This document shows, in pieces, positions 1 to 38,548 of a stretch of DNA of 38,548 nucleotides. A program made the translations under genes and the position numbers. This DNA comes from Deltaproteobacteria bacterium. Its GTDB lineage: Bacteria > Desulfobacterota > Desulfarculia > JACQYL01. The stretch spans positions 1-38,548 of the forward strand of contig JACQYL010000064.1 in assembly GCA_016208165.1 (NCBI GenBank). Direction: 5' to 3'. How positions within the stretch are numbered: position 1 is the stretch's first letter; every line of letters begins with the position of its first letter. Below the pieces are notes generated by a model. That model had not been told where the DNA came from. It made no database searches and saw nothing but the letters and a program-made list of their open reading frames with translations.

Positions 1-1050
1 AAGGCGTTTGTGATGAGAAAGATCGGAGAAGTGGCCATCATGGAGAAACCCATTCCCGAGCCGGGTCCGAACGACGCGATCGTGAAAACCACCACTGCGC
101 TCGTATGCACCTCCGATGTGCATACCGTAAAGGGAGCCATCGGGGAAAGGACCGACATCACCCTCGGACACGAGGCTTGCGGTGTTGTGTACAAGCTGGG
201 GAGCCAGGTCAAAGGATTCAAAGAGGGGGACAGGGTGGTGGTCTGCGCCATAACGCCTTGCTACACCTGCCATAACTGTCAAAGAGGGTTCACTTCCCAG
301 TGCACCCAGCCCTTAGGCGGATGGAAATTCGCCAACATCAAGGACGGAAACATGGCGGAATACTTCCACGTCAACGACGCGGTGGCGAACCTGACGCCGA
401 TCCCGGCTGATGTATCCGATGAAGCCGCCGTGTACACGACGGACATGATGTCCACGGGATTCAAAGGCGCGGAGAACGCGGATATCGTGCTCGGAGGCAC
501 GGCGGCGGTTTTCGGTCTGGGTCCGGTGGGCTTGATGGCGGCTGTGGGCGCCCGGCTGCTGGGAGCGGGTCTGGTGATCGGTGTGGACAAGGCGCCTCAG
601 CGAATGAAGCTGGCGAAGGAATACGGGGTGGATGAAATCGTGGACCTGAGTAAAGGGGATCCGGTTGCATCCATCATGAAACTCACCCATGGGGAAGGCG
701 TGGATTCGGCCATGGAAGCCGTGGGCGCTCAAGCACCTTTCGAGGACTGTATCAAAGCGACCCGTCCCGGGGGAACCATATCCAATATCGGTTATCACGG
801 CGAAGGCGAATATTTGCAAATACCGCGTTTGGAGTGGGGCGTGGGAATGGCTGAAAAGACGATCAAGACCTTGCTCTGCCCGGGCGGCAACGAACGAATG
901 AGCCGATTGCTCAGGCTGATCCAGACCAAACGCGTGGATCCTACCAAGCTGACGACGCACCGTTTCAAATTCGCCGACATCGAGAAGGCATTCCGGATGA
1001 TGGATACCAAAGAAGACAACATCATCAAACCGATCATCCTGTTCAATTAG
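1..1050 (+). CDS. Zinc-dependent secondary alcohol dehydrogenase (5' end just outside the window)
   Basis: This is a medium-chain dehydrogenase that would oxidise an alcohol to a ketone or aldehyde with a nicotinamide cofactor in the cytoplasm. The frame is open from base 1 (K-A-F-V-M), so the true start is probably the ATG just before the window, giving MKAFVM as in Thermoanaerobacter-type isopropanol dehydrogenases. Catalytic-zinc features are CTSD and GHEACG. Unlike the Thermoanaerobacter enzyme as I recall it, a full structural-zinc cysteine set is visible (CYTCHNC followed by C). The Rossmann motif GLGPVG is followed by a beta strand ending VIGVDK; Asp at this position usually favours NAD over NADP. 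Stretches such as DMMSTGFKGAE and PRLEWGVGMAEKTIK match the secondary alcohol dehydrogenase family. The stop is TAG at 1048. Family assignment is firm; the substrate is not known. Confidence 0.93.
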   Translation, partial: KAFVMRKIGEVAIMEKPIPEPGPNDAIVKTTTALVCTSDVHTVKGAIGERTDITLGHEACGVVYKLGSQVKGFKEGDRVVVCAITPCYTCHNCQRGFTSQCTQPLGGWKFANIKDGNMAEYFHVNDAVANLTPIPADVSDEAAVYTTDMMSTGFKGAENADIVLGGTAAVFGLGPVGLMAAVGARLLGAGLVIGVDKAPQRMKLAKEYGVDEIVDLSKGDPVASIMKLTHGEGVDSAMEAVGAQAPFEDCIKATRPGGTISNIGYHGEGEYLQIPRLEWGVGMAEKTIKTLLCPGGNERMSRLLRLIQTKRVDPTKLTTHRFKFADIEKAFRMMDTKEDNIIKPIILFN

Positions 1051-1170
1051 CGGCGCGGCTAAACCATCGTATAGCAGCGGACATGCGGTTCGGCGTTTAA
1101 ACCGCCGGCAATGAAAGCACGAAGGGGGGAATCGTACGATCCTCCCTCTGTTTGTTTGAGGATGCGGGAA

Positions 1171-1258
1171 ACCGGCATCCGGAGTTGTACCCCGGCGCGG
1201 CGGGACTTGCCGGTAGGGCCGCTCTTCACACCATCATCACATAAAACGAAAACCGGCA
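1171..1258. repeat. Alternating ACCGGCA/TGCCGGT inverted repeat downstream of the dehydrogenase
   Basis: ACCGGCA occurs at 1171-1177 and 1252-1258, and its reverse complement TGCCGGT lies between them at 1208-1214. The middle copy could pair with either outer copy, giving two mutually exclusive stems between the convergent dehydrogenase and toxin genes. There is no T-run behind either stem, so this is not a standard terminator. It could be chance in GC-rich DNA. Confidence 0.35.
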
Positions 1259-1271
1259 TTTCAAGCCCCTC

Positions 1272-1763
1272 TTATCCTCGTTTGCACAATCCATTGAATA
1301 TGCTCATGATGTCGGTGTCCTGAAGATTTTCGGCCAAAGACGCTTCGTAGTCGTCGGCTTCTTCCCGGAGATCCTGTTCCTTCGATGCGCTCGATGAAAT
1401 CCGTCGTTCAGCCACCGTAGTGGTCTTGTGAGGTTCGCGGTGGGCTATCCCGGAATGCTGTCCGCGGACCCAGCGGTTACAGTCGTCATGGCTCCCCGCA
1501 TACGCGAGCGTGCAGACATTTCCTCTGAGAAGACAGACGAGGCGATACCCGTTGCCCAGATCGTATTTCACGGAATGGTGAAGACGCGATTCCCCGTGAC
1601 CGGTAAGCCTGCCGGCCTTGAACGGGTTTTGGTCTCCTTCCGCGACCAATTCGGCGAAAACGGTTCTGGCGCACTCGGCGGCCATAGCGGCTTTGCCTCC
1701 CGCTTTATCAAGATCTTTCAAACACTTATCGAACCTTGGCGTACATTGAATAAACCGTTTCAC
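1272..1763 (-). CDS. Orphan RelE/ParE-like toxin with a long C-terminal extension
   Basis: The 163-residue product begins with GTG, behind a good ribosome site (AGGAG 8 bases upstream on the minus strand). Residues 1-100 look like a RelE/ParE/HigB-type fold: an N-terminal helix pair, then the strands KYDLGNGYRLVCL and CTLAYAGSHDDCNRWV. This final pattern (small-hydrophobic-G-T/S-H-D-x-x-x-R-W) is typical of a RelE-like subgroup acting on mRNA at the ribosome. Residues about 105-163 are a charged, probably helical extension that usual 90-110 residue toxins lack. No antitoxin gene is recognisable on either side, so it may be an orphan, may be regulated in trans, or may be a related non-toxic fold. 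Family call is moderate; activity is inference. Confidence 0.6.
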   Translation of the reverse strand: MKRFIQCTPRFDKCLKDLDKAGGKAAMAAECARTVFAELVAEGDQNPFKAGRLTGHGESRLHHSVKYDLGNGYRLVCLLRGNVCTLAYAGSHDDCNRWVRGQHSGIAHREPHKTTTVAERRISSSASKEQDLREEADDYEASLAENLQDTDIMSIFNGLCKRG

Positions 1764-2124
1764 GGAATGGTCTCCTATCGGCCGGGTAAGGATGATGCCT
1801 CATGCGCACCTATCCCGATTTCCGGGGTGTCAAAGCAGATTGGACACATTGCTGAATACATGCGAAGAGCGGGAGTTCACTCTCGATCCGGCGCACCATC
1901 AAGCACGGATGGCCCTTGGCCGGTGGATTCATGTAAAGCCCACGAGTGAAATGAGGGAGGATCTGCTACGAAGATTCGGTGTCATCACGTAGAAGAAGAC
2001 ACCGGAATTCGGGAAACTGTCAAATAGAAAAATGCGATATAATCCGATCCAATAGATAGGAAATATCGATTCATATAGGGCGAAGACGGCGGACGCCCCG
2101 TTGTCCGACCATCGAACCCGGTGT
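1764..2124. other. Gene-poor gap between toxin gene and metalloprotease gene
   Basis: The only open frame of note (1792-1992, +, 66 residues) starts with ATG inside the upstream region of the toxin gene and has no convincing ribosome site. Its C-terminal half has protein-like composition but matches nothing I recognise. The stretch 2020-2080 is AT-richer than its surroundings and could hold a promoter, but no clear -35/-10 pair stands out. Confidence 0.4.
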
Positions 2125-5100
2125 TCATTCCCCGGCTAGATATGGGGCGGAAAACCACTGGTGGAGAACATGGTTCTTCTCGCCCTCGGGCGTGGTCTTC
2201 AGTCCGCCGTTGGCCCGGGTGTCCGTCTCAAACCGGCAGGCAAATCGGGCGCTTCCGGCCATGGAATTTACGTCGATTCCATCCGTCTTGTCCGGATCCA
2301 GGAACACCATAAACGTGCGGGCATCCGGACTGGCAATAACGATCATGGATGCTTCGTAAGTCTGCACGAAGAAGCTCATGGTTTCGGCCCCTCCCGGCAG
2401 TTCATCCTTCCAGATGCCCGGGCAGGCGTCTTCCGGAGCAGCCGGGAACCATCGATGCAATGGGTATTCCACGGTCCAGCCGGTGGGCAGCGTCATCACC
2501 GCGGTTCCCTCGTCCGCGGTCGAGAAGCTCGCAGTCAAGTGGTAGCCCAGGCCTCCCAGATCGCCGATATCCAACCCGTCCGAGAAGTCATCGTCCAGGA
2601 AAGCGTAGGCGTTCATTCCGTCCGCAGATGCGATAACCAGCATGGATCCGGTCGAATAGGTCTGAACGTAGAAACTCATGACGGCAGCGGCGTTCTCGAA
2701 GGGCGCGTCCTTCCAGATGCCGTCGGGTAAAGAGGCGACCGAGTCCGTCACATGGATTTGCGCGCGGTCCGGCACGCTCGCCACCTTCCCGTCGTGAACT
2801 ATGAGTTCGACGAGATAGTCGCCCTCCAGGTCCGCTAGAAAGGCCGTTTGAACGTTCTGGGGAGCGGATAACTGCGTAAGGGCCCCTGCAGGGCTGCTGA
2901 CCACCGACCACTGGTAGGACAGGGCGTCGCCATTGGCATCCAGGGAGCCGCCGGCGTCTAATGATACGGCTGCACCGGGAGCGGCCAGACGATCCGGGCC
3001 CGCATCCGCGATGGGCTGAACGTTCAGTTGTTTCACGATCTTGATCGATATGGCGTCGGTTCCCGTTCTGCCGTTGCCGTCCGTTCCAACGAGGGTGATT
3101 TCGTGCGTTCCTTCGGATAGCGACGAGGTGTCGAGCCTTCTTCCCGATCCGAGCAAATCGTCCTTGTGGGAATACCAGGAATGGCTTTCTTCCGGCAAAG
3201 GTCCGTCTTCCAGGTCCGTCCCCGTTCCTTCGAATATCACGACTTCCCCGTACGAAAACGTGGGAATCCCAGATTCCCCATTGGGACATACAAGGGCCAC
3301 CATGGGGGGCTTGTTTTCAACGCTGAACACGGGCGATTCCGCGACGGCCGTGTTCATACCGTCCGTTGCGAGCACGCGGAATCGCGCGGCGTCGCTTCCG
3401 GCCAGCACGGAGGCGTCCACTTCGATGGAGGAAGCCGGCCAATCGGAAACCAGCGTACTCCAGGTGTTCCCTCCATCCGTGGAATATTGAACGAGATGAT
3501 ACAGTGTATCTCCGGCGTCGGGATCGAAGGACTCCCAAATCAGGTTGTGTACCTCGATGCTTCCCCAGGTATCCCCCGCGTCAATGGAAGTAATCGTCGC
3601 GGTCGGAGTGTTGGCGGTGCGATATCTTACTAGGAGTACCGTTTGCTCCTGTTTGAGTACGACTCGAGAGATCCTCTCGTCGAATGGAAGCACTTCAAAA
3701 AACCGTACGGGCGGAGTGAATGCGGGGTCTGGAGGGTCCACCTCCACGAACTGCGGATCGAAGGAGTGGGAGAGCAGAACCAGGCCGTCCGAGTCCTGGA
3801 ACTCCAACAGGTAGGCTCCTACGGAAGGCGCTGTGGAGCCCGCGTTTCCACCCAGTTGGTAAAACGGGAGGAAGTCCGCGCTGCGAACCGTTCCGTTTTC
3901 CGGCAGCAGGGCGCCGCTTACCCAGAGCACTTCTTCCGGACCTTCGTCGGTTGGTGCGCCGGTCCACGCACTGCTGGAACCCAGGGCGTCGTGGAGTGTA
4001 TCGAACAGGTGCTCGTAGGTATAGGGCGAAATCCAGAGGGGTTCACCGCCGTAGGACATCAGGTCGTGAGCGTGACCTGCCGAAGGGGGACTTCCGGGGT
4101 CGATGACTTCCAACTCGTACGTGTCGAATCCATACGTGCAAATGCCGCCGTGCGTACATGGAAAGACGGCCGGAGCCGCCTCGCACCCGCCTTCCCCGTG
4201 GTCACAGCTTGCGTGGGGGCGTCCAAGGGAATGTCCGATCTCGTGGGCGGCGATAGCCAGGTCATCGCCCAGAAGGCTCGTGGTGTCCAGTTTGCCTACG
4301 GCCACGTTCCGATTACCCAGACCCAGGTAAAGGGTGACCGGTGGGGGCACGATACCGAAATAGACCAGATTGATGGGATTATCCTCGCGCTTTTTGCCGG
4401 TGGCCGCATCCAGCAACGCTCCCACCTGGTTGTGCCAGGCGGACATGCGAGTGCTGGTCATGGCGGCGTCGGGATGGCTGAAATCCCCGTCGATGGGGAC
4501 CCACTGCGGTGAATGAATGGAGATATCGATGTCCTTCAGGGAGACCGGATAGGTCTTGACGAACCGATGCGTGGTTTTCTCGAATACATCCTGGTAAATC
4601 GCAGGGGGCGCGTAGTCGCAATTGGATACGGTGTCTTTGGGATCCCTCCTCACGCAGGCCCAGACCAGATGCAGATCCAGGGGCGCCGTGGCCTGGAAAT
4701 CTATGCTGCTGATCTCCAGACCGTTGGCCCCGTCATCACATCCCGTGCATTCATGCACGCCGAGAGGAGCGTTCACGGTGACCCTCAGGTTGACGGACTT
4801 GTTCTGCTCCGTCCACGCCTGGGGAAGGGTGAAATTCCACGACTTGTCGGCGCTTCCGCGAAAGGTGTTGATAGTGTTGTTGTCCCCCGGATCCACCGTG
4901 ATGGCGGATTTGGGAAGAAGGGACTTGGGGCCGGTGCAGGGATTGCCCGAAGAATCCGTGCACGAAAGGGTCGCCGTGCATCCTTGCAGCACGACGTTCG
5001 TGCCTTCGATGCCCGGATAGACCCGGACCACCGTTCGCTTGCCCGCCACAAACGGGACGGAATTGGTACTGACAGCGTTCTGGGGAACAAAATTCAGTCG

Positions 5101-6210
5101 ACTCGTGTTGGACTCAGCCACCCAGGGCTGCGTCGCCTGCGTGATCTCCATGCCTTTGGCCCACAGATTGAAATTCGGACCGGGCGGTGTGTAGTTGATC
5201 GTCCGGTTTGCCTGCCCCGTATGGTCCGCGAAATCCCAGGCTTTGACTCGGATCTTCCGGGTCCCTTGGGCCAGAAAGGTCTGGAAATGATAGCTTGCCT
5301 GGGTAGGCGTCACATCGTACAGGCAGGTGGGCGCACCGGGCCCTCCACACACATAGAACGATTCCAGTTCGGTATCGGATGCGTCCAGGAAGGAGACCTG
5401 AATTTTCGCCACGCCGCTTTCGTTGTCTGTTGCCGAAAAAGCGAGGTCCGCCTGTGGGACGTACGTCACGGACCCGTCCGTGGCCGGCGTTATGATCTGC
5501 ACCGACGGGGAAGTGGTGTCCGGAGCGCAGGCCGGGCCTATGGCGGTGAAGGTCAGGTCGTCGATCGCTTCGTGGGCCGCATTACCCATTGAGGGCCCCG
5601 TGAACTCGATCTCGACGCTGCGGATATCTCCAGCGGAGGAGGACACGCTCAAGCTCTTGTCTATCGACGATGGGCCGTTACCGATATAAGCCGTGCCGTA
5701 GTCGATGTATCCTGAACCCGGCGTCTCGGTGCTGTAGGCGTGAATCGCAGCGGTAACGGGGAAACCATAACTCTGGTTCAACCCTACCTTCACGCTGACG
5801 GAGGATTGGCCTGTGGTAAAGCTGATCTGCAGGGTATCGTATTCTTCGAACTCGCCGCCGGGGAACTGGTTGGTCAAGGCGTGGGTGGGGCTGGACGTTT
5901 GAACCGAGGGCACGAAAATCCGTCCCGCTTTCAGGAATGTCACCCCCCGGTTGATGGAGGGATTGATACAGTACTGGCTGGTTACATTGTCCGGCTGGGG
6001 AACGCTCTCTTCGAAATCGATGTTTTGGGCCGCTACGAACGGTGCGTTCAGGCAAAGTAGAACGAGTGCGCAGAGTATTCCGAGGCAAAAAGTGAAAGGG
6101 GAGTGTATGGCGTCTTGCGGTTTGGGTATTGGATCTCGACCGGGGTTGCTTTGCCGTACGTACGAGTGCCCAGAGCAACAAAGGTTTCGGGTTTTTCCGC
6201 CTATATCCAC
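2125..6210 (-). CDS. Large secreted metzincin-type metalloprotease with Ig/PKD-like modules and a duplicated C-terminal domain
   Basis: The 1361-residue product has an export signal at about residues 39-61 (hydrophobic core, cleavage after FVAA), preceded by an unusually long 38-residue N-region; no closer in-frame start is visible. A predicted jelly-roll/Ig-like region follows. The active site is HEIGHSLGRPH at residues 656-666, the HExxHxxGxxH zinc motif of metzincins, with a matching Met-turn DLMSYGG (Met718). Cysteines between them (CDHGEGGC, CTHGGIC) suggest a disulphide-stabilised insert. PKD-like beta-sandwich modules follow at about 860-1155 (PIADAGPDRLAAPGA is typical). Two copies of an approximately 95-residue module, each starting GIWKD and carrying MSFYVQTY or MSFFVQTY, end the protein. 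It would be secreted or surface-attached, cleaving proteins or peptides; the substrate is unknown. It is apparently monocistronic. Confidence 0.85.
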   Translation of the reverse strand: MDIGGKTRNLCCSGHSYVRQSNPGRDPIPKPQDAIHSPFTFCLGILCALVLLCLNAPFVAAQNIDFEESVPQPDNVTSQYCINPSINRGVTFLKAGRIFVPSVQTSSPTHALTNQFPGGEFEEYDTLQISFTTGQSSVSVKVGLNQSYGFPVTAAIHAYSTETPGSGYIDYGTAYIGNGPSSIDKSLSVSSSAGDIRSVEIEFTGPSMGNAAHEAIDDLTFTAIGPACAPDTTSPSVQIITPATDGSVTYVPQADLAFSATDNESGVAKIQVSFLDASDTELESFYVCGGPGAPTCLYDVTPTQASYHFQTFLAQGTRKIRVKAWDFADHTGQANRTINYTPPGPNFNLWAKGMEITQATQPWVAESNTSRLNFVPQNAVSTNSVPFVAGKRTVVRVYPGIEGTNVVLQGCTATLSCTDSSGNPCTGPKSLLPKSAITVDPGDNNTINTFRGSADKSWNFTLPQAWTEQNKSVNLRVTVNAPLGVHECTGCDDGANGLEISSIDFQATAPLDLHLVWACVRRDPKDTVSNCDYAPPAIYQDVFEKTTHRFVKTYPVSLKDIDISIHSPQWVPIDGDFSHPDAAMTSTRMSAWHNQVGALLDAATGKKREDNPINLVYFGIVPPPVTLYLGLGNRNVAVGKLDTTSLLGDDLAIAAHEIGHSLGRPHASCDHGEGGCEAAPAVFPCTHGGICTYGFDTYELEVIDPGSPPSAGHAHDLMSYGGEPLWISPYTYEHLFDTLHDALGSSSAWTGAPTDEGPEEVLWVSGALLPENGTVRSADFLPFYQLGGNAGSTAPSVGAYLLEFQDSDGLVLLSHSFDPQFVEVDPPDPAFTPPVRFFEVLPFDERISRVVLKQEQTVLLVRYRTANTPTATITSIDAGDTWGSIEVHNLIWESFDPDAGDTLYHLVQYSTDGGNTWSTLVSDWPASSIEVDASVLAGSDAARFRVLATDGMNTAVAESPVFSVENKPPMVALVCPNGESGIPTFSYGEVVIFEGTGTDLEDGPLPEESHSWYSHKDDLLGSGRRLDTSSLSEGTHEITLVGTDGNGRTGTDAISIKIVKQLNVQPIADAGPDRLAAPGAAVSLDAGGSLDANGDALSYQWSVVSSPAGALTQLSAPQNVQTAFLADLEGDYLVELIVHDGKVASVPDRAQIHVTDSVASLPDGIWKDAPFENAAAVMSFYVQTYSTGSMLVIASADGMNAYAFLDDDFSDGLDIGDLGGLGYHLTASFSTADEGTAVMTLPTGWTVEYPLHRWFPAAPEDACPGIWKDELPGGAETMSFFVQTYEASMIVIASPDARTFMVFLDPDKTDGIDVNSMAGSARFACRFETDTRANGGLKTTPEGEKNHVLHQWFSAPYLAGE

Positions 6211-6416
6211 CTCCGCTGTCTTTGTTTAACGGTAAGCCTTTTTTATGCAGTTTAGCACAAGAGGAGCCTACGGCGCATCCCTATAGTTGTCGATGGCTCA
6301 TAAAATGCCCTGATCCGGAAGGCATTTTTTTGAAACAAGCGACCGTGTGTCCATCCGGCCGGAAGCTCCACATTCGCCCTGGGTTCCTGCGGGTTTGAGT
6401 ATACATGAGCGGTGTT

Positions 6417-6722
6417 TCAAGTGGAAAGCATTTGCTTGCGGCCCGGCCCCCCCGCTGAAGCCGGTTGTTCGGACGATTTCTTCAGTTCCTTTTCGTCAAT
6501 TCCGACGCGGGCACGGACGCCATGGTAGTCAACGTCTTGGCGACCAATAAGTCCGGCGTGAATGAAACCGTCCTGCTGCCGGTGTTCTTCCTTGATGCGG
6601 ACTCTGGATTCAAGAGCTCCGGCGCCTACCTCGACAGCCTCCAATCCGCAGAACGCGACGAATCCTTTGGAATAATCCTGCTGGAAGAACTTCTTTCGAT
6701 CTTCAGACAATACCGTGTTCAT
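6417..6722 (-). pseudogene. Truncated PaaI-type hotdog thioesterase
   Basis: Residues 1-55 on the minus strand closely follow the start of PaaI-family acyl-CoA thioesterases: LSEDRKKFFQQDYSKGF, then FCGLEAVEVG, then EEHRQQDGFIHAG, the last holding the catalytic-loop region. After HAGLIG the similarity is lost, the frame degenerates, and it ends at 101 residues, whereas functional members are about 130-160 residues and continue into a central helix and three more strands. A shifted frame from the same point (L-V-A-K-T-L-T-T-M-A) resembles the expected helix slightly better, suggesting a frameshift plus deletion. Most likely a dead gene remnant. Confidence 0.6.
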
Positions 6723-7166
6723 GGGACCCCTCGGGTTTCGATTTGACGCCCGGCGTCTTCCCGTACGAATGTGCCGCGCGGGGCCTCCTCTGCAAGGGGC
6801 ATGTTCTTGCCGGAGGCGGCCTGACTTGTTATGAGAATGAGCCCTCCCATTCCCCCGTGCACTATACTCGATTTTTTCCGAAGTGGGAAAGAAGAAGAGT
6901 TATCGGGACGTCAAACACTACAAGCGCCGGTAACGATGGTTGACTTAGCCCCGAAACCCTAGCATCATATTTGTCGAGAAGAGTTTTTTTTCAGGCGCAC
7001 CCCTACCACGATCCAGTGACGAGGACCCGAGGTTTGGGGAGAAAACCGGGATTCGAACCAGCCCTCGAAGACGGACGGTTTCCCGGAACCGCCGTCGCGC
7101 TCCTTTGTCAGGCAAACCGGCGGATTGGAAGGGACCGACTGTTTTCTTTGCTCCAGGCGGCAAATC
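6723..7166. other. Gap upstream of the sigma-54 activator
   Basis: No credible gene is seen. The frame of the activator is open back to a TTG at 7125, but that start has no supporting ribosome site and would add 14 unrelated residues. I found no sigma-54 or clear sigma-70 promoter here. Confidence 0.4.
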
Positions 7167-9056
7167 ATGAGGGACGAACGGAAGACCCAAAAGGAACTGC
7201 TGGAAGAACTGGGCCGCGTACAGCGCGATCTGACGCATCTGAGGAAAGCGGAAGCCGAGCGCAAGGAGGTGGAGCAGGCGCTAAAACGGCGGACGCACGA
7301 ACTGGGCGAAAGGGTCAAGGAACTGAACTGCCTTTACGGGATTGCCCGGCTCGTGGAGCGTCCCGGAGTCTTGTTAGAGGAGGTGCTTGGAGGGGTTGTG
7401 AACCTGATTCCCCCTTCCTGGCAGTTCCCGGAGATCACCTGCGCCCGGATCGTTGTCCTGGGTGAGGAGTACAAGACGGCCAACTTCAGGGAAACCGGAT
7501 GGAAGCAGGCGGCGACCATCGTTGCGGACGGCCGGCCGACCGGGTCGCTTGAAGTGTTTTACCTCGAGGAGAGGCCGGAGAGCGACGAGGGGCCCTTTCT
7601 CAAAGAAGAACGAAAACTGATCGACGCCATCGCCGGACGTCTGGGTAAGATTGTCGAACGAAAACGGACCGAAGCCGATCTCAGGGAAAGCATCGAACTG
7701 TACCGTATCCTGTCCAAACACGTGGCGGACGGAGTCACACTTTTCCAGGAAGGGCGCTTTCTGTTTGTCAATCCGGCTTTCCTTTGGATGTTCGGTTTGA
7801 AAAAGGACGACGAGCCGGTCGGCAGGACGGCTGCGGAAGTGTTTGCAGGAGACGGTTACCAACGTATCCTGGAGGCGTATTCCTCCGCGGATCCGAAGAG
7901 TCTCCCGGGGGAGTCTTTCCGGGCGCTGTGCACAGGAGAGAACGGACGGGAATTCTGGGTGGAGATTTTTCACAATGCCATAGCTTGGAAAGGGAGCCCC
8001 GCCATTCTCTCGACTCTACGTGACGTGACCGAAAGGAAGCTTCGGGAGATCGCCATCCAGGAAGAAGCGGAGCATCTCAGAAAGGAGAACATCCGCCTCA
8101 GGTCTTCCATGCGGGAGCGTTACCGATTCGGAAGCATTATCGGAAGAAGCGCCGCCATGCAGGAGGTGTACACGCTCATATTGAGGGCCTCCGAGACGGA
8201 CGCAAACGTTGTCCTTTACGGGGAATCGGGAACCGGCAAGGAACTGGTCGCACGCACGATTCATGACATGAGCGAACGCAGAGATCGGCCTTTTGTACCC
8301 GTGAACTGCGGCGCGATCCCCGAAACGCTCTTTGAAAGCGAGTTTTTTGGACATAAGAAAGGGGCGTTCACGGGTGCTCATTCGAACAAACGCGGTTTTT
8401 TCGATCTGGCGGACGGCGGCAGCCTGTTTCTGGACGAGGTCAGCGAGTTCACGATCGGTATGCAGGTAAAGCTGCTACGTGCGATCGAGGGATCGGGCTA
8501 CATGCCGGTGGGAGGCGATCGAATCCGGCGCGCCGATGTACGCATTATTGCGGCGTCCAATGTTTCCCTCCTGGATCGGGTTAGAAAAGGACAGATGCGG
8601 GAGGATTTTTTCTATCGGTTACACGTGATCTCCATCCAGGTCCCCCCACTCCGCGAAAGGAAGGAAGACATTCCGTTGCTGGTGGAAAACGTGCTGCAGG
8701 GTTACGGCAAGGACAAAGGGTCCAAAGTGCCCGGGAATGTGATGGAGGCCCTGATGAGCTATCCGTGGCCTGGAAACGTCAGAGAGCTTCAGAACGTGGT
8801 GCATAGGTATTTGACGGTGCATAAGCTGGATTTTGTCGGGAGTTTGATGGATGGGCCTTCGGCCTGGGGGGATACGGCGGTGGGGGAGGCCGGGGGCGAG
8901 GGACTGAATCTGCGCGAGAGCTTGGAGCGTTTCGAGAGAGAAGTCATTGCCGCGGCCCTGGATCAGACACGTTGGCATCGGGGCCATGCGGCGTCTCTGT
9001 TGGGCATTGACCGGAAGACGCTATTCCGCAAGATGAAGCAATTCGGTATGGCGTAG
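7167..9056 (+). CDS. Sigma-54-dependent activator with coiled coil, GAF-like, PAS, AAA+ and Fis domains
   Basis: A 629-residue cytoplasmic enhancer-binding protein. I chose ATG 7167 (MRDERKTQKEL) over TTG 7125. Residues 1-45 form a charged coiled coil; about 45-165 look GAF-like; about 175-290 form a PAS sensor domain (LFQEGRFLFVNPAF, ending LRDVTERK). A linker coiled coil leads to the AAA+ core: Walker A GESGTGKE from residue 352, the sigma-54 contact loop GAFTGA at 399-404, Walker B SLFLDE with Asp423-Glu424, and the second-half motif FYRLHVISI. The C-terminus is a Fis-type helix-turn-helix (AASLLGIDRKTLFRKMKQFG). No receiver domain is present, so the signal is probably a small molecule or redox state sensed by PAS/GAF. 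The sigma-54 promoter 180 bp downstream is the obvious target. Confidence 0.93.
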   Translation: MRDERKTQKELLEELGRVQRDLTHLRKAEAERKEVEQALKRRTHELGERVKELNCLYGIARLVERPGVLLEEVLGGVVNLIPPSWQFPEITCARIVVLGEEYKTANFRETGWKQAATIVADGRPTGSLEVFYLEERPESDEGPFLKEERKLIDAIAGRLGKIVERKRTEADLRESIELYRILSKHVADGVTLFQEGRFLFVNPAFLWMFGLKKDDEPVGRTAAEVFAGDGYQRILEAYSSADPKSLPGESFRALCTGENGREFWVEIFHNAIAWKGSPAILSTLRDVTERKLREIAIQEEAEHLRKENIRLRSSMRERYRFGSIIGRSAAMQEVYTLILRASETDANVVLYGESGTGKELVARTIHDMSERRDRPFVPVNCGAIPETLFESEFFGHKKGAFTGAHSNKRGFFDLADGGSLFLDEVSEFTIGMQVKLLRAIEGSGYMPVGGDRIRRADVRIIAASNVSLLDRVRKGQMREDFFYRLHVISIQVPPLRERKEDIPLLVENVLQGYGKDKGSKVPGNVMEALMSYPWPGNVRELQNVVHRYLTVHKLDFVGSLMDGPSAWGDTAVGEAGGEGLNLRESLERFEREVIAAALDQTRWHRGHAASLLGIDRKTLFRKMKQFGMA

Positions 9057-9064
9057 TCCCATAA

Positions 9065-9152
9065 TAGGGCAGTATTGACCTATTCGGAATTGCGTAGTTT
9101 TTACAATAGGTAATCTTAACATCGTAGTTTCTTCTGGGGCATTTATGCCCTA
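9065..9152. promoter_or_regulatory. Candidate upstream activator sites for the sigma-54 promoter
   Basis: TAGGGCA (9065-9071) and its inverse TGCCCTA (9146-9152) lie 86-173 bp upstream of the -24 element. The second site is part of the 14-bp palindrome GGGCATTTATGCCC (9137-9150). AATAGG/CCTATT also occur as an inverted pair at 9063-9084, and again near 9104. Enhancer sites for Fis-type activators are normally palindromes in this distance range. The pairing is seen; the binding role is inferred. Confidence 0.5.
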
Positions 9153-9237
9153 ATACGGCCCCTCCCACCAGCCAAATCATCCGGCATTTTTCAAAAAGAC
9201 CCAAACATATCGACTCGTTACATAACGGCAATCTTTC

Positions 9238-9253
9238 TGGCATGCCATTTGCT
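9238..9253 (+). promoter_or_regulatory. Sigma-54 (-24/-12) promoter
   Basis: TGGCATGCCATTTGCT matches the consensus TGGCAC-N5-TTGCW with a single change and correct GG-to-GC spacing. It lies between the activator gene and a 42-codon open frame with an excellent ribosome site about 80 bases downstream, so it would drive that gene under control of the neighbouring activator. Confidence 0.82.
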
Positions 9254-9333
9254 TCATACATTAGCACGGACGAGTGTATGCGTAAGTCCCGTTTCAAAGC
9301 AAAAAAGGCATTCTCACATAAAGGAGGTATCTT

Positions 9334-9462
9334 ATGAGCGGCTATGGAGAACTGATCTTCATAAGTTGTTGTTTTTGGCTGCCGTATGCCGTCTATTTCG
9401 GCGTCATGCTGGCGCGAAAAAGGAGAATCCAAGCCCACGAACCTGCTCCTGCAATGGCCTAG
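9334..9462 (+). CDS. 42-residue single-span membrane protein under sigma-54 control
   Basis: ATG at 9334 is preceded by a near-perfect ribosome site (AAGGAGG, 6-7 bases upstream) and followed by 42 codons to TAG at 9460. The product starts MSGYGELIFISCC, has one hydrophobic span of about 20 residues (about 7-27, with FWLPYAVYFGVML), then a positive cluster ARKRR and a short Ala/Pro-rich tail. The charge pattern predicts N-out/C-in. It resembles in size the small accessory subunits of transporters, but I do not recognise the family and no transporter follows it. Function unknown. The promoter, ribosome site and codon pattern together make it a real gene in my judgement. Confidence 0.75.
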   Translation: MSGYGELIFISCCFWLPYAVYFGVMLARKRRIQAHEPAPAMA

Positions 9463-9833
9463 AGCCATTCGTTGTCAGCGAGGCTTGTCACCGAAGCATT
9501 ATTGTTTGTTTCCCTTCGTGACCTTCCATCGGCGTCCGTCAACATAGATGCGTTTCGCCGGAAGGCTATCCGATTATCTACGATCGTGTGAACAGCGTTA
9601 CATAAATTCCGGCAATGTAGTACCGTCCGGAACTTCCCTCGATCGCGTTTTCGGCAGGCTATTGGAGGTCAGCTCGAAAAGGGCTCAAGAACCTCGATGC
9701 AACAACCGATGGATGTTGATGGGGAGTGATCTCCTTTGAAGTAAGCGAATGAATAGCCGGCCGTTGCACCCGGGTGCGGATCAGCGCCGGCAAAAACCTG
9801 TCGGATGAGCATGAGAAGGGGTGTCTACCATCC
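9463..9833. other. Gap between the small membrane protein and the beta-helix gene
   Basis: Open frames here are short and without ribosome sites. No terminator-like hairpin with a T-run was found after the small gene, so read-through into the beta-helix gene from the sigma-54 promoter is possible. Confidence 0.35.
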
Positions 9834-11309
9834 ATGATAAACGGAACGGGCGGCCGGATTCGGCGAACTCATCAGTGGAGAATAGGTGCGTGGACGTTCT
9901 TCTTGTCTGTTCTACTGTTTTCATCCGAGTGCCCTTGGGCCGCGGTTTACGAAGTGGGGCCGGGAAAGGAATATGAAACTATCGGGTCCGTACCCTGGGA
10001 AGCCCTGAACGCCGGGGATACGGTTCGGATCCATTGGAAGAGTGAACCTTACCGGGAGAAATGGGTCATCTGCCGGGTGGGAACCGACCAGCAGCCCATC
10101 GTAGTCACCGGAATACCCGATCCGGAGGGCCGACGGCCGGTCATCGACGGTGAAGATGCAACTACGCGAGAGCAGCTCGACTTCTGGAACGAGGATCGGG
10201 GCGTTATCAAGATCGGCGGGGCCAATTCACCTGCCGATACCATGCCCGCACACATCCGCATCGAGAACCTGGAAATACGCGGGGGCAGGCCGCCGCATAC
10301 CTTTACCGGGAGGTACGGCATTACAGAATACAGAGACAATTGTGCGGCCGTGTACATGGAAAAAGGTCAACACATCACCATAAGGAACTGTATTCTCCAT
10401 GACTGCGGGAACGGCGTTTTCGGAAGTTCCGGGGTAAAGGATCTGCTGCTGGAATTCTGTCATATCTACGATAACGGGATCGAAGGGAGCATTTACCATC
10501 ACAACAACTACACGGAGTGCGACGGCATTGTCTTCCAGTTCAACCGATTCGGGCCGCTCCGGCCCGAATGCGGCGGCAATAATCTGAAGGACCGGTCCGC
10601 GGGCACGGTCATACGGTATAACTGGATCGAAGGCGGCAACCGGCAGCTTGACCTTGTGGACAGCGATCACGAGTTCCTTTACACGCTGCCCTACTACCGG
10701 TCCACCTATGTCTACGGCAATGTTCTGGTGGAACCGGAGGATGAAGGAAACAGCCAGATCTGCCATTACGGCGGTGATTCGGGGGACACGGATCAGTATC
10801 GGAAGGGCGCCCTGTACTTCTACAACAATACGGTGGTTTCAACAAGATCCGGCAATACCACCCTGTTCCGGCTGTCCACGAACGACGAATCAGCCGATTG
10901 CCGGAACAACATCTGCTTGGTGACCGCGGCGGGCGGTAGACTGGCCATGACGGCCGGGGCGGGGGTGTTGGACCTGAGAAACAACTGGTTCAAAAGCGAT
11001 TGGGTGGAGACGCACGACACATTGACCGGCATCATTAACGACTATGGTCAGATCGAAGGTCAGGATCCGGGATTCGTCGATCATACGGCTCAGGATTTTC
11101 GACTGACATCCGCTTCCGACTGCTTGAACCGTGGAATCGCCTGTGCCGGCGCCGTGCTGCCGGAGCACGCCGTTCTATGGCAGTACGGGAAACATCAAAG
11201 TCGGGAACACCGTCCCAAGGATGCCGTACCGGACCTGGGCGCCTTCGAACGCCCCGCCATGGTGATTCCGCCCTTTTTCATGCTCCTGACGGCGCCGCCC
11301 CAACCCTGA
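9834..11309 (+). CDS. Secreted right-handed beta-helix (pectate-lyase-like) protein
   Basis: I prefer ATG 9834 (491 residues) to GTG 9774 because it places an ordinary signal peptide near the start: basic N-region with RTHQWR, core TFFLSVLLF, cleavage near PWAA. The mature part begins VYEVGPGKEYETIGSVPW, the usual opening of parallel beta-helix proteins whose coils repeat N-x-I/V patterns; clear coils include IRIENLEIRGG, ITIRNCILHDC and LLLEFCHIYDNG. These folds occur in polysaccharide lyases, hydrolases and epimerases. No catalytic residue set can be assigned, so the substrate is open. A C-terminal segment PDLGAFERP is typical of the family. It would act in the periplasm or outside the cell. 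Confidence 0.8.
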   Translation: MINGTGGRIRRTHQWRIGAWTFFLSVLLFSSECPWAAVYEVGPGKEYETIGSVPWEALNAGDTVRIHWKSEPYREKWVICRVGTDQQPIVVTGIPDPEGRRPVIDGEDATTREQLDFWNEDRGVIKIGGANSPADTMPAHIRIENLEIRGGRPPHTFTGRYGITEYRDNCAAVYMEKGQHITIRNCILHDCGNGVFGSSGVKDLLLEFCHIYDNGIEGSIYHHNNYTECDGIVFQFNRFGPLRPECGGNNLKDRSAGTVIRYNWIEGGNRQLDLVDSDHEFLYTLPYYRSTYVYGNVLVEPEDEGNSQICHYGGDSGDTDQYRKGALYFYNNTVVSTRSGNTTLFRLSTNDESADCRNNICLVTAAGGRLAMTAGAGVLDLRNNWFKSDWVETHDTLTGIINDYGQIEGQDPGFVDHTAQDFRLTSASDCLNRGIACAGAVLPEHAVLWQYGKHQSREHRPKDAVPDLGAFERPAMVIPPFFMLLTAPPQP

Positions 11310-11504
11310 CCAATTATGCATGAAACCTTCCGCGGCGAAAGATTTCATCCGCGGGGCTCGCGGGTTTGCCCGCCGGTTGCGTCATACGGGCTCCATCCTG
11401 TCCGGAGCCTGTCGAGGGGCCCCTTCCGCCTTCCCGTGCGACACATCGGACTTCGTGAACATCTATGACTAAGCTCAGGAGTAAGCGAGTTCCGCGGACG
11501 GATT

Positions 11505-12716
11505 TCACCAAGTTCCGTCCTGCGGAGGATCCTTCCATAGGCTTCCCGCCATATACACGCTTTCGGGCGTTGTCAGAGCATCCGGAAGAGAGGACCTGTC
11601 GCCCTCCGCCACGACGAAGGTGGCGGGCGCGCCGGGGACCAGTCGACCGAGCTGGTTTTCCAATCCTAATAGGAGGGCTCCGGCGGCCGTAGCGCAGTGG
11701 ATGGATTGCTCCAACGTATAACCGGCTTCCATGAATAGTTTTAGCTCTTCGACCAGAGATGCCCCGTGATGCACTCCAAGACTTCCGCTGTCGGTTCCCA
11801 CGGCCAGGGGGACGCCCAGCTGTCGCGCCCATGCCATTTGCCGAACCTGTTCTTCCAGATTCTTCCTCGCCACGTCCTTTTCCACGGTTCCTTGTTCGAG
11901 CTTTTCGCTGTAACCTTGCATGGTGATGGCAGTCGGAACCCAAAACGTTTGAGCCTCGACCATCCGTTCGAGGTTTTCCCGTCCCATGAAAAAGCCATGC
12001 TCGATGGAATGACATCCGGCTTCCACGGCCCATTGAACCGGAAGCACTCCGTTGGCGTGCACCATGGTTTTCAGGCCGAGGAGGCGGGCCGCCTCTACGG
12101 CGGCCCGGAGATCTCCGACACTGAACTGAGGGGGGGTCTGCTTTCCATAGTGGGTAAGACTGTTCAAGCCCGAATTCACCAGCTTGACGTGGTCCAGTCC
12201 AACGGAATGCCGGGCAACGGATTCCGCCAATGTCAATCCTTCAACAGGAGGACGTCCGATCAATTTGCCATAGCGGCCCGGAGCGCGCCACGCTTTGCCG
12301 GCGGACATGACCCGAAGGGGTGGAGGATTGCCGGAGCATCGTTGTTGTTTGAAACGGAGCGCGTGAGCCGCATAGTCGCCTCCGTCCCGAACCGCCATCA
12401 CGCCTCGAACCAGCTGCTCTCGAGCATGGGAGAGCATCACCCGCTCCGCCCCATCGTAGTCCATTTTGAGTTGTTGTTCGCGCATTTCGCGGTCGGACGT
12501 CCCGGACATGCACAGGTGTACGTGAGCGTCAATCAGTGCGGGAACAACGGTGCAGCCTCGCAAGTCCACACATCCGGGAGAGCGGAGATCATCAACGGCA
12601 GCCTTTCGGATCGAAAGGATGCGTCCATGGGATACGCGGATCAGCATGTGCTTCTGCGCAGCGTTTCCGCTGCCATCGATCATCAGGCTTGTGAAAAGGG
12701 AGAGCGTCTCGTCCAT
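11505..12716 (-). CDS. Amidohydrolase-superfamily metal-dependent hydrolase
   Basis: The 403-residue product has the standard amidohydrolase layout: a small beta-sandwich (1-60), a TIM barrel, and a return to the sandwich at the C-terminus (GRLVPGAPATFVVAEG). Metal and catalytic residues are visible: H65 and H67 in DAHVHL, a candidate bridging Lys178 in HVKLV, H220 in VHANG, H240 in SIEHG and D309 in GTDSG. This ligand set fits a binuclear site like that of the imidazolonepropionase-like and prolidase-type members, which hydrolyse cyclic amides or dipeptides. The specific substrate cannot be read from sequence. It is transcribed divergently from the ketosynthase genes, so it may share a control region with them. 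Confidence 0.85.
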   Translation of the reverse strand: MDETLSLFTSLMIDGSGNAAQKHMLIRVSHGRILSIRKAAVDDLRSPGCVDLRGCTVVPALIDAHVHLCMSGTSDREMREQQLKMDYDGAERVMLSHAREQLVRGVMAVRDGGDYAAHALRFKQQRCSGNPPPLRVMSAGKAWRAPGRYGKLIGRPPVEGLTLAESVARHSVGLDHVKLVNSGLNSLTHYGKQTPPQFSVGDLRAAVEAARLLGLKTMVHANGVLPVQWAVEAGCHSIEHGFFMGRENLERMVEAQTFWVPTAITMQGYSEKLEQGTVEKDVARKNLEEQVRQMAWARQLGVPLAVGTDSGSLGVHHGASLVEELKLFMEAGYTLEQSIHCATAAGALLLGLENQLGRLVPGAPATFVVAEGDRSSLPDALTTPESVYMAGSLWKDPPQDGTW

Positions 12717-13110
12717 ACGTCTCCTAATACACAGAGTGCGATCCGAGAATCAAGTCAGGTTAGTAAAGCCGTTCCGTTTTGAAAGGACGGGAGAAGGCGT
12801 TTGCACGGTCGGGCGGGCGGATGGATTCCGTTCTTTTCAAGTGAACCATCGCCGCACCGACTTCCTGGAGGGAGCGTGCGGTCCGGACCGCGCGAGGCGA
12901 AACCGGCGCCATACGACAGGGGCGATCTTGTTGGCAGGCGCCTGGTTTTGACCGGGAGTTGCGTTCGAATACTGTTAAACTCCTTGACTTGGGGTCCGCT
13001 TCCGGGAAAAGATACGCCTTTGAATTCCGTGGTTGGAAATTCGGGATGTTAACTTTGCCAAGCAGGTTTCGGATCTACCTGCACACTGCAATGGTTCGGG
13101 GGGCGGGGTT
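12717..13110. other. Divergent intergenic region between the amidohydrolase and ketosynthase genes
   Basis: The likely location of promoters for both directions. TTGACT at 12983-12988 is a possible -35 for the + direction but has no -10 at proper spacing. The first ketosynthase frame is open back to a TTG at 13033; I favour GTG 13111, so 13033-13110 is counted here. Confidence 0.35.
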
Positions 13111-14202
13111 GTGGTGAGAGATACATCGAAGGTACATCGAGTAGCGATAGCCGGCATGGGCACGGTCTTTCCGGATTCTAGCGATGTGGACATCGGAAGC
13201 CCCGCCTCGGAAGCGCCGGAAAAAGGGCGCCCGCGGATACGCCGGATGGACGAAGCGCTTTTTGAGGCGCACATTGATCAGCAATTCTTGAAGCTACTGG
13301 ATCGGAGCGTGGCATTGGGATTGATCGCGTCCATGCGAGCCATCCGGAACTGTGGGTGGGGCGAGGAACCTTCGCATTCGGAAGTAGGCTGCTGTATAGG
13401 GACCGCCTTCGCCGGAACCCATAGTCTCGAAGGTTTTCTGGATGTAATGAGGGAAAAAGGTCCGAAAAAGGTGCATCCGAGAGCCCTGCAAGTGACCATC
13501 GGCAATGCAGCCTCTTCCAACATGTCGATACACCATTTGTTTTTTGGCCCCACGGTTGCCTGTTCGGGAAGCTTTCTGTCCGGGTTGCACGCTTTAACAT
13601 ACTCGGCGGACGCGATGGCTTTGGGCTCGTTTCCCGAGGTCATGCTGACCGGAGGTGTGGATTCACCGGACAGCAAATGGGCGTTCGGGCTCTGCGATCG
13701 CTATGGAATCGACTCGGCCCGGCTTTCGGAAGGTGCGGCGGTCGCCGTGTTGAATAGGATGAACTCGGACGAAGCCGGCCGGCAGGGGAACGCAGTGGAA
13801 TGGTTGGGCGGCGGCCTGTACCATTGGCACCAGCCGTCCGCCTCGGGATCGAAAGTCCACAGGGAATGGTTCCGCGATGCGGTTGAGCAGGCCTTACGTC
13901 AGGTGGGCCTCGGCGAAGATAAGATTGTCTGTGCCGGATATTCCTGTGCGCCCGGAAGTGACTTGGCGGAACCCATTCGGGATGTTTTGTCGGCTAAATG
14001 GGGCTCCTGCCTGTATGGCGGGACGTCTAAAGAGGACACGTACGCGTTCGCGGCATCGCCGGTGAGGGACCTTTTCACGTTTTTAGAGGAAACGGGTCGC
14101 CGGAACTCCGGGATCGATTCCACGGCGGGAGGATGCGCACTGTTCGCAGCCGGATCCGAAGACGGTGACTGCGCCGTGACGATGATGAGAATGGGCGCCT
14201 GA
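13111..14202 (+). CDS. Ketoacyl-synthase-like protein lacking both catalytic histidines
   Basis: About 363 residues of thiolase fold. The start is either GTG 13111 or GTG 13114 behind a G-rich stretch; TTG 13033 would give 389 residues. The first half is clear: VHRVAIAGMGTVFP, then GCCIGTAFAGTHSLEGF, then the nucleophile elbow TVACSGS with Cys at about residue 151. The later motifs are gone: where active enzymes have HGTxT this has YSCAPGSD, and where they have GHTxGAAG it has KEDTYAFAASPV. It therefore keeps the acyl-accepting Cys but not the His pair used for decarboxylative condensation. It could be a non-condensing acyltransferase or a heterodimer partner of the next gene, in the way chain-length factors pair with ketosynthases (which, in contrast, usually lose the Cys). 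Confidence 0.75.
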   Translation: MVRDTSKVHRVAIAGMGTVFPDSSDVDIGSPASEAPEKGRPRIRRMDEALFEAHIDQQFLKLLDRSVALGLIASMRAIRNCGWGEEPSHSEVGCCIGTAFAGTHSLEGFLDVMREKGPKKVHPRALQVTIGNAASSNMSIHHLFFGPTVACSGSFLSGLHALTYSADAMALGSFPEVMLTGGVDSPDSKWAFGLCDRYGIDSARLSEGAAVAVLNRMNSDEAGRQGNAVEWLGGGLYHWHQPSASGSKVHREWFRDAVEQALRQVGLGEDKIVCAGYSCAPGSDLAEPIRDVLSAKWGSCLYGGTSKEDTYAFAASPVRDLFTFLEETGRRNSGIDSTAGGCALFAAGSEDGDCAVTMMRMGA

Positions 14203-14330
14203 TCCGTGGGAGATGAACCGGAGCGATCAGGATCGCCCGGAATTCACTTCCGGCCGTATCTGACATTTGATACCAAGGACGAATGGGAAATGGTTTTTTT
14301 GAGCGGGACAAACGGGAACGGAACACTATC

Positions 14331-15563
14331 ATGAGTACGGATCGGGTTGTCATTACCGGAGTGGGTGTGCTGGCTCCGAACGGGATCGGGAAAGAGAAGT
14401 TTGCCGGCGCCTTGTGGAAAGGGGCATCCGGAATTGGATATGTGACCCTGTTCGACGTTGGCGAACTTTCCATCAAAACCGCCGGGGAGGTACGCGACTT
14501 CGATTTCGGAGCTCTGTTTCCGAACGCAACGCCAGGCTGTCCTCGTTCCGTTCAATTCGCTCTGACCGCGTCTAAGATGGCGTTGGAGGATGCCGAGCTG
14601 GACGTAAGCATGCTGGATCCGAAAAGGGCAGGGGTGGTTCTTGGATGTACCACCAACCGATACGAACTTCAGGAACTCGAGTATCGAACGGCCCAAGGAA
14701 CGGCGGAAGTGCCCTACCTGTTCGATACGAAGGATATCTTCCTGCCCGGCCGGTTGGCGGGACAGTATGGGTTCCAAGGGCCTCTCGTCAACGTTGACAT
14801 GGCGTGCTCGTCCGGGAATCAGGCGATTATGTGCGCGAGGGACCTCATTCGGAGTGGGAACGCGGACGTGGTAGTGACGGGTGGGGTGGATGTTCCCATC
14901 AATATGTTGGTGTATGCGGCCTTTTGTCAGATCCGAGCCATGTCCAAACGAGACGATGATCCCACCGCGGCCAGTCGTCCTTTTGATAAACAGCGGGACG
15001 GGTTCGTTCTTTCCGAGGGCGCGGGTCTGGTCCTTGTCGAGTCACTTGAACACGCAATGAAACGCGGGGCCCGGATCTATGCGGAAATCATCGGAGCCGG
15101 ATTGACGAGCGACGCACACCACATGCTCATCCCTGACAAGTCGGGGGCACAAATGCTCCGCGCCATGCAGCTGGCGCTGCGGGATGCGCGCCTGTCGCCA
15201 TGGGACCTGAGCTATATCAATGCACACGGGACGGCAACGAGACTGAACGACAGCATAGAATCGCACGCCATAGGGAGGTTGCTGGATAGTAAGCCTTACG
15301 CTGTACCCGTAAGCTCCGTCAAGTCCATGATCGGACATACTCTTGGAGCGGCCGGCGCATTGGAAATAATTACTTGCCTCCTTTCCATGGAACAGGCTAT
15401 GTTGCCTCCAACAATCAACCTGGAAGAACGGGACGAAGACTGCGCGGACCTGGACTATGTACCCAATGTGTCCCGGAGCCGGCCGGTCTCGATCTGTATG
15501 TCCAATTCGTTCGCCTTTGGCGGCAGCAACACGTCGTTGATTCTTCGAAAATACGACGGCTAG
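14331..15563 (+). CDS. Beta-ketoacyl-ACP synthase, KAS II (FabF) type
   Basis: The 410-residue product starts at ATG 14331 (MSTDRVVITGVGVLAPNG), the usual FabF opening; an in-frame start at 14283 would add an atypical leader. The complete catalytic triad is present: Cys159 in DMACSSGNQA, His299 in NAHGTAT and His336 in MIGHTLGAAG, with the conserved Lys331 in SSVKSM. The C-terminus SNSFAFGGSNTSL is also canonical. It should condense an acyl chain on the enzyme with malonyl-ACP. It lies 128 bp after the histidine-less homologue and 162 bp before an acyl carrier protein gene, so it probably works on that dedicated carrier rather than being the general fatty acid enzyme. Confidence 0.92.
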   Translation: MSTDRVVITGVGVLAPNGIGKEKFAGALWKGASGIGYVTLFDVGELSIKTAGEVRDFDFGALFPNATPGCPRSVQFALTASKMALEDAELDVSMLDPKRAGVVLGCTTNRYELQELEYRTAQGTAEVPYLFDTKDIFLPGRLAGQYGFQGPLVNVDMACSSGNQAIMCARDLIRSGNADVVVTGGVDVPINMLVYAAFCQIRAMSKRDDDPTAASRPFDKQRDGFVLSEGAGLVLVESLEHAMKRGARIYAEIIGAGLTSDAHHMLIPDKSGAQMLRAMQLALRDARLSPWDLSYINAHGTATRLNDSIESHAIGRLLDSKPYAVPVSSVKSMIGHTLGAAGALEIITCLLSMEQAMLPPTINLEERDEDCADLDYVPNVSRSRPVSICMSNSFAFGGSNTSLILRKYDG

Positions 15564-15725
15564 TGTGCTTGCCCGAAATCAACGAAGTACGGTCTTCCGG
15601 ACAACGTTGCCGGTCCATGGACAGATGGGCTATCGCAGGATAGTCAGTGCTGTTTTGAGCGTTCCCCGAGGGTGTCGAACTCGAAGGAACATGTTTTCTT
15701 CAACCTACTAACAAGCGAAGCGAAA

Positions 15726-16019
15726 ATGGAATCATCCGCGAAACTCCCCACTCCTGAAGAAGTGAAACAGAAGGTCAAGGAAATACTAATCGAAGAGTCC
15801 CAGCTCAGAGGAATGGGACTGGATGACATTTCCGAGGATGCTCACTTGATCGATGACTTGGGATTGGATTCCACGGACTTGGTGTCCGTGATTTTCGGGA
15901 TCGAGGAAGCATTTGATATCTCGATCAGCGATGAGGAAGCGGCCAAATGCATCACTCTCAGGGCGGTGGGAGAGGCTGTGATGGAGCGTCTGGCGGCCGG
16001 CGCTCAAGTCGAGGGCTGA
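15726..16019 (+). CDS. Acyl carrier protein
   Basis: About 97 residues if started at ATG 15726; GTG 15672 would add 18 residues. Neither has a strong ribosome site. The phosphopantetheine attachment site is LGLDSTDLV with Ser49, followed by the acidic helix VIFGIEEAFDISISDEEA, both typical of acyl carrier proteins. The N-terminal extension before VKQKVKEILIEE is longer than that of the housekeeping protein, and DSTDL rather than DSLDT marks it as a specialised paralogue. It follows two ketosynthase genes, so it is the likely tether for their intermediates. No phosphopantetheinyl transferase gene is in the window. Confidence 0.88.
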   Translation: MESSAKLPTPEEVKQKVKEILIEESQLRGMGLDDISEDAHLIDDLGLDSTDLVSVIFGIEEAFDISISDEEAAKCITLRAVGEAVMERLAAGAQVEG

Positions 16020-16420
16020 GCGGTCCGGCTTCGAGAAGTGAATACCACCATCCGTGTAACGAACGAGAGTCTCGCAAGCCAAGCGAAGGTGACGCGCACC
16101 CCCTTGCATTTCCGGTGACCGTGGGATTTTTTCGCCGATGCCGGTCCGTTGCATCGGACCATGGGTTCTGTGGCGGGCACGATCACCTTATGTTCAATGA
16201 CGGGAACCAATATTCCGACATCTTCGCATTGGGCGGAAGTTCCTCGTGAGAGGCGTCGCCTTCGTTCTCCTGTCCGGTACGGGGACTGGCTTGACGAGGG
16301 TCTCCCGGGCCGGCGAGTGAAGGAATGTTTTCCTCAATATCCTCCGATTCCAGTTGAACAAGTCCATCCTCTTGATTCCGACGATTCCCATACTACCATA
16401 CGCCTGGACGCCGGATCCGT
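16020..16420. other. Gap before the permease gene, with one hairpin
   Basis: A perfect 6-bp stem, GGTCCG (16143-16148) and CGGACC (16155-16160) with a 6-base loop, sits in the middle. No T-run follows. No credible gene is visible. The permease may have its own promoter here or be read through from the carrier protein gene. Confidence 0.35.
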
Positions 16421-17758
16421 ATGAAACGTCAAATCGGTCTTTCGGGGGCGGCGGCCCTCATTGTGGGCAACATGATCGGAGTGGGGATTTTCACCACTGT
16501 GGGTTTCATGGCCGCCCACATCGGAAATCCACTCTGGATGATAGGTCTCTGGTTCGGCGGGGGCCTGATGACCATGGTGGCCGCCTGGTGCTATGGAGTT
16601 CTGGGCGCAGCGTACCCCGAAGCCGGCGGGGACTATGTCTTTCTGAGGGAGGGTCTGGGAGAATGGGCTGCGTTTGTCGCCGGGTGGGTGCTCGTCTGCG
16701 TCATTCTACCGAGTTCGATAGCAGCTCTCTCGTCCGCATTGGCCGACGGCCTGTCACGAGTTGCGGGAGTATCGTCATGGTCGATGGAGGCGCTTGCCGT
16801 CCGGCTGTCTCCAAAGTGGGCGGCTGCGGGGTTGATCGTCGGCGTGCACCTGGTTTCCGCTGCGCATCTTCGATGGACGCTGGGAGTGCAAAAGCTGACT
16901 ACCGCTCTGTTGATCCTGGTGGTGGCGAGCCTATTGTTTCTGGGTTTCGGCTGGGGGGACGGCCATTGGGGCTATCTGGCCGTCGGGGGATCTTTTCCCG
17001 GCTTTCAGGCCCTTGGGGTTGCAGCCGTGGGCATCATCTTTTCCTACAGCGGATTTTTCCAGGTGGTTTATCTGGGCGGCGAAGTGAGGGATCCGACCAG
17101 GATTATCCCGAAGTCCATCCTGCTGTCCGTGACGATCGTGACCGCGGTGTATACGGCTCTCGTTGCACTGTATCTGTTTTCCGCACCGATCGAACTGCTG
17201 GCCGGCCGGATCGATGTCGGTCAGTTGGCCGCTAAAAGGCTTCTTGGGGCGAAAGGAGGGCTGTTTATCGAGGCGGGTATCCTGTTGGCCATTGCGGGCT
17301 CGCTGAACGCAACGGTCCCCGCGGGGCCTAGGATTGCGTACGCCATGTCGGCTGACCGCTGCTTTCCCAAGCCATTCGGTGTGCTATGGAGTCCCACCGG
17401 CATGCCGATGCTGGGGCTCGCCCTGCAGGCGGCACTCTCTCTGGCGTACCTGCTGCTTGGCGCCTTCGACGAGATCCTTTCCTGTACAACCATCGCCATG
17501 GTGCTGTCTTCCATGGGGGTGGGCATCAGCCTTTTGCGGCTTCGAAGAAGTATAGCCCGGCGCAGGCACTCGAGTGAATGGAGAATCATCCTTCCTGCGA
17601 CGGTTTTCGTGGTATGTTACGTCGCCACGGGGTTTTCCATCGCCTATGGATATCCCGAAGAAACGGCGCTTGGTTTGGGTATCGCCGCTGCGGCCGTACC
17701 TCTGTATGTGCTGAAGAAACGGCTCCTCAAAATTCCACCTGCTCATTCCTGCGGGTAG
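16421..17758 (+). CDS. APC-superfamily amino acid/amine permease
   Basis: The 445-residue product has about 12 hydrophobic spans. The opening IGLSGAAALIVGNMIGVGIF is the hallmark first helix of amino acid-polyamine-organocation transporters, with the unwound substrate-binding stretch GNMIGVGIF. A sixth-helix pattern (IIFSYSGFFQVVYLGGEV) fits the conserved binding region as well. It would exchange or import an amino acid, amine or related cation across the inner membrane. Its position after the synthase and carrier genes suggests it moves a precursor or product of that set, or a product of the divergent amidohydrolase; the substrate cannot be read from sequence. Confidence 0.88.
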   Translation: MKRQIGLSGAAALIVGNMIGVGIFTTVGFMAAHIGNPLWMIGLWFGGGLMTMVAAWCYGVLGAAYPEAGGDYVFLREGLGEWAAFVAGWVLVCVILPSSIAALSSALADGLSRVAGVSSWSMEALAVRLSPKWAAAGLIVGVHLVSAAHLRWTLGVQKLTTALLILVVASLLFLGFGWGDGHWGYLAVGGSFPGFQALGVAAVGIIFSYSGFFQVVYLGGEVRDPTRIIPKSILLSVTIVTAVYTALVALYLFSAPIELLAGRIDVGQLAAKRLLGAKGGLFIEAGILLAIAGSLNATVPAGPRIAYAMSADRCFPKPFGVLWSPTGMPMLGLALQAALSLAYLLLGAFDEILSCTTIAMVLSSMGVGISLLRLRRSIARRRHSSEWRIILPATVFVVCYVATGFSIAYGYPEETALGLGIAAAAVPLYVLKKRLLKIPPAHSCG

Positions 17759-18160
17759 TCGTTCGCCGTTTGGGATGATAGTGGGCGTTTTCTTTCGCAG
17801 ACCAGGGATCCGTTCCCACTATCGTATCGCGAGTAGCGATTTTCGCTGTGTCTTATTCGTTCCAAATAACGATGGGAGATAAGGAAGGGCTGCACTTCAA
17901 ACTCCTCTCTTAGGGTTTTCGCCTAGGCGGGGACAGGAAGTGTCCAGTTGTGCTTTTCTCATCTAAACGTTTTCATGTACATCAAAGGTTCGTGGGGTTT
18001 GGAAAACGATACACGCTTCGATCAGTACGACCCTTGCGCGACTTCATATTGATGTAGGATTAAAGACCCCCCTTCCAATGAATTGTGCGGCTTTCTTATT
18101 TGGTTTCTCCCATAGATTTTTGGCGGTCAGCATTTCGTTGTTTTGAAATCCAATTATTTC
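17759..18160. other. Gap between the permease and MucR-like genes, rich in hairpins
   Basis: GATAGTGGG (17777-17785) and CCCACTATC (17815-17823) form a 9-bp inverted repeat around 29 bases. A second hairpin, ATCGC/GCGAT (17826-17840), is followed directly by TTT and might be a weak terminator for the permease gene. Further on are the 10-bp palindrome CGCCTAGGCG and the stem GGACA/TGTCC near 17930-17955. No gene is visible. Confidence 0.45.
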
Positions 18161-18190
18161 TTGACATTGGTTTAGCAATATACTTATATA
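18161..18190 (+). promoter_or_regulatory. Sigma-70 promoter of the MucR-like gene
   Basis: TTGACA (18161-18166) is a perfect -35. TATATA at 18185-18190 follows after 18 bases as the -10. The start codon is about 45 bases further, behind GGAGAGG. The region is AT-rich in contrast with its surroundings. Confidence 0.7.
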
Positions 18191-18234
18191 AGTCATATTG
18201 CTGGACCAAATCTACAAATCGGAGAGGAAAAACC

Positions 18235-18669
18235 ATGGCAACATCCCTGACGGAAATGGCCGCCGAAATCGTAAAAGCACAGGCGGCAGTTGCACCAATG
18301 ACTCCGGAAGAAATCGAGCTGATACTGAAGAAGACCTTCGAGACCCTGAAGGATATGAACGCTAGGGAGAATGGGGTAGCTGAAGCACAGGTTGAAAGGT
18401 CAGAGCTGGATTTGCTCCGGGAAGAACCAATAAAGTCCATACAGGCAAACAAGGTGGTCAATCTGGAGGACGGCAGCGAGTGCAAAGTTCTTACCAACCG
18501 GACGTTGGCAAAGTTCGGATTGACTACCAAAGAATACAAGCAAAAATGGAGTATTCCTCTAAAGACTCCATTGTCCGCTAAGAGCTTGACGGCTAAGCGC
18601 CGGAAATGGGCCAAAGACAGGAATCTTGGACAAATTTTGAAAGACGCCAGGGCCAAGAAGGCAAAATAG
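18235..18669 (+). CDS. Ros/MucR-family regulator with replaced zinc ligands
   Basis: ATG 18235 has a good ribosome site (GGAGAGG); the longer frame to 18085 runs through the promoter and is rejected. The 144-residue product has an N-terminal helical part (MTPEEIELILKKTFETLKDM) and a C-terminal MucR DNA-binding domain: LTNRTLAKFGLTTKEYKQKW, then SAKSLTAKRRKWAKDRNLG and a Lys-rich end. In zinc-containing relatives the segment reads like CLECG...NRHLA.HGL; here the ligand positions are Asn, Asp, Thr and Lys/Phe (NLEDG, NRTLAKFGL), so zinc is probably not bound. Some family members are known to fold without zinc. MucR-like proteins are small global repressors that bind AT-rich DNA; the targets here are unknown. 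Confidence 0.82.
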   Translation: MATSLTEMAAEIVKAQAAVAPMTPEEIELILKKTFETLKDMNARENGVAEAQVERSELDLLREEPIKSIQANKVVNLEDGSECKVLTNRTLAKFGLTTKEYKQKWSIPLKTPLSAKSLTAKRRKWAKDRNLGQILKDARAKKAK

Positions 18670-18951
18670 AACGGCCGTTAACTCCAAGCGTGTATGGCGG
18701 CTCGGCACACCGGACCGAGCCGCAGGCGTTTCCATCATCTGAAGATGCCATTTTCGTGGCAGTCCAGCTTTTTCCTCGTTCGGCCGCTGTTGGCGAACTC
18801 CGTCTCTCTTTGCTTGAACACTCCCGGCGCACCCCAAATCTCGCATTGATCGCCCGGACGCGTGGACGTTGCTTTGTTTCCGCAGCAAGTAAGACAAAAC
18901 AGCCGCCCGGTAGCCAGTGCCTACGGCGCCGGGGTTGCCCCATGGGGATGC

Positions 18952-18981
18952 TTGACACTTTCCCTTAAAATGGACTATGCT
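18952..18981 (+). promoter_or_regulatory. Sigma-70 promoter of tatB-tatC
   Basis: TTGACA (18952-18957), an 18-base spacer, and TATGCT (18976-18981) lie about 60 bases upstream of the tatB start. The remaining gap from 18670 shows no gene; the tatB frame is open upstream only by chance. Confidence 0.6.
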
Positions 18982-19041
18982 CCCTCCGTATTAAGCGCTC
19001 AATTTCGCTACTTTTATTATGTCTCACGAGGGTTGTCCGTC

Positions 19042-19674
19042 ATGTTTGGCATTGGAATGCCGGAACTTATCGTTATACTCGTTCTTGCTCTCATCATTTT
19101 AGGTCCCAAGAAACTGCCGGATCTGGCAAAATCGCTAGGGAAGGGACTGGCCGAGTTCCGGAAGGCCACCAACGAACTCAAAGAGAGCATGAATGTGGAT
19201 GAGGATTTGTCCGAAGTGAAAAAATCCGTGGCTGATGCGGTAAGCGAAGTACGCAAGATCGAGAGTCTGGCTTCCAAGGGTTTGAAGGACTGGGAAAAGG
19301 CGGCGATCGCCGAGGAGAAGAAAGAGATCGAGCGAAGACTGGCTAAAGACGACGGCCCACCCGGAAAATCCCCCTCAGCGGACATGGACAGTGAGATGGC
19401 GGGAAGTGAAGATTGGCCGTACCCCGGCACGGCAACCGGCGAGGAGAAAGCCGCTCCGTCTTCCGGCGTCGCGAAAGAAGCAGCTTCGAGCGCTTCGTCC
19501 GTTGCGGCGGGCGATAGCCGGCAGGCGGAGGATAAAACCTCACTACGCGCCACGGAGGCCGGGAGGGACGATTCCGACTCGCCTGAAAGACCGCCTACCA
19601 CGTCCGAGGACGTCCCGTCTTCCAACAATCCCGATACGGTCCCACCGGAACCTTCCGAGGATTCGCGTAAGTGA
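19042..19674 (+). CDS. tatB: Twin-arginine translocase subunit TatB
   Basis: ATG 19042 ([13 protein letters not shown]) gives 210 residues. The protein has the defining architecture: one short N-terminal membrane helix, the hinge [13 protein letters not shown], an amphipathic helix ([17 protein letters not shown]), then a long charged tail rich in Ser, Pro and Glu. TatB pairs with TatC as the receptor for folded precursors with twin-arginine signals in the inner membrane. The Glu at MPEL is the conserved membrane-helix polar residue. The stop codon overlaps the tatC start (GTGA), so the two are translationally coupled. I call it TatB rather than TatA from the long tail and the tatC linkage; TatA-like function cannot be excluded. 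Confidence 0.9.
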
Positions 19675-20447
19675 ACGAAAACGCCAAGATGCCGTTTACC
19701 GCTCATCTCGAGGAGTTGAGGAAGCGGCTAATCATTTGTGTAGCGGCTGTTGGAGTGGGTTTCGCGATCTGTTACGGATTCTCCACACAACTGTTTGCTT
19801 TTCTTGTTCAACCCCTCAGGGATGTGTTGCCCAAGGGGGATACCCTAGTCTACACGAGTTTGCCCGAGATGTTCTTCATCTACTTGAAAATCGGGTTTCT
19901 TGCCGGAGCGCTTCTGGCCTCTCCCATCATCTTCTACCAGCTGTGGAGCTTCATCGCTCCCGGTTTGTATCCAAACGAAAAGAAATACGCCATTCCCTTT
20001 GTTTGCAGCAGTTGTCTGCTCTTTATTGGTGGCGCCGTCTTCGGGTATGCGGTCGTGTTCCCGTTCGGATTCAAGTTCTTCGTTTCATTCAATACGGATT
20101 ACGTGAAGGCGTTGCCCGCGGTAAGCCAATACTTCTCGCTTTCGATAAAACTCTTGCTGGCTTTCGGCGTCATTTTCGAAATGCCGATCGTTATTCTTTT
20201 TCTCTCGAAAATCGGACTCGTAAACTACAAGATGTTAAGTCGGAAGCGAAAGTATGCAATCCTGGTTATTTTTGTCGTAGCGGCAATCCTGACTCCTCCC
20301 GACGTAATTACCCAGTTTATGATGGCCGTCCCCATGCTGGTGTTATATGAGGCGAGTATTTTTCTCGCCAAATGGTTCGGCAGAAAGCCGCTGGACGAGG
20401 AGAGCGACGAGAAAGAGAAGGAAGACACGGCGGTTCAGAAGGTATGA
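19671..20447 (+). CDS. tatC: Twin-arginine translocase subunit TatC
   Basis: The 258-residue multi-span inner-membrane protein starts with GTG overlapping the tatB stop. It carries the family signature [15 protein letters not shown] at the N-terminus, where the conserved Glu pair binds the twin-arginine signal, [18 protein letters not shown] in the first periplasmic/cytoplasmic loop region, and the late helix [19 protein letters not shown]. Six membrane spans can be drawn. The cytoplasmic tail is strongly acidic ([12 protein letters not shown]). Together with TatB it recognises exported folded, often cofactor-containing, enzymes. Confidence 0.96.
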
Positions 20448-20499
20448 CCGTCCGGCGTAACGGGTATGGCAGGCCTTGGGAGGTGACCCCGTTTTAGGA

Positions 20500-20518
20500 C
20501 CGGCGATCCGATCGTCGG
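20500..20518. terminator. Hairpin between convergent tatC and lipoprotein genes
   Basis: CCGGCGAT / ATCGTCGG pair fully (one G-U) around a 3-base loop. A T-run (TTTTT) comes about 20 bases later on the + strand, and AAAAC-type sequence follows on the minus strand. It may terminate either gene, but the T-run is not adjacent, so the call is tentative. Confidence 0.4.
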
Positions 20519-20565
20519 GGGGGTCGATCTGACGGGTTTTTCGGGAGAATCCGGTTTTGGCTCGA

Positions 20566-22482
20566 TTATTCAACCGGCACGATCCGTTTTCCCTTCACGG
20601 TGAGTAGCTGGAGCTGCTTTTCCGCTTCTCCGCCGGGACCAAAGGATGTGTAGCCGGTAAGCCCCGGGAAGTTGCGAAGCCCTGCCAACTGGTCGCGTAA
20701 TGTCGTTCGATCTTCAGTGAGTCCTTTTCCCAGCAGCGATATCAGAATGTTCATCGTATCATAGCCCAACGCCGCAAAGAAATCGGGCTTATTTCCGTAA
20801 GCGCGTTCGTATTCGGTTTCAAATGACTTCGCTTGTTCGTCGTCTTCTTTGCGAAAGTAGTCCGCAACAAACACGGCCTTGTTCAGATGCTCGCCGACCT
20901 TTTCAGCCAGGACAGGCGAGTCCCACAAGTTCGTGCCCATGAGCACCACGTTTTCGGCGTCATGAAACGCCAATTGGGGTGCTATCAGCAGCATTTTCCT
21001 ATAATCGTCCGGGATGAACAGGGCGTCAAAATCCAGTGTAAGATCGGGTTTTTTCTTTTTGTGTTTGCTGCGCTCGAGCTCCCTCGCATAAGCGGCCCAC
21101 CGTTCCTCGCCGATAAGCCGCCGCACCGGCGCACTGAAATCCGAGGTGTTCGAATCATAGGGCTCCTGCGCGGTGATCCGCTTGTCTTGGGCGCGTATTT
21201 CCTCCTGGAAACTCTTAAGCATGCGCCAACCGAACTCATTATCCGGGTAGAGAACGGCGAATCGTTCAACCCCGTGCATAAGCGCAACATATCGGATCAA
21301 GTTGCGTACCTGCATGGACGGTGTGAGAGAGTTGCGGAAAACGAAAGGACCGATCTCGGTGACTCCATCGACCTGGCTCATCACCACGATCGGTATGCCG
21401 AGTTCCTGCGCCGTCCGCGCGGCCGCACTCGCGGAATCGCTCCCAAGAGGACCGATTACGGACAAAACGTGTTCGTTTTCCGCCAGATCGCGAATGACGC
21501 GGTCGGAGGTTTCCGGGCTGCCTTTGGTGTCGCGCACGATAAGTCGGGGCATCTTTTCCCGCAGTTCGGGATTAAAGGCGTTAAGAGCCAGTAGCACCCC
21601 GTTCAAGACACGAGTTCCATAAGGCTCTAATGGACCCGAAAGAGGCAGGGCGCAGCCGATTCGGCGAGTATCGGATGCCTGCTTCTCCCGGTATTCCTGA
21701 AACTTGGCGTGGGCTTTTTGTACATATTCGTGATCCGGATAATCGCGAAGAAAATCCTCGAGGCAGGCCCCGGCCGGGGCCCATTCGCCGGAGCCGGCCA
21801 TGCGCATGCATTGTTCGTACGGAATATACCCCTCCGGTACTTGCTCCCCGTACAGACTGGTAAGGCGTTCCAGTTCGGAATCCGTCAACTGGGAGAGCAG
21901 ATTTCGGATGGTTTCCAGGGCCGATTGCTTCTGCTCCGCGTCTATCAGGTGAAGCAGTCCGGAAAGTCGTAAGATGCATTCGGTCCAGTGGCCTTCCCGC
22001 TTTTCCAACTCGGCTCTCAAGAATCCCGCCTGCACCTTGTCTTCCGAACTCACGGCCCGTTTGTCGGCGTCATCCAGCGCCTCTCGGGCTTCTGACAGGT
22101 AATCGGCAGCGAGCATGCTTTTCGCGAGGATGATGCTCGCCTGAAACGCGTGCGGACTTTCGGGAAAGAAACGAAGCAGCTTTCGGCAGGATTCCACCGC
22201 ACTGCGACGGTCGCCCTGCTGCGTATAGATGGAGGCCATACGGATGAGGGCCAGGTCCGAGCCTTCTTCCTCGGGGTACTCGTCTACTTGCTGCGTGTAA
22301 AGCTCGAGAGCCCGATCCAGGCGTCCCTCGATGTAGGCGGTTTCCGCGGCAGCTAGGATCGAATCTCTGGGAACCGGTGGAGGACTTGGCCTTACAACCG
22401 GCAACTGGCAGGCCAGCAGGAATGTAAAGAAGGTCAAGGTGGACAAAAAGAACAGGGCATTCCTGCGAGTATGGCGATTCAT
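20566..22482 (-). CDS. TPR plus periplasmic-binding-protein lipoprotein (LpoA/LppC-like or ABC ligand-binding type)
   Basis: ATG at 22482 places a lipoprotein signal at the start (basic RHTRRN, hydrophobic FFLSTLTFF, lipobox LLAC with Cys25, then Gln, which permits outer-membrane sorting). A TTG at 22512 is rejected. Residues about 40-270 are TPR-like helical repeats (ALELYTQQVDEYPEEEG, SAVESCRKLLRFFPESPHAF). Residues about 280-638 form a type I periplasmic-binding fold of the Leu/Ile/Val-binding kind (RRIGCALPLSGPLEPYGTRVLNGVLLAL, GPLGSDSASAAA, LGYDTMNILI). This TPR-plus-binding-domain order is the architecture of LpoA, the outer-membrane activator of penicillin-binding protein 1A. No permease genes are adjacent, which argues against an ordinary ABC importer. 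Confidence 0.85.
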   Translation of the reverse strand: MNRHTRRNALFFLSTLTFFTFLLACQLPVVRPSPPPVPRDSILAAAETAYIEGRLDRALELYTQQVDEYPEEEGSDLALIRMASIYTQQGDRRSAVESCRKLLRFFPESPHAFQASIILAKSMLAADYLSEAREALDDADKRAVSSEDKVQAGFLRAELEKREGHWTECILRLSGLLHLIDAEQKQSALETIRNLLSQLTDSELERLTSLYGEQVPEGYIPYEQCMRMAGSGEWAPAGACLEDFLRDYPDHEYVQKAHAKFQEYREKQASDTRRIGCALPLSGPLEPYGTRVLNGVLLALNAFNPELREKMPRLIVRDTKGSPETSDRVIRDLAENEHVLSVIGPLGSDSASAAARTAQELGIPIVVMSQVDGVTEIGPFVFRNSLTPSMQVRNLIRYVALMHGVERFAVLYPDNEFGWRMLKSFQEEIRAQDKRITAQEPYDSNTSDFSAPVRRLIGEERWAAYARELERSKHKKKKPDLTLDFDALFIPDDYRKMLLIAPQLAFHDAENVVLMGTNLWDSPVLAEKVGEHLNKAVFVADYFRKEDDEQAKSFETEYERAYGNKPDFFAALGYDTMNILISLLGKGLTEDRTTLRDQLAGLRNFPGLTGYTSFGPGGEAEKQLQLLTVKGKRIVPVE

Positions 22483-22857
22483 AAGAGATATCCGCCCTGA
22501 GTGCACCGGCAAAGCGGCGGCTCAATAGAACCATCGAGGTCCGGGAGAACCCTTCCGAATGGATTTACCCGAACCATCTGTGAAAACTTCCTCCCAACGG
22601 GGGACTAAGAGCGAAGAATGGGCTTCCCGTAGATTTCTTCCAGATCGCATGAATGGCTGTTGCCGGAGGCGCTAAAGACCTATGGTACGCCGCCCATGGT
22701 CAACTGAACCGACTCACGGTCGCCTTGATCTTGTAATTCCCTGAGCGAACCAGCAAAAACAGAGAAAGCGAAGTCGAGGAGAACCCTCTGCAATGGAGTT
22801 CCCTCGACTACCCCGTGGATACATACGATGTTTTCATGCCGAAGGCAATCATATAAC
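22483..22857. other. Gap between dnaK terminator and lipoprotein gene
   Basis: About 375 bases with no credible open frame on either strand. It should contain the promoter for the minus-strand lipoprotein gene, but I see no clear -35/-10 pair. Confidence 0.35.
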
Positions 22858-22892
22858 AAAAAAAGGGGAAAGTCCTTCAGGACAATCCCCCC
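22858..22892 (-). terminator. Rho-independent terminator of dnaK
   Basis: Read on the minus strand, a GC-rich stem (GGGGGATTGTCC pairing with GGACTTTCCCC) closes a TGAA loop and is followed directly by a run of seven T. It begins about 19 bases past the dnaK stop codon. Confidence 0.85.
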
Positions 22893-22910
22893 TGGGTAAG
22901 ATAGATCGGC

Positions 22911-24830
22911 TTACTTCTGGTCGTCTTTCACCTCTTCGAAGTCGGCGTCCACCACGTCTTCCTCTTGGGCGCCGCCTCCGGCTTCAGCCCCGGGACCTCC
23001 GCCTGCCGCACCGCCCTGCCCGTGCGCGGTCTGGGCATAGATCTGCTCCGCCAGCTTGTGTGACGCTTGCATCAATTCATCGGATTTCGACTTGATTGTC
23101 GCCGCGTCATCGCCCTCCATAGCGGTTTTGAGCCCCTGGATGGCTGTTTCGATGGTGCTGCGTGTGGACGAATCCACCTTATCTCCGAGTTCCTTCATGG
23201 TCTTCTCGGTTTGATAGATGTACGAGTCCGCCATGTTGCGCGCTTCAGCGAGATCCCGCCTCTTTTTATCCTCCGCCGAGTGCATTTCAGCATCCTTGAC
23301 GAGGTTCCGGATTTCTTCCTCGGAGAGGCCGCTGGACGCCGTGATCTTGATGGACTGTTCCTTGCTCGTACCCAGGTCTTTGGCCGATACGTTCACTATA
23401 CCGTTTGCGTCGATATCGAAGGTGACCTCGATCTGGGGAACGCCGCGCGGAGCCGGTGGAATGCCCACCAGTTCGAACCGGCCCAAGGTCTTGTTGTTCG
23501 CCGCCATCTCACGTTCGCCCTGCAACACATGAATGCTCACGGCAGGCTGGCTATCCGCGGCTGTGGAAAAGATCTGGCTTTTCCGGGTCGGAATCGTGGT
23601 GTTCTTTTCGATCAATTTCGTAAACACGCCGCCCAGGGTTTCGATTCCGAGGGAAAGCGGAGTCACGTCCAAAAGCAACACGTCCTTGACTTCCCCTCCG
23701 AGCACGCCGGCCTGAATGGCGGCGCCTACGGCCACAACCTCATCCGGATTCACGCCTTTGTGCGGCTCCTTGCCGAACAGATCCCGGACCCGTTGCTGCA
23801 CCTTGGGCATACGGGTCATGCCACCCACCAGAATCACCTCTTGAATGTCCGCCGGTTTAATGTTCGCGTCCTTGAGGGCCGTTTGAACGGGTCCGACCAC
23901 TTTTTCAATCAGATCCTCCACCAACATCTCGAGTTTTGCCCGTGTCAGCTTGATGTTCAGATGCTTGGGACCGCTGGCGTCGGCCGTGATGAAGGGCAGG
24001 TTGATGTCCGTTTCCATGGACGTGGAAAGCTCCATCTTTGCCTTTTCAGCCGCTTCTTTCAGGCGCTGCAGCGCCATTTTGTCCTTTCGCAGGTCGAGAC
24101 CCTGATCCTTCAAGAATTCCTGAGCCAGATACTCGATTATCCGCAGGTCGAAGTCCTCTCCGCCCAGATGCGTATCGCCATTGGTCGATTTGACTTCAAA
24201 AACGCCGTCGCCAAGTTCGAGAACAGATATGTCGAAGGTTCCTCCGCCCAAGTCGAAGACGGCGATTGTTTCGTCTTTCTTTTTGTCCAGCCCGTAGGCA
24301 AGGGACGCGGCCGTCGGTTCGTTGATGATCCGTTTGACCTCGAGACCCGCGATCCGGCCGGCGTCTTTCGTCGCCTGCCGCTGGCTGTCATTAAAATACG
24401 CAGGTACGGTGATCACCGCCTCGCTGACCTTCTCGCCCAGATAGCTTTCCGCCGTCTGTTTCATTTTGCCGAGGATCATGGCGGAAATCTCGGCAGGGCT
24501 ATAGCTCTTGCCCTTGATCTCGATGTGGGCGTCCCCGTTGGGCGCTTTGACGATCTTGTACGGCAGGTTCTTAATGTCCCGCTGAACTACCGGATCATCG
24601 AACTTGCGTCCGATCAGACGCTTTACCGCGAAAACCGTATTATCCGGGTTTGTGATGGCCTGGCGCTTGGCCACCTGGCCCACCAGCCGCTCACCGGAAT
24701 CGGTGAATGCCACAATCGAAGGCGTGGTACGGTTTCCCTCCACATTGGCAATGACCTGGGGATCGCCACCTTCTATTATCGCAACACACGAATTGGTCGT
24801 ACCGAGATCGATTCCGATTGTCTTTCCCAT
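22911..24830 (-). CDS. dnaK: Molecular chaperone DnaK (Hsp70)
   Basis: The 639-residue protein has the full Hsp70 layout. The ATPase domain starts [18 protein letters not shown], with the phosphate loop [14 protein letters not shown] and the adenosine motif [11 protein letters not shown]. The linker [12 protein letters not shown] leads to the substrate-binding domain and helical lid, ending in a Gly/Ala-rich stretch and the acidic tail [17 protein letters not shown]. It binds exposed hydrophobic segments of unfolded proteins in an ATP cycle. It has a strong ribosome site (AAGGAGGG) and lies 150 bp downstream of grpE in the same direction. No dnaJ gene is linked here. Confidence 0.98.
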
Positions 24831-24874
24831 AGGTCCAATACCCTCCTTATGCCTTATCTATAGAATCTTTTAAA

Positions 24875-24893
24875 AATTCGTTCGATACGAATT
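24875..24893. promoter_or_regulatory. Palindrome in the grpE-dnaK spacer
   Basis: AATTCGT-TCGAT-ACGAATT is a perfect 7-bp inverted repeat with a 5-base centre, 45-63 bases upstream of the dnaK start. It does not match the CIRCE consensus (TTAGCACTC-N9-GAGTGCTAA). It could be an operator or an RNA hairpin. The role is inferred only from symmetry and position. Confidence 0.4.
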
Positions 24894-24980
24894 CTATTTA
24901 TCTGATCAATGACTCCCGAGCCCTGAAGTTTCGGCGGCTGGAACGCCCTATGACTCTTTGAACCAACGTCCTTCAACCGT

Positions 24981-25562
24981 TCACGACGGTTCTTTGGCGA
25001 CCACGACCATGGAAGGCCGGATTACTCGATCGTGTAAAAGGTAACCCTTCAACACTTCCGAGAGTACGGTCATATCTTCCACTTTGTTGTTTTCTTCCGT
25101 CATGACCGCTTCATGAAAGTTGGGGTCGAATTTTTCGCCCACCGCCTCGATCCGTTTCAAGCCTTGCTTCTGCAAGGCGTCCATAAGACCGTTGAGAGTT
25201 AGTTCCACTCCTTCGATAAGGCTGTCGGTGGCGTTTCCATTTCTGGAATGAGTGATGGCGCGTTCCAGATTATCGAGGGTCGGCAGAAGTTGTTTGATGA
25301 TGCCTTCATTGGCGTATCGGCAGAACTCCACACGATCTCTTTCCTGCCGTTTCTTGTAATTTTCGAACTCCGCCTGACACCGGAGCCACCTGTCGTAATT
25401 CTCTTTGGCTTCCTTTTCCTTCCGGGCTAAAGCGTCCTCGGTGGCTTCCTCCCGTTCCTGGGTCATATCGCCCGCCCGCTGCACTTCGGATTCAACGTCG
25501 AGCTCGGAAACGTCTTCCTCTTTTTTATCTGTCCGGTCGTTGCTCTGTTCCGGCGCATTCAT
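24981..25562 (-). CDS. grpE: Nucleotide exchange factor GrpE
   Basis: ATG 25562 follows AGGTGAAGGAT, a good ribosome site, and gives 193 residues; the longer frame to 25631 is not needed. A Glu/Lys-rich N-terminus leads into the long coiled coil (LARKEKEAKENYDRWLRCQAEFENYKKR), the four-helix middle (LLPTLDNLERAI), and the beta-wing with the family signature HEAVM...VLKGYLLHDRVIRPSMVVV. GrpE releases ADP from DnaK. It sits upstream of dnaK on the same strand, as in many heat-shock operons; hrcA, often the first gene, is absent from this position. Confidence 0.96.
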   Translation of the reverse strand: MNAPEQSNDRTDKKEEDVSELDVESEVQRAGDMTQEREEATEDALARKEKEAKENYDRWLRCQAEFENYKKRQERDRVEFCRYANEGIIKQLLPTLDNLERAITHSRNGNATDSLIEGVELTLNGLMDALQKQGLKRIEAVGEKFDPNFHEAVMTEENNKVEDMTVLSEVLKGYLLHDRVIRPSMVVVAKEPS

Positions 25563-26086
25563 ATCCTTCACCTCGATCTTAATCGCTTTCGACACGCAGT
25601 ACCTCGTTTTTCCCGTCACTAGTTGGACCAAGTCAGGGCTTGCCGGCGTCGACCTTTCGGGTCGGCATGATAATGAACGGGCGCTTCACAAGTGATACTT
25701 TTTGCAGAGCGCCCTTTTTGCACGCGGCAACTTGCGAGTCTCGGCCATCTATACTGGTAACCATTTTGAGGGTGGAGTCAACTATTTGGATTGCTTTTTA
25801 AAACGATTGCCTGAGCGTATGTTGAAACCGGAATGTGTTGATTCGGCTCCTTAGATGTTATAATAACAAACTTCGCGGGTTAAGCATCGTTTGTACCGTC
25901 ATGGTGTATTGACGCGATTATGTTCAGATCCTTTGATATATATAGGACATCGTTGTTCATAGAAGTTCGGTGCGCCACGGAACACAGGTAAGACCGATCC
26001 CGTGGTTCGACCCGCGTGGATCTGCAAACAGAAAACTAGTCGGTCGCTTGTGCCGACCTTGGAGTCCGCCGGATACGGAGGCGCGT
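25563..26086. other. Divergent region between grpE and smpB
   Basis: The heat-shock promoter for grpE-dnaK and the promoter for smpB should lie here. For smpB, TTGACG (25909-25914) with TTTGAT after 17 bases or TATATA slightly further is a weak sigma-70 candidate. On the minus strand, TTGACT near 25780 has a TATAGA at an over-long 22-base spacing. No CIRCE element and no clear sigma-32 promoter was found. Confidence 0.4.
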
Positions 26087-26539
26087 ATTTTTAAGCTCAT
26101 CTGCCAAAATAAGAAAGCCCGCAGGGACTGTGAAGTCGAAGAGACCTTCGAGGCCGGCATTTCTCTCAGGGGTACGGAAGTTAAGTCGCTACGGCTTGGA
26201 AAAGCGGATCTGAAGGACGGATACGTGCGCGTGGAGGCCGGCGAGGCGTTTCTGCACGGTGTTCATATCGGCGCGTACCCGTTTGCCCACTATGACAATC
26301 ACGACCCGGAACGGGAACGTAAGCTGCTGCTGCACAAGAGGGAAATCAAGAGGCTCATGGGGAAGATCCAACAAAAGGGATTTACCGTCATTCCTCTCAG
26401 AATGTATTTCAAAGACGACACAATCAAGGTGGAGATCGCCCTGGCCAAAGGCCGGAAGGTCTACGACAAAAGAGAAGATCTGAAACGACGCGCCGAGCAG
26501 CGCGATATGGATCGGACCGTCAAGCAGCACCGTCCGTGA
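26087..26539 (+). CDS. smpB: SsrA-binding protein SmpB, apparently with a non-standard start codon
   Basis: SmpB binds tmRNA and delivers it to stalled ribosomes. The sequence FKLICQNKKARRDCEVEETFEAGI, then RGTEVKSLRLGKADLKDGY and PLRMYFKDDTIKVEIALAKG, is diagnostic, and the basic tail RREDLKRR-like KREDLKRRAEQRDMDR fits the end. The frame lacks ATG, GTG or TTG at the expected position. GGAGG at 26077-26081 is followed after 5 bases by ATT (26087), exactly where the family usually starts. The nearest standard starts are TTG 26048 and GTG 25970, which lack ribosome sites and would add 13 or 39 foreign residues. It lies 205 bp before ssrA, its functional partner. Function is certain; the start is inferred. 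Confidence 0.93.
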   Translation: MFKLICQNKKARRDCEVEETFEAGISLRGTEVKSLRLGKADLKDGYVRVEAGEAFLHGVHIGAYPFAHYDNHDPERERKLLLHKREIKRLMGKIQQKGFTVIPLRMYFKDDTIKVEIALAKGRKVYDKREDLKRRAEQRDMDRTVKQHRP

Positions 26540-26567
26540 ATATACGCTCCGACGCCATGGCTTCGTA

Positions 26568-26596
26568 TTGACAAAGAAGACAATTGTTTTTAACTT
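26568..26596 (+). promoter_or_regulatory. Candidate sigma-70 promoter for ssrA
   Basis: TTGACA (26568-26573), a 17-base spacer and TAACTT (26591-26596) lie just after the smpB stop. The mature tmRNA start would be about 140 bases downstream, implying a processed 5' leader. A TATAAA-like stretch near 26616 is an alternative -10. Confidence 0.5.
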
Positions 26597-26744
26597 CTGC
26601 TGCGCCGAACCGGTCTTATAAAGTGGAAAAAGGACAGACGGCGCGAAGCATTTGGAAGCGTATCCATATGCTTGATCGTCTGGGGAGAGCCGCCTGAAAG
26701 CGGTCCGCCCCAAAATAAGTAGGATCCAACCATTTGCACTGCAA

Positions 26745-27096
26745 GGGGGCGAAACGGCTTCGACGGGGATAGTGAAGTCTAGGTTGCATGCCGAGTTCCT
26801 GTGCGCTCGTAAAATTGCGCGGGGCATAAATACAAATGCCGATAATTACGAATACGCTTTAGCCGCTTAAGGCTAACGTCCGCTCAGCTGCTCCTGCCGG
26901 GCTGAACCGGGCGCCGATAGGTGGGATAGCTACCCGACTTGTTCGTCGGTCGGCGCGGCGAAACTACAGACGTACTAGCCCAATAAGGATCCGGTCCCTG
27001 GGAGTCTTACGAGGCGAAATCAAATCGGGGAACATGCATGTAGAAGCCTAAGCTGAAGGTTTCCGGACGCGGGTTCGACTCCCGCCGCCTCCACCA
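26745..27096 (+). ncRNA. ssrA: Transfer-messenger RNA (tmRNA)
   Basis: A one-piece 352-base tmRNA. The 5' end GGGGGCGAAACGG pairs with the 3' end CGCCTCC followed by A and encoded CCA, giving a 7-bp acceptor stem. The T-arm GCGGGTTCGACTCCCGC precedes it, and GGCTTCGACGGGGATAG is the conserved 5' domain. The tag reading frame starts at the resume codon GCC 26838 and reads ADNYEYALAA then TAA at 26868, with the usual proteolysis signal ending in Ala-Ala. Several pseudoknot-like GC stems follow the tag region. It rescues stalled ribosomes with SmpB. The 3' end of ssrA is a frequent integration site for islands, relevant to what follows. Confidence 0.97.
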
Positions 27097-27105
27097 TTCG
27101 ACTCC

Positions 27106-27219
27106 GAGAAAAGCGAACGATGCCCTTTAATTGGGGGAAAGAACGGAACTCGTTTTTTTCGGATTCGAATGGTGCCCTGAGCGAACACAGTGAGTCGAAG
27201 GGCATCGTTTGCTCTTCTC
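27106..27219. repeat. 22-bp inverted repeat and REP-like element just downstream of ssrA
   Basis: The arms at 27106-27127 and 27198-27219 pair at 20 of 22 positions (core AACGATGCCCTT / AAGGGCATCGTT). Between them is a T-run and a smaller inverted element around TGCCCTGAGC and GTCGAAGGGCA, which resembles REP sequences common in many bacterial genomes. A third partial copy of GAGTCG-A/G-AGGGCATCGT lies at 27268-27287. It could end ssrA transcription or be mobile REP debris. Confidence 0.65.
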
Positions 27220-27359
27220 TCCGCTCATGGCAGGCCACTGGCTCGGATGCTCAAGTTCTTGATTCGCCTGAGTCGGAGGGCATCGTGAACGGACGCACTA
27301 AGTGTAAGGGTTTTTCTCGGGGTCCAAATGGTGTACTCTACTCTTGAGCCTCTGCGTTA

Positions 27360-27662
27360 ATGAGTTGGTTTGTGTATATTCTCCGATGTTCAGATGGCTC
27401 CTACTACACAGGCCATACCGAAGATCCTGAAGCTCGGTTACGCGTCCATAATTCCGGAAAAGGGCCGAGCTACACGGCAGCGCGACGTCCTGTCGTCCTC
27501 CGATACGCGGAATCCCACCCAAGCAAGGAAGCCGCGGTGCAGCGCGAACGCCGGCTCAAGAAATGGTCCCGTGCAAAAAAGCAGGCTCTGATAAACGGTG
27601 ACACCGCGACGCTCAAGGAAATGTCAAAATGCCGAAACCCGTCAGCGGGACGATCCAAATGA
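27360..27662 (+). CDS. GIY-YIG-type (UvrC-N-like) endonuclease domain protein
   Basis: The 100-residue protein is a single GIY-YIG domain. The first strand is FVYILRCSDGSYYTGHTED, giving the VYI...YTG form of the two Tyr motifs; the catalytic Arg is in the helix following (EARLRVHNSG), and the Glu/Lys-rich helix KEAAVQRERRLKKWSRAKKQALI follows. These short stand-alone proteins are widespread, of uncertain role, and often near mobile DNA. It is not a UvrC or homing endonuclease by length. Confidence 0.88.
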   Translation: MSWFVYILRCSDGSYYTGHTEDPEARLRVHNSGKGPSYTAARRPVVLRYAESHPSKEAAVQRERRLKKWSRAKKQALINGDTATLKEMSKCRNPSAGRSK

Positions 27663-27839
27663 AATGATCCCTCTCCCCCTCATAAAGAATTTGCCGCAGG
27701 ATAGAGTATCCACCCACGTTATATCCAGGCAACGAACAGCCGTGCGGCATTTCTGATCCCGCATCCGCGCCGCTTCGATTCTGTCGGCAACCTCGTAGGC
27801 TACCTTCATAATTCGCTCAAACAAATCGTTGATGTCCAT
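27642..27839 (-). pseudogene. Possible GxxExxY-family N-terminal fragment
   Basis: On the minus strand, ATG 27839 has a good ribosome site (GGAGACGGAGC) and the first 20 residues (MDINDLFERIMKVAYEVADR) resemble the start of GxxExxY proteins, in which a helix of this kind precedes the GFLEKVYE motif. The motif itself is missing and the frame ends after 65 residues, overlapping the tail of the GIY-YIG gene. A truncated remnant is the best reading, but chance cannot be excluded. Confidence 0.28.
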
Positions 27840-28112
27840 GCTCCGTCTCCACTGGTTCCGTGTCGTCTCCTAATCTGCCGGAGAGACGGAGAAAGGGTCG
27901 GGCATGGATTGAAATTCTTCTCGTTGGCGTGGATGGGGCTTACATAACGGAAGGCTGCAAAATCTGTCGGCGTTTTATCGACTATTGTTTTGCACGGCAC
28001 ATGGAAGATGTTATATTTTGCCGAGTGGTTTAAGTGGGATTCGTGCGTCCTCCAGGGCCATGGAACTGAAACAATCATTGCGATAGGAGAAAACGGGGTC
28101 GGAGATAGAGAG

Positions 28113-28529
28113 ATGAAAAGACAACAAGCCATCGAGCTGTTGATCCAAAGCAAGCCTGAGCTTCAGGCCCGGTTTGGCGTTACGCGCCTGGCGCTGTTCG
28201 GTTCCACGGCTCGCGATACGGCAGCCGGGGACAGCGATGTCGACATACTGGTCGCCTTCGACGGCCCGGCCACATCCAAGCGCTATTTCGGGGTGCAGTT
28301 CTATCTTGAGGATCTGCTCGGCTGTCCGGTGGATCTGGTCACCGAAAAAGCCCTGCGGCCGGAGCTGCGCCCTTATATAGAACAGGAGCGGGTCACTGTC
28401 CGATGCCAATTCCTCACGCGAAGACGCGAAGGCGCGAAGGGATATCGAGGAAGTGGCTGCGACCGTAGTCGATACAGCGCTGCAACTGCATCGGGATTTG
28501 GGGCCGGGGTTGCTGGAATCCGTCTATGA
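28113..28529 (+). CDS. Minimal nucleotidyltransferase (MntA-like) with an acquired tail
   Basis: ATG 28113 with ribosome site GGAGATAGAGAG gives 138 residues. The core is the minimal nucleotidyltransferase fold: LALFGSTARDTAAGDSDVDILV contains the G-S-x10-D-x-D metal-binding pattern, and FYLEDLLGCPVDLVTEKALRPELRPYI is its usual end. Such proteins act as AMP-transferring antitoxins of HEPN toxins (MntA/HepT). Normal members stop about where this one reads PYIEQERVTV; here the frame runs on about 35 residues into the next gene in another frame, through a repeated GCGAAG sequence. No HEPN gene follows; a GxxExxY gene does. The tail looks acquired by insertion of that cassette. Confidence 0.82.
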   Translation: MKRQQAIELLIQSKPELQARFGVTRLALFGSTARDTAAGDSDVDILVAFDGPATSKRYFGVQFYLEDLLGCPVDLVTEKALRPELRPYIEQERVTVRCQFLTRRREGAKGYRGSGCDRSRYSAATASGFGAGVAGIRL

Positions 28530-28842
28530 GGCAGTTCTGGCCAAAATGCTGGAACAGCGAGGGCTGTTGGTCGAGAGACAAAAGCCGGTCCCCATCCGTT
28601 ACCTGGGCGTCGCACTCGACGAAGGCTTTCGGCTGGACTTGCTGGTTGACGGTCAGCTGATCGTCGAACTGAAGTCGGTCGAAAACATCCATCCGGTTCA
28701 TCCCAAGCAGGTCCTGACCTATCTGCGACTGATGAACCTGCCCCTCGGGCTGCTCATCAACTTCGGGGCGCCGCTCCTGAAGGAAGGCCTCCAGCGCATG
28801 GTCAACAAACACACCAACTTCGCGTCTTCGCGCCTTCGCGTG
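28415..28842. repeat. Inverted GCGAAG-type repeats flanking the GxxExxY gene
   Basis: The sequence at 28415-28440 consists of tandem ACGCGAAG/GCGCGAAG units, and 28818-28842 carries the same units in inverse orientation (CTTCGCGTC, TTCGCGCC, TTCGCGTG). They lie at the start and end of the GxxExxY gene and are partly translated (FASSRLRV at its C-terminus). The arrangement resembles terminal repeats of a small mobile cassette. Confidence 0.65.
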
Positions 28843-28869
28843 CACCAACAGAACGAGGCACAGTCATGA
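28453..28869 (+). CDS. GxxExxY family protein (PD-(D/E)XK-like)
   Basis: The 138-residue product begins at GTG 28453, the only standard start in frame after a stop at 28378. The family motif is GLLESVYE (G-L-L-E-x-V-Y-E), with DALQLHRDLGPG-type sequence before it and VELKSVENIHPVHPKQVLTYL and LGLLINFGAPLLKEG after it. E-V-Y and V-E-L-K fit a reduced restriction-nuclease-like fold, though activity is unproven. The in-frame sequence upstream of GTG (R-E-D-A-K-A-R-R-D-I-E-E) looks like genuine N-terminus, so the original start may be lost. The gene overlaps the MntA-like reading frame by 77 bases in another frame. Confidence 0.82.
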   Translation: MAATVVDTALQLHRDLGPGLLESVYEAVLAKMLEQRGLLVERQKPVPIRYLGVALDEGFRLDLLVDGQLIVELKSVENIHPVHPKQVLTYLRLMNLPLGLLINFGAPLLKEGLQRMVNKHTNFASSRLRVHQQNEAQS

Positions 28870-29214
28870 GGCCCCTCATGCGGGCACAAGATCTTTCTCC
28901 TCTAACCCCTTTCGGATTGGAGATCTCCTGTGTCTGTTTCCGAATTCGTTGACCCGGAGGTGGAATTTGTGGAACGGACCGGGCGCGCTTGAAGGAGGCC
29001 GTAGCTGCCACTCATGGCGTGCTCTGCCCTTGTAGTAAGGGCGGATGTTCTTTGGGGAGCGCAAAACGCCTTCAACTTGGATGCTATGACTGGTTGTCGT
29101 CATTCATATAACTGATTCTGACTATTGCATTTTTTCTCATTTCCGTGTATTTATTGAGCAGCATTTTTCCCCGCAGTGCCATCACCCACAGTCTCGATCG
29201 CAGAGGTCAACTTC
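28870..29214. other. Gap after the GxxExxY gene
   Basis: No gene is recognised. A minus-strand frame at 28876-29103 has no family match. AT-rich sequence near 29110-29160 precedes the hsdM fragment and could be its old promoter. Confidence 0.3.
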
Positions 29215-29349
29215 GTGGCAAGAAGAAAAGCGAGTGTGAAAGAGGACAAGGCTTCCAGCGGCGCAAGTCTCTGTTTTGAACAGAAGCTCTGGCAGGCTGA
29301 AGTCAAGCTCAGAAACAACATGGACGCTGCAGAGAGGCTCGGAGGCTGA
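29215..29349 (+). pseudogene. Severed N-terminus of a type I methyltransferase gene (hsdM)
   Basis: GTG 29215, behind AGAGGT, opens a 44-codon frame whose product ends in a canonical HsdM start: FEQKLWQAEVKLRNNMDAAE, preceded by a Lys/Arg-rich leader typical of this subgroup. In intact genes this continues with YKHVVLGLIFLKYISD; here it stops after RLGG at TGA 29347. It is a different HsdM lineage from the complete one at 35419, so the locus once had another type I system. The rest is missing. Confidence 0.75.
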
Positions 29350-29484
29350 GATTAATGTGGTCGGTTACCCCGTAGACCCTGATATAGTCCGCATTGGTTG
29401 TTGCCGAGATTCGGCCAAAGGATCCGATCGAGCTAGTATTACTAAAGTTGCTGCCCGAAAGTACAGCGAAACTCGCGCGAACGA

Positions 29485-30519
29485 GTGCTGGCGAAGTATC
29501 TCTCGCCAGGCAAGGCGGTGAAGAAGCGAATGACAACTCCCAACCAGAACAGCGTATCCCCCCCGGTTTCTGAAGTGTGGTTCTGCTTCAAATCACAGAC
29601 CCTATTCAAGCTGCCGAGTTTCCTTTTCCTAAATCTGATCGCTGATTCACGACCAAACGCGAAAAAAAACAAGAAGTTCGATAGGCTTTCTTGCTGGGCA
29701 GACGATCTGCCAAAGGATCAAAATGACCGAGAGATCGTGGCTCTTATCAAGTATCTTCAAACTAATGTACCCTGGCGAGATCTTTCTCGTTTCGTGACTG
29801 TTTCTGCAGATTCAAATGCCCACATAGATCGCATGTGGAAAGGGAAACGCAACACCCTTGCTTCCTACAGAATCGAGATCCATCAGAAGGAGCTGCCACC
29901 GGAGTTATACCGATATGAGAAATTAAATCAAAAGCGTCTTGAACGTCTTTTCACAGCTGGTGAGCTCTTCTTGTCGTCGCCAAGTAGTTTTAATGATCCA
30001 TTCGACTGCAGTTTTGACGAAGAGACCCGATCGGCCTTTATCGGATGCGGGATGAAATCCTTATGCGCGGAAAGAAACAATATTCTCATGTTCTCACACT
30101 ACGCGGATAATCATCAGGGTGTTTGTCTGGGCTTTGAGCCCGTACAACTCGCTAAATCGATGTCCAACCAAGCTGAAAGCATTGTGGCAGACATCCGGCC
30201 GGTATGGTATTTTAACAAGATGCCGCCAATCGGTTTTAAGTCAGAACCGGCGCTCTGCGCTACGTGCAAGGACGAAGTCTGGAGTTACGAGAAAGAGTAT
30301 CGTCTATTTCTTGCAAAAAGCGGCTCATTGCTCCCTGTAGGATCGTATTCATTCAGCCCCGAGGCTCTGCAGTCCGTGGTTTTCGGCTGCCGCGCCACAC
30401 ATGAAAGCATAGCATTCGTTAAGTCAATATCCAGAGACATAAGGCACCTGAAGTACTACAAAGCCCTCCGTGAACCCAATCAATTCTGCGTGAAATTGCT
30501 GGAAATCCCAAAGTTATGA
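29485..30519 (+). CDS. DUF2971-domain protein, shortened in the middle
   Basis: GTG 29485 gives 344 residues; ATG 29530 is an alternative, neither with a strong ribosome site. Residues about 138-330 match DUF2971: PELYRYEKLNQKRLERLFTAGELFLSSPSSFNDPFDC, later ERNNILMFSHYADNHQGVCLGFEP and DEVWSYEKEYRLF. In the usual domain about 60-80 residues separate NDPFDC from the SERN...MWSHYA motif; here only about 20 do, implying an internal deletion. The N-terminal 120 residues have no recognised family. DUF2971 proteins are common in defence islands, of unknown mechanism. It may not be functional. Confidence 0.65.
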   Translation: MLAKYLSPGKAVKKRMTTPNQNSVSPPVSEVWFCFKSQTLFKLPSFLFLNLIADSRPNAKKNKKFDRLSCWADDLPKDQNDREIVALIKYLQTNVPWRDLSRFVTVSADSNAHIDRMWKGKRNTLASYRIEIHQKELPPELYRYEKLNQKRLERLFTAGELFLSSPSSFNDPFDCSFDEETRSAFIGCGMKSLCAERNNILMFSHYADNHQGVCLGFEPVQLAKSMSNQAESIVADIRPVWYFNKMPPIGFKSEPALCATCKDEVWSYEKEYRLFLAKSGSLLPVGSYSFSPEALQSVVFGCRATHESIAFVKSISRDIRHLKYYKALREPNQFCVKLLEIPKL

Positions 30520-30634
30520 CTCCTACTGCTATGGATTGTTGCCTCGACTGGAGTCCCTTTAACGAGTGCTCCCATTCCATATTTCCCGGTATCTGGATAA
30601 AGATGAAAGACAGAGGAGCTAGAGACACTCAACA

Positions 30635-31069
30635 ATGATAGAGATCGGAACCCTAACGCTGTCGGGCGTCGCAGTGCTGCTTATTGGGATTTGGCTGAAC
30701 CACCTTCTTGCCAATACTCGTGAAAAGAGAAAAGAGCGGCGCATAGCGGGCAACGCTGTAATCGAGGCGTTTCAGCCGGAACTTGATGCTTTATGCCAAA
30801 CAGACGAAGATTGCAGGCTGATTCTCAATGATAGTGCATACAGCCGTCACGAGTCGGCTGTTCGCAATTTTCTCCCGCACTTGTCTTGGGTAGACCGCCG
30901 ACGTATGCTCGACGCTTGGCGGAAGCTGGTATATCATGAACAGGACAGAAAGTACTGCTTCCCATTCTATGAACAGTATGCAGATTTGGGATCACTGACA
31001 AAGAGACGTGATGTTCGTCCAGTTGTCATCGAGAGAATCACCAGAATAATTTCTCTGGCAAGGAAATAG
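30635..31069 (+). CDS. Membrane-anchored conserved hypothetical protein
   Basis: The 144-residue product has one N-terminal hydrophobic span (LSGVAVLLIGIWLNHLL), a positive stop-transfer segment (TREKRKERR), and a cytoplasmic helical domain with HESAVRNFLPHLSWVDRRRMLDAWRKL. Similar N-anchored proteins of unknown function occur in deltaproteobacteria, as far as I recall. No catalytic motif is visible. Neighbours suggest a defence-island passenger, but no function is claimed. Confidence 0.7.
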   Translation: MIEIGTLTLSGVAVLLIGIWLNHLLANTREKRKERRIAGNAVIEAFQPELDALCQTDEDCRLILNDSAYSRHESAVRNFLPHLSWVDRRRMLDAWRKLVYHEQDRKYCFPFYEQYADLGSLTKRRDVRPVVIERITRIISLARK

Positions 31070-31196
31070 GACTCGGAGCACTTATATTTGACGGCTCAAC
31101 CTACATAAGAGTCTTGGAGGCTCTTCGAATCTCAAGGCTATCAATGCTTCAGACACCAGGCGACTCAAAGAACTGTCGGCAAGGATCAGCAAGAGA

Positions 31197-31302
31197 CGGG
31201 AGGTAGCGAACGAATTGAATGGCGACCCAAATGGTTTTCCATCCTAAATTCACCATCACCAACCGCATGACCCGTGCAATTACCCGCATCGAGCGGGCGC
31301 GT
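31197..31302. repeat. Left copy of a perfect 106-bp direct repeat
   Basis: Identical base for base to 36868-36973 (offset 5,671). It contains the end of the hsdM reading frame ([15 protein letters not shown], stop) and the first 28 codons of fic. Upstream of it a frame with [14 protein letters not shown] runs into the same hsdM-like end, so the left flank is a foreign or rearranged end. Confidence 0.97.
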
Positions 31303-32268
31303 GGTTTTCTGGAAGCGGCGCAGCTTTCCGCCGACTGGGTGCGCGAGGTGGGCGAACAGGCGTTGATTCTGGAGGCGCACCACACCACCCACATCGAGGG
31401 CACCCGGCTGACGCTGGACCAGGCCGAGCGGCTCTGGAAGGGCGAAGCGGTGCCCGAGGCCGACCCGGACGATGCCCGGGAACTGCTCAACTACCGCACC
31501 GCCTTCGAGTTCGTCTCCGAGTGCCTGGACAGCGGCGACCCGATCACCGAGGGGATGATCCGAGAGATCCACCGCAAGCTGGTGGAGGGCGTGCGCGGCG
31601 GCAGCGCCGCGCCGGGTGAGTACCGGCGCGTTCAGAACTATGTGGTCAACTCCGGCACTGGCCAGGTGATCTACACCCCGCCCACTGCGGTGGAGGTGCC
31701 GGTGATGATGTCGGAGCTGGTGAAGTGGCTGAACGGTGACCTCGATATCCACCCGGCGCTGGTGAGCGGCATCGCCCAGTTTCAGCTGGTGCACATCCAC
31801 CCGTTTCTGGACGGCAACGGCCGCACCTCGCGCCTGCTCTCCACCCTCTGCCTGTACAAGGCCGGGTACGATTTCAAGCGGCTCTTCACCATCAGCGAAT
31901 ACTACGACCGTGACCGCCCGACCTTCTACAAGTCGATCCAGAGCGTGCGCGACCATGGCATGGACATGACCGGCTGGCTCGACTACTTCGTCACCGGTCT
32001 GGAAACCCAAATGGTCGAGGTGCGCGAACGCAGCGAGCAGGTCATCCGCCGCGACGTGCTGGTGAAGCAGCACGGCCTGAACGAGCGCCAGGCGAAGGCG
32101 TTGGGATTATTGATGCGGAAAAATTCGGTGCATATCTCCGAGATTGAACAGCTCTGTCCCGGAGTTTCCCGACGCACGCTGCAACGGGACATGACCGGCC
32201 TGATCGAACTCAATCTTGCCCGCATCACGGGCTCTGCCCGCCAATCCAACTATGAACTCGTCAAATAG
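31219..32268 (+). CDS. Fic-family protein with N-terminal autoinhibitory helix
   Basis: The 349-residue protein has the Fic catalytic motif [12 protein letters not shown] with His194, needed to transfer AMP (or a related group) to a target hydroxyl. An inhibitory helix motif (S/T-x3-E-G/N) is at Thr56-Glu60-Gly61 in TTHIEGT, so it is a self-restrained (class II) Fic. The flap strand QVIYTPP precedes the active site. The C-terminus carries a winged-helix region ([30 protein letters not shown]), suggesting autoregulation or DNA binding. Its start codon overlaps an hsdM-like 3' end, exactly as the right-hand fragment overlaps the intact hsdM, so its native place is probably behind hsdM. Confidence 0.93.
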
Positions 32269-32287
32269 AATCGCGACATATCGCGCC

Positions 32288-32337
32288 AAAGTATTGCGAC
32301 AAATCACGACAAGTATCGCGACAGCGAGCTGTGACAG
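32288..32337. repeat. GCGACA-rich dispersed repeat after fic
   Basis: AAAGTATTGCGACAAATC (32288-32305) and CGACAGCGAGCTGTGACAG (32319-32337) recur, in opposite order, at 37079-37096 and 37032-37050. A further GCGACAA tract is at 38160-38200. All three lie beside Fic-family genes. The units are 7-9 bases long and only partly regular. Confidence 0.75.
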
Positions 32338-32443
32338 ATCTATGACGAAAGCTGTGACATCTTGGGGGCTGACTTGAGGGGTGAGTCGGGGGCTGCGGCG
32401 TTTGGGGCGGCCGGCGACGACACGGACGATCTGATGGCGGAGT

Positions 32444-34444
32444 ATGGATTTGCCGAAGAGCGACCAAGGGGTGAATGAGCAAGATGAACTGCGGCGACTG
32501 CGCGAGGAAAACGCGCGTCTCAAGGCTCTGCTGACCCGGCACGGCATTCCTTGGAAAGAACTGACCTCTCTTGAACCCGTTCCCTCAACGCCGGAACCCG
32601 CTCCGGTCCCATCCCATTTCAGCACCGACGACAAAATCGCCCTGTTCCGTTGTTTGTTCAAAGCGCGCGAGGATGTCTATCCCAAGCGCTGGGAGTCGAG
32701 CAAAGGCATGTCCGGTTACTCACCGGCCTGCGGCAACGAGTGGAAACCCGGTGTCTGCCACAAACCCCGAATCAAGTGCGGCGACTGCAACCAGCGCCGG
32801 TTGCTGCCGGTTACCGATCAGGTGATCTATGACCATTTGGCCGGGAAACAGACCATCGGCGTCTATCCGCTCCTGAGCGATGACAGCTGCTATTTTCTGG
32901 CGGCCGATTTCGACGAGGCTGACTGGCGGGAAGATGCCAAGGCCTTCATGCAATCCTGCCGGGAGCTTGGTATTTCGGCGGCGCTGGAGATTTCCTGCTC
33001 CGGCAACGGCGCACACGCCTGGATCTTCTTTGCCGAACCGGTTCCGGCCCGCGAGGCCCGGCAGCTCGGGGCCGCGCTGATCAGTCATACCTGCGACCGC
33101 ACCCGGCAATTGTCCCTGGTCAGCTACGACCGCCTGTTTCCCAATCAGGACACAATGCCCAAGGGCGGCTTCGGCAACTTGATCGCGCTACCCTTGCAGA
33201 AACAGCCGAGAGAATTGGGTCGCAGTGTGTTCGTCGATGAACAGCTACAACCCTATCCCGATCAGTGGTCCTTTCTGGCATCCATCCAGCCGTTGTCCCG
33301 ACGGGACCTGGAAGACGCCATCCTGCGGGCCAGCGGCGGTGGTCATCCTCTGGACGTGGCCTTTGTGACCCAGGAAGAGGACAGTAAACCTTGGCAGCGT
33401 TCTTCCCTTGTACCAGCCCGGATAGCTGGCCCTCTGCCGGAAGCGCTGACCCTGGTGTTGGCCAACCAGATTTTCATCGCCAAGGCTGATCTGCCGCAGC
33501 CGCTGGCCAACCGCCTGATCCGGCTCGCCGCCTTTCAGAACCCGGAATTCTACAAGGCCCAGGCTATGCGCCTGCCGGTCTGGAACAAGCCGCGCATCAT
33601 CGGCTGTGCAGACAACTATCCCCAGCACATCGGCCTGCCGCGTGGCTGCCTCGATGCGGTGCACGACCTGTTACAGGAAAACGACATCCGTCCGGAGCTA
33701 CAGGATGAGCGCCTGCCGGGAAGGAAGGTAGCTGTCAAGTTTACCGGCACCTTGCGCAAAGATCAAAAGACGGCGGTGCGGGAGATGCTCAAGAACGATG
33801 TTGGCGTGCTCTGCGCCCCGACGGCCTTCGGCAAGACTGTCACCGCCGCCGCCCTGATCGTCCGGCGTAAGGTGAGCACGCTGGTGCTGGTGCACCGCAC
33901 CGAACTGCTGCGTCAGTGGCAGGAGCGGCTGACCGGATTCCTGGAAACTCCGAAAGGCGGGCTGGGTGTCATCGGCGGCGGCAAGAAGAAGCCTTCCGGC
34001 AAGATCGACATCGCCGTCATGCAGTCGCTCTCTCGCCGGGAGGATTTGGGTGAACTGCTGGACCACTACGGGCAGATCATCGTCGATGAGTGCCATCACC
34101 TGTCGGCCTTTTCCTTCGAGGCGATCCTCAAGCAGGCAAAGGCGAAATTTGTGGTTGGTCTGACGGCCACGCCGATACGACGGGACGGTCATCAGCCGAT
34201 CATCTTCATGCAGTGCGGACCGATCCGCCACAGTGCCGCGAGACCCGATACCGCCCCGGCTCAACTGGAGGTCTGGCCCAAAGTGCTGCCCGCGCCGGAG
34301 ATTCCGCTGGATTCACCGATTCAGGATGTGTTCCGCATCCTTTCCAACGATGCCAACCGTAACCGGCGCATCGCCGAGGATGTGCTGGCCGCCTATCGGG
34401 AAGGGCGCAAGGTGCTGATGTTGACCGAGCGGACGGACCATTAG
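32444..34444 (+). CDS. TOTE-type primase-helicase, cut by an in-frame amber codon
   Basis: A 666-residue protein with an N-terminal coiled coil (LRRLREENARLKALL), a zinc-binding Cys cluster (CGNEW...CHKPRIKCGDC), and an archaeo-eukaryotic primase domain as found in TOTE conflict systems: catalytic Asp155 and Asp157 in LAADFDEADW, His191 in SGNGAHAW, then LFPNQDTMPKGGFGNLIALP. The helicase follows: Walker A APTAFGKT (Lys464), DECHH at 548-552, GLTATPIRRDG. The frame hits TAG at 34442 just inside the second RecA domain (VLMLTERTDH), where relatives have a hydrophobic residue; the downstream frame is open and continues the domain. The simplest reading is a nonsense change from TTG. The protein would be truncated unless suppressed. 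Confidence 0.85.
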   Translation: MDLPKSDQGVNEQDELRRLREENARLKALLTRHGIPWKELTSLEPVPSTPEPAPVPSHFSTDDKIALFRCLFKAREDVYPKRWESSKGMSGYSPACGNEWKPGVCHKPRIKCGDCNQRRLLPVTDQVIYDHLAGKQTIGVYPLLSDDSCYFLAADFDEADWREDAKAFMQSCRELGISAALEISCSGNGAHAWIFFAEPVPAREARQLGAALISHTCDRTRQLSLVSYDRLFPNQDTMPKGGFGNLIALPLQKQPRELGRSVFVDEQLQPYPDQWSFLASIQPLSRRDLEDAILRASGGGHPLDVAFVTQEEDSKPWQRSSLVPARIAGPLPEALTLVLANQIFIAKADLPQPLANRLIRLAAFQNPEFYKAQAMRLPVWNKPRIIGCADNYPQHIGLPRGCLDAVHDLLQENDIRPELQDERLPGRKVAVKFTGTLRKDQKTAVREMLKNDVGVLCAPTAFGKTVTAAALIVRRKVSTLVLVHRTELLRQWQERLTGFLETPKGGLGVIGGGKKKPSGKIDIAVMQSLSRREDLGELLDHYGQIIVDECHHLSAFSFEAILKQAKAKFVVGLTATPIRRDGHQPIIFMQCGPIRHSAARPDTAPAQLEVWPKVLPAPEIPLDSPIQDVFRILSNDANRNRRIAEDVLAAYREGRKVLMLTERTDH

Positions 34445-34450
34445 CCGCTC

Positions 34451-35422
34451 TTGCGGGAGGCGCTGGGGGATGAGATGGAACACTGCTTTGTCGTGCACGG
34501 CCGTTTGTCAAAGAAACAGCGAACGGCGGTGTTTGCCGCACTGGATGCGTTGGACGAATCCGCTCCGAGGGTTATACTCGCCACCGGCCGCCTGATCGGC
34601 GAGGGTTTTGACCATCCACCATTGGACACGCTGGTACTGGGCATGCCGATTTCCTGGAAAGGGACCTTGCAGCAGTATGCAAAAGCGCTTATCGATGGCA
34701 ACGCCATCTGGACGGAGCTTAAGGCGGATTTGGAACTCCTGTCGTTCGGCAAGTGCTGGTATTCCGAGGCACGGGAAAAAGTCTCCCATTATCATGTTGA
34801 CCATTTTCGTCCCAAGAAACAATGCATGGATGCGAATGGTTCCATAACATGCGGTTATTGGTGGCTGGCCTATGATTGGAAAAATTACCGCGTCAGTGGC
34901 AGCGTGATCAATACGGCCAAGCGCGATAAATTTGCTGTTTACAGAAACAGAGCCGAAGGCCCGGATACGCCCATTGAAGATGAGCTGATCTATCTGCTGG
35001 ATCCGCTCAACAGGGATGACGTGTGTTTGTTGACATTTAACAACAACGGCGAAGCCATGCCCTTGAACCCGGATGAAGATGCATGGGATCACAAGCGGGC
35101 TATGTACACGATCGACGTATTGGATCTGAACAATGCAAAACTGCGTCGAGCCAGAAAAATCAAATGGAAGGAAATATCGCAGGCGATAGACACCATCAAC
35201 GCGTACCAAAAGCAGTATAACGAACAGCCTTCCGTCAGACTTCAAACACAGCTGCATGAATTCAAAAAACGCACCCGGGAACTGATATCTCCGACAAGTG
35301 AGCTTTCGTGTACCTATCGCGCCTGTCTGAGGGCCAGTCGAGAGGATTGGGCCATTGATATTTTGCAAACCCATTTCAATATCGAGCAACTGCAACAAGA
35401 ATACAGGGAGAGCATGGGATGA
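34451..35422 (+). CDS. Helicase C-terminal remnant fused in frame to an HNH endonuclease
   Basis: Same frame as the gene before the amber codon. Residues 1-75 continue the second RecA domain (ATGRLIGEGFDHPPLDTLVLGMP, ISWKGTLQQYA). In intact helicases the next residues are like GRLHR (motif VI); here, at about base 34680, the sequence jumps to KALIDGNAIWTELKADLELLSFGKCWYSEA, the start region of an HNH nuclease with VSHYHVDHFRPK and GYWWLAYDWKNYR. The His-Val-Asp-His motif is present; of the usual zinc Cys pairs only one Cys (KCW) is seen. The HNH stop overlaps the hsdM start (ATGA). A deletion seems to have removed the helicase end and the HNH start, perhaps with genes between. Translation would need read-through or the TTG at 34451. 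Confidence 0.8.
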   Translation: MREALGDEMEHCFVVHGRLSKKQRTAVFAALDALDESAPRVILATGRLIGEGFDHPPLDTLVLGMPISWKGTLQQYAKALIDGNAIWTELKADLELLSFGKCWYSEAREKVSHYHVDHFRPKKQCMDANGSITCGYWWLAYDWKNYRVSGSVINTAKRDKFAVYRNRAEGPDTPIEDELIYLLDPLNRDDVCLLTFNNNGEAMPLNPDEDAWDHKRAMYTIDVLDLNNAKLRRARKIKWKEISQAIDTINAYQKQYNEQPSVRLQTQLHEFKKRTRELISPTSELSCTYRACLRASREDWAIDILQTHFNIEQLQQEYRESMG

Positions 35423-36918
35423 ACACGGCCAACATTGTCCAGAAGATATGGAGTTACTGCGATGTGCTGCGCGATGTGGGCGTGAGCTACGGCGATTATC
35501 TGGAGCAGCTCACCTACCTGCTGTTCCTCAAAATGGCCGACGAATATGCCAAACCGCCGCATAAACGGGATATCGGCATTCCAAAGGAATACACCTGGCC
35601 TGAGCTGAAAAAGCGGCGCGGCGCGGCGCTTGAAACCTTCTATGTCAAGCTGCTGGGTGAACTCGGCCGGCAAAAGGGTATGCTGGGCCAGGTGTTCACC
35701 AAGTCGCAGAACAAGATCCAGGACCCGGCCATGCTCTATCGCGTCATCGACATGATCGACAAAGAGCAGTGGACCCTCATGGGCACGGATGTCAAGGGTG
35801 ATATTTATGAGGGACTTCTGGCGAAAAACGCCGAGGACGTTAAATCTGGGGCCGGTCAATATTTCACGCCCCGGCCGCTGATCCGGACCATTGTCGAGTG
35901 CGTGCGGCCCGAGACCGAGAAAACCATTGCAGACCCGGCCTGCGGCACAGGCGGCTTTTTCCTAGGCGCCTATGAGTTCATTTCCAAAGACTGGGAATTG
36001 AACAAGGCGCAAAAGGCGTTTCTAAAATTTAAGACCTTTTACGGCAACGAATACGTCGCCAATACCCGCCGCCTGGCCTTGATGAACATGCTCCTGCATG
36101 GAATCGGCGATATGGACGCCGAACCTTCCATCGAACCGACCGATGCCCTGATCGCTCCGCCGAAACAAACTTTTGACTATGTGCTGACCAACCCGCCGTT
36201 TGGCAAAAAAAGCGCCATCACCATAACCAATGGAGAAGGCAAGGCGGAAAGGGAAGATTTCACTTACAACCGTCAGGATTTTTGGGTGACGACCTCCAAC
36301 AAACAACTCAATTTCGTCCAGCATGTGCGCGCCATGCTGAAAACCACGGGCAAGGCGGCGATTGTGGTGCCGGACAATGTGCTCTTTGAAGGCGGCGCCG
36401 GTGAAACTGTGCGCCGCAAGTTCTTCGAGACCACCGATCTGCACACGGTTCTGCGCCTGCCCACAGGCATTTTTTATGCGCATGGGGTCAAGGCCAATGT
36501 GCTTTTTTTCGATAACCGCCCGGCCGCGAAAGCGCCGCAAACCAAAGACGTCTGGTTCTATGACTACCGCACCAACATCCACCATACGTTAAAGAAGAAG
36601 TCGCTTCGCTTTGAGGATCTGCAGGAATTCGTCGCGCTGTACAATCCGGAAAACCGCCACATGCGCAAGGAAACCTGGCATCCGGAAATTAACCCCGAGG
36701 GCCGGTGGCGTAAGTTTCATTACAAGGATATCACCGATCGCGACAAGGCCAGCCTTGACATATCATGGCTGAAGGACGCCAATCTGACCGATTTGGACAA
36801 TCTGCCGGACCCGGAAGTGCTGGCGGAAGAAATCGTCGAAACCATAGAGGCGGCGTTGGCCAGTTTCCGGGAGGTAGCGAACGAATTGAATGGCGACCCA
36901 AATGGTTTTCCATCCTAA
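35419..36918 (+). CDS. hsdM: Type I restriction-modification methyltransferase subunit HsdM
   Basis: A complete 499-residue N6-adenine methyltransferase. The N-terminal helical domain begins IVQKIWSYCDVLRDVGVSYGDYLEQLTYLLFLKM; the AdoMet motif is DPACGTGGF at residues 172-180, and the catalytic motif IV is NPPFG at 258-262. The C-terminal segment PDPEVLAEEIVETIEAALASF is typical. With an HsdS subunit it would methylate adenine at a bipartite site. Neither hsdS nor hsdR is in the window; a fic fragment follows directly, sharing the last 29 bases of the frame. It starts within the HNH stop (ATGA). Confidence 0.95.
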   Translation: MNTANIVQKIWSYCDVLRDVGVSYGDYLEQLTYLLFLKMADEYAKPPHKRDIGIPKEYTWPELKKRRGAALETFYVKLLGELGRQKGMLGQVFTKSQNKIQDPAMLYRVIDMIDKEQWTLMGTDVKGDIYEGLLAKNAEDVKSGAGQYFTPRPLIRTIVECVRPETEKTIADPACGTGGFFLGAYEFISKDWELNKAQKAFLKFKTFYGNEYVANTRRLALMNMLLHGIGDMDAEPSIEPTDALIAPPKQTFDYVLTNPPFGKKSAITITNGEGKAEREDFTYNRQDFWVTTSNKQLNFVQHVRAMLKTTGKAAIVVPDNVLFEGGAGETVRRKFFETTDLHTVLRLPTGIFYAHGVKANVLFFDNRPAAKAPQTKDVWFYDYRTNIHHTLKKKSLRFEDLQEFVALYNPENRHMRKETWHPEINPEGRWRKFHYKDITDRDKASLDISWLKDANLTDLDNLPDPEVLAEEIVETIEAALASFREVANELNGDPNGFPS

Positions 36919-36973
36919 ATTCACCATCACCAACCGCATGACCCGTGCAATTACCCGCATCGAGCGGGCGCGT
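36868..36973. repeat. Right copy of the 106-bp direct repeat
   Basis: Identical to 31197-31302. Sequence to its left is continuous with hsdM; sequence to its right (TCCGCTTGG...) has no relation to fic. This side therefore preserves the native left flank of the hsdM-fic junction. Confidence 0.97.
36890..36973 (+). pseudogene. First 28 codons of a second fic copy
   Basis: ATG 36890 opens [19 protein letters not shown], identical to the Fic protein at 31219, then diverges after RIERAR at 36973 into unrelated sequence (SAWHRFG...). No Fic motif follows in frame, so it is a truncated copy. The frame stays open to 37141. Confidence 0.9.
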
Positions 36974-37031
36974 TCCGCTTGGCATCGTTTTGGAATTCAC
37001 CACTTTTGCGACAACTTCGCGACACGGTTTA

Positions 37032-37096
37032 CGACAGCGAGCTGTGACAGAGCTATAACAGGAGCTGTGACAGCCCGAAAAGTATTGCGACAAATC
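37032..37096. repeat. Second copy of the GCGACA-rich dispersed repeat
   Basis: Shares two blocks of 18-19 identical bases with 32288-32337, in swapped order, within a tract of GCGACA/GTGACAG units between the fic fragment and the second Fic gene. Confidence 0.75.
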
Positions 37097-37137
37097 GCGA
37101 CACGGATCGCGCAATTTCAAACAGTCAGGGAGGCAAC

Positions 37138-38154
37138 ATGAAATATCAACCGCCCTACACCATCACGCCGGCGATTGTGAATCTGGTTGCCGAGATCGGC
37201 GAAACGATCGGCCGCTACACTGTGCTGGCCGAACAGAACCTGACCCCGCGCCTGCGCCGGGAGAACCGCATCCGTACCATCCAGGCCTCGCTGGCCATTG
37301 AGAACAACACGCTCACCCTTGAACAGGTGACCGCCGTTATCGAGGGCAAGCGGGTGTTGGGGCACCCCCGCGAGATTCAGGAAGTGCGTAACGCCTTTGC
37401 AACCTACGAAGCCATGGAAGACTGGGACGCCAGTGCCGAGGAAGACCTGCTGGCGGCTCACGAGTTGCTGATGCGCGGGCTGGTGGATGAAACGGGTCGA
37501 TATCGATCCGGCGGGGTTGGCATCTTTCGGGGAGAGCAGCTGGTGCACATGGCTCCTCCTGCTGATCGCGTGCCCAAACTGATCGCGGATCTGCTTGATT
37601 GGCTTGCAACGACTCCCGAGCATCCGTTGGTGGCCAGTTGCGTCTTTCATTACGAGTTCGAATTTATCCACCCCTTTGCCGACGGCAACGGGCGGATGGG
37701 ACGGTTGTGGCAAACCCTGATTCTCCGGAACTGGAAGCCGCTGTTGGCTTACCTGCCGGTGGAGACAGTGATCCGCGAGCGGCAGGAGGACTATTACCGC
37801 GTGCTGGCGGTGGCTGACCAGCAGGCAGACGCCACTCCGTTTATCGAATTCATGCTGAGCGCGTTGCGCGATGCCGTCCGCGAGGCTGTGGCGACCGACC
37901 AAGTAGGCGATCAAGTAACCGACCAAGTAGCGGCATTGATCCGTGTGATTGGGACCGCCGAGCTGGGCAGCAACGACTTGATGCGGGCTTTGGGTTTATC
38001 ACACCGTCCCACGTTCCGGAATAATTACCTCAACCCGGCGCTGGAAGACGAATGGATCGAGCGCACGCAACCCGATTCCCCGCGCAGCCCGACTCAGCGC
38101 TATCGATTGACCGGCAAAGGTCAGCGTTGGTTGCTACAACATGCCGACGGGTAG
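37138..38154 (+). CDS. Second Fic-family protein, unrelated subgroup
   Basis: The 338-residue protein has an ideal ribosome site (GGGAGG, 5-6 bases before ATG). The Fic motif is HPFADGNGRMGR with His178; the inhibitory helix motif is Ser51-Glu55-Asn56 in SLAIENN, so it too is self-restrained. The flap is RGEQLVHMAPP. The C-terminus has a repeated D-Q-V linker (DQVGDQVTDQV) leading to a winged-helix-like domain (LGLSHRPTFRNNYLNPALEDEWIERT), as in many Fic proteins with DNA-binding tails. It differs from the 31219 protein throughout, so the two are not a recent duplication. Confidence 0.93.
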   Translation: MKYQPPYTITPAIVNLVAEIGETIGRYTVLAEQNLTPRLRRENRIRTIQASLAIENNTLTLEQVTAVIEGKRVLGHPREIQEVRNAFATYEAMEDWDASAEEDLLAAHELLMRGLVDETGRYRSGGVGIFRGEQLVHMAPPADRVPKLIADLLDWLATTPEHPLVASCVFHYEFEFIHPFADGNGRMGRLWQTLILRNWKPLLAYLPVETVIRERQEDYYRVLAVADQQADATPFIEFMLSALRDAVREAVATDQVGDQVTDQVAALIRVIGTAELGSNDLMRALGLSHRPTFRNNYLNPALEDEWIERTQPDSPRSPTQRYRLTGKGQRWLLQHADG

Positions 38155-38240
38155 AAAGGGAAACTTGCGACAAACTGGCGACAAAACTTGCGACAAGGCA
38201 AGCCCCGCCCGGCTTCACCGACCAAGTAACCGATCAAGTT
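37888..38240. repeat. GACCAAGTA coding repeats and a detached copy
   Basis: Within the second Fic gene, 37895-37932 holds three units of GAYCAAGTA, translated D-Q-V. The same units recur twice at 38218-38240, after the stop, in a frame reading TDQVTDQVASLLHIQQ. This looks like a shred of another Fic C-terminus and is preceded by a GCGACAA tract at 38160-38200. Confidence 0.55.
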
Positions 38241-38423
38241 GCTTCGCTGCTCCATATCCAGCAAAAACCGCCAGACCGGCACGACCTGGATGGCGCCAAA
38301 GCCAACGGGGATTGTTTCGTCGGTTCGCCAGTTGACGATGGTTCCTGCTGCCACCGCCGGTTCAACCATGGCTTCGGAGAGGGAACGGACTTCGCTCTGA
38401 CGGAAGGCTAGAGTGTTTTTCAA
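38121..38423 (-). CDS. Unidentified minus-strand frame, probably truncated
   Basis: TTG 38423 overlaps the stop of the preceding frame (TTGA). The first 60 residues (FRQSEVRSLSEAMVEPAVAAG, TDETIPVGFGAIQVVP, WRFLLDMEQ) have protein-like composition; beyond that the frame runs antisense to the detached Fic shred and is probably not native. No family is recognised. Confidence 0.35.
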   Translation of the reverse strand: MKNTLAFRQSEVRSLSEAMVEPAVAAGTIVNWRTDETIPVGFGAIQVVPVWRFLLDMEQRSNLIGYLVGEAGRGLPCRKFCRQFVASFPFYPSACCSNQR

Positions 38424-38548
38424 AATAACGTTCCGATTGCGGCGGTTTGTTTGGCCTGATCGGGATGATTTATGACGTCGAGAATAGCCTGGTCCAGTCT
38501 TTGGAGGAGCTGGTCTACGGTTTTTGAGACATAGTTGTTAAACCACTT
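38420..38548 (-). CDS. C-terminal fragment of a gene entering from the right edge
   Basis: The minus-strand frame is open from the window edge to TGA at 38420 and encodes 42 residues including VDQLLQRLDQAILDVINHPDQ. It looks helical. The family is not recognised. It may be coupled to, or frameshifted into, the next minus-strand frame. Confidence 0.4.
   Translation of the reverse strand, partial: KWFNNYVSKTVDQLLQRLDQAILDVINHPDQAKQTAAIGTLF

Follow-up and report, generated by a model that had tools for sequence, protein, structure and literature searches.

A predicted sigma-54 switch of near-constant geometry ahead of an orphan 42-codon frame in a Desulfarculia genome

In Desulfovibrio vulgaris, activators lie beside the sigma-54 promoter that they control, with binding sites mostly within 100 nt of the promoter (Kazakov et al. 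2015, PMC4641369). The unit described here belongs to this known kind, in which an activator is co-localized with its own sigma-54 promoter. As in the single-component sigma-54 activators of D. vulgaris (PMC4641369), a PAS-type sensor, an AAA+ domain with GAFTGA and a Fis-type helix-turn-helix (HTH) are combined in one protein. Palindromic upstream activating sites (UAS) no more than about 100 bp from a -24/-12 promoter, the place beside the regulator gene and the small regulon are likewise shared with the D. vulgaris units.

On the other hand, the present activator differs from those units (PMC4641369) in that it lies upstream of the promoter and codirectional with it, the promoter being at a near-fixed distance from the stop codon of the activator gene. 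The predicted output differs as well, as an orphan membrane protein of 42 aa takes the place of an enzyme, a transporter or an RNA. The near-constant geometry and the orphan microprotein output may be new; neither was found described in a short literature search.

The locus was analysed within a window of 38,548 nucleotides, which is the whole stretch of DNA under study, and has the following features.

7125-9056, + strand: sigma-54 enhancer-binding protein (the activator), 643 aa, TTG start at 7125 with ATG 7167 as the alternative
9063-9084, + strand: UAS 1, AATAGGGCAGTATTGACCTATT, an inverted repeat centred at +17 from the activator stop
9136-9150, + strand: UAS 2, GGGGCATTTATGCCC, a palindrome centred at +87 from the activator stop
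9238-9253, + strand: predicted sigma-54 -24/-12 element, TGGCATGCCATTTGCT, at +181 from the activator stop
9321-9327, + strand: Shine-Dalgarno sequence AAGGAGG
9334-9462, + strand: putative orphan gene of a 42-aa one-span membrane microprotein, from ATG 9334 to TAG 9460-9462
9834-11309, + strand: secreted-looking right-handed beta-helix protein, a possible second gene of the transcript, with a weak ribosome site

The activator matches Sigma54_activat (PF00158, 3.3e-63), HTH_8 (PF02954, 2.1e-14) and PAS (PF13426, 1e-9) in Pfam. Its translation carries the GAFTGA motif of an AAA+ domain that interacts with sigma-54, and the Fis-type HTH occupies residues 599-640 (PF02954) for DNA binding at the C-terminus. 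The original prediction had named a PAS/GAF activator; the PAS part stands, and Pfam detects no GAF domain.

The element TGGCATGCCATTTGCT is of the TGGCAC-N5-TTGC type with the conserved GG and GC, and deviates once from the -24/-12 consensus, having CATG where CACG is expected. In the window, TGGCAYGNNNNTTGC has its exact match only at its own site, and the pattern with one mismatch allowed is found twice against 1.25 expected, so a pattern match within the window is by itself poor proof of a promoter. Over the whole 5.7-Mb genome, TGGCAYGNNNNTTGCW has 18 matches versus 3 for the reversed control, and many of the 18 sit before genes that sigma-54 could plausibly control, among them a type IV pilin, response regulators and other full-size genes. 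Just 5′ of the element, at 9218, TTACATAA is followed by CGGCAAT, and this stretch is repeated 380 bp downstream, at 9598, with four bases inserted.

Relatives of the activator are 45-56% identical to it over about 450-470 residues. With the PAS-linker region as the query, relatives were also collected from 84,980 species genomes. When 75 loci were scanned for a downstream sigma-54 site with up to two mismatches allowed, 54 had one, whereas the reversed pattern gave 3 of 75, the loci being related rather than independent. The sites are at 150-240 bp after the activator stop in 49 of the 54, and the mode (nine loci) is exactly +181, the spacing of the window. Because the site recurs in this way and its spacing is shared, the promoter is well supported. 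Thus a sigma-54 promoter at 9238-9253 can be predicted on solid grounds, as can its assignment to the neighbouring activator gene.

Both palindromes fall in the interval from the activator stop (9056) to the promoter, outside the 9238-9462 segment to which the original prediction had been assigned. Each beats about 97-98% of shuffles at its position. With the threshold set at the level passed by 5% of shuffles, 30 of 52 loci have a palindrome above it near +17 and 19 of 52 near +87, the window being counted among the 52. An activator-promoter unit with palindromes in between is therefore conserved across relatives.

UAS 1 and UAS 2 share the motif RGGGCA-N4-TGMCCTA, whose exact matches in the 5.7-Mb genome are these two only. 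None of its one-mismatch matches elsewhere in the genome has a sigma-54 site 60-250 bp downstream. With no other exact UAS and no sigma-54 site after the one-mismatch copies, further targets of the activator in the genome were rejected. Because the UAS pair is unique, the activator looks dedicated to the 9238-9253 promoter as a one-promoter regulon, the motif itself being derived from two sites only.

The original prediction is thereby upheld in three elements: a sigma-54 promoter, enhancer sites that are palindromic, and the neighbouring gene as the activator. They are borne out by the element in place, its genome-wide excess over the reversed control, the same arrangement and palindrome spacing behind related activators, and the uniqueness of the UAS motif.

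The product of the 42-codon frame is MSGYGELIFISCCFWLPYAVYFGVMLARKRRIQAHEPAPAMA, with a hydropathy of 1.88 in its best 19-residue stretch, and RKRR after the span suggests an N-out, C-in topology. The codon score of the frame (+4.3 bits) is the highest among the six frames yet modest, within the lowest 11% of the genome's gene segments, and its GC3 is 0.55 versus 0.68 for the window genes. When stretches of 400 bp were simulated with a first-order Markov model based on the intergenic region, 2 of 4000 trials gave a frame of at least 35 codons from ATG with a properly spaced AGGAGG, and none of the 4000 gave one that encoded a membrane span as well. The frame thus exceeds chance in ribosome site, codon bias and composition, the codon bias modestly so.

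The original prediction proposed a search for homologues of the 42-aa protein, and about 830 genomes of the phylum yielded none; the search covered its own genome, 63 genomes of the class, 395 of the phylum and 389 of the Desulfatibacillum class. Its own genome apart, these share the class at closest, not the order, a depth at which genes that are young or evolve fast would escape detection. Matches to plasmids, PDB and PHROGs are at chance level only, and there is no match in NCBIfam at E values up to 10 or in Pfam at E values up to 1. The best weak matches (L003, L009, L184 and L185) were rejected on reading, as no matching small genes are there. No conservation of the frame was found in the relatives searched. 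Of the original claim, the ribosome site and the one-span protein are both in the sequence, and the status as a gene comes from the above statistics with no homologue to add. We conclude that the frame is probably a real gene, though an orphan.

KdpF, AcrZ, MgtS and DUF4212-like proteins are small, have one span each and serve transporters or respiratory enzymes as accessory proteins. The 42-aa protein resembles them in having a short single span followed by positive charges. Unlike them, it has no similarity in Pfam, NCBIfam or PDB and no adjacent partner gene.

The original prediction implied that activator, promoter and 42-aa membrane protein travel together as a conserved dedicated module, with the small protein serving as a transporter partner. 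Activator and promoter do travel together. Moreover, at L159, a cassette that is weakly related has behind it a membrane protein of 83 aa that by eye resembles the small subunit of a symporter, and next comes an SSS-type symporter-like gene. However, the 42-aa protein matches no curated transporter small-subunit family and has no homologue in any search, and every relative has a different gene in its place. Of the transporters recognized in the window, the closest is an APC permease (16421-17758), at a distance of 7 kb and lacking a preceding sigma-54 site, in agreement with the original remark that no partner transporter is adjacent. At the search depth used, the conserved module is refuted, and we regard the transporter-partner reading as very improbable.

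More weight, though still short of likely, goes to the reading that the main product of the transcript is the secreted beta-helix protein (9834-11309), whose match to Pfam Beta_helix (1.7e-5) is just short of the curated cut-off, with the 42-codon frame as a leader peptide or a minor first gene. Between 9462 and 9834, neither a terminator nor a sigma-70 promoter is predicted on the + strand, and the genes or operons that the cassette drives in relatives are of full size. At L045, a further perfect sigma-54 site of the genome lies ahead of another beta-helix protein. Nevertheless, a gap of 371 nt leads to a poor ribosome site at 9834, while the near-perfect one belongs to the 42-codon frame, and the two beta-helix proteins have no significant similarity, for which their kinship was rejected. 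Production of a regulatory RNA, with the frame incidental or dual-function, is a less likely output and appears improbable. Sigma-54 activators do drive non-coding RNAs in D. vulgaris (PMC4641369), and the frame lacks homologues. But Rfam gives only a chance-level snoRNA match, the folds are no better than those of shuffles (z of -0.09 for 9264-9462 and -0.24 for 9463-9833), no terminator was found, and the ribosome site and the span are beyond chance.

What follows the switch in relatives was identified by eye from translations, and includes receiver proteins, methylmalonyl-CoA mutase (B12-dependent), a MeaB-type GTPase, TRAP transporter/receptor, CoA transferases and oxidoreductases. Cassettes of the nearest activators (L092/L094, L096/L142 and L105), about 43-66% identical in the matched PAS-linker, place the sigma-54 site between +181 and +216 relative to the stop. 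Unlike the window, they lead by lineage to a receiver protein with Tmc-like genes (L092/L094), a B12-dependent mutase (L096/L142) and a TRAP transporter (L105). The genes after the receiver protein in L092 presumably are similar to those of the Tmc complex.

In a tree of the activators, most target-gene types fall into clades of their own. The smallest fork of the window activator is with L103, L106 and L110 (support 89/96), a placement that is not firm, and no similar small gene was found at these three loci. The tree leaves out twelve loci by a motif filter, namely most of one subgroup and L114. Incidentally, the related activator L089 (G029:C2) has an in-frame TAG at the start of its AAA+ domain, and is possibly a decaying copy.

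No relative has a microprotein at the matching place, and a different gene is behind the promoter in every relative whose downstream gene is readable. The recurrence of the activator-promoter-small-gene order, which had been put forward as a check, thus fails. This outcome, which the original prediction had itself named as refuting, counts against a conserved three-part module and leaves the local link in this genome untouched. The complete minimal regulon of the original prediction is plausible for this genome, though the beta-helix gene at 9834 may be co-transcribed.

Our preferred reading, which we consider probable, is a self-contained sigma-54 switch composed of a PAS-AAA+-Fis activator, a UAS pair and a promoter for a 42-aa inner-membrane protein, inherited as a cassette whose output differs by lineage. 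The geometry, its recurrence, the coding signals and the fact that the UAS pair is unique can be read off the sequences themselves; the working of the switch would be as follows. The activator (7125-9056) would sense a signal through its N-terminal domains and bind the two palindromic enhancer sites that immediately follow its own gene, centred at +17 and +87. ATP hydrolysis by the activator would then open sigma-54 RNA polymerase at 9238-9253, and the transcript would start about 12 bp downstream of the element, near 9264. Translation from AAGGAGG and ATG 9334 would yield the 42-residue single-span inner-membrane protein, which as a working guess could be a small membrane modulator of some partner. 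The switch would be inherited with nearly fixed geometry while the gene behind it varies among activator lineages, the orphan microprotein being that of the window's lineage.

More tentatively, and with somewhat less than even confidence, we conceive that this activator lineage carries the enhancer pair and the promoter as a fixed-geometry cassette that swaps outputs, and that here a newly arisen 42-residue membrane protein has become the sole output of a dedicated sensor.

A signal-sensing activator would be tied to one promoter by unusually constant geometry across Desulfobacterota. This may offer a rule, applicable from sequence alone, for assigning targets to many unassigned activators, which is to look 150-240 bp past the stop codon. 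Also flagged is a microprotein below the default length limit of gene callers. It is likely to be all that a dedicated regulator controls, and would be a good entry point for functional work.

Several other observations were made along the way. In a subgroup of ten loci (L116, L118, L119, L129, L130, L132, L135, L136, L108 and L111), the sigma-54 site is at +151 to +198, and a conserved protein of ~130-150 aa with the start motif DPFGxLxxWGxVL is behind the cassette. In the window's own genome, L045 (C120:4239-4254) has its perfect sigma-54 consensus 274 bp before the beta-helix protein, beside a WecG-like gene, and may be of the PEP-CTERM-box type. Another locus there, L040 (C90:2960-2975), has TGGCACGAAGTTTGCT, a perfect sigma-54 consensus, and after it a one-span frame of 23 aa, MDEIIIWLLILVSLVLINSKKRT, which weakly matches a Heimdall-CTERM-like anchor profile.

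Elsewhere in the window, 2125-6210 on the - strand encodes a secreted-looking protein of 1361 aa with PKD domains and a zinc-protease-like motif, HEIGHSLGRPH. A defence-island-like cluster at 31219-38154 contains a TOTE-type primase-helicase (32444-34444), an HsdM methylase (35419-36918) and two Fic proteins (31219-32268 and 37138-38154).

What the first reader, a model, noticed from the sequence alone, without database searches (positions are those of the whole stretch)
32444..35422. TOTE-type primase-helicase with an amber codon and an in-frame HNH fusion
One continuous frame, interrupted only by TAG 34442, joins a primase, an SF2 helicase and an HNH nuclease. At about 34680 the helicase stops before motif VI and HNH sequence begins without a frame change. 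It is either decay by deletion plus nonsense mutation, or a chimeric effector expressed as two polypeptides or by amber suppression. Primase-helicase-nuclease as one chain in front of hsdM would be a new combination.
Basis: partly seen in the sequence, partly recalled or inferred. Interest (0 to 1): 0.72.

Follow-up and report, generated by a model that had tools for sequence, protein, structure and literature searches.

The report
Decayed primase-helicase fused by deletion
Two ordinary bacterial anti-phage genes were cut and joined by a deletion, and the result also carries a premature stop, so this looks like a freshly broken defence-island remnant rather than a new fused enzyme.

Summary
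One frame (ATG 32444 to TGA 35420-35422), broken only by TAG 34442-34444, joins an AEP-TOTE primase and SF2 helicase to a PtuB-like HNH protein. The switch is at 34677-34680.

Intact relatives of both halves were found. The primase-helicase (86% and 76% identical) is a complete ~800-aa gene with a sense codon at the TAG site, continuing through helicase motif VI. The HNH protein (74% identical) is a complete, separate 286-aa gene in an hsdR-hsdS-ptuA-ptuB-hsdM operon.

So the window holds a deletion joint at a 3-nt microhomology. It removed ~51 aa of helicase, ~39 aa of PtuB and, if the ancestral order matched the relative, ptuA, hsdS and hsdR. None of these three was found elsewhere in this genome. 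The helicase's upstream partner gene is also gone except for ~16 codons.

No match in ~400 same-phylum genomes, 72,556 plasmids, 50,697 phages or IMG/VR spans the junction. No CUA tRNA was found, and TAG ends other genes here. Selection tests show no relaxation yet, so the decay is recent.

Verdict: recent gene decay, low interest. Primase-helicase-nuclease chains already exist, with a PLD-like nuclease.

The parts
32409..32475 (+). Remnant (last ~16 codons plus a short run-on) of the small partner gene that precedes intact relatives of the primase-helicase
   Evidence: DNA alignment to L045 and L046 starts at 32403 and 32409; no other copy in the genome
32444..34441 (+). AEP-TOTE primase and SF2 helicase up to the amber codon (666 aa)
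   Evidence: 86% identical to an intact 797-aa gene in G076
34442..34444 (+). In-frame TAG stop; a sense codon in both intact relatives
34445..34679 (+). Continuation of the helicase C-terminal domain, cut off before motif VI
   Evidence: helicase homologues match post-TAG residues 1 to ~82
34677..34680 (+). Deletion joint; TGC shared by both parents
34680..35422 (+). ptuB-like HNH gene without its first ~39 codons
   Evidence: profile from position 36 on; intact 286-aa relative in G019
35419..36918 (+). hsdM, type I DNA methyltransferase subunit, apparently orphaned
   Evidence: no hsdS in the genome, no match to the related hsdR

Best explanation
A defence island held a stand-alone primase-helicase gene of the AEP-TOTE family with its small upstream partner, and a type I restriction-modification operon carrying an embedded Septu module (ptuA-ptuB). 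Illegitimate recombination at a 3-nt microhomology joined the helicase, just before motif VI, to codon ~40 of ptuB and removed everything between. The two reading frames happened to match. A separate deletion removed nearly all of the upstream partner gene, and an amber mutation arose within the helicase C-terminal domain. The result is a recent pseudogene. At most it makes a 666-aa primase plus an incomplete helicase. The HNH remnant is not expected to work without its N-terminus and without PtuA, and hsdM is left as an orphan. Shown: both parents, the joint, both losses, and absence of the partner genes from the assembly. Inferred: order and number of events, loss of function, and that the ancestral gene order in this lineage was that of the relative.
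For: Intact primase-helicases: 797 aa in G076 (86%) and 812 aa in G014 (76%), without internal stop and continuing ...QQYAGRLHR. Intact ptuB in G019: 286 aa, in hsdR-hsdS-ptuA-ptuB-hsdM. Window DNA matches the primase-helicase parent from 32403 to 34680 at 83% and the ptuB-hsdM parent from 34706 to 36890 at 80%, with only TGC shared at the joint. Helicase_C (PF00271) is found in L002 and L003 but not in the window proteins. The window genome has no match to that hsdR, to PtuA, to any hsdS (PF01420; matches in G019 and G076) or to the partner gene (matches in G076 and G014). No match spans the junction in plasmids, phages, viral contigs, 63 genomes of the class or 395 of the phylum. No CUA tRNA was found and TAG ends several other ORFs of the window.
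Against: Selection statistics show no relaxation. On the window branch nonsynonymous/synonymous changes are 35/82 against 41.5/88.5 on the branch of the intact relative (Fisher p 0.78), and apart from the TAG the frame is clean. This fits decay only if the lesions are recent; the neutral fraction of the branch is at most about 6-10%. Reads were not available, so neither the TAG nor the joint could be confirmed at read level. The genome is about 95.5% complete, so an absent gene may simply not be assembled. The searches for hsdR and PtuA had no positive-control genome in the same call.
Confidence: 0.92

Rival explanations
1. A functional chimeric effector: primase-helicase and HNH are made as one chain by amber read-through, or as two polypeptides by re-initiation after the TAG, and act with HsdM.
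For: The frame is continuous except for the TAG; primase, helicase N-domain and HNH regions show strong constraint; the HNH stop overlaps the hsdM start.
Against: The constraint and the overlap with hsdM are inherited from the separate parents (L044 has the same overlap). Motif VI and the PtuB N-terminus are missing, PtuA, hsdS and hsdR were not found in the genome, no CUA tRNA was found, and no other record has the fusion.
Confidence: 0.03
2. A sequencing or assembly artefact: the TAG is an error, or the joint is a chimeric contig.
For: The genome is a draft of 142 contigs with 4.4% estimated contamination; reads were not available.
Against: The joint shares only about 3 nt between the parents, much too short for a k-mer or overlap misjoin; no intact ptuA, hsdS or hsdR sits on another contig; no second copy of the primase-helicase exists; the TAG differs from both intact relatives by two bases; an independent deletion upstream points to real decay.
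Confidence: 0.05

Closest known systems
AEP-TOTE primase / SF2 helicase proteins (Pfam PF22548; TOTE = TPR, OB, TBP, Effector, as cited in PMC12458937)
   Same: Primase domain and helicase N-domain match in full; 86% identity to an intact chromosomal copy and 60-67% to plasmid copies annotated as DEAD/DEAH helicases
   Different: The window copy has a premature stop and lacks helicase motif VI and the C-terminus. Intact close relatives carry no nuclease; more distant ones carry a C-terminal PLD-like domain; none seen carries an HNH domain
Septu PtuB HNH nuclease (PADLOC PtuB; NCBIfam TIGR02646 / NF041761)
   Same: HNH core and C-terminus, 74% identical to an intact PtuB
   Different: First ~39 residues missing, no start codon of its own at the natural place, and no PtuA found in the genome
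Type I restriction-modification operon with embedded ptuA-ptuB (G019; similar in L014, L016, L018, L019, L020, L023)
   Same: ptuB directly upstream of, and overlapping, hsdM as in G019
   Different: hsdR, hsdS and ptuA are missing in the window

Membership tests
AEP-TOTE primase-helicase protein | AEP primase domain of PF22548 | tested here: met
   E 4.7e-103, 344 bits against a cut-off of 27
AEP-TOTE primase-helicase protein | Complete SF2 helicase, motifs I to VI | tested here: not met
   Stop at 34442; the helicase reading ends before GRLHR of motif VI; no Helicase_C match although L002 and L003 have it
TOTE conflict system | TPR, OB and TBP partner genes next to the effector (definition as cited in PMC12458937) | tested here: not met
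   Pfam scans of the nearest genes gave Fic, N6_Mtase/HsdM and DUF2971 only; not every small flanking ORF was scanned. The partner gene of intact relatives has no Pfam match
Septu (PtuAB) | Complete PtuB HNH nuclease | tested here: not met
   Profile matched only from position 36 of 272; the intact relative matches from position 1
Septu (PtuAB) | PtuA ATPase partner, whose ATPase motifs are needed for defence (PMC13096335) | tested here: not met
   No match to the related PtuA in the genome
Type I restriction-modification system | hsdM together with hsdS and hsdR | tested here: not met
   hsdM present; no hsdS domain in the genome, no match to the related hsdR
Amber-suppressed gene | A tRNA that reads UAG, or TAG not used as a stop | tested here: not met
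   No CUA anticodon among 41 called tRNAs; TAG ends other ORFs of the window
Functional in-frame fusion gene | The same junction kept in other genomes | tested here: not met
   No match spans the junction

The most novel reading that the evidence does not exclude
The newly formed primase-helicase-HNH chimera, or its two pieces, is expressed together with HsdM and still acts, for example the truncated primase alone or the HNH part without PtuA.
Probability: 0.03. Interest if true: 0.55.

Novelty: new member of a known kind. Interest (0 to 1): 0.12.

Why it matters
It shows how a deletion in a defence island can create a long open frame that looks like a new fused effector. Comparison with intact relatives of each half settled the question, whereas dN/dS alone would have misled. 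The side observation, a Septu module lodged inside type I restriction-modification operons of several phyla, is probably of more lasting use.

Tried and rejected
Amber suppression: rejected, since no CUA tRNA was found and TAG is an ordinary stop. The 42nd tRNA match (L100) is short and ARAGORN does not call it; by eye it has no proper anticodon arm.

Same fusion in other genomes: searched in plasmids, phages, viral contigs, class and phylum; no match spans the junction. Matches that reach query residues 85-101 are intact helicases in the cases read (L059; L103-L107, L109, L110, L111). The match in G312 (residues 17-100) was not read.

Relaxed selection: tested and not seen. This dates the lesions as recent and does not argue for function.

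Primase-helicase-nuclease as a new architecture: rejected in general, because L006, L007 and L008 have AEP-TOTE, helicase and PLDc_2 in one chain.

Structure prediction was not used, because it would not tell a pseudogene from a working chimera. The original TOTE paper (cited as Aravind, Iyer et al. 2022) was not found in the library, so its definition is taken second-hand from PMC12458937.

Full report
Observation. Translating 32444-35422 gives one frame with a single internal stop, TAG 34442-34444, ending at TGA 35420-35422. The part before the TAG carries an AEP-TOTE primase (residues 63-291, E 4.7e-103) and the N-terminal SF2 helicase domain (436-579). The part after the TAG continues the helicase to ...GEGFDHPPLDTLVLGMPISWKGTLQQYA and then becomes PtuB-like HNH sequence, matched by PADLOC PtuB profiles from profile position 36 onward.

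Parents of the two halves. The closest intact primase-helicases lie in G076 (86% identity, 797 aa) and G014 (76%, 812 aa). Neither has an internal stop. Both have a sense codon at the TAG site and run on through GRLHR (motif VI); the G076 protein ends about 51 residues after the point of the joint. The closest intact HNH lies in G019 (74% identity, 286 aa, own ATG) in an operon hsdR-hsdS-ptuA-ptuB-hsdM. Window DNA follows the first parent from 32403 to 34680 at 83% identity and the second from 34706 to 36890 at 80%. At the joint the parents share only TGC. The window therefore holds a deletion joint: about 51 residues of the helicase and about 39 of PtuB are missing. If the ancestral order was as in G019, ptuA, hsdS and hsdR were lost with them (inference).

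Other losses. In G076, G014 and an Azotobacter plasmid, a gene of about 180-200 aa of unknown family sits directly before the primase-helicase. In the window only its last ~16 codons remain. No other copy was found in the genome by a search that did match in G076 and G014. The genome has no match to the related hsdR or PtuA, and no hsdS domain at all (matched in G019 and G076). The hsdM gene at 35419-36918 is thus an apparent orphan, although it is itself well conserved against G019 (dN/dS 0.061). The genome is about 95.5% complete, so absence carries that uncertainty.

Is the fusion seen elsewhere? The post-TAG protein or its junction part was searched against plasmids, phages, viral contigs, 63 genomes of the class and 395 of the phylum. 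Matches fall into two sets: helicases covering query residues up to about 82, and separate HNH proteins starting at about residue 57 or later. None spans the junction.

Amber codon. RF00005 gave 42 tRNA matches in the genome. ARAGORN called 41 of them, none with a CUA anticodon; the remaining one is short and not called. TAG ends several other ORFs of the window. Read-through is not indicated.

Selection. Between window and G076 the primase-helicase has dN/dS 0.115. By parsimony with G014 as outgroup, the window branch has 35 nonsynonymous and 82 synonymous changes and the G076 branch 41.5 and 88.5 (Fisher p 0.78). If part of the window branch evolved neutrally, that part is at most about 6-10% of the branch. 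The lesions are therefore recent. The clean frame and low dN/dS reflect history before the damage and do not argue for function now.

Artefact. Reads were not available. A misassembly is unlikely because the parents share only about 3 nt at the joint, no unfused counterpart of the missing genes lies elsewhere in the assembly, and an independent deletion is seen upstream.

Comparison with known systems. PF22548 proteins with a C-terminal nuclease in the same chain already exist: L006, L007 and L008 have AEP-TOTE, helicase and PLDc_2. TOTE systems are defined by TPR, OB, TBP and effector genes (PMC12458937). None of those partners was found beside the window gene, so only the protein family applies, not the system. 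In the Septu system of E. coli, both the PtuA ATPase motifs and the PtuB HNH motif are needed for defence (PMC13096335); PtuA was not found here.

Conclusion. The finding is a real but ordinary case of gene decay in a defence island. It is best described as a recent deletion-fusion pseudogene of an AEP-TOTE primase-helicase and a Septu ptuB gene, upstream of an orphan hsdM.

Noticed in passing
L044 181-8716 (G019); also L014, L016, L018, L019, L020, L023: Septu ptuA-ptuB genes lie inside or beside type I restriction-modification operons, next to hsdS and hsdM, in several phyla. Two literature searches found no paper describing this arrangement (titles only).
   Followed up: partly
L045 7394-7999, L046 759-1322, L111 5325-5870: A gene of about 180-200 aa without any Pfam match directly precedes intact AEP-TOTE primase-helicase genes and overlaps their start; it may be an undescribed partner. 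An Aeromonas plasmid copy (L110) has an NYN-domain gene in that place instead.
   Followed up: partly
window 31219-32268 and 37138-38154: Two different Fic-domain genes flank the remnant; the second resembles (68% DNA identity) a truncated fic gene that precedes the primase-helicase in G076.
   Followed up: no
window 27990-28529 and 29485-30519: Matches to PADLOC candidate defence families PDC-S09 and PDC-S31 (DUF2971), consistent with a defence island.
   Followed up: no
L006, L007, L008: More distant AEP-TOTE primase-helicases carry a C-terminal PLD-like nuclease domain; L007 also has an N-terminal DUF1653.
   Followed up: partly
L100 (G000 C92:3775-3840): A short tRNA-like match (40.9 bits) that ARAGORN does not call; probably a degenerate tRNA.
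   Followed up: partly
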